Source of the DNA: an uncultured Rickettsiales bacterium
Lineage (GTDB): Bacteria; Pseudomonadota; Alphaproteobacteria; UBA8366
Length of the DNA: 30,638 bases
Direction: 5' to 3'
Assembly (NCBI GenBank): GCA_913046825.1
Contig: CAJWTF010000033.1
Location: 1 to 30,638, forward strand
Below, piece after piece: positions 1 through 30,638 of the stretch (position 1 is its first letter; the number at the start of each line of letters is the position of its first letter). The translations under genes and the position numbers were made by a program. A model generated the notes under the pieces. That model was given only the letters and a program-made list of their open reading frames with translations, was not told the origin of the DNA and made no database searches.

Positions 1-940
1 AGCCATTGTAGACTGGGGTTAGCCAGTGAGCGAAAGCGTCGTTGCGGCCGCGCACGATGTCGTCAAAGGCGGCCTGCAGTTTACGGGTGACCGGACCCGG
101 TGTGCCGTCGCCGACGGGGCGGCCGTCGAGGCCGGTAATCGGCATGATCTCCTGGCCGGTACCGCAATAGAACGCTTCTTCCGCCAGATACAATTCGGTC
201 CGGCCAAGCCTGCGCTCTACCGTCTCCACGCCAATCGATCCCGCCATCTCCAGCATCGTTCGCCGGGTAACACTTTCCAGAATTCCGCTGGTGACGTCCG
301 GTGTGATGAAGACACCGTCGCGCATCACGAACAGACAACCGCCGGGTCCCTCGCTGACCGTGCCGTCCTCGTTCAGCAGAATCGCGCCGCCGGCTCCTTG
401 GCGTTTCGCCTCCAATCCCGCGAGGCGACTATTGAGATAATTGGCGGACGCCTTGATGCGGGGTGGGTTGGCGTTCTCGCCATTGCGGCGCCAACTGCTG
501 ATGATGAATCGCTTGCCGGTCTCGAAGTCGGCGACACGCGGTCGCGGCCGGCAAATTACTGAGCTGCCGACAGGCCCAGTGGCGAGCATGGAGCCCCAGT
601 CGTCGACATAGACTTGTAGGCGGATATAGGTGTCGCCGCGAAACTCGTTCGCCTTTATGGTTGCAATGATGTCATTGTTGAAGGTTTCGATCGCGGGTGG
701 ATCGTCCAACTCCAGCAAGTTCATCGAGAACGCCAGCCGCTTATTGTGATCGTCGAGCCGAAAGATGAAGAGGTCTTGCTTCTCTTCGTTCCAATAGGCG
801 CGATAGCCCTCGAACACCAATGCGGCAAAGGTGAGGCCGGGCGCCATCACGGAAACTTTCGCATCTTCGTAACGGACGAGTTTATTGTTTTGCGAAACCC
901 ATTTGATTTCGGTGCGAGTGTCGTCGGTGGTGGTGTTCAT
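1..940 (-). CDS. Class IV branched-chain-type aminotransferase (C-terminus cut by window edge)
   Basis: PLP-dependent fold-type IV aminotransferase, most like branched-chain amino acid aminotransferase (IlvE), which moves the amino group between Leu/Ile/Val and 2-oxoglutarate in the cytoplasm. The frame is open from ATG at 940 to the left edge, about 313 residues, so only a few C-terminal residues should be missing. The PLP lysine is K163 in RIKASANYLNSRLA. The glutamate that contacts the PLP ring nitrogen is E197 in SEGPGG, and GTGQEIMPITG near the end matches the family GTAAEVTPI phosphate-binding region. The usual EN after EGxG reads GC here, a small departure. It starts 3 bases after the upstream hydrolase stop, so it is probably translationally coupled as the last gene of a three-gene operon. 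A specialised transaminase rather than housekeeping IlvE is possible, given the catabolic neighbours. Confidence 0.9.
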   Translation of the reverse strand, partial: MNTTTDDTRTEIKWVSQNNKLVRYEDAKVSVMAPGLTFAALVFEGYRAYWNEEKQDLFIFRLDDHNKRLAFSMNLLELDDPPAIETFNNDIIATIKANEFRGDTYIRLQVYVDDWGSMLATGPVGSSVICRPRPRVADFETGKRFIISSWRRNGENANPPRIKASANYLNSRLAGLEAKRQGAGGAILLNEDGTVSEGPGGCLFVMRDGVFITPDVTSGILESVTRRTMLEMAGSIGVETVERRLGRTELYLAEEAFYCGTGQEIMPITGLDGRPVGDGTPGPVTRKLQAAFDDIVRGRNDAFAHWLTPVYNG

Positions 941-943
941 GAA

Positions 944-1867
944 TTATAGGCCCCAACCGGAAAGGAGACTGCGCAACGCCACGATGAAGGCGATTGGCTG
1001 ATCTACAGTAAGGTGGTGGTGAGCGCCGGGGACGGCAATGACTGGGTCTTCCGGCCCCAACAACGATTTCATATGACCGACGACTTCGGGCGTCATCATG
1101 GCACTTTGGGCCCCATAGATCAGCGCCTTGCGGCACGGCATATTCCGCACGTAGTCGCCAAGCGGTTCCTGGAAATGGGCGGCACCACGCGCGCCGATAT
1201 CGAATTTCCAGGTCCACCCCTGTTCCTCTTCGAGCACTGAATACGCGGCCACGTGATCCAACAGGAACTCGTTGACGCGCGGTTGCTCCGGGACCAGGCG
1301 GAACCGCCCGGTGATGGTTTCCTTATCGGGAAAATACCGTTTCGGTCTATCATAGGCGGCGCGTGGCTGATCTCGGTCCTCGGTGCCGGGCCGGATCGCG
1401 GCATCGACAATCACCGCGCCTGACAAGTCGTCGCCGTGTCGGTTCGCATAACACATGGTCATATAGCCACCGAAACTATGGCCAATGACGACCGGGTTTT
1501 CCCCAAGGCCTGCGTCCGCGATGACCGCCGCAATCTCCGGAATATGTACTGCGCTGCCGTAATCCGCCCGGTGCCCGCTATCCCCCATACCTGAGAGGTC
1601 TATGGCTGCGACCGGGCGATCTTCCGCGAAGAAGGGCGCGATGAAGGACCACCATTGCGCATGTGCGCCACCGCCATGGACGAACAGAAGGCCCGGTCTT
1701 TCGGAGGTCTCTGGGCCCCAACTCAGATAATGAATGTCGCAGCCGTCGACCTTAATCCGGTGTGAGCGGGGTGTATCCGCCATCGCCCGTTCGAACCATT
1801 TGGGCGCGGATGACTTAGATTCCTCAACGGCGTCGTCGATGAACCATCGAGACGGCCTGTCATTCAT
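944..1867 (-). CDS. Alpha/beta hydrolase, copy 2 of a tandem pair
   Basis: Alpha/beta-hydrolase-fold enzyme of 307 residues, substrate unknown. The oxyanion-hole region is FVHGGGAHAQWW (residues 62-73) and the nucleophile elbow is GHSFGG with S131. The catalytic histidine is probably one of H283-H285 in GAHHHLTVDQP. The usual strand-7 acid is not obvious (YGAQSAMM), so D155 in VIVDAAIRP is a candidate acid. No signal peptide is seen, so it is probably cytoplasmic. It is clearly paralogous along its length to the gene at 1868-2785, sharing for example RPVAAIDLSGMG and the ending GWG plus one residue. Its ATG follows the upstream TGA with no spacer (TGAATG), so translation is probably coupled. 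Esterase, epoxide hydrolase or C-C hydrolase are all possible. Confidence 0.88.
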   Translation of the reverse strand: MNDRPSRWFIDDAVEESKSSAPKWFERAMADTPRSHRIKVDGCDIHYLSWGPETSERPGLLFVHGGGAHAQWWSFIAPFFAEDRPVAAIDLSGMGDSGHRADYGSAVHIPEIAAVIADAGLGENPVVIGHSFGGYMTMCYANRHGDDLSGAVIVDAAIRPGTEDRDQPRAAYDRPKRYFPDKETITGRFRLVPEQPRVNEFLLDHVAAYSVLEEEQGWTWKFDIGARGAAHFQEPLGDYVRNMPCRKALIYGAQSAMMTPEVVGHMKSLLGPEDPVIAVPGAHHHLTVDQPIAFIVALRSLLSGWGL

Positions 1868-2785
1868 TCAAGCGCCCCAACCGGCAAGAACCGTACGCAG
1901 GCCGACAACGAAGGCAATCGGTTGATCGAGCATCAAATGGTGACCCGATGCGGGGATTTCGATGACATGGTCGCCGTCTCCGTACTGCTCTTTCGTGAAT
2001 TCAAGTGCACCGTCCGTCAGGAAAACGCTCTCGTCCCCATAGAACAATGCCTTTGGGCAGGCCATGTCGCGCAGGTAGTCGGCGAGCGGCTCGTCTCGGG
2101 TACCACGGCCGCGCACATTGTCATCGTATTTCCAGGTCCAGCCGCGTTCTTCCTCGACGACAGAGTGCTGGGCGATGAAGTCGACGATAAACTCGTTCTC
2201 GCACGGCTGATACGGAGAGAGGCGATAGCGCCGCACGATCGTTTCCTTATTCGGGAAGTACGGTTTGGGCCGTCCCGGTCCGCCCGATCCGTCGTCGCCC
2301 TCGCTTGGCGGCCGCACGAAGGAATCGACAATGACCACGCCGGAGAGGTCCGCACCGTGGTGATGACCGAAACAGGTCGTCATGTTACCGCCGAAACTAT
2401 GGCCGACGACGACTGGCTTCGCGCCGAGGCCGGCATCGGCGATGACAGCCGCCATCTCCGCGACACGAAGCGTATTGTTGTATTCGTCGCGGCGTCCGCT
2501 CTCGCCCATGCCCGACAGATCGATGGCCGCGACCGGACGATCCTCGGCGAAAAAGGGAGCGATGAAGGACCACCATTGCGCATGCGCGGCACCGCCATGG
2601 ACGAACAGCAGACCCGGCTTCTCCGATGTTTCTGGCCCCCAGCGTAGATAGTGGATAGGGCAATCTTCAACGGTAACCCTATGCGATGTCGGTGCCATCC
2701 CGACCGCGTTTTCGAACCATTCGGGTTTCGGGGTCTCGGGTTCTACTTCTTCCTCGATGACCCAACGTGATGACCGGTCTTCCAT
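1868..2785 (-). CDS. Alpha/beta hydrolase, copy 1 of a tandem pair
   Basis: Alpha/beta-hydrolase-fold enzyme of 305 residues, first gene of the minus-strand operon. Nucleophile elbow GHSFGG with S130, oxyanion-hole region FVHGGAAHAQWW, and histidine in SGHHLMLDQP. Unlike its paralogue it has an acidic YGDESVFLT segment where the catalytic acid of many family members lies. A TTG at 2821 would add 12 residues, but the ATG at 2785 is preferred: the protein then begins MEDRSSRW, matching MNDRPSRW of the paralogue, and a GGGAG ribosome-binding site lies 8 bases upstream. The two copies differ most in the cap region around residues 160-185, which may mean different substrates. Function beyond hydrolase is not known. 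Confidence 0.88.
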   Translation of the reverse strand: MEDRSSRWVIEEEVEPETPKPEWFENAVGMAPTSHRVTVEDCPIHYLRWGPETSEKPGLLFVHGGAAHAQWWSFIAPFFAEDRPVAAIDLSGMGESGRRDEYNNTLRVAEMAAVIADAGLGAKPVVVGHSFGGNMTTCFGHHHGADLSGVVIVDSFVRPPSEGDDGSGGPGRPKPYFPNKETIVRRYRLSPYQPCENEFIVDFIAQHSVVEEERGWTWKYDDNVRGRGTRDEPLADYLRDMACPKALFYGDESVFLTDGALEFTKEQYGDGDHVIEIPASGHHLMLDQPIAFVVGLRTVLAGWGA

Positions 2786-2834
2786 GGTCGCGCTCCCGCT
2801 ATTCGCTGCACTCCTTGCCAATCAAACTGAATAT

Positions 2835-2858
2835 ATGGCGGACGTCTCATCTCGCCAT
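2835..2858. promoter_or_regulatory. Inverted repeat in divergent promoter region (possible operator)
   Basis: ATGGCG and CGCCAT form a 6-bp inverted repeat separated by 12 bases, which contain GACGTC. It lies in the 154-base gap between the divergent hydrolase operon and the molybdenum-subunit gene. Position and spacing would suit a dimeric regulator, but no regulator gene is in the window and a short repeat can arise by chance. Confidence 0.2.
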
Positions 2859-2939
2859 CCTTTCGCTGGGTTGCCGGTGTTTTGTGGGGATTGGTGCAAT
2901 AGATTAAAGTTGGCGCTGTAGAGAAGAGCAGAGGTCAAA

Positions 2940-5273
2940 GTGAGCGAAGACAACGACGGCAGAGGCAAGATAAACCGACTGGAAGATCCGGACTTGCTGC
3001 GGGGGGCTGGACGATTTATCGACGATATCTCGCGGCCCGGCATACTGGAGGCCGCTTTCGTGCGCAGTCCGTTCGGGCACGCTGCAATTGGCGGGATCGA
3101 TAAGTCCGCCGCTTTGGCTGTGCCAGGCGTCCATGCTGTGTTAACCCGCGCCGACCTGACGCCTTACCTCAACAACGAATATCTCGTCGTTGGATTACCG
3201 AGCAAACTCTACAAGCAGAACCGCAACCGTCCGGCGCTAGCCGGTGACGAAGTCGTCCATGTAGGCGAAGCCGTCGCCATTGTGGTCGCGGAAAACCGCT
3301 ATATCGCCGAGGATGCGGCAATGCTGGTCGAGGTCGACTACGAACCTCTGCCCGCCATGGCTGATTGCCGCGATGCCCTGGCACCCGGCGCGCCCTTGGT
3401 GCATCGCGACGGGCCAGACAATCTGCTCTCCGAATTCGATATCGGATATGGCGATGTCGAGGGTGTTTTCGCGTCGGCCCCTCATGTCTTCCAGGAGTCA
3501 CTCTGGCAGCATCGTGGCGGCGGGCATTCGATGGAATGTCGCGGCGGCATCGCCGATTACGATTCGACGGAGGATTTCCTCACATATTGGTGTTCGACCC
3601 AGACGCCGCATGCGGCGAGGCGCACGCTGGTCGATATGTTGGGACGCGACGACGATAGCATACGGGTCGTGACTCCTGATATAGGCGGCGGGTTCGGGCC
3701 GAAGCTCGTCTTCTATCCGGAGGATGTGACGCTCTGTCTGGCGTCGATGATCCTCGACCGGCCAGTTAAATGGATCGAGGACAGGCGCGAACATTTCGTC
3801 GCCACGACGCAAGAACGTGATCAATACTGGGAGATCGAGGTTGCCGCTGACAGCGACGGTAAGCTGCTCGGAATTCGGGGTGAAATCATTCACGATCATG
3901 GTGCCTATACGGGGCGTGGTATTAACCTCGCCGCCAATTCCGCCGAGACCCTTACCATGGGTTATATCGTGCCTACCTGCATGATGAATGTGAAGGTCGC
4001 GCTGACGAATAAAATACCGGCGACGCCGGTGCGCGGAGCCGGGCATCCGCAAGCCGCTTTCGCGATGGAACGATTGCTCGACCGGGTTGCACGCGAACTC
4101 GGTTTGGACCGGGCGGAAGTGCGGCGGCGAAATTTCATTCCGCCCGACGCCATGCCCTACGAGAAACAGGTACACGCCCGGAGCGGGTTGCCGGTGGTGA
4201 TCGACACCGGCGAGTACGACATTATGCAGCAGAAAGTTTTGGACCGCGCCGGATGGGCGGCATTTGCGGCGCGGCAATCCACCGCGCGCGATGAGGGGCG
4301 TTATCTTGGCATCGGTCTCGGCAATTATGTGAAGGGCACGGGACGCGGCCCGTTCGAGGCGGTGACCGTGCGCATCGGCAGTTCCGGCAGAATTTTCGTC
4401 GCCTGCGGCGGCTCTGCTATCGGCCAGGGAACGCGCACTATGCTGACCCGCATCGTCGCAGAACAATTGGGTGGCGATCCTTCTAATATCGTCGTCACGG
4501 TCGGTGACACGGCGGCGGTCTCGAACGGAATCGGCACGTCGAACAGCCGGTTAACCGTGACCGCCGGATCATCCGCTCATGTCGCCGCCATCGCGGTGCG
4601 CGAGAAAGCGCTCACTGTAGCCGCCGATATGCTCGAGGCCTCCGAGGCCGATCTTGAGATCGAAGGTGGGGAGATCAAGGTGCGCGGTTCCGATTTGAAA
4701 GTGAGCCTCGGCGACGTCGCCAAAGCCGTCGCCGGGACGCCGGGCTACCGCTTGCCGGATGGGGTAACTCCCGGCATGGAAGCGACCGAAACTCATATCA
4801 TCGAGGAAGAAACTTTCGCCAGTGGTTGCGCCGTCGCCGAGGTCGAGGTGGATATCGAAACCGGTAAGGTCACGATCCTCAACTATGTGATGGCGCAAGA
4901 CAGTGGACGCATTCTGGATCGACAAATTGCGGAAGGTCAGCTCTATGGCGGCATCGCGCATGGGATCGGGAATACGCTGTTCGAATGGATGCGCTACGAC
5001 GATGACGCGCAGCCGGTGACCGCGACCTTGGCAGAATATTTACTGGTGACCGCGCCCGAAATGCCCCGCGCAGATTTAATCCTGCACGAGACACCGACGA
5101 CGCGGAATCCGCTGGGTGTGAAGGGTATCGGAGAATGTGGATTGATGCCGGCGACCTCGGCAATTGTCTCGGCGATTGAGGATGCGCTTTCACCATTCGA
5201 CGCGCACCTGACCCGCGTGCCGCTGACACCACCCGATATTCTGGCGGCTATCGCGGCGGGCTCAGGCGACTGA
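2940..5273 (+). CDS. Xanthine dehydrogenase/CO dehydrogenase-family molybdenum-binding large subunit
   Basis: Molybdenum-hydroxylase large subunit of CoxL/XdhB type, 777 residues, about the usual length for a stand-alone chain. These enzymes hydroxylate carbon next to a heteroatom or carbonyl, using water. Visible marks: GKINRLEDPDLLRGAGRFIDDI at the N-terminus; GGGFGPK (249-255), the molybdopterin-contacting loop; VRGAGHPQ (364-371), the active-site loop; and GVKGIGECG with E732, the probable catalytic base. The active-site loop is not the CO-dehydrogenase AYRCSFR form, so CO is not the expected substrate. Translation starts at GTG 2940 with AGAGG just upstream. The 2Fe-2S and FAD subunits that normally pass electrons on are absent on both sides. 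The gene ends 3 bases from the convergent GMC oxidoreductase gene. Confidence 0.93.
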   Translation: MSEDNDGRGKINRLEDPDLLRGAGRFIDDISRPGILEAAFVRSPFGHAAIGGIDKSAALAVPGVHAVLTRADLTPYLNNEYLVVGLPSKLYKQNRNRPALAGDEVVHVGEAVAIVVAENRYIAEDAAMLVEVDYEPLPAMADCRDALAPGAPLVHRDGPDNLLSEFDIGYGDVEGVFASAPHVFQESLWQHRGGGHSMECRGGIADYDSTEDFLTYWCSTQTPHAARRTLVDMLGRDDDSIRVVTPDIGGGFGPKLVFYPEDVTLCLASMILDRPVKWIEDRREHFVATTQERDQYWEIEVAADSDGKLLGIRGEIIHDHGAYTGRGINLAANSAETLTMGYIVPTCMMNVKVALTNKIPATPVRGAGHPQAAFAMERLLDRVARELGLDRAEVRRRNFIPPDAMPYEKQVHARSGLPVVIDTGEYDIMQQKVLDRAGWAAFAARQSTARDEGRYLGIGLGNYVKGTGRGPFEAVTVRIGSSGRIFVACGGSAIGQGTRTMLTRIVAEQLGGDPSNIVVTVGDTAAVSNGIGTSNSRLTVTAGSSAHVAAIAVREKALTVAADMLEASEADLEIEGGEIKVRGSDLKVSLGDVAKAVAGTPGYRLPDGVTPGMEATETHIIEEETFASGCAVAEVEVDIETGKVTILNYVMAQDSGRILDRQIAEGQLYGGIAHGIGNTLFEWMRYDDDAQPVTATLAEYLLVTAPEMPRADLILHETPTTRNPLGVKGIGECGLMPATSAIVSAIEDALSPFDAHLTRVPLTPPDILAAIAAGSGD

Positions 5274-5276
5274 ATC

Positions 5277-6878
5277 TTACCGTAAAATCATCTCCGACGC
5301 TTTTTCCGCCATCATTAGTACCGGCGCATTGATATTGCCGGAGGTAAGATCCGGCATCGCGGAGGCGTCGACGACGCGTAAATTCTCAGCCCCACGTACT
5401 TTCATCTCTGCATCGAGTACGGCGGTCTCGTTCACGCCCATGGGGCAGGTGCAGGCTGGATGATGGGCGGTGACCATCGTCTCGCGGATCCAGGCGTCGA
5501 TCTCGTTGTCGTTGTTCACGGAAATACCGGGGTCGATCTCGTCGCCGCGATAAGGATCAAGTGGTGTTTGCACGGTCGCCCGTCGGGCCATGCGGACGCC
5601 TTCCCGTAGGGTCGCCATATCGCTGTCGACGGAGAAGAAGTTCTGGAACACTTTCATCGTGTCGCGCGGATCGGCGGAGCGAAGGCGTAGATGGCCCCGG
5701 CTTTCCGGGTGCAAGAGGATGGGGCGGATGCCGAACCCGTCGCGGAACGCAGGCTTGAAGCCCGGGAACCAAGGGTGGACGACTCCCGGCACGCTGCGAA
5801 TGATGAATTGGATATCGGGCACAGAGAGTTCCGGGCGCGACTTCAGATGCGCGAACAGAGGTGCCGGCACGATCGTCGCCGGCCCCGTGCCAAAGAAATG
5901 CGCTTGCAGCATCGCGAGAGCGAGGCGGTCGTACCGCATGGTACGGGTAAAGGTGCCGGGAATTTTTCGATCATAGCTCACCATGACCGCGAGATGGTCC
6001 TGCAAATTCTCGCCAACCCCGTGACTGTCCAGCAGGACATCGATTCCGTGTTCCTGCAAATGTCCGGCCGGTCCGATACCGGACAGCATTAGAAGGTGCG
6101 GTGAATTAAAGACGCCGCCGGAGAGGATCACTTCGCGGGAAGCATTCAGAGTCCGAGTGACGCCGCCTTGGGAATATTCGATGCCGACGGCTTTCTTCCC
6201 TTCGAACAGGATACGCCCTGCAAGCGCTTCGGTCTTCAGTTCCAAGTTGGGGCGAGAGAGTACCGGCTTCAGGAAGGCGACCGCGGCGCTGCAACGCTTG
6301 CCGTTGCGGATGGTGAACTGCGTGCGCGTAAAACCTTCTTGCTCGGCCGCATTATAGTCCGGCGTGTACCCATACCCTGCCACCTTCGCGGATTCGATCC
6401 AGGCATCGAGCAGCGGATCACGGTCGGGAGACTGCACTACCGTGAGGTCGCCGGAGCTTCCACGATATTCCGGATCGGCATCACCTTCCCAGGATTCGTT
6501 GCGGCGGAAATACGGCAGGACATCGTCGTACCCCCAGCCGGTGGCGCCTTTTTGGGCCCAGCGATTGAAATCTTCCCGATGGCCGCGCACATAGGCCATG
6601 ACGTTGATGGACGATGAACCGCCGACCACCTTGCCGCGCATGGCTTCGATCACGCGGTCGTCCGTAAAAGGTTCCGGCTCGCTGTCATATCCCCAATCAT
6701 GGCGGCGTTCCGGATGCATCTTACCGATACCGATAGGGATGTGGATTAGAGGGTCGCGGTCCATCGGACCGGCCTCCAGTACAACGACCCGGTTCTTTGG
6801 GTCCGCGCTCAAACGGTTCGCGAGAACACACCCGGCGCTACCCGCGCCGACGATGATGTAGTCAACGGTATCAACCAT
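5277..6878 (-). CDS. GMC-family FAD oxidoreductase (choline dehydrogenase-like)
   Basis: Glucose-methanol-choline family flavoprotein of 533 residues that oxidises an alcohol to an aldehyde or ketone. The FAD dinucleotide motif is GAGSAG (residues 11-16), followed by a conserved acid in VVLEAG. A further family signature is MRGKVVGGSSSIN. The catalytic pair is probably H473 in AHHPACTCPMG and N517 in GNINAPVLMMAEKAS. The frame is open 120 bases further upstream, but that extension is an Arg/Ser/Lys-rich stretch overlapping the quinone reductase gene. The ATG at 6878 gives MVDTVDYIIVGAG, the normal family start. The preceding gene's stop overlaps by 8 bases, so the two are probably coupled. 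It is last in the ligase-reductase-GMC operon and may oxidise an alcohol made or taken in by that pathway. Confidence 0.93.
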   Translation of the reverse strand: MVDTVDYIIVGAGSAGCVLANRLSADPKNRVVVLEAGPMDRDPLIHIPIGIGKMHPERRHDWGYDSEPEPFTDDRVIEAMRGKVVGGSSSINVMAYVRGHREDFNRWAQKGATGWGYDDVLPYFRRNESWEGDADPEYRGSSGDLTVVQSPDRDPLLDAWIESAKVAGYGYTPDYNAAEQEGFTRTQFTIRNGKRCSAAVAFLKPVLSRPNLELKTEALAGRILFEGKKAVGIEYSQGGVTRTLNASREVILSGGVFNSPHLLMLSGIGPAGHLQEHGIDVLLDSHGVGENLQDHLAVMVSYDRKIPGTFTRTMRYDRLALAMLQAHFFGTGPATIVPAPLFAHLKSRPELSVPDIQFIIRSVPGVVHPWFPGFKPAFRDGFGIRPILLHPESRGHLRLRSADPRDTMKVFQNFFSVDSDMATLREGVRMARRATVQTPLDPYRGDEIDPGISVNNDNEIDAWIRETMVTAHHPACTCPMGVNETAVLDAEMKVRGAENLRVVDASAMPDLTSGNINAPVLMMAEKASEMILR

Positions 6879-7866
6879 GATCGGGCACCAGGATTGCGCG
6901 GCCTTTGATTTTGCGGCTGCTGATGGAGTCGAGCGCTTGGGCGAACCCTTCGAGTGGGAAGACCTCCGACGGCGCCGGTTTGATTTTGCCTTCGTCATAT
7001 AGCTGGAAGATGTCAGCGAAACATTCGTCCATGATATCGAGGAGCTTCTTGCGATAGTCGCTGACCTGCAATCCGCTGACCTCGATATTCTTCAGCAGAA
7101 GGTAGTTGGCTTTGACGCTTGGGATGTTTCCGGCGGCAAAACCGACGACGACCAACCGGCCCCGCCACGCGAGCGCGCGTAGGGCCGCGCCGAAAATTTC
7201 GTCCCCGAGCGGGTCCATGATGACATCGGCCCCCTCCCCGTCGGTCGCCGCGTATACCTGGTCGCGCAAACCGTCGCGCAGATTGTCGACGGAAAGGTCG
7301 ATGACGCCGTCGATATCGTCCGGCGCAAAGAGATCGGCTTTGGCAGGTGTGGTCAGTCCCGCCAACACGCGCGCCCCTTTCGCCTTGGCCAGTTGGACGC
7401 AGGCATAACCAACCCCGCCGCTGGCGCCGAGAATGAGCGCTGTCTCTCCCGCCCGCAGGCGGCCACGCTCGAACATTGCGAACCATGCTGTGTCGTAGAC
7501 CAGAGACATCGACGACGCGTCTACAAAGGAAAGCGAGTCGGGAATTCTATAGGCTTGGCTCTGGTCGATGGAGAGCAATTGCGCATAGCCGCCTTGCTCG
7601 GACATCGCCAGCACGCGGTCGCCGACTTTAAACCGATCCACATTCGCGCCGATCTCGGTAACGATGCCGGTCGCCGCCTTGCCGGGCACGAAGGGCAGTT
7701 CCGGTAGGAATTGGTATTTACCGCCGATCACCAACAGGTCAACGAAGTTGGCCGCGACCGCTTGCACCTGGATCAGAATATCTTCGAGTCCGAGGACCGG
7801 GTCCGGGAACTCCTCTACCGTTGCGTTGGAGGGGTCTCCGAAAGCTTTCAGGACGACGGCGCGCAT
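6871..7866 (-). CDS. Zinc-free NADPH:quinone reductase-like MDR protein
   Basis: Medium-chain dehydrogenase/reductase of the quinone oxidoreductase (Qor/CrtL) type, 331 residues, full length. N-terminal GroES-like domain with PFVPGKAATGIVTEIG, and a nucleotide-binding domain with GASGGVG (147-153) after LIL. The cysteine-rich structural-zinc loop and catalytic-zinc ligands of alcohol dehydrogenases are missing, which fits the zinc-free branch. Members reduce quinones or enoyl/enone bonds with NADPH, and some act as enoyl-CoA or crotonyl reductases. It lies 21 bases after the acyl-CoA ligase stop and overlaps the GMC gene, so all three are probably one transcript. Reduction of an unsaturated acyl intermediate is an inference from this setting. 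Confidence 0.9.
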   Translation of the reverse strand: MRAVVLKAFGDPSNATVEEFPDPVLGLEDILIQVQAVAANFVDLLVIGGKYQFLPELPFVPGKAATGIVTEIGANVDRFKVGDRVLAMSEQGGYAQLLSIDQSQAYRIPDSLSFVDASSMSLVYDTAWFAMFERGRLRAGETALILGASGGVGYACVQLAKAKGARVLAGLTTPAKADLFAPDDIDGVIDLSVDNLRDGLRDQVYAATDGEGADVIMDPLGDEIFGAALRALAWRGRLVVVGFAAGNIPSVKANYLLLKNIEVSGLQVSDYRKKLLDIMDECFADIFQLYDEGKIKPAPSEVFPLEGFAQALDSISSRKIKGRAILVPDHG

Positions 7867-7887
7867 TCAACGATCCTTTTCCAAAGG

Positions 7888-9534
7888 TCAGCTTGGGGTT
7901 TGCCAGCGAACCGGTTTCGGGTCGACGTCGTGCCGGTCGATCCAGTCGTTCAGTTCGCGTTTCAATATCTTACCGTTCGAGGTGAGCGGCATATGATCGA
8001 GTTCGACGAAGAATTCCGGCATGTCGTACTTCGACAGACCTTCGGCGTCGAGGTGCGCCAACAGATCCGCCGGGATCAACGCCGCGTCGGGGCGCAGGGT
8101 CACCGCAATGCAGACCCGTTCGCCGAGCCGCTCGTCTGGGACCGGGACGGCGGCGGCGCGTTCGACCGCACCATGGCGCATGGCCAGCGCTTCGATTTTG
8201 GCCGGATAAATATTGTGCCCGCCGCGGATGATGACGTCTTTCTTGCGCCCGGTGATGCGCAGATATCCGTCCGCGTCGAGCGACCCCAGATCGCCGGTCA
8301 TGAAATATCCGTGGCTGTTGAAGGAGGCTGTCGTGCTTTCCTCGTCCTCGAAATACCCCAGCATCAAGCTCGCGCCCCGGCCGCCGATCTGGCCGATTTC
8401 TCCGACCTTGGCTTCCTTGTTCTGATCTTCCTGCGACCAGATGCGGATTTCATATCCATCGCAGGCAGTGCCCGATGTCCCGGTGATCCGGTCCGGCGGA
8501 TCGTCCGGCAGGGTGTAGTGATGCGAGCAGGCCTCCGTCATCCCATAGCCGCTTTGCGGCGTGATGCCATGGTCAAGCAATTCGGTGCAGACAGCATCGG
8601 GGACGGCGGCGCCGGAGATTCGGAAACCCTTTAACAACGGCAAGCCTGCATCGTCGCCCGCGCGCAGTTCCGACAACAGGTCAATGGCGTGGGTTGGTAC
8701 GCCGAAAAGAAATGTTGCACCGGTCTCGCGCAATCTGGCGAGTAGGCTCGATCCCTTGAGCAGGTCATGGACGATCAATTCACCACCGACGGCAATGGCG
8801 CTGATCAACGCACCGAAACCCAGATTGTGACTGAGTGGGCTCATCGTGTAGATGCGGGACGCTGGACCGAAATGCCAATCCGCCGCGATGGTCCGTGCGT
8901 TCGCGAGCAATGTGTTGTCGGTATGCAATACCCCTTTCGGCTCGCCCGTCGTGCCGGACGTGAAGGGAAGATAGACGACGGTATCGGGATCGCTGAGCGG
9001 TTCGGTTGATGTTATTGGGCTGTCCGCCAATCCGAAGAACACTGGCCCGGCGCAGGCGTCAATGGGCGGAAGAGTGTAGACTTGTCGCAGATATCCCAGC
9101 GCCTTGAGTCCGGGCGCGATATCGCGTCGATCCGCGTCGGCACCGTAGTTTGGTTGCAGGATCAGTGCCGAGGCCGACATACGGCGTAACAGATCCAAGA
9201 CTTGTTCGACCGTGTGGTCGCGCTGTAATCCCGGCGAACAGATATAGCCGTTTCGCGAACACGCCAAGACGGCGATGGCGCCCTCAACTCGGCTCGGCAG
9301 CCAAATCCCGACCCGGTCGCCCGGCTGTAATCCATGTCCCGCTAAATCGGCGGCGAGCGCATCTGCGGCTTCGACGAATTCCCGGTAGGTGAGGCGCCGT
9401 ATTCGGTCGCGGACGGCCCAAGCGTCGGGCGTGACCTGCGCGCGCGCGGCGGCCAGATCGTAAATTGTCTCGGCGCGCCAATGACCGTCACCGTAATGAG
9501 TGGTCGCGCGTTCTGAAGTGGGTTTTGGCAACAT
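7888..9534 (-). CDS. Acyl-CoA/acid-CoA ligase (AMP-binding, FadD/AliA-like)
   Basis: ANL-superfamily adenylating ligase of 548 residues, predicted to activate a carboxylic acid to its CoA thioester with ATP. Core motifs are present: TSGTTGEPKG (192-201), the P-loop; GYGMTEA; TGDLGSLDADGYLRITGRKK; RGGHNIYPAKIE; and the C-terminal catalytic lysine K522 in NGKILKREL. The style resembles cyclohexanecarboxylate-CoA ligase and medium/long-chain FadD relatives. The substrate cannot be set from sequence. The ATG at 9534 is preferred, because the frame-consistent TTG at 9573 would place the first codons inside an inverted repeat in the divergent promoter region. Neither start has an ideal ribosome-binding site. 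It heads the operon that continues with the quinone reductase and GMC oxidoreductase. Confidence 0.9.
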   Translation of the reverse strand: MLPKPTSERATTHYGDGHWRAETIYDLAAARAQVTPDAWAVRDRIRRLTYREFVEAADALAADLAGHGLQPGDRVGIWLPSRVEGAIAVLACSRNGYICSPGLQRDHTVEQVLDLLRRMSASALILQPNYGADADRRDIAPGLKALGYLRQVYTLPPIDACAGPVFFGLADSPITSTEPLSDPDTVVYLPFTSGTTGEPKGVLHTDNTLLANARTIAADWHFGPASRIYTMSPLSHNLGFGALISAIAVGGELIVHDLLKGSSLLARLRETGATFLFGVPTHAIDLLSELRAGDDAGLPLLKGFRISGAAVPDAVCTELLDHGITPQSGYGMTEACSHHYTLPDDPPDRITGTSGTACDGYEIRIWSQEDQNKEAKVGEIGQIGGRGASLMLGYFEDEESTTASFNSHGYFMTGDLGSLDADGYLRITGRKKDVIIRGGHNIYPAKIEALAMRHGAVERAAAVPVPDERLGERVCIAVTLRPDAALIPADLLAHLDAEGLSKYDMPEFFVELDHMPLTSNGKILKRELNDWIDRHDVDPKPVRWQTPS

Positions 9535-9564
9535 ATTGGTGATTAAGCTTAGGTGTCTGAAAGG

Positions 9565-9581
9565 GGTGATCAATTCTCACC
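9565..9581. promoter_or_regulatory. Inverted repeat GGTGA-N7-TCACC (candidate operator)
   Basis: A 5-bp inverted repeat with a 7-base spacer sits centrally in the 90-base gap between the divergent acyl-CoA ligase and TauD-like genes. The nearby TATATT at 9596-9601 could be a -10 element for the plus-strand gene. The site would be well placed to control both directions, but short palindromes occur by chance. Confidence 0.25.
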
Positions 9582-9607
9582 GGTTAATATCGTTCTATAT
9601 TAGCGTT

Positions 9608-9615
9608 CAGGAGGA
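9608..9615 (+). promoter_or_regulatory. Strong ribosome-binding site for the TauD-like gene
   Basis: CAGGAGGA lies 9 bases before the ATG at 9625. It is close to the full anti-16S complement and fixes the start of the dioxygenase gene. It is the clearest Shine-Dalgarno match in the window. Confidence 0.75.
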
Positions 9616-9624
9616 CCGGAACCC

Positions 9625-10482
9625 ATGGAAATCATTGCTAGTGGTGGCCCGCTTGGGGCTGAGGTGCGCGGAATCGATATGCGCGAACCCTTGAGCGCTG
9701 CGGAAGTCGCGACGATCCGGCAGGCCTGGAACGATCATCTCGTCCTCGCGGTACGTGGCCAGGTTGATGTGAGTCTCGACGATCACATGGCTTTCTCGCG
9801 GCACTTCGGTGAATTGGCGATGTCGCCGCCAAGCCCGGTGACCGGTAAGCGCGGCGAGTTCGAAGGCGTTCCACCGGAAATCGCGGTGGTCTCGAATATT
9901 GAAGTGGACGGGAAACCGATCGGCGCATTGGGGACGGCGGATGTGAAGTGGCACACGGATTCCTCGTTCTTCGAAGTACCCCCCGCAGGCGGCCTCTTGC
10001 GCGCTATCGAAGTGCCCGAGGACGGATCGGGCGCGACGTCGTTCCTCAATCTTTATCGCGCATACGAGACCCTGGCGGACGATGTGAAAGAGCGGATCGA
10101 GGGGCGTCTCTGTAACCATAGCGCCAATTTCGATTCCTCCGGACGCCCCTATCCTTATGCGGAGACTGGCGATCCGACGAAATCACCGGGGGCCCGTCAC
10201 CCATTGGTGCGCACCCATCCGGAGACAGGGCGAAAATGTTTGTTCTTGGGACGGCGTCTCGATGCGTGGATCGTTGGGATGGAGGTCGATGAGAGCGAGG
10301 AATTGCTCAATGTCATTTGGGATCACGCTACCAGTGATACCTTCAAATGGACGCACGAATGGCGCAACGGCGATATGATCATGTGGGACAACCGCTGCGT
10401 CATGCACCGCCGCGACGCCTTCGACCCGTCGCTCCGCCGTCACATGCAACGCACACAAATTGTCGGCACCAAGCCGGAATAG
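9625..10482 (+). CDS. TauD/TfdA-family Fe(II)/2-oxoglutarate dioxygenase
   Basis: Non-haem iron dioxygenase of 285 residues, usual family length. It couples 2-oxoglutarate decarboxylation to substrate hydroxylation, often releasing sulfite, phenols or similar groups. The iron-binding HxD is H110-x-D112 in KWHTDSSF. The distal histidine is H261 in NRCVMHRRDAF, and the 2-oxoglutarate arginine is probably R272. The N-terminal GGPLGAEVRGID is typical of TauD/TfdA. No sulfonate transporter genes adjoin it, so taurine is not a supported substrate, and a 2,4-D-type, carnitine-type or other acid substrate is equally open. It is divergent from the ligase operon and converges on the CMD-fold genes. Confidence 0.92.
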   Translation: MEIIASGGPLGAEVRGIDMREPLSAAEVATIRQAWNDHLVLAVRGQVDVSLDDHMAFSRHFGELAMSPPSPVTGKRGEFEGVPPEIAVVSNIEVDGKPIGALGTADVKWHTDSSFFEVPPAGGLLRAIEVPEDGSGATSFLNLYRAYETLADDVKERIEGRLCNHSANFDSSGRPYPYAETGDPTKSPGARHPLVRTHPETGRKCLFLGRRLDAWIVGMEVDESEELLNVIWDHATSDTFKWTHEWRNGDMIMWDNRCVMHRRDAFDPSLRRHMQRTQIVGTKPE

Positions 10483-10510
10483 CTGAATTGTCAGGAGAAG
10501 GTGCGCTACT

Positions 10511-10538
10511 CGGTCAACCGGAAAGGCTTTCCGGACCG
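10511..10538. terminator. Hairpin between convergent genes (possible bidirectional terminator)
   Basis: CCGGAAA-GGC-TTTCCGG (10518-10534) is a perfect 7-bp stem. CGGT and ACCG outside it can extend pairing across a 3-base bulge. It lies where the dioxygenase and CMD genes converge and overlaps the last codons of the latter. No clear U-run follows on either strand, so intrinsic termination is uncertain. Confidence 0.3.
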
Positions 10539-10924
10539 TCGTAACGTTCATCATAAGCGATGCCCAGGTCTTCCATTTCTTCCTTCAGCATAGCTGCGCC
10601 GTGCCAAACGACAGGCACGCCGCCGGGGATTGCGGCGGCTGTGATTGCCTCGAACGTTTCGCGGGGCGTGGCGCCCGCTAAGAGGCCCCGACGGATATGG
10701 ACCCGTGCGCCGTTCATTTTGCCCTGGGTCAGCAGGATGCCCGTGATAACGAATTCTTTCGTCGCGCGGAAGATCGCCGACTCTTTTCGCGAAATGGTCC
10801 AGGTGGAGTAATAATTCTTCAGCGCCGAAAAGTATTCGGGGTCGAGCTCCATCACCGCCTCATGGCCGGGATGCAGAACACCGAGAATTTCGTTCTTGAA
10901 TTCTTCCGCGACGTCATCGGCCAT
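10514..10924 (-). CDS. Carboxymuconolactone decarboxylase-fold protein without redox cysteines
   Basis: Small all-helical CMD/AhpD-fold protein of 136 residues. The middle carries the family segment KEFVITGILLTQGKMNGARVH with H77, followed by LLAGATPRETFEAI and IPGGVPVVWHGA. The positions that hold the CxxC pair in AhpD-type peroxidases are M70 and A73, so thiol peroxidase activity is not expected. That leaves the decarboxylase/lactone branch (PcaC-like) or an unknown role. It is last in the minus-strand operon, 18 bases after the second CMD-fold gene. The two may form a mixed oligomer, since the family usually assembles as trimers or hexamers; this is inference. The exact substrate is unknown. 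Confidence 0.8.
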   Translation of the reverse strand: MADDVAEEFKNEILGVLHPGHEAVMELDPEYFSALKNYYSTWTISRKESAIFRATKEFVITGILLTQGKMNGARVHIRRGLLAGATPRETFEAITAAAIPGGVPVVWHGAAMLKEEMEDLGIAYDERYDGPESLSG

Positions 10925-10942
10925 GAATTTTTCCCTTTGCCC

Positions 10943-11497
10943 TTAGGCTTTCTTTTGAAACTCCGGATAGAGATTAACATACCCAAGCTCGGCGCGTTTC
11001 TTTGCGTTCTCGCGGGCTACGTCCCGCGTCATCGGCGTGAAGCCGTGACCCTCGACGATCCGTTGCATGAAGCACATCCGTGCGGTGACGGCGATGGCGT
11101 CGTGCAGGCCTTTTTCATCCCAGCCCGCATCGAAGACGGCGTCGGCGTCCGCCTGCGTCATCTCGCCGGGGGTTAGGGTCAGTTTACGCACGAACTTGAA
11201 CAGCGGCTTCAGCTTATCGTCGATATCGGCGGAGTCGATATTCTCCAGCAGTTCTTCGATCAAACCGTCTTTTACGCCGTGCGCATAGGCGGCTTCGGAA
11301 TGGGCGACATAGGCGAAGTTGCAGTCGGCGACGCCGACGACGAAAGAGGCGATCATCTCGCGCTCGCCCGAGGTGAGCGGCGAGGGGCCGTTCATCAGCT
11401 CTTGGCTCATCTCCGACCATAGACGGTAGATGTCCGGATAGGCGGTAAAGACATTGGCGGGTCCGGCGGTCTCCGGATGGGATTTGAAAAACGGCAT
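10943..11497 (-). CDS. CMD/AhpD-fold peroxidase-related protein with one redox cysteine lost
   Basis: AhpD-like (peroxidase-related) protein of 184 residues, longer than its neighbour. The SPLTSGEREMIASFVVGVADCNFAYVAH segment aligns with the AhpD active site, where the family has E, then CxxCxxxH. Here E46, C59 and H66 are kept, but the second cysteine is A62. A normal disulfide cycle is therefore not possible within one chain. The gene follows the molybdopterin oxidoreductase by 56 bases and precedes the smaller CMD gene by 18, which points to co-transcription. It may be a non-redox decarboxylase or hydrolase, or work with a partner thiol. The translated start is ATG MPFFKSHP. Confidence 0.82.
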   Translation of the reverse strand: MPFFKSHPETAGPANVFTAYPDIYRLWSEMSQELMNGPSPLTSGEREMIASFVVGVADCNFAYVAHSEAAYAHGVKDGLIEELLENIDSADIDDKLKPLFKFVRKLTLTPGEMTQADADAVFDAGWDEKGLHDAIAVTARMCFMQRIVEGHGFTPMTRDVARENAKKRAELGYVNLYPEFQKKA

Positions 11498-11553
11498 GGC
11501 GGTTTACTCTCTGACTGTTTCAGTAGGAGAAGATAGAACCGCCGATCACAAAA

Positions 11554-13572
11554 TCACCCGTCTGCTTCGACCTGTACCTCGACACCATGCAAGGCGGTGC
11601 TGTCGACCATGTCGCTGCGAAGCCGCGGGTTGAGCGCATTGATGTTGAGACCGCTCGGACTCTTGCCCGGCCACCGGCCCTTGGGCGCCCAGCCGACACC
11701 GGGCGGCGTCTTGTCACTGATCGCGATCCGCATGGAGAGTTCGCCCGCCTCGTTCCATACCCGTGCGGTCGCGCCGTCGGCCAAATTGCGGGAGTGCGCA
11801 TCATCTGGATGGAGGGTCAGTGTCTCATGCTCAGTGCGCTCGAAGATGCGAGGCTCGTTGTCGTAGGAGGAGTTCATGTGCCATTCATCCGCCGGCGTCA
11901 GCAGTCGCAGATTTCCTGCCGCCGGTCGCGCCAAAGGGTCCGGCAGGGGTGTGCGTGGATGTCCGTCCGCTTCTGCCGCCGCGCTGGCGATCTCGATCTT
12001 CCCTGATGGTGTCGGATAGGCGTGATCTTCCCATAAGATCACCGGGTCTACGGAGGGATAGAAATTTCCAGCTGCTTTCAATTCATCAAAACTCAGATCG
12101 TGCGCCGTCAAGAGGTGCGCCAGGATCGACGCGTCGTCCTCAAAAAGTGCGGGTTCAGTCAGTCCCATAGCTTTGGACAAGCGGCGGAAAATATCCTGGT
12201 TCGGTAGCGCTTCGCCAATGGGCTCAGCCGCTTTGGATTGCGGGCCCAGGGTGAGATGAAAATAAGAGCCGACTAGATCATCGAATTCCAGGAAGCTTGC
12301 CGCTGGAAGCACATAATCCGCATAGCGCGCGCTGTCGGTCATGAAAAGCTCGGCGACGATTGTGAAGAGTTCTTCTGATTCCAACGCCTTGAGAAGCCTT
12401 TTTTGATCCGGGTTCGAGGCCGCGATATTAATGTTCCAAAGGATCAACGCCGTATCGTTCGGCGCCGCTTCGAGATGTGCGCAGAGATCCATGTGGCTGA
12501 CGGGAGTGGTTTCCGCTTGGCGCAAGCTCTCCTGGCCAACATAGCCCATGTCGAGGCCCCGTGTCGTGCCTTTGCCGTTGAGGAAACAGATACCAGTACC
12601 GGGCTTACCGATATTGCCGGTGACCGCCGGCAGCATCGTGACCGCACGAAAAGCATTCCCACCTGTGGGCGCCCGGCACAGAGCTTGGCCGAGGAAGATC
12701 ATCGATGGTCCGCCACCATAGGCTTCCGCCACCGCCAGAATATCCGCCTCGGACAGTCCGGTCGCCTCGCCAGCACGTGCCGGCGGCCAAGCATCGATTT
12801 GCAAATCCAGCTCTGCGAATCCGGTCGTGTGGGCATCAATGAAAACCCGGTCCAACTTACCCATCGCCTTGAGCGCATGCATCAAGCCGAAGGCCAAGGC
12901 GGAATCCGTGCCAGGGAAGGGGCGCAGATGAATATCGGCGCGCTCCGCGGTCGGAGTGCGGATCGGATCGACGACGATTAATGTGCCGGGGAATTCCGCC
13001 AACCAATGTTTGTCCACATGCGGGCCGCTGGCCGACGGATTGCCGCCCCAGACAATCAGGCATTGGGACGCTGTTGCGGTGCGCGGATCGAACCCGGTAG
13101 CGCTGTTCCCCAACACATAGCTGAGGGCGACATGGCCAGAGAGATTGCAGATCGAATCCGGTTCGATCTCCGTCGCACCGATATGATTGAAGAAGCGAAG
13201 CGGAAATTGATTGGCGATGACCGAACACGTCCCGGTGTAGTGCGCGGTCAAAATATCTTTCGCGCGATCCTTGGTGATCAATCCGTTGAGCCGGGCGGCG
13301 ATGTCGGACAACGCTTCATCCCAGGATACTTCCTCGAACGTATCCGAGCCTTTCGGTCCCGTGCGTTTCAGCGGCTTCTGCAGCCGCGCCTTTGGATCGC
13401 GCCACACACCATTATAGGCGAGAGTACACTTACCGCAGAGTGATCCTCTATTCGCCGGATGATCCGGGTCACCGGTCACCCGGTCGATGGCGCCGTTTTT
13501 CACAACAACACGAATACCGCAGCTGTCATAACAATCGCGCGGGCAGGTGGTCAGAATTGAGGTTTCGGTCAT
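11554..13572 (-). CDS. Cytoplasmic molybdopterin oxidoreductase with N-terminal 4Fe-4S domain
   Basis: DMSO-reductase-superfamily enzyme with a bis-pterin guanine dinucleotide molybdenum or tungsten site, 672 residues. The N-terminus has the cluster motif C10-x3-C14-x3-C18 with C46 in SLCGKC. C142 in SICNLSGHVAL is a plausible metal ligand by position, which would resemble the nitrate reductase/formate dehydrogenase branch; this is an inference. No twin-arginine signal is present, so it should stay in the cytoplasm. No ferredoxin-like or membrane subunit adjoins it. Instead two CMD-fold genes follow in the same direction. Family members act as reductases, dehydrogenases or hydroxylases, and the substrate is not predictable here. 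A GGAG precedes the ATG by 11 bases. Confidence 0.9.
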   Translation of the reverse strand: MTETSILTTCPRDCYDSCGIRVVVKNGAIDRVTGDPDHPANRGSLCGKCTLAYNGVWRDPKARLQKPLKRTGPKGSDTFEEVSWDEALSDIAARLNGLITKDRAKDILTAHYTGTCSVIANQFPLRFFNHIGATEIEPDSICNLSGHVALSYVLGNSATGFDPRTATASQCLIVWGGNPSASGPHVDKHWLAEFPGTLIVVDPIRTPTAERADIHLRPFPGTDSALAFGLMHALKAMGKLDRVFIDAHTTGFAELDLQIDAWPPARAGEATGLSEADILAVAEAYGGGPSMIFLGQALCRAPTGGNAFRAVTMLPAVTGNIGKPGTGICFLNGKGTTRGLDMGYVGQESLRQAETTPVSHMDLCAHLEAAPNDTALILWNINIAASNPDQKRLLKALESEELFTIVAELFMTDSARYADYVLPAASFLEFDDLVGSYFHLTLGPQSKAAEPIGEALPNQDIFRRLSKAMGLTEPALFEDDASILAHLLTAHDLSFDELKAAGNFYPSVDPVILWEDHAYPTPSGKIEIASAAAEADGHPRTPLPDPLARPAAGNLRLLTPADEWHMNSSYDNEPRIFERTEHETLTLHPDDAHSRNLADGATARVWNEAGELSMRIAISDKTPPGVGWAPKGRWPGKSPSGLNINALNPRLRSDMVDSTALHGVEVQVEADG

Positions 13573-13754
13573 GGTTTAGGGCGCTCCGGTTCGGTGGCGG
13601 TAAAGTGAGCCTATCGATAATAAAACCGCATCAGAGCCTCGAAGAGCCAATAAGCTGGAATGGCCTTGGTCCAATGCGGATTTTTGACCTATCTTCCTAT
13701 CAGCTATTCACGCGTCTTGCGACGCTCAGCCTTTCATTCTAAGGAACGACCACT
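13573..13754. promoter_or_regulatory. Divergent promoter region between molybdenum enzyme and GST genes
   Basis: This 182-base gap separates two outward-facing operons, so it must hold promoters for both. CCGCAT (13626-13631) and ATGCGG (13674-13679) form a widely spaced inverted repeat, and TTGG-T-CCAA (13666-13674) is a small palindrome. AAGGA lies 9 bases before the GST-like start. No convincing -35/-10 pair was picked out. Confidence 0.4.
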
Positions 13755-14357
13755 ATGAAATTAATTTGCTCCGGCAATTCCCCTTATGCCCGTCGGCCTC
13801 GCATGGCCATCCGCGAAGCCGGTTTGATGGATAAAGTTGAAGAAGTCGATGTCTCTCCGATGCCCGATAATATGGACATGATCCTGGGCTTCGGGCCGGG
13901 GGCAAAGGTGCCGGGATTGGTTACCGATAGCGGCACCTATATCAGCGAGACGTTGGTCATATGCCATTATCTCGACGATATCTCTGGCGGGAAATTGTAT
14001 CCCAAAGACTCAGCCGCACGGGAGCAGGCAATGGTGATCGAGGGGATCGCCTCGTTGCTGATGGACTCCCAATTCGCGCGGTCGCACGAGAAGCGCCGTG
14101 AGGATGGCGAGAAATCCCAAGGCGTGATCGACAAGGAAGCGGGCCGTGCGGCGCGTTCCTATGACAGCTTGGAAGGTATGGTCGATTCGTTCGGTGACGA
14201 CTTCCACATGGGGTTGATGTCGGTCGTGGCCGCACTGGGTTACGCGGATTGGCGCCACCCTGACGATGGCTGGCGGGATGGACGCCCGAAATTGGCTGCT
14301 TGGTACAAAAAGATAGAAGATCGTTCGGCCGTGGCCGAAACGAAAGTCGTTCTTTAG
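13755..14357 (+). CDS. Glutathione S-transferase-family protein
   Basis: GST-fold protein of 200 residues. The N-terminal thioredoxin-like domain has SGNSPYARRPR, with S9 as the likely thiol-activating residue, KVPGL with the cis-proline P53, and SETLVICHYLDD, which corresponds to the glutathione gamma-glutamyl-binding turn. The C-terminal part (about 85-200) is the helical domain ending in the usual WYKKIEDR. It lies 81 bases upstream of a molybdopterin oxidoreductase on the same strand and is probably co-transcribed. It could conjugate glutathione to an electrophilic intermediate or act as an isomerase or thiol reductase. The class is not certain. Confidence 0.88.
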   Translation: MKLICSGNSPYARRPRMAIREAGLMDKVEEVDVSPMPDNMDMILGFGPGAKVPGLVTDSGTYISETLVICHYLDDISGGKLYPKDSAAREQAMVIEGIASLLMDSQFARSHEKRREDGEKSQGVIDKEAGRAARSYDSLEGMVDSFGDDFHMGLMSVVAALGYADWRHPDDGWRDGRPKLAAWYKKIEDRSAVAETKVVL

Positions 14358-14438
14358 GGTAGCGTCGCGGCGTTTATTTTTGGTGTGAAGCCCATCGCCG
14401 ACCCAAATCGGCAAAAAGGGAATTCGAGGGACAGTTAG

Positions 14439-16658
14439 ATGAATGCACTATATGAAGCGCCGCGGCCCGAAGGCCGTCCGGGCGAAACCGTTGTCACCAG
14501 CACGTGCGGCCACAATTGTGGCGGCCGTTGCGTGGTGAACGCCCATGTGGTGGAAGACAAGATAGTTAAAATCTCAACGGATGCCCGGCGCTGGAGTCCC
14601 GAACTGGCGCCATTGCCCGCCTGTGCGCGCGGTGTTGGGCAGATCGAGCGTGTCTATCACCCGGATCGCCTGAAGTATCCGATGCGCCGCGTTGGCCCGC
14701 GTGGCTCCGGCGAGTTCGAGCGTATTTCCTGGGAGGAAGCCTTGGACGAGGTCGCGGCGCAATTGCTGCGCGTGCGCGAGACCTACGGCAATGCGGCGAT
14801 CCTCGACGGTTCGCGTTCCGGCAATACGGCGATGTTGCATAGCCGCACTGGGCTGATCCGGTTCCTCAATATGTTCGGCGGCTCCAGCGGCTTGTGGTCG
14901 AGCATGTCCTGCGAGGCGGAGATCTTCTCCGTAAAGCAGACCTTCGGACCTGACGTCGTTTATAAGTCGGCGGGGCGTGAGCCGACCGATTACGTGAATT
15001 CGAAGCTGATTCTGATGTGGGGCTGGTCGCCTGCCGACGGCACCTTCGGGACCGGCACGCCGCAATATCTGAAGCATGCCAAGGAGCAAGGGGTACGGAT
15101 CGTTTGCATCGACCCGCGCCGCCATCGTTCCAGCAAGATGCTGGCGGAAGAGCATATCTTCATCCGGCCTTCGACCGATGCGGCGGCCCTGATCGCGATG
15201 GCCTATGTCATCGTCAGCGAAGGGCTGCACGACCAAGATTATCTCGATACATATGTGCAGGGCTTTGATGAGCACAGCCTGCCGGCAGGCGCACCTAAGG
15301 GTGGCTCCTACCGCGCCTATCTGATGGGCGAGGACGACGGCATTGTGAAGACACCGGAATGGGCGTCGGAGATTTGCGGCATTCCGGCGGAGACAATCCG
15401 CCGTTTGGCCATTGAATTTGGCTCGACCAAACCCGCGGCTATTCAATGTGGCTATGCGCCGGGGCGCACCTTGCATGGGGAACAGTTCCACCGCGCGGCT
15501 TATGCCTTGGCGGCGATGACCGGCAATATCGGCATTGTCGGTGGCAGCTCCGGCGTCAGCAACGGCTCGACCGGGCGCTCGGGCATCAAGTCGCTACCTG
15601 CGGGCAAAAACCCCATAGATTCGAAAATTTCGACACCGCTGCTCGCGGATTGCCTGGAGAAGGGTACGGCGGGCGGTTATCCGGCGGACATCAAATTCAT
15701 CTATTCAATGGGCGGCGATATCTTCAATCAAGCGCCGAACGCGCCGAAGATCGCAAAAGCGCTCGATAATGTAGAGTTCATCGTCGGCCAGGATCACTTC
15801 CTGACTCCAACCACCCGACATGCGGACATCGTTTTGCCCGCGACGACTTTCTGGGAGCGTAACGACGTTCACACCCCATGGGCGGGAGCTGGGCATTACG
15901 CGATCTTCATGAAGCAGGCGATCCAGCCGATGTATGAATGTCGTAACGACATGGATATTTTGGCCGACTTGGCCGAACGCGTCGGGATCGAGGGCTTTAA
16001 CGACAAATCCGAACTCGAATGGTTGCGCGAATTCACTGAAGACACGGTCGACGATTTCGACAAGTTCATGGAAGAGGGTGTGGCCCGCTTCCCAGCACCG
16101 AAGGACGCGGTTGCCTTCGCCGAGAAAATTAGGGATCCGGAAAACCACAAATTCACGACGCCGTCCGGCAAGATCGAAATCTACTCGACCGGCCTTGGCG
16201 AAAACCCCGATCCGTTCGGGCTTGGCGAGATTTCCGCTATTCCGAAATGGGTGCCGCATATCGAGACCAGCGAGACTTTCCCGCTCAGCATGTTGAGCTC
16301 GAAGTCCCGAGCGCGGACGCACTCAATTCACGGCAATCAGGAAAAGCTGAATCGGGTTGATCCGGACGATATTTGGATTCATCCGGCGGATGCCAATCCG
16401 CGCGGTATTCAGGACGGCCAAGCGGTGAAGGTGATGAGTGCGTCCGGCTCTTCCATCCTGCCGGTTCGCGTGACCGAGGATATCGCGCGCGGTTGTGTCT
16501 CCATGAAGGAAGGCCGCTGGTATGCACCGGACGCTGACGGCATCGACCGCGAAGGTTGTGCCAACGCGGTCACCGTCGATACGACGGCCCGTTGTGGAGC
16601 GACAACATACAACACAAACTTCGTCGAGGTGCGTCCGGTTAATCCAGGCCCGGCCTAG
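14439..16658 (+). CDS. DMSO-reductase-type molybdopterin oxidoreductase, no signal peptide
   Basis: Molybdenum bis-PGD enzyme of 739 residues resembling DmsA/BisC-type catalytic subunits. The 4Fe-4S motif is C23-x3-C27-x3-C31 with C62 in ACARG. Aligning FGGSSGLWSSMSCEAEIF with the DmsA region GYLN...YSTAQ puts the molybdenum ligand at S157, as in DMSO and biotin-sulfoxide reductases. Later motifs LILMWGWSPADG, CIDPRR and AMTGNIGIVGGSSG are typical. There is no twin-arginine leader and no dmsB/dmsC-like partner, which suggests a soluble cytoplasmic enzyme. It follows the GST-like gene and its stop overlaps the convergent peroxiredoxin-like gene by 4 bases. An S-oxide or N-oxide reductase, or a hydroxylase in the same superfamily, are the main options. 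Confidence 0.92.
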   Translation: MNALYEAPRPEGRPGETVVTSTCGHNCGGRCVVNAHVVEDKIVKISTDARRWSPELAPLPACARGVGQIERVYHPDRLKYPMRRVGPRGSGEFERISWEEALDEVAAQLLRVRETYGNAAILDGSRSGNTAMLHSRTGLIRFLNMFGGSSGLWSSMSCEAEIFSVKQTFGPDVVYKSAGREPTDYVNSKLILMWGWSPADGTFGTGTPQYLKHAKEQGVRIVCIDPRRHRSSKMLAEEHIFIRPSTDAAALIAMAYVIVSEGLHDQDYLDTYVQGFDEHSLPAGAPKGGSYRAYLMGEDDGIVKTPEWASEICGIPAETIRRLAIEFGSTKPAAIQCGYAPGRTLHGEQFHRAAYALAAMTGNIGIVGGSSGVSNGSTGRSGIKSLPAGKNPIDSKISTPLLADCLEKGTAGGYPADIKFIYSMGGDIFNQAPNAPKIAKALDNVEFIVGQDHFLTPTTRHADIVLPATTFWERNDVHTPWAGAGHYAIFMKQAIQPMYECRNDMDILADLAERVGIEGFNDKSELEWLREFTEDTVDDFDKFMEEGVARFPAPKDAVAFAEKIRDPENHKFTTPSGKIEIYSTGLGENPDPFGLGEISAIPKWVPHIETSETFPLSMLSSKSRARTHSIHGNQEKLNRVDPDDIWIHPADANPRGIQDGQAVKVMSASGSSILPVRVTEDIARGCVSMKEGRWYAPDADGIDREGCANAVTVDTTARCGATTYNTNFVEVRPVNPGPA

Positions 16659-16668
16659 TGATTTTTTT
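16646..16668 (+). terminator. Weak intrinsic terminator overlapping the DMSO-reductase-type stop
   Basis: AGGC-CCG-GCCT, extendable by a base pair, is followed after AGTGA by seven T residues (16662-16668). The stem is short but the U-run is the best in this part of the window. It straddles the stop codon and the end of the convergent gene. Confidence 0.35.
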
Positions 16669-17398
16669 GTAGAACCCCCACCGCTGGATGGAGAGGGTGA
16701 GGGGGCCCTTCTTTCGGGTAGCCAATCCCGCCCACATCGCCCGGATTAAAATAATCCTCGTCGACCCAGCCGTTCTCGCAGTACTCCGCCATGCATTGCT
16801 CGGCGAGCCCCACCATTTGATCGAGCGCGCCCAAGCCGCGTGTGTTGAAGAAGGTTTGGAAGCAGACCATTTCGTTGCTGCCTGCGTAGTTGCAGTCGTA
16901 AAGCTCGTGCCGGCCAACGAATTCCGAATACACCTCTTGGTCTGGGAGCGGCACGGTAAACCGCAGGCCCAGCTGATTGGCGTAGTCGTTGCCGATATCG
17001 TGGAGGAGATCGAACGAAAGATCGTTCTTATCGATCATCGCTTGATTCTTCTCCGGAGATTGTGGAGTGAGGGCCACGAAAGAAGCGCCGAGAGCTTCGA
17101 TTTGGTCGTTGATTGACTGCAAAGCATGCAACTCTGCATTACAATAAGGTCACCAAACGCCACGGAACACCGTCAAGACGACGGGCCCGGCGGCGAGCAG
17201 TTCGGATGATCCGATGGTTTCATTGAACGCGTTGGGCAGCGAAAACCCCGGGAGGCGGTCGCCTACCTTGACCACGCCGTCCATGATGTTGGACTCGAAC
17301 AACTCCTCGTTCGCGGCCCCCGTAATGACCCGTTTATTTTCTGCAATGCGTTTCGCACCGACGGCGCGAATCTCATCCAGCTTTTAAGCTAGTGACAT
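16655..17398 (-). CDS. Peroxiredoxin-like protein with UGA at the active site (probable selenoprotein)
   Basis: Thioredoxin-fold AhpC/TSA-like gene, 247 codons read from ATG 17398, which has GGAG 8 bases upstream. It begins MSLA-stop-KLDEIRA, as many peroxiredoxin-like proteins begin MSLxxKLDxIRA. It continues with VGDRLPGFSLPN (residues 45-56), then VVLTVFRGVW, an in-frame TGA at codon 83 (17150-17152), and PYCNAELHALQ. In relatives this reads RGVWCPYC, so UGA replaces the first (peroxidatic) cysteine of CxxC. A hairpin of SECIS geometry follows. Selenocysteine insertion would give a UxxC peroxidase or thiol oxidoreductase. Problems: TAA at codon 5 (17384-17386) separates the good start from the domain, though ATG at 17282-17284 (codon 39) could still give the core. 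After about residue 162 the sequence no longer resembles the family. A recently damaged gene is the main alternative. Confidence 0.65.
17118..17138 (-). promoter_or_regulatory. Candidate bacterial SECIS hairpin
   Basis: On the minus strand, 11 bases after the UGA (17150-17152), TGCAGAG pairs with CTTTGCA: seven pairs, one of them G-U. They enclose the loop TTGCATG. A U-G pair inside the loop would leave UGCAU with G as its second base. In bacteria SECIS lies within the reading frame just after UGA, and the E. coli fdhF element has about this distance and an exposed loop G. An alternative 5-bp fold, ATGCA-GAGT-TGCAT, competes. Folding was done by eye. Confidence 0.55.
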
Positions 17399-17623
17399 TT
17401 TCTTAACTCCAATTCAGTTGCAGACCCTGGTGAGGATCGGCGGTTACTTGTTTGCTGGCACCATTACAAGACGAGCGGTCAAATTGGGTCAAACGAGAAC
17501 CTCCATGGTGCTGAATTAGAACTTCTATGCGGATAGCCGCGCACCGCTTGCGCGCACCGATGATCGCCATAGATCGGTTCTCGCAGCCATTCGTGGGGTG
17601 CGATCAAGACGAAGGGAGTCGAC
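17399..17623. promoter_or_regulatory. Divergent promoter region with 10-base-spaced direct repeat
   Basis: This 225-base gap lies between the peroxiredoxin-like gene and the DUF35-thiolase operon. GGTCAAA occurs at 17477-17483 and again at 17487-17493, one helical turn apart, which could be a binding site for one regulator. AGGGAG at 17613-17618 is the ribosome-binding site for the DUF35 gene. No other gene or RNA was recognised here. Confidence 0.35.
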
Positions 17624-18004
17624 ATGTCCGAGCCAGCAGAAAAATCACCACTCGCGATCTTTCGCGAGCATTGCGACCGAGGCGATCTCGCCTATCAAGT
17701 CTCCGGCGGGAAAGCGTTTTTCTATCCCCGACTGACCGCGCCGGGTACCGGCAGCACCGATATCGATTGGAAGGTCAGCGAAGGTCTGGGCACGGTCTAT
17801 TCGACCACGACCTTGTTTCCGCGCGGCGCCGATCCCTACGATGTTTCATTGATCGATTTGGACGAAGGCTTTCGCATGATGAGCCGGGTCGAAGGCATCG
17901 ACCCGCTCGAGGTGAAGATCGGCATGCGAGTGAAGGTCCGCATGATCCCGGGCAGTGATGACGAAGTCCCCTATCCTGTATTCGACCTGGTGGAGGGCGC
18001 GTAA
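17624..18004 (+). CDS. DUF35 OB-fold protein lacking the zinc-ribbon cysteines
   Basis: DUF35-type acyl-CoA-associated OB-fold protein of 126 residues. These proteins partner thiolase-fold enzymes. The family normally has an N-terminal helix, a rubredoxin-like zinc ribbon (CxxC...CxxC around FYPR) and an OB fold. Here the helix region (about 8-20) and GGKAFFYPR are present, but the cysteines that should flank FYPR are absent (only C17 is in this part). The OB-fold segment GLGTVYSTTTLFPRGADPYDVSLIDLDEGFRMMSRVEG follows. The ATG at 17624 has AGGGAG 5 bases upstream. Its stop overlaps the thiolase-fold start by one base (TAATG). It probably forms a complex with that protein, helping bind the CoA substrate. 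Confidence 0.87.
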   Translation: MSEPAEKSPLAIFREHCDRGDLAYQVSGGKAFFYPRLTAPGTGSTDIDWKVSEGLGTVYSTTTLFPRGADPYDVSLIDLDEGFRMMSRVEGIDPLEVKIGMRVKVRMIPGSDDEVPYPVFDLVEGA

Positions 18005-19155
18005 TGAGCAAAATTCGTGGAAATGCGGCCATTGTAGGGACCGCTGAATCTGATCTCGGCGCTGTCGCGCCCGATATGTCGCCTATTGATTTGATGGCGC
18101 AGGGCACGGTCCGAGCGCTTGACGATTGCGGTCTCTCCTTGAAGGATGTCGACGGCATTATGGTGGCGGCGAGCCAATCGCGAATGGCCGCCCTGTCGTT
18201 ATGCGAATATCTTGGTGTAAATCCGAAAGTATTCGATTCGACACAGGTTGGCGGTTCGTCGTTTATGGCGCACCTCACCCACGCGCAAGCGGCCATTGAG
18301 GCGGGCCTGTGCGAAACCGTCCTGGTGGCCTACGGCAGCACGCAACGTACGGTTGGCCGCGCCACCGCATCGTCGCGCGAGCCCAATCCCTACGAAGATC
18401 CCTACAATCCGATGATGCCGCCGAGCGCCTACGCCATGGCCGCGGCCCGTCATATGCATGAGTTTGGCACCACGCGGGAACAAATCGCCGAAGTGGCGGT
18501 CGCAGCGCGGAAATGGGCACAGCTCAATCCAAAATCCTTCATGACCGACGATTTGAGTGTGGAAGGTGTGTTGGGTGCGCGCATGGTTAGCCATCCGTTC
18601 ACGGTTCGGGATTGCTGTTTGGTGACCGATGGCGGTGGTGCCATCGTCTTGACCACACCCGAGCGCGCCAAGGACTTGAAGCAGAAGCCGGCCTACATCC
18701 TCGGCACGGGCGAGGCGATCACCCACGCGATGATCAGCCAGATGCCGGACCTGACGACCACCGGCACTGCGATTTCCGGTCCCATCGCTTTCGAGCGGGC
18801 GGGCGTCAAACCTGCTGACATCGATGTCTTGGCGCTCTATGACGCTTTCACGATCAACGTCATCCTGTTCCTGGAAGATCTGGGCTATTGCCAAAAGGGC
18901 GAAGGCGGCGCGTTTGTCGAAGGCGGCCGGATCGCACCCGGTGGAGAGCTTGCAGTCAATACGTCCGGCGGTGGGCTCTCTTATTGCCACCCCGGCATGT
19001 ACGGCTTGCTGGTCCTAATCGAAGCCGCCCGGCAAATTCAAGGCGTTTGCGGCGATCGCCAACAAGACGGCGTCAACCTGACCCTGGCGCACGGCAACGG
19101 CGGCGTGTTGTCGAGCCAGTGCACGGTCATTCTGGGCAACGAAGATACGCTTTAG
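18004..19155 (+). CDS. Thiolase-superfamily protein (SCP2-thiolase/Ltp2-like), DUF35 partner
   Basis: Thiolase-fold protein of 383 residues, usual length for the lipid-transfer/SCP2-thiolase group. FDSTQVGGSSFMAH (77-90) occupies the place of the nucleophile loop, but the reactive cysteine of true thiolases is not seen there (V82-G83-G84-S85). The later motifs NTSGGGLSYCHPGMYG (H329) and LAHGNGG (H363) are kept. A thiolase-fold enzyme without the nucleophile, paired with a DUF35 protein, recalls Ltp2/ChsH2-type steroid side-chain retro-aldolases. A retro-aldol cleavage of a CoA thioester is therefore a reasonable inference, not a demonstrated role. Start and stop are clear, and it converges with folC after 4 bases. 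Confidence 0.88.
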   Translation: MSKIRGNAAIVGTAESDLGAVAPDMSPIDLMAQGTVRALDDCGLSLKDVDGIMVAASQSRMAALSLCEYLGVNPKVFDSTQVGGSSFMAHLTHAQAAIEAGLCETVLVAYGSTQRTVGRATASSREPNPYEDPYNPMMPPSAYAMAAARHMHEFGTTREQIAEVAVAARKWAQLNPKSFMTDDLSVEGVLGARMVSHPFTVRDCCLVTDGGGAIVLTTPERAKDLKQKPAYILGTGEAITHAMISQMPDLTTTGTAISGPIAFERAGVKPADIDVLALYDAFTINVILFLEDLGYCQKGEGGAFVEGGRIAPGGELAVNTSGGGLSYCHPGMYGLLVLIEAARQIQGVCGDRQQDGVNLTLAHGNGGVLSSQCTVILGNEDTL

Positions 19156-19159
19156 GAGC

Positions 19160-20443
19160 TTACCTGTTCTCGGCCAGCACCTGGCCTGCGAGGTAAAGCG
19201 AGCCGCAGATTAGGATGCGGCCGGGAGCGGAGTTCTGTTGGACGATGGTCTCGATCGCTGTGGCAAATCCCGCCGCCGGCGCGGCGGATAATCCTACCGC
19301 ATGACCGGCTTTGGTGGCTTCAGATGCCGAAAGGCTGGCCTCCTCGTTGGGAATCGCCACCCCGTGCAATCCAATTGCGCGGGCCGCCAATGGACGTAAG
19401 AAATCCGTTGGTTCCTTGCTATTCAACATACCGAATACCAGATACAATGCTCGATCTGTCCATTCCGCCGCAACGGCGGCAAGCATCTCGCCCGCAGCGG
19501 CATTGTGTCCACCATCGAGCCACAATTCCCAACCCGGCGGCAGAAGGTCGACAAGTTTACCGGTGGCGAGGTGTTGGACCCGCGCCGGCCATTCGACCGT
19601 CCGCAGGCCTCGTGAAATCGCTGCGTCGTCAACCTTAAATCCGTCGAGATTTCCAAGACCGGCGATGGCCAGACCCGCATTTTCGATTTGGTGCGGTCCT
19701 GGAAGTGCCGGTAACGGAAAGCGGCGGCGGGTTTGGGCGTTTTCGAATATCAGCGCGTTGTCTTCCCAAGTGCTATGCCATTCCGCGCCCGCACGATAGA
19801 CCGAGGCGCCTCGTGCCTTGGCCGCGTCTTCAATCACTTCGGCTGCGATCGCTGTTTGCGGGCCCACGATGGTCGTCACGCCGCGCTTTTGGATCGCTGC
19901 TTTCTCACCGGCGATCTCTGCCAATGTATTTCCGAGAAATTGCATGTGATCCATCGAGATCGGGGTAATCGCCGTCAGCGCCGGTCGGTCGATCACGGTG
20001 GTCGCGTCGTAGCGCCCGCCAAGCCCGCATTCAAGCAATACAATATCGGCGGGCGTCTCAGCAAAGGCCTTGAAGGCCGCGGCCGTGGTGATCTCGAAAT
20101 AAGTGATCTGCTCACCCTGGTTCGCGGACTCGCAAACTTCAAGCAGATCGGACAGCGCGTCTTCCTCGATCAAACTACCTGCCAATCGAATGCGCTCGTT
20201 GAACCGAACGAGATGCGGCGAAGTATAGGCATGCGTTCGGTAGCCGGCCGCCTCCAGCATCGCGCGCAGAAAGGCGATAGTCGAACCTTTGCCGTTTGTG
20301 CCCGCGACATGAACGACCGGCGGTAGTTTTTCGTGCGGATTGCCGAGGCGTTTCAACAGTCCCAAGACTCGGCCCAAGGACAGATCGATTTTTTTCGGGT
20401 GGAGCCGCAGCAGACGCTCCAAAATGGCGTCGCTCTTTGCCAT
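19160..20443 (-). CDS. folC: Folylpolyglutamate/dihydrofolate synthase
   Basis: Mur-ligase-family enzyme of 427 residues that adds glutamate to folates and, in bacteria, usually also makes dihydrofolate from dihydropteroate. The ATP P-loop is AGTNGKGS (47-54). TSPHLVRFNERI and ECGLGGRYDATTVID follow, and ITPISMDHMQFLGNTLAEIAGEKAAI is the characteristic ligase signature. The C-terminal domain includes WLDGGHNAAAGE and the end LICGSLYLAGQVLAE. It lies 8 bases after accD, a pairing common in proteobacteria. It ends the housekeeping block in this window. The start ATG gives MAKSDAILERLL. Confidence 0.96.
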   Translation of the reverse strand: MAKSDAILERLLRLHPKKIDLSLGRVLGLLKRLGNPHEKLPPVVHVAGTNGKGSTIAFLRAMLEAAGYRTHAYTSPHLVRFNERIRLAGSLIEEDALSDLLEVCESANQGEQITYFEITTAAAFKAFAETPADIVLLECGLGGRYDATTVIDRPALTAITPISMDHMQFLGNTLAEIAGEKAAIQKRGVTTIVGPQTAIAAEVIEDAAKARGASVYRAGAEWHSTWEDNALIFENAQTRRRFPLPALPGPHQIENAGLAIAGLGNLDGFKVDDAAISRGLRTVEWPARVQHLATGKLVDLLPPGWELWLDGGHNAAAGEMLAAVAAEWTDRALYLVFGMLNSKEPTDFLRPLAARAIGLHGVAIPNEEASLSASEATKAGHAVGLSAAPAAGFATAIETIVQQNSAPGRILICGSLYLAGQVLAENR

Positions 20444-20451
20444 GAATGATA

Positions 20452-21348
20452 TTAAGCGCTACGTGCAGGAAGCGGCTCTACCGCTTCCTTTGCTTTCGGT
20501 CGGGGATGGCGCAGTAAGCGCACTACCCGGCCCAAGACCTCGCGCAGTTCGGGTCGCTTCGCCACGATGTCGACCATGCCGTGTTCCAACAGATACTCGG
20601 CGGTCTGGAAATTATCTGGCAGGGTCTCGCGTACGGTTTGCTCGATGACCCGGGCACCGGCGAAACCGATCATCGCCCCCGGTTCCGTGATGTGAACATC
20701 ACCAAGCATCGCGAAACTGGCGGAGACACCGCCGGTTGTGGGATCGGTCAACAACACGATATAGGGAAGACCCGCTTCCTTCACCATCTGCACGGCGATG
20801 ACCGTGCGGGGCATTTGCATCAGCGACAGCGCCCCTTCCTGCATCCGAGCACCGCCCGATGCTGTAATGGCGATCAGCGGTGTGTGACGTTCGACCGCGA
20901 CTTCCGCTGCTCGCACCAACGCTTCGCCCACGGCGACACCCATTGAGCCGCCCATGAACGAGAAGTTCAGACCCGCGATGACAACATCGACGCTGTCCAG
21001 TTTGCCGAGCGCGACGATGACGGCGTCTTGCGCGCCGGTCTTATTGCGGGCTTCCTTTAGGCGGTCGGTGTATTTCTTATCGTCGCGGAACTTAAGCGGA
21101 TCGGCGAGCGCGCTCGGTAAATCGATCGACGTGTATTCGCCATCGTCGAACAGCATCTTCAGGCGTTCCGTTAGCGGTATCCGCATGTGATGACCGCAGT
21201 TCTGGCAGACATGTAGATTCGCTTCCAAGTCGCGATGGAAGATCATTTGGTCGCAGCTCGGGCATTTCGTCCACAGATTGTCCGGGACGTCCTTACGCTT
21301 AACTAGAGCTCGGATCTTCGGCCGCACGAAATTCGTGAGCCAACTCAT
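20452..21348 (-). CDS. accD: Acetyl-CoA carboxylase carboxyltransferase subunit beta
   Basis: Carboxyltransferase beta chain of 298 residues. With AccA it moves CO2 from carboxybiotin to acetyl-CoA, giving malonyl-CoA for fatty acid synthesis. The N-terminal zinc finger has C29-x2-C32 and C48-x2-C51. The crotonase-like core shows [21 protein letters not shown] and [16 protein letters not shown], the normal CoA and oxyanion-binding segments. Length and all zinc ligands are ordinary. Its ATG overlaps the trpA stop (ATGA), so the two are probably coupled, an arrangement shared by many alphaproteobacteria. Confidence 0.97.
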
Positions 21349-22172
21349 TTCCCGCGCACTCCGGCGGCAAGTGCGCTGACGAACTCCAATACGTTCCCGA
21401 CCATACCCGGTTGCGCACGACCTTCATCGTCCAATCCCGCCACGATACTTTCGACGATGGCGGAACCAACTACCGCCGCGTCGGCGGTCCGGGCGATGGT
21501 TGCTGCCATCTCCGGTGTCTTGATTCCAAACCCCACCGCCACCGGAAGATCGGTGTGGGATTTCAAATAGTCGACTGCATTGCGCGTTGCTTCTTCAGGC
21601 ACGGACGCCGTCCCCGTGATGCCAAGAATGGAGACATAGTAAACGAAGCCGCTGGCATTGTTCAGTACTTTCGGCAGGCGCCGCGCATCGGTTGTAGGCG
21701 TGGCAAGGCGAATCCAGCGGATATCGGCGTCAATCGCCGGGATGCAAAGCTCGGAATCTTCCTCCGGTGGCAGATCGACGATGATCAATCCGTCAACGCC
21801 TGCGGCTTTGGCGTCACTTAGGAAGGCTTCGACCCCGTATATGTAGATCGGATTGTAATAACCCATCAGGATAATCGGTGTATCGTCGTCCTGTTCTCGG
21901 AAGCTACGAACGAGATCCAGTGTCTTAGCTAAGGTAGCCCCGTTCTTTAATGCGCGCAGTGATGAGGCCTGGATTGCCGGACCGTCCGCCATCGGATCGG
22001 AAAACGGCATGCCGAGTTCGATCAAATCGGCGCCGGCGGTGGGCAATCCCAAAACGATTTCGCGCGATGTTTCCGGATCCGGGTCACCGGCGGTCAAGAA
22101 GGTTACCAAGCCACCCCGGCCTTCCGCTTTCAGCGCGGCGAATCGCCGCTCGATTCGTCCATCACCGTTCAT
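21345..22172 (-). CDS. trpA: Tryptophan synthase alpha chain
   Basis: TIM-barrel alpha subunit of tryptophan synthase, 275 residues. It cleaves indole-3-glycerol phosphate and channels indole to TrpB. The catalytic acids are E52 in [11 protein letters not shown] and D63 in [30 protein letters not shown] and the phosphate-binding VGFGIKTPE and VVGSAIVE segments are all present. It overlaps trpB upstream and accD downstream by the four-base ATGA junction, consistent with tight translational coupling and equal subunit amounts. Confidence 0.97.
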
Positions 22173-23389
22173 ATTTCTTGTCCCAAGGCTTCAGCGACGG
22201 TGAAGATATCCTTATCGCCTCGCCCGCACATGTTCATGCAGATGATATGGTCCTTCGGCAGATCGCCTGCGATCCGACCGATGAACGCCATGGCGTGCGC
22301 GGGCTCCAACGCCGGGATGATGCCTTCGAAGCGCGAACACATCTGAAACGCATCCAAGGCTTCGGTATCGGTCGCGGAAACATATTCGACCCGCTCAATC
22401 TCCTTCAGCCAGGAATGTTCCGGTCCGATGCCCGGATAATCGAGGCCAGCCGAGATCGAATGCGCGTCTTCGATTTGTCCGTCGTCATCCATCAACAAAT
22501 ACGTGCGGTTGCCGTGCAACACGCCGGGCGCCCCGCCGGTCAGCGATGCGGCGTGCTCGTTCGTATCGAGTCCCTTACCCGCCGCCTCGACCCCGAACAT
22601 CCGCACTGAAGCGTCGTCGAGGAAGGGATGAAACAGACCAATGGCGTTCGAGCCGCCGCCGATACAGGCGACGAGCGTGTCCGGCAAGCGACCCTCCGCT
22701 TCCTGCATTTGCTCTCGGACCTCGTTGCCGATAACCGATTGGAAATTACGTACCATTGCCGGATAGGGATGAGGCCCCGCTGCCGTGCCGATGATGTAGA
22801 ACGTGTCCTCAACATTGGCGACCCAATCGCGCAATGCCTCGTTCATGGCATCCTTCAGGGATTTCGAGCCGCTTTCGACCGGAATGACTTCCGCCCCTAA
22901 CAGTTTCATGCGAAACATGTTCGGTTTCTGCCGCTCGATATCCTTCGATCCCATATAGACCACGCAGGGCAGGTCGAAGAGCGCGCAGACCGTCGCGGTT
23001 GCAACCCCATGCTGTCCGGCACCGGTCTCCGCGATGATGCGCGTCTTTCCCATGCGCTTGGCCAGCAAGATTTGCCCGATCGTATTGTTGATCTTGTGAG
23101 CGCCCGTATGGTTCAGCTCGTCGCGCTTGAAGTAAATCTTCGCGCCGCCGAAATGCTCCGTCAGACGTTCCGCCAGATAGAGCGGGCTTGGTCGACCGAC
23201 GTAATGCTTCAGATACCGATCCATCTCCGCTTGATAAGAGGGATCGGCCTGCGCTGCGTCATAGGCGTGCTCGACTTCGAGGATGAGCGGCATCAGGGTT
23301 TCGGCGACATAGCGACCGCCGAAAATACCGAAATGTCCGTCGTCGTCGGGTCCGCTGCGAAATGTATTCAGTTGTTGTTCCGCGGTCAT
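22169..23389 (-). CDS. trpB: Tryptophan synthase beta chain
   Basis: PLP enzyme of 406 residues that joins indole and serine to give tryptophan. The PLP lysine is K99 in [20 protein letters not shown] and the phosphate-binding GGGSNAIG (about 241-248) are present, as are GRPSPLY and the end segment MCGRGDKDI. The form is the ordinary TrpB1 that works with TrpA. Its start, [28 protein letters not shown], fits the family. It overlaps trpA by four bases and follows trpF after an 84-base gap. Confidence 0.97.
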
Positions 23390-23473
23390 GGGGTGCCGCT
23401 TTCCTAGGATCGTTCAAATCAGAAAGCGGTCATAAACTACGCTGGGCGGCAAGTCCACAGACCGGCTCTATCT

Positions 23474-24124
23474 TCATCGAATCTTGGACACCGCACCCAA
23501 GAATTTCGCGATCTTCTCAGGGTTCTTGCGGCCTGGCACATCCTCGACGCCTGAGGAGGTGTCGACGATGGGTGCCGCGGATAATTCTACCGCCTCGGCG
23601 ACGTTCTCCGCGGTCAATCCGCCAGCCAGCATCCATGGTAGCGGCCATTTGTGGCCTGAAAGGATGCGCCAATCGAAACTGACTGCGTTGCCACCCGGCA
23701 AGGCGTCTTTCATGTCCTTTGGTGGTTTGGCGTCGAACATTAACGCATCGGCGACCCGGATATAGGGTTCGGCAGCCGCCAAATCTCCCGGATCGGAAAT
23801 CTTGATGACTTTCATCACTTTTTTGCCCGTCCGCGCTTTTAGATCGGCAACCCGTTCCGGTGTCTCGCTGCCATGTAATTGCAGGATATCCAGTTTGACG
23901 ACGAAGAGGGTCTTGTCGATCTGATCGTTTTCCGGGTCGACGAACAGGCCGACCTTTTGCACGCGCTCCGGCACAACTGAGGCGAGCCCCATGGCTTCTC
24001 CCGGATTTACCGACCGTGGGCTTGGCGGATAAAAGACGAGGCCAACATGGCTGGCGCCGCCGGAAATTGCTCCGCGCATCGCTTCCGGATCGTTAATTCC
24101 GCAGATTTTGGCTGTGATGCTCAT
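23474..24124 (-). CDS. trpF: Phosphoribosylanthranilate isomerase
   Basis: TIM-barrel isomerase of 216 residues for the third step from anthranilate to tryptophan (PRA to CdRP). The catalytic cysteine is C8 in AKICGI. The general acid is an aspartate, probably that in ALMFDAKPP. QLHGSETPERV, LAGGLTAENV and DTSSGVEDVPG near the end are typical, the last two forming the phosphate site. Its start overlaps the pyrF stop (ATGA). Tryptophan biosynthesis genes trpE, trpG, trpD and trpC are not in the window, so the pathway is split, as is usual in alphaproteobacteria. Confidence 0.96.
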   Translation of the reverse strand: MSITAKICGINDPEAMRGAISGGASHVGLVFYPPSPRSVNPGEAMGLASVVPERVQKVGLFVDPENDQIDKTLFVVKLDILQLHGSETPERVADLKARTGKKVMKVIKISDPGDLAAAEPYIRVADALMFDAKPPKDMKDALPGGNAVSFDWRILSGHKWPLPWMLAGGLTAENVAEAVELSAAPIVDTSSGVEDVPGRKNPEKIAKFLGAVSKIR

Positions 24125-24837
24125 TCTGCCTCCAACTCCCCGACAATCCGAAAGACGGCTTCGACGGGATCGTCGGCCTGAGTGATGGGGCGACCGATCA
24201 CCAAATGAGTGGCACCGTTGGCCAAGGCCTGCTTCGGCGTCGTGAAACGCTTCTGGTCATTGGTCGCCGACCAAGAGGGGCGAATGCCGGGCACAATCCG
24301 CACGAAATCATTGCCGCACGCCGCGCGGACGCCGGCGGATTCTTCCGGCGAACAGACTACGCCATCCAGCCCGGAATCCTTGGTGAGGCGGGCCAAGCGT
24401 AACACCTGATCGTGGGGTGGAGGTTTCTGCCCCACTGCGACGAGATCATCCTCATCCATGCTGGTGAGGACGGTGACCGCCGCGACGATCGGTTTGGCGA
24501 CATTGTGAAGGTCTGCCGCTTCTGCTGCTGCGTTCGCCGCCGCGCGCATCATCGCGCCGCCACCGGACGCATGCACATTGAGTATCGATGCACCGGTCGC
24601 GCTGGCTGCTCGCACCGCACCAGCCACGGTATTCGGAATGTCGTGGAACTTCAAATCGAGAAAAACATTCACGCCCATCTCGACAATCGCCCGAACGGCA
24701 TCTGGTCCGTTAGTGGCGAAGAACTCAAGCCCAAGCTTAAAGCCGCCGACTTGGCCGGAGAGCCGCCGCGCCAAGGCGCGTGCTTCCGCCGCGGCCGTTA
24801 GATCAAGGGCGACGAATATGCGCTCGGATGGTCTCAT
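24121..24837 (-). CDS. pyrF: Orotidine 5'-phosphate decarboxylase
   Basis: Type I OMP decarboxylase of 238 residues, the last step of UMP synthesis. The active-site array is D61-L-K63-F-H-D66 in FLDLKFHDIPNTV, the hallmark of the family. FKLGLEFF gives the earlier lysine, and GIRPSW and VIGRPITQ form the phosphate-binding end. It overlaps trpF by four bases. A 26-base gap separates it from the AGE-family gene upstream. Length is ordinary and no residues are missing. Confidence 0.97.
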   Translation of the reverse strand: MRPSERIFVALDLTAAAEARALARRLSGQVGGFKLGLEFFATNGPDAVRAIVEMGVNVFLDLKFHDIPNTVAGAVRAASATGASILNVHASGGGAMMRAAANAAAEAADLHNVAKPIVAAVTVLTSMDEDDLVAVGQKPPPHDQVLRLARLTKDSGLDGVVCSPEESAGVRAACGNDFVRIVPGIRPSWSATNDQKRFTTPKQALANGATHLVIGRPITQADDPVEAVFRIVGELEAE

Positions 24838-24863
24838 AATTAATCGGCTCTCTATATCGCGGG

Positions 24864-26000
24864 TTAGGGTAGGTTTTGACTCAAGCGGTCGAGCTCAGCA
24901 ACCGCAAAACTCAAATGGTAGAGCGAGGAGGCGGGGAGCGATTCGTAAAAATTCGTCCCGTCGTCTCGAATGTGTTCATGCCAGTTGCCGCCGCCGCCGA
25001 CAAGATGGTGACGCAAAAGCGAGTCTAATCCTGCGTCGACCCGTGCTGCCGCCGCACCATCGTTTGCGTGCTCCAATCGGGCCAGGTGCCCCTTCAAGGC
25101 CTCCGTTTGTGGCCACAAGCGCCGGCTGTCTTGATGGACAGCCCCGGTAGAGGTCACTTCGTCCAAGAGGCCGCCGCTGGTCGCGTCATATCCATGGTCT
25201 AGGGCGAAGGCATAAAGTCTGGCGGCCGTTTCAACAGCCCGGTGATCATCCGACAGGGCCGCATAGTGATGGAGCAGCCAGACCCATTCCATATGATGTC
25301 CCGGCTCGACAATTGTGCCCATCTCACCTGGTACCGGGTCGAGCTCGTCAGTGAAATACTCGCGCAAGGTACCGTCGACAATAAACTTCGTCCGCGCCAG
25401 GTCGAACAGCACTTCGGCGCGCCCTAGGTAGGCGTCATCGCCTGTTGCATCAAAGAGCGCCAAGATAGCTTCGAATAAATGCATGTGCGGGTTTTGCCGC
25501 CGAGGTCCCTGCCCGAGACCGCCGCCTGCCAAAATAGTCTCCGAGTATCCACCGGACGGGTGTGCCCGTTCCGCATCGAGATAATCCAGCGTCACGCTTG
25601 CGGTGGACAACGCATCTTCTCTTCCAAAGGCGCCGTGCATCCATGCGGCGGCAAATAATGCAAAAGCTTGATCGTACAATTCCCGGCTGTCGTCTTGAGG
25701 CGATCCGTCTTGGGCGACGCGGTGGCGCCAGCCACCGTCCGGATGGGCGCCATGAGACAGCATGAAATCGAAACCGGATGCGGCGGCATTCGGCGCTTCC
25801 GGCAGTTCGTCTGCGAACACGGCAAAGACATAGCATTGCCGCGCCTGCACCATGATTCGTTTGCCCTCGTTTATTATCGGTGTTTGGTTGAAATTGAGTT
25901 TTTCGTGAAAGCCGCCGTCCTGATGATCGTACCCTTTGTCCGACCAGAGCGGCAATGTCTCCGCAACCAACCAGTTGCGGAGGCGGCTATGGTCCCACAT
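24864..26000 (-). CDS. AGE-family sugar epimerase/isomerase
   Basis: N-acylglucosamine 2-epimerase-superfamily (alpha/alpha)6-barrel protein of 378 residues. The family interconverts sugars such as mannose/fructose, or epimerises glucose or GlcNAc, on free or phosphorylated substrates. Family marks include GGFHEKLN (29-36), RIMVQARQCYVFA (48-60), NPHMHLFEA with H174, EPGHHMEWVWLLHH with H235-H236, and GGGGNWHEHI near the end. The paired histidines on the inner barrel face are the expected acid/base. Which sugar is used is not clear; mannose isomerase and cellobiose or glucosamine epimerases are all close by fold. It sits between the lapA-like gene (12 bases) and pyrF, inside the housekeeping block, with a weak ribosome-binding site. 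Confidence 0.85.
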   Translation of the reverse strand: MWDHSRLRNWLVAETLPLWSDKGYDHQDGGFHEKLNFNQTPIINEGKRIMVQARQCYVFAVFADELPEAPNAAASGFDFMLSHGAHPDGGWRHRVAQDGSPQDDSRELYDQAFALFAAAWMHGAFGREDALSTASVTLDYLDAERAHPSGGYSETILAGGGLGQGPRRQNPHMHLFEAILALFDATGDDAYLGRAEVLFDLARTKFIVDGTLREYFTDELDPVPGEMGTIVEPGHHMEWVWLLHHYAALSDDHRAVETAARLYAFALDHGYDATSGGLLDEVTSTGAVHQDSRRLWPQTEALKGHLARLEHANDGAAAARVDAGLDSLLRHHLVGGGGNWHEHIRDDGTNFYESLPASSLYHLSFAVAELDRLSQNLP

Positions 26001-26012
26001 GCTTGACGCGCG

Positions 26013-26360
26013 CTACTTTGGGCCCGCGGCAATCAGCGCGCGCGGCTCCGAAGGATGTGATTTGGTAGTTTCGGCTTGCTCGAGTTTGTGTTTGAGGTCG
26101 GCAATCTCGCGCTTTTCGTCCCGCGCTTTTCGTTCAGCTATTCGCGCGCGGCTGCGTGTCTTGCCGGCATTGATCCAGGAAATAAAGCCACCGCTGAAAA
26201 ATCCGACGGCGAGGACGCCAAGGGCCAGAACGAATACAGGTACCGTGACCGAACCTGGTAGCGGTATCAGCTCCAATTCGACAGGTCCCCTATTGGAGAT
26301 CGCGAATAAAACCGCGAGGAACATCAAGGGTGCTGCGACGAACCAATAAAGGTATTTCAT
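26013..26360 (-). CDS. LapA-domain (DUF1049) small membrane protein
   Basis: Inner-membrane protein of 115 residues. Two hydrophobic segments at about 4-22 and 42-64 flank the conserved AISNRGPVELELIPLPGSVTVP loop, the mark of the LapA/DUF1049 domain. A basic linker (KTRSRARIAERKARDEK) and a short predicted coiled coil follow, facing the cytoplasm. In E. coli the lapAB pair follows pyrF and takes part in control of lipopolysaccharide synthesis. Here it lies next to ihfB as in many alphaproteobacteria, and no lapB-like TPR gene adjoins it. Role is by family only. Confidence 0.85.
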   Translation of the reverse strand: MKYLYWFVAAPLMFLAVLFAISNRGPVELELIPLPGSVTVPVFVLALGVLAVGFFSGGFISWINAGKTRSRARIAERKARDEKREIADLKHKLEQAETTKSHPSEPRALIAAGPK

Positions 26361-26374
26361 TTAAGTTTTGAGGC

Positions 26375-26662
26375 TCAAGTAGCCTTGTCGTTAATCAGGT
26401 CGCGGAGTTGCTTTCCGGTCTTAAAAAACGGTACCACCTTGCTGTCGACACTCACCGTCGCGCCCGTCCGCGGATTCCGTCCAGTCCGGGCATCGCGGTA
26501 TTTTACGGAGAACGCGCCGAACCCGCGCAACTCCACTCGGTCGCCTTGTTCTAAGGCTGTCGTGATTTCTTCGAATACCGCAGAAACGATCCGCTCGACA
26601 TCGCGCTGATACAAATGTGGATTGAGCTCGGCAATGCGTTGGATCAATTGTGACTTGGTCAT
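26375..26662 (-). CDS. ihfB: Integration host factor subunit beta
   Basis: DNA-bending protein of the HU/IHF family, 95 residues, usual length. It pairs with IHF-alpha to bend DNA sharply at specific sites in promoters, recombination sites and replication origins. The beta-arm motif GRNPRTG has the intercalating proline P64. [15 protein letters not shown] at the N-terminus and the [11 protein letters not shown] segment favour IHF-beta over HU. The position right after rpsA agrees with this. AGGGGAAG and GGGGTGG lie upstream of the ATG. The 238-base gap to rpsA allows its own promoter. Confidence 0.94.
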
Positions 26663-26900
26663 ACTGCCACCCCGGCTTTTCTTCCCCTAAGACCTGCAGT
26701 CTAAATTCGACCTTCATATGGGCCACTTTTTATTCCTTAAAACCGCAGGAAAAGTAAAGTTTGCCAGAGGTAGGGAGGCCCGTCAAGCGGTAACCCACTA
26801 GAAAGAAAGGCTTTTGCTGTCGGTTTCCTGTACATCCAAAAGCGAAGGGCGGCGTATGGCGCCGCCCTTCAGGATACTTTTGGAAAATGCCCCGCCGGAA
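26663..26900. other. Intergenic region between rpsA and ihfB
   Basis: This 238-base gap, the largest in the window, holds the rpsA terminator hairpin at its right end and probably an ihfB promoter at its left end. A/T-rich segments such as TTTTTATTCCTTAAAA (about 26727-26742) could be promoter or UP-element sequence on the minus strand. No small gene was recognised. Confidence 0.5.
26836..26883 (-). terminator. Intrinsic terminator of rpsA
   Basis: GAAGGGCGGCG (26844-26854) pairs perfectly over 11 bases with CGCCGCCCTTC (26860-26870) around a TATGG loop. CCAAAAG (26836-26842) and CTTTTGG (26877-26883) can pair outside it across an unequal internal loop. On the minus strand a TTTT follows the GC stem. 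It begins about 18-30 bases after the rpsA stop, as expected of a rho-independent terminator, though the U-run is short. Confidence 0.75.
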
Positions 26901-28688
26901 CTACGCGTCCGGCGTGCTTTTCTCTTCCGTGGTATCGTCGGAGTCTTCATCGGCCACTTCCTTGCTGTCTTCCTGGTCGTCGGCATCTTGATCGCCAGCT
27001 TCCTGTTGTTTCGACCGCAAGGCCGCACCGAGGATATCGCCCAGCGATGCGCCCGCGTCGGAGCTGCCATAATCGGCCATCGCCTTCTTCTCTTCCTCGA
27101 CTTCGCGCGCCTTGATCGACAGGCCGATCTTACGGGTTGATTTGTCGATCGATGTTACTTTCGCATCGACCTTTTCACCGACCGCAAACCGGTCCGGGCG
27201 TTGCTCGGAACGGTCGCGCGAAAGGTCAGACTTACGAATGAAGCCTTTGACGCCATCGGAGATCGTGACTTCGATACCACCTGTCGTGATTTCCGAAACC
27301 GTGCACGTGACAACCACACCGCGGGTGACGTTCGACATCTCGGATTCGAAAGGATCGCTGGTCAGCTGTTTCACGCCGAGGCTGATGCGCTCTTTGTCGA
27401 CATCGATATCGAGCACCTTGACCTTGACCATATCACCCTTGTTATAGACTTCGATGGCTTCTTCGCCGGCTTTCTCCCAATCGAGGTCGGACATGTGGAC
27501 CATGCCGTCGATCTCGCCCGGCAGGCCGACAAACAGACCGAATTCGGTGATATTCTTGACCTCGCCTTCCATCTCGGAGCCGAGCGGATGCTGCTCCAGG
27601 AACGCATCCCACGGGTTTGACATCGTCTGCTTGAGGCCCAGGCTGATCCGGCGCTTTTGCGGATCGGTATCAAGGACCTGCACTTCCACTTCCTGACTGG
27701 TCGAGACAATCTTGCCAGGATGGACGTTTTTCTTGGTCCAGCTCATCTCGGAGACGTGCACCAAACCTTCGACTCCGGGCTCCAGCTCTACGAAGGCGCC
27801 GTAATCGGTGATGTTAGTGACGCGGCCCGTGAAGCGGACGTCGACAGGATATTTCGCTTCGACACCTTCCCACGGATCGGCTTCAAGCTGCTTCATACCA
27901 AGGCTGATGCGCTGGGTCTCGCGGTTGAAACGAATGACCTGCACGTCGATGCTTTGGCCGATCTGCAAGGCTTCCGACGGATGATTGATGCGGCGCCACG
28001 CGATATCCGTGACGTGCAGCAATCCGTCGACGCCGCCGAGGTCAATAAACGCGCCGTAATCGGTGATGTTTTTGACCACACCGTTGAGTACTTGGCCTTC
28101 CTTGAGGCCGGCGATCAGCTCGGTGCGCTGTTCGGCGCGGCTTTCCTCGAGTACGGCGCGACGCGAAACGACGATATTGCCGCGCGAGCGATCCATCTTG
28201 AGGATTTGGAACGGCTGTGGCGTGCCCATCAGTGGGGTCACGTCGCGGACCGGCCGAATATCTACCTGGCTACCTGGCAAGAATGCCACTGCGCCCTGCA
28301 GGTCGACGGTGAAGCCACCTTTCACGCGACCGAAGATAACGCCGTTTACACGCTCGGTTTTCTCGAACGCTTTCTCGAGTTCCGTCCAGGCTTCCTCGCG
28401 GCGGGCTTTCTCGCGCGACAGAACGGCTTCGCCATTCTTGTTTTCCATCCGCTCAAGGAAGACCTCGACGGTATCGCCGACCGATAATTCGGCCTTTTGC
28501 CCGGAAGGGGCGAATTCTTTGAGGAGGACGCGGCCTTCGGATTTGAGGCCCACGTCGATCAGCGCGAAGTCATTCTCAACGGAGATGACGCGCCCTTCGA
28601 TAACTTGACCGACGAGATTATTTTTCGAACCCATCGATTCTTCAAGGAGGGCTGCAAAGCTCTCCTTTTCAACAGCTTGTTCAGACAT
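26901..28688 (-). CDS. rpsA: 30S ribosomal protein S1
   Basis: Ribosomal protein S1 of 595 residues, which helps the 30S subunit bind and unfold mRNA. Six S1/OB repeats can be seen, beginning near residues 28, 114, 197, 283, 371 and 457. Repeats 3 to 5 carry the full signature (for example KNITDYGAFIDL, TNITDYGAFVEL, KNITEFGLFVGL), while 1, 2 and 6 are more divergent, the common pattern in proteobacteria. The C-terminal tail of about 40 residues is very acidic (DQDADDQEDSKEVADEDSDD). Translation starts MSEQAVEKESF with AAGGA 11 bases upstream. It lies in the usual cmk-rpsA-ihfB order. S1 often represses its own mRNA, but no leader structure can be claimed here. Confidence 0.97.
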   Translation of the reverse strand: MSEQAVEKESFAALLEESMGSKNNLVGQVIEGRVISVENDFALIDVGLKSEGRVLLKEFAPSGQKAELSVGDTVEVFLERMENKNGEAVLSREKARREEAWTELEKAFEKTERVNGVIFGRVKGGFTVDLQGAVAFLPGSQVDIRPVRDVTPLMGTPQPFQILKMDRSRGNIVVSRRAVLEESRAEQRTELIAGLKEGQVLNGVVKNITDYGAFIDLGGVDGLLHVTDIAWRRINHPSEALQIGQSIDVQVIRFNRETQRISLGMKQLEADPWEGVEAKYPVDVRFTGRVTNITDYGAFVELEPGVEGLVHVSEMSWTKKNVHPGKIVSTSQEVEVQVLDTDPQKRRISLGLKQTMSNPWDAFLEQHPLGSEMEGEVKNITEFGLFVGLPGEIDGMVHMSDLDWEKAGEEAIEVYNKGDMVKVKVLDIDVDKERISLGVKQLTSDPFESEMSNVTRGVVVTCTVSEITTGGIEVTISDGVKGFIRKSDLSRDRSEQRPDRFAVGEKVDAKVTSIDKSTRKIGLSIKAREVEEEKKAMADYGSSDAGASLGDILGAALRSKQQEAGDQDADDQEDSKEVADEDSDDTTEEKSTPDA

Positions 28689-28826
28689 GTTAGTTTCGGT
28701 CCTTCATAGTATGTTGTTTTTCCGGCCAGCCGGTTGTGTCCGGCGGTCTTTTGTGAAAACGCAACGACGAAGCGCTCAGCGAGAATCGCTCAGCACATCC
28801 GGCGTTCTTGATTGTTCGGCAGTCCG

Positions 28827-29462
28827 TCAGCGTCCGGTTCGTTCAATTTCCTCCAACGCGGCGGAGAATGCCTGATCGGCATTGAGGTCGGACGTATCAA
28901 GGATAAAGGCATCTTCCGCGGGCTTTAGCGGCGCGACGGACCGATTAGTATCGCGTTCGTCGCGTTCCTTCATATCCTGCAAAACGACCGCATATATAAT
29001 GCTCTTGCCGCGCTCTAGCAACTCTTTATGGCGGCGTTCCGCGCGGATATCGGTGTTGGCGGTCACGTAAAGCTTAACTTCCGCCTCGGGGCAGACAACG
29101 GTGCCAATGTCGCGTCCGTCCAAGACGGCACCTTTCAGGCCGCCCGGCGGCACCGCCGCGAAGTGGCGTTGAAACTGCAAAAGTAAGTCGCGGACGGACG
29201 TGATGGCGGCAACCTTCGAGGCCGCGACGGCTGCGATGTCACCGCCGAGCTCGGGATCGGCCAAGATTGCCGGTTCAAGCGATTTTGCCGCCTGCAAGGC
29301 GACGCTTTCGTCGGCGGGATCGCCGCCGCCGTGCACCACCATCATGCCGACGGCGCGGTAAAGCTTACCCGTATCCAAATGCGCGAACCCCAAATGGGCT
29401 GCTAAGCGTTTAGAAAGAGTCCCCTTACCCGATGCAGACGGGCCGTCTATGGCGACGATCAT
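28827..29462 (-). CDS. cmk: Cytidylate kinase
   Basis: Nucleoside monophosphate kinase of 211 residues that phosphorylates CMP and dCMP with ATP. The P-loop is GPSASGKGTLSKRLA (residues 7-21). HLDTGKLYRAVG is the CMP-binding start, and LDGRDIGTVVCPEA is the diagnostic segment of Cmk, with the acceptor-binding RDIGT. ELLERGKSIIYAVVLQDMKERDERDTNRSVAPLKPAEDAFILDTS gives the lid and base-recognition parts. The start overlaps the aroA stop by four bases (ATGA). Length and motifs are ordinary. Confidence 0.97.
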   Translation of the reverse strand: MIVAIDGPSASGKGTLSKRLAAHLGFAHLDTGKLYRAVGMMVVHGGGDPADESVALQAAKSLEPAILADPELGGDIAAVAASKVAAITSVRDLLLQFQRHFAAVPPGGLKGAVLDGRDIGTVVCPEAEVKLYVTANTDIRAERRHKELLERGKSIIYAVVLQDMKERDERDTNRSVAPLKPAEDAFILDTSDLNADQAFSAALEEIERTGR

Positions 29463-30638
29463 GAACTCTCTCCTTCGATTTCAGCGCCTATGGCGTTCAT
29501 CAGACCGGCGAACCCCGGAAAACTGGTGTCGATGGGCGAGGTGTCATCGACTGTAATGGGCTGTGTGGCGCCCATACCCATAACCAGGAAACTCATGGCA
29601 ATCCGGTGATCGTGCCGCGATTCTGCCGTGCCGCCGCCTGCCGGCCGCGTCCCGTTTCCGGTGACGATCAGGTCGTCGCCCTCGATCGTGGCATCGACTC
29701 CGTTCGCCATTAGACCGTCGAGAATTGCTGCCAACCGGTCGCTTTCCTTAACCCGCAATTCGTTCAAGCCGCACATCCGGGTCTCGCCCGATGCAAATGC
29801 AGCGGCAACCGCGAGCACCGGATACTCGTCGATCATCGACGGCGCACGTGCCGCCGGAACATTCACGCCGTTTAAATTTCTGTGTCGGATCACCAGATCG
29901 GCCACCGGCTCGCCCGCAATATCGCGCGGATTGGTCTCTTCGATGGTGGCGCCCATTTCCCGCAGTGTCACCAGCAAGCCGTTGCGGTGCGGGTTGAGCC
30001 CGATACCGGGCAGGACAACTTCCGACTCGGCGACGATGAGAGCGCCAATAATGGGAAACGCGGCGGAACTAATGTCGCACGGTACGATAATGTCGGCGGC
30101 CTCCAGCTCGGGTTGGCCGACGAGCGTGACGCGCCTTGCGCCATCCGCTTCTTTTTTCATTCGGACAGTAGCGCCGAAATGCCGCATCATACGCTCTGTG
30201 TGATCGCGGGTGGGTTCCGGCTCGATCACACTGGTCTCTCCCGGCGCATTCAATCCCGCAAGCAGGATGGCTGACTTAACCTGAGCAGATGGGACCGGCA
30301 GCACGTATTCGATCGGCATGGGATCGGACGCGCCAACAATGGCAAGTGGCAAGCGGCCGCCGTCACGAGAAAGAATACGCGCGCCCATTTCGCCGAGCGG
30401 CTCGGCAACCCGCGCCATCGGTCGTGACCGTAGCGACGTGTCACCGGTAAGGAACGCTGTCATGTCGTGGCCGGCCAAAACCCCCATGAGGAGCCGTGCG
30501 CCAGTGCCCGCATTACCCATGTTGAGTACATCGTCCGGTTCCGCCAATCCGCCAACGCCGACGCCGGCGACTCGCCAGGATCTAGAGCCAAGCTGTTCGA
30601 CCTTGGCGCCCATGGCGCGCATCGCGGCGGCGGTGCGG
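29459..30638 (-). CDS. aroA: 3-phosphoshikimate 1-carboxyvinyltransferase (EPSP synthase), N-terminus outside window
   Basis: EPSP synthase, sixth step of the shikimate pathway, joining shikimate 3-phosphate and phosphoenolpyruvate. The frame is open to the right edge and reads in as RTAAAMRAMGAKVEQLG, so roughly the first 50 residues are missing. NMGNAGTGARLLMGVLAG is the PEP loop, and SAQVKSAILLAGL and EPTRDHTERMM are typical of class II enzymes like the Agrobacterium CP4 type. The PEP-loop residue that is alanine in glyphosate-tolerant CP4 is glycine here (GNAGT), so tolerance is not predicted from that site. KESDRLAAILDGL and HDHRIAMSF close the active site. It is the first gene of the housekeeping block as seen here. 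Confidence 0.96.
   Translation of the reverse strand, partial: RTAAAMRAMGAKVEQLGSRSWRVAGVGVGGLAEPDDVLNMGNAGTGARLLMGVLAGHDMTAFLTGDTSLRSRPMARVAEPLGEMGARILSRDGGRLPLAIVGASDPMPIEYVLPVPSAQVKSAILLAGLNAPGETSVIEPEPTRDHTERMMRHFGATVRMKKEADGARRVTLVGQPELEAADIIVPCDISSAAFPIIGALIVAESEVVLPGIGLNPHRNGLLVTLREMGATIEETNPRDIAGEPVADLVIRHRNLNGVNVPAARAPSMIDEYPVLAVAAAFASGETRMCGLNELRVKESDRLAAILDGLMANGVDATIEGDDLIVTGNGTRPAGGGTAESRHDHRIAMSFLVMGMGATQPITVDDTSPIDTSFPGFAGLMNAIGAEIEGESS

Follow-up and report, generated by a model that had tools for sequence, protein, structure and literature searches.

The window, a stretch of 30,638 nucleotides (contig CAJWTF010000033.1, assembly GCA_913046825.1) from an uncultured Rickettsiales bacterium, carries on its minus strand the front of a peroxiredoxin-like gene joined to the end of an hpaB gene. 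The original start is an ATG at 17398, preceded by a Shine-Dalgarno-like GGAG (17407..17410); GGAG or GGAGA likewise precedes the gene in the relatives compared. The first four codons (MSLA, 17387..17398), whose 12 bases are those of the relative G043, lead to an in-frame TAA in place of the GCA or GAA that relatives use as codon 5 (17386-17384); KLDEIRA comes next. From 17383 down to a TAG at 16657-16655 the frame is open except for a TGA at 17152-17150, in the context FRGVW-TGA-PYCNAEL. Original codons 6-160 (16919..17383), which include the UGA, form the peroxiredoxin part and are 77% identical to the G043 gene. A junction codon for valine (16916..16918) leads into 68 codons of hpaB 3' end (GRHELY...YPK, 16712..16915), and past the lost hpaB stop the frame runs on to the TAG (16655..16711), where it overlaps the terminal part of mop2, a convergent ORF.

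AhpC-TSA (Pfam PF00578) matches residues 40-145 of the read-through from 17383 with 71.1 bits, and PF08534 (Redoxin) scores 56 bits on the window protein. An earlier, sequence-only reading of this DNA had described a peroxiredoxin-like frame continuing on both sides of the TGA; there is indeed one such minus-strand frame with an AhpC-TSA match, and the short frame from TTG 17131 that a standard gene caller would give is also present. It had, however, taken 16655..17398 as an open gene, overlooking the TAA, and as peroxiredoxin-like throughout, which is correct for the front part but not for the ~68 C-terminal residues. These belong to the end of an HpaB-family protein, residues 151-217 matching positions 445-511 of 519 in the HpaB-2 model TIGR02310 (NCBIfam, E 3.7e-15). 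On one side lie an OB-fold gene (17624-18004, +), a thiolase (18004-19155, +) and folC (19160-20443, -), a block (17624..20443) in the same order in G043 (locus L123) and UBA6544 (locus L001). On the other, two molybdopterin oxidoreductases and a GST-like gene (11554-16658) adjoin the broken gene; they are absent from the corresponding place in G043, and UBA6544 keeps only the end of the first oxidoreductase. Rfam and tRNA scans of the window gave no match.

Among the best 80 of 183 confirmed matches of a folC scan, the nearest listed relative is UBA6544 (G001, 71% identity). In its order, 10 of 43 genomes have a peroxiredoxin match at 1e-15 or better; the top seven have exactly one in-frame TGA each and the remaining three have none. 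All seven UGA orthologues place the TGA in W-UGA-PYCNAEL and retain an unfused peroxiredoxin C-terminus. A sample of the class yielded matches at 1e-40 in 41 of 385 genomes, at 48 places, and the top 16 places (15 genomes) each hold one TGA, all WUPYC on inspection. W-UGA-PYC is therefore found in 23/23 inspected UGA copies of relatives at 22 loci, 7 from the order and 16 from the class scan. The UGA occupies the column of the peroxidatic cysteine, with a Cys at +3, and distant homologues have Cys at the UGA column. The motif GVWCPYC that the sequence-only reading attributed to relatives is thus that of distant ones, whereas the nearest have U; its placing of a Sec codon at the peroxidatic cysteine agrees with all 23 copies. 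By descent, then, the window UGA is a codon for selenocysteine, and the UxxC peroxiredoxin-like family to which it belongs is a real selenoperoxiredoxin.

The other 32 class-sample places comprise 29 that are stop-free and three more distant ones with one stop each (TGA in G241 C1, TAG in G358 and G081). Four of five stop-free loci inspected read WCPYC and one has no motif match. Locus L133 (genome G343) holds two tandem UGA copies, at 1747 and 2660 (+). A contig profile scan with the family alignment returned 87 stretches, none a relative. Searched as a protein, the whole read-through (34 matches) finds peroxiredoxin-like proteins for its front and three HpaB-domain proteins for its back (P0003, P0007 and P0009; 76-85% identity over 29-31% of the query). 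The post-UGA stretch finds eight proteins among 10 candidates: the fused P0001, P0037-P0040, P0035 with an internal deletion, P0036 with a different end and the short P0041. Gene calling hides the family here, as the database entries for four related proteins (P0037-P0040) are 122-residue fragments, each starting with the Leu of a HALQ stretch ten codons past the UGA column. The G043 frame after its own UGA is also 122 residues long and, judging from it, a UGA probably lies ahead of these proteins. P0002 (215 aa) falls among the Sec rows of the tree, yet has Ser at the Sec position (RGHWSPYC); the Ser codon UCA is one base from UGA, and this residue would reflect either Sec loss or sequence error.

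Relatives in the order read TGCAGAGC-TGTAT-GCTTTGCA, or near variants, after the UGA, and the hairpin loop begins 19 nt past it. The window, too, has a SECIS-type hairpin (17118..17138, -), with an 8-bp stem closed by a U-G pair, a 5-nt loop UGCAU with G second, a spacing of 19 and an MFE of -11.5. This lies within the bacterial SECIS constraints set out in the part of PMC13188914 consulted (loop 3-9 nt, stem 4-16 bp, G in the first two loop positions, spacing 16-37 nt, MFE at most -7.5). The apex is altered at 17131 and 17128. The base after the loop G is U in 17 relatives and G in six, but C in the window, so the usual loop G[G/U] of all 23 relatives is replaced by GC; position +22, a constant C in the 23 relatives, is T. 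Across the 18 closest rows, two unique changes occur in the window, two in the second copy in L133 (elsewhere in the element) and one each in L091 and L134. It is not their number in the window but their position that is unusual: they fall at the apex, to which SelB binds.

Where two of seven sequences, the window included, share a residue at codons +1 to +12 after the UGA, they also use the same codon in 184 of 227 comparisons (0.81), as against 0.28-0.56 in seven other stretches of the same sequences. Codon choice thus appears frozen directly 3' of the UGA, which points to constraint at the RNA level. Hairpin energy by itself is weak evidence, since synonymous shuffles as stable as the real hairpin numbered, out of 500, 8 to 50 in seven relatives and 93 in the window; three Cys genes gave 50, 331 and 148.

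The tRNA-Sec model RF01852 gives a weak signal in all 43 genomes of the order and exceeds its cut-off in 31 of them and in 5 of 14 controls. Because controls also pass, a gap in the scores was used to call strong tRNA-Sec: 19 genomes score 67.8-79.8 bits and the next 53.9, the lower matches probably being other tRNAs. SelB is over cut-off in 18/43 order genomes and 2/14 controls, with partial matches in UBA6544 and G021. Strong tRNA-Sec and SelB coincide in 17 genomes, including the seven UGA genomes and UBA6544; ten of the 17, UBA6544 among them, are without a peroxiredoxin match at 1e-15, so the Sec machinery does not depend on this gene. In the three Cys genomes (G009, G010, G016) neither SelB nor tRNA-Sec reaches its cut-off. 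SelA is over cut-off in 8/8 genomes (the seven UGA genomes and UBA6544) and SelD in 7/8 (not found in G042), versus 0/3 Cys genomes for each. ARAGORN reports tRNA-Sec with anticodon TCA in 8/8 loci given, out of 12 fetched. In G020, G021, G040 and G041 the SelD match itself contains one in-frame TGA and is probably the Sec-containing SelD, a known selenoprotein. UBA6544 has a further peroxiredoxin frame (L085, ~1639, +) with TGA in TPGUTVEGNG, a TxxU type and likely its second selenoprotein.

The origin of the window fusion is suggested by G043, which shares the gene order of the window: ihfB, lapA, age, pyrF, trpF, trpB, trpA, accD, folC, thiolase, OB, prx. There the intact peroxiredoxin gene is followed by three ORFs, by eye tetR-, ligA- and ligB-like, and then by an intact hpaB of 519 residues in the same orientation. 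In the window, the peroxiredoxin sequence breaks off after VYSEF and the hpaB tail takes over; relative to G043, the window here lacks 3,481 bases (L123 10019-13499). The C-terminal ~68-70 residues are 72% identical to the G043 hpaB tail; the full N-terminal and catalytic domains of the HpaB hydroxylase are absent. Both partners have SEF(G) near the junction (VYSEFG in P0037, GSEFGG in G043 HpaB). A deletion therefore appears to have fused the two genes. P0035, 96% identical to the window stretch, reads VYSEF-VIDQ, and as the window likewise has V after VYSEF, two successive deletions are possible.

In close relatives, the 3' part of the gene seems prone to repeated breakage. P0035 (101 aa) has an internal 21-residue deletion after VYSEF and P0036 (94 aa) takes a different end after LPGHNG, while P0001, which comprises 27 member sequences from 4 contigs and differs from the window at two residues, keeps the window fusion open. 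In UBA6544 an N-terminal peroxiredoxin remnant lies beside the same OB-thiolase-folC flank and runs, just ahead of the active-site position, into the end of a molybdopterin oxidoreductase gene (mop1 641-669), a different lesion; this genome, of unstated completeness, has no peroxiredoxin match at 1e-15. The sequence-only reading had held that relatives broken at other places would make the gene an ordinary pseudogene. The UBA6544 remnant answers in part to that description, but the UGA itself is not among the disabling changes.

In structural terms, the fusion lacks the last strands and last helix of the thioredoxin-like fold and has the hpaB tail instead. The AlphaFold model of intact G043 (pLDDT 94.7, pTM 0.91) places strands 174-176, 179-183 and 188-194 and helix 204-213 past the point of the junction. 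The model of the window fusion has pLDDT 69.2 and pTM 0.70, with tail blocks at 31-63; its alignment had peroxiredoxin rows in the tail columns, so the predicted tail strands are not to be trusted. An LPxP segment, invariant in 14/14 intact rows, is also missing from the fusion.

The peroxiredoxin part shows little sign of decay. Its dN/dS against G043 is 0.118, compared with 0.097, 0.080 and 0.192 in three intact pairs, and it departs from one of 33 columns that are constant in the remaining rows, the corresponding figure for other rows being 0-3. Over the 66 residues past the UGA, the window has one unique change among seven rows and three among five. In the tree its sister is G043, itself a UGA form (support 100/99); the branch that sets the Sec rows and one Ser row (P0002) to one side has support of only 88/54. 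(The tree contains one row twice, the second copy in L133; L149, without a motif match, was left out.) The end branch is 0.24 for the window versus 0.036, and of the residue changes between window and G043, 13 are assigned to the window and one to G043, while 17 are ambiguous; some of the window changes also occur in intact P0037, so part of this divergence is older than the break. In the hpaB tail (67 columns), by comparison, the window differs at 8 sites that are constant in the other rows, with two R to C changes, one A to T and one S to L among them; four intact proteins differ in this way at 3, 1, 0 and 0 sites. The tail thus appears accelerated, whereas the peroxiredoxin part is not and its dN/dS is not raised, which suggests that the break is recent.

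UxxC Prx-like selenoproteins in pfam00578/pfam08534 are already known (PMC2398784, PMC1088965, PMC13188914, each as far as the sections consulted go). Those sections describe Prx-like 1 (pfam00578) and Prx-like 3 (pfam08534) in PMC2398784, and a 'Prx-like thiol:disulfide oxidoreductase' (PF00578, UxxC) and a 'Redoxin family protein' (PF08534, UxxC) in PMC13188914. Compared by descriptions rather than alignments, the present family shares with them the Pfam domain, the Sec in first place of UxxC and a SECIS past the UGA; the window copy differs in being broken. NCBIfam SelL_rel_redox (NF040769) matches the window protein and G043 weakly (22-32 bits vs a curated cut-off of 120), as does peroxi_PrxU (NF040737) G043 (26 bits vs 270). 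The intact G043 model has the fold of Bcp/PrxQ and AhpE peroxiredoxins in the PDB (5epf, 3hjp and 1xxu, with target TM 0.87-0.89 and 18-22% identity, and others), which are shorter. HpaB-type 4-hydroxyphenylacetate 3-monooxygenase (TIGR02310) resembles the fused frame in the last 68 codons only, a tail without the catalytic domain. Selenoprotein loss and SECIS remnants in Cys forms are treated in PMC1794560. None of the literature titles listed concerns the W-UGA-PYC subfamily or a peroxiredoxin-HpaB pseudogene, which does not prove their absence.

Given the TAA and the deletion fusion, set against the intact syntenic G043 gene, the window gene is very probably a recently disabled pseudogene of a genuine selenoperoxiredoxin and its UGA a fossil Sec codon. 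The locus would once have carried a UxxC selenoperoxiredoxin gene, whose UGA would be read by SelB and tRNA-Sec, via the hairpin directly downstream, as the peroxidatic selenocysteine, with the Cys at +3 as resolving residue for the selenenic acid, a chemistry taken from the family. In the window lineage a deletion, 3,481 bases long by comparison with G043, would then have joined the gene after VYSEF to the last 68 hpaB codons, taking the rest of the enzyme and the intervening genes, and codon 5 would have become TAA and the SECIS apex been altered. An intact selenoprotein is ruled out by the TAA and the fusion. The UxxC peroxidase or thiol oxidoreductase of the sequence-only reading thus fits the family, by its domain and shared UGA, but not a working copy, the gene having a TAA and its C-terminal third being lost to the hpaB fusion; its view of the window copy as a selenoprotein is most likely wrong.

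Several observations count against a pseudogene. The TAA is seen in one sequence only, the window; the peroxiredoxin part shows no relaxed selection, the frame is open past the TAA except for the UGA, and P0001 keeps the fusion open; and the hairpin remains within the constraints in the consulted part of PMC13188914, its two unique changes being equalled by one relative. The open frame, low dN/dS, retained fusion and permissible hairpin would equally favor a working selenoprotein, its translation starting beyond the TAA (one candidate is the in-frame ATG at 17284, codon 39, which is M in G043 as well), with the UGA read as Sec and the fusion acting as a peroxidase. We consider this unlikely, however, as the protein would lack the N-terminal helices and everything after VYSEF, including the invariant LPxP; moreover, its tail is of low confidence in AlphaFold, the original start still stands ahead of the TAA, and the loop G is followed by C, versus U or G in 23/23 relatives. 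Translation of the fused frame with Sec from a start past the TAA, giving a chimeric selenoprotein with a peroxiredoxin active site on an HpaB-derived tail, is given a slim chance; if true, a deletion would have created a novel selenoprotein architecture.

An artefact of assembly or sequencing, with the join chimeric or the TAA false and the gene intact in the organism, seems similarly improbable: the TAA is unconfirmed elsewhere, but the same fusion recurs in P0001, with its own two residue differences, and the 8 unique changes in the hpaB tail are unlike a fresh chimera. That an ordinary Cys peroxiredoxin pseudogene had its TGC or TGT mutated to TGA has next to no probability, for even with the gene broken in other ways, the UGA is common to all inspected close copies, the RNA after it appears constrained, and the window is sister to a UGA form. 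Two further candidates were rejected: a chance nonsense mutation at a Cys codon, as the UGA is common to relatives, and TGA read as tryptophan, as homologues have Cys (once Ser) there and TGA is the ordinary stop of 13 of the 26 main ORFs in the window.

On the pseudogene reading, a selenoprotein gene would here be caught during its loss, two related lineages having suffered different deletions at the same syntenic position. The nearest relative, UBA6544, meanwhile keeps SelA, SelB and tRNA-Sec together with another candidate selenoprotein frame, the TxxU peroxiredoxin.
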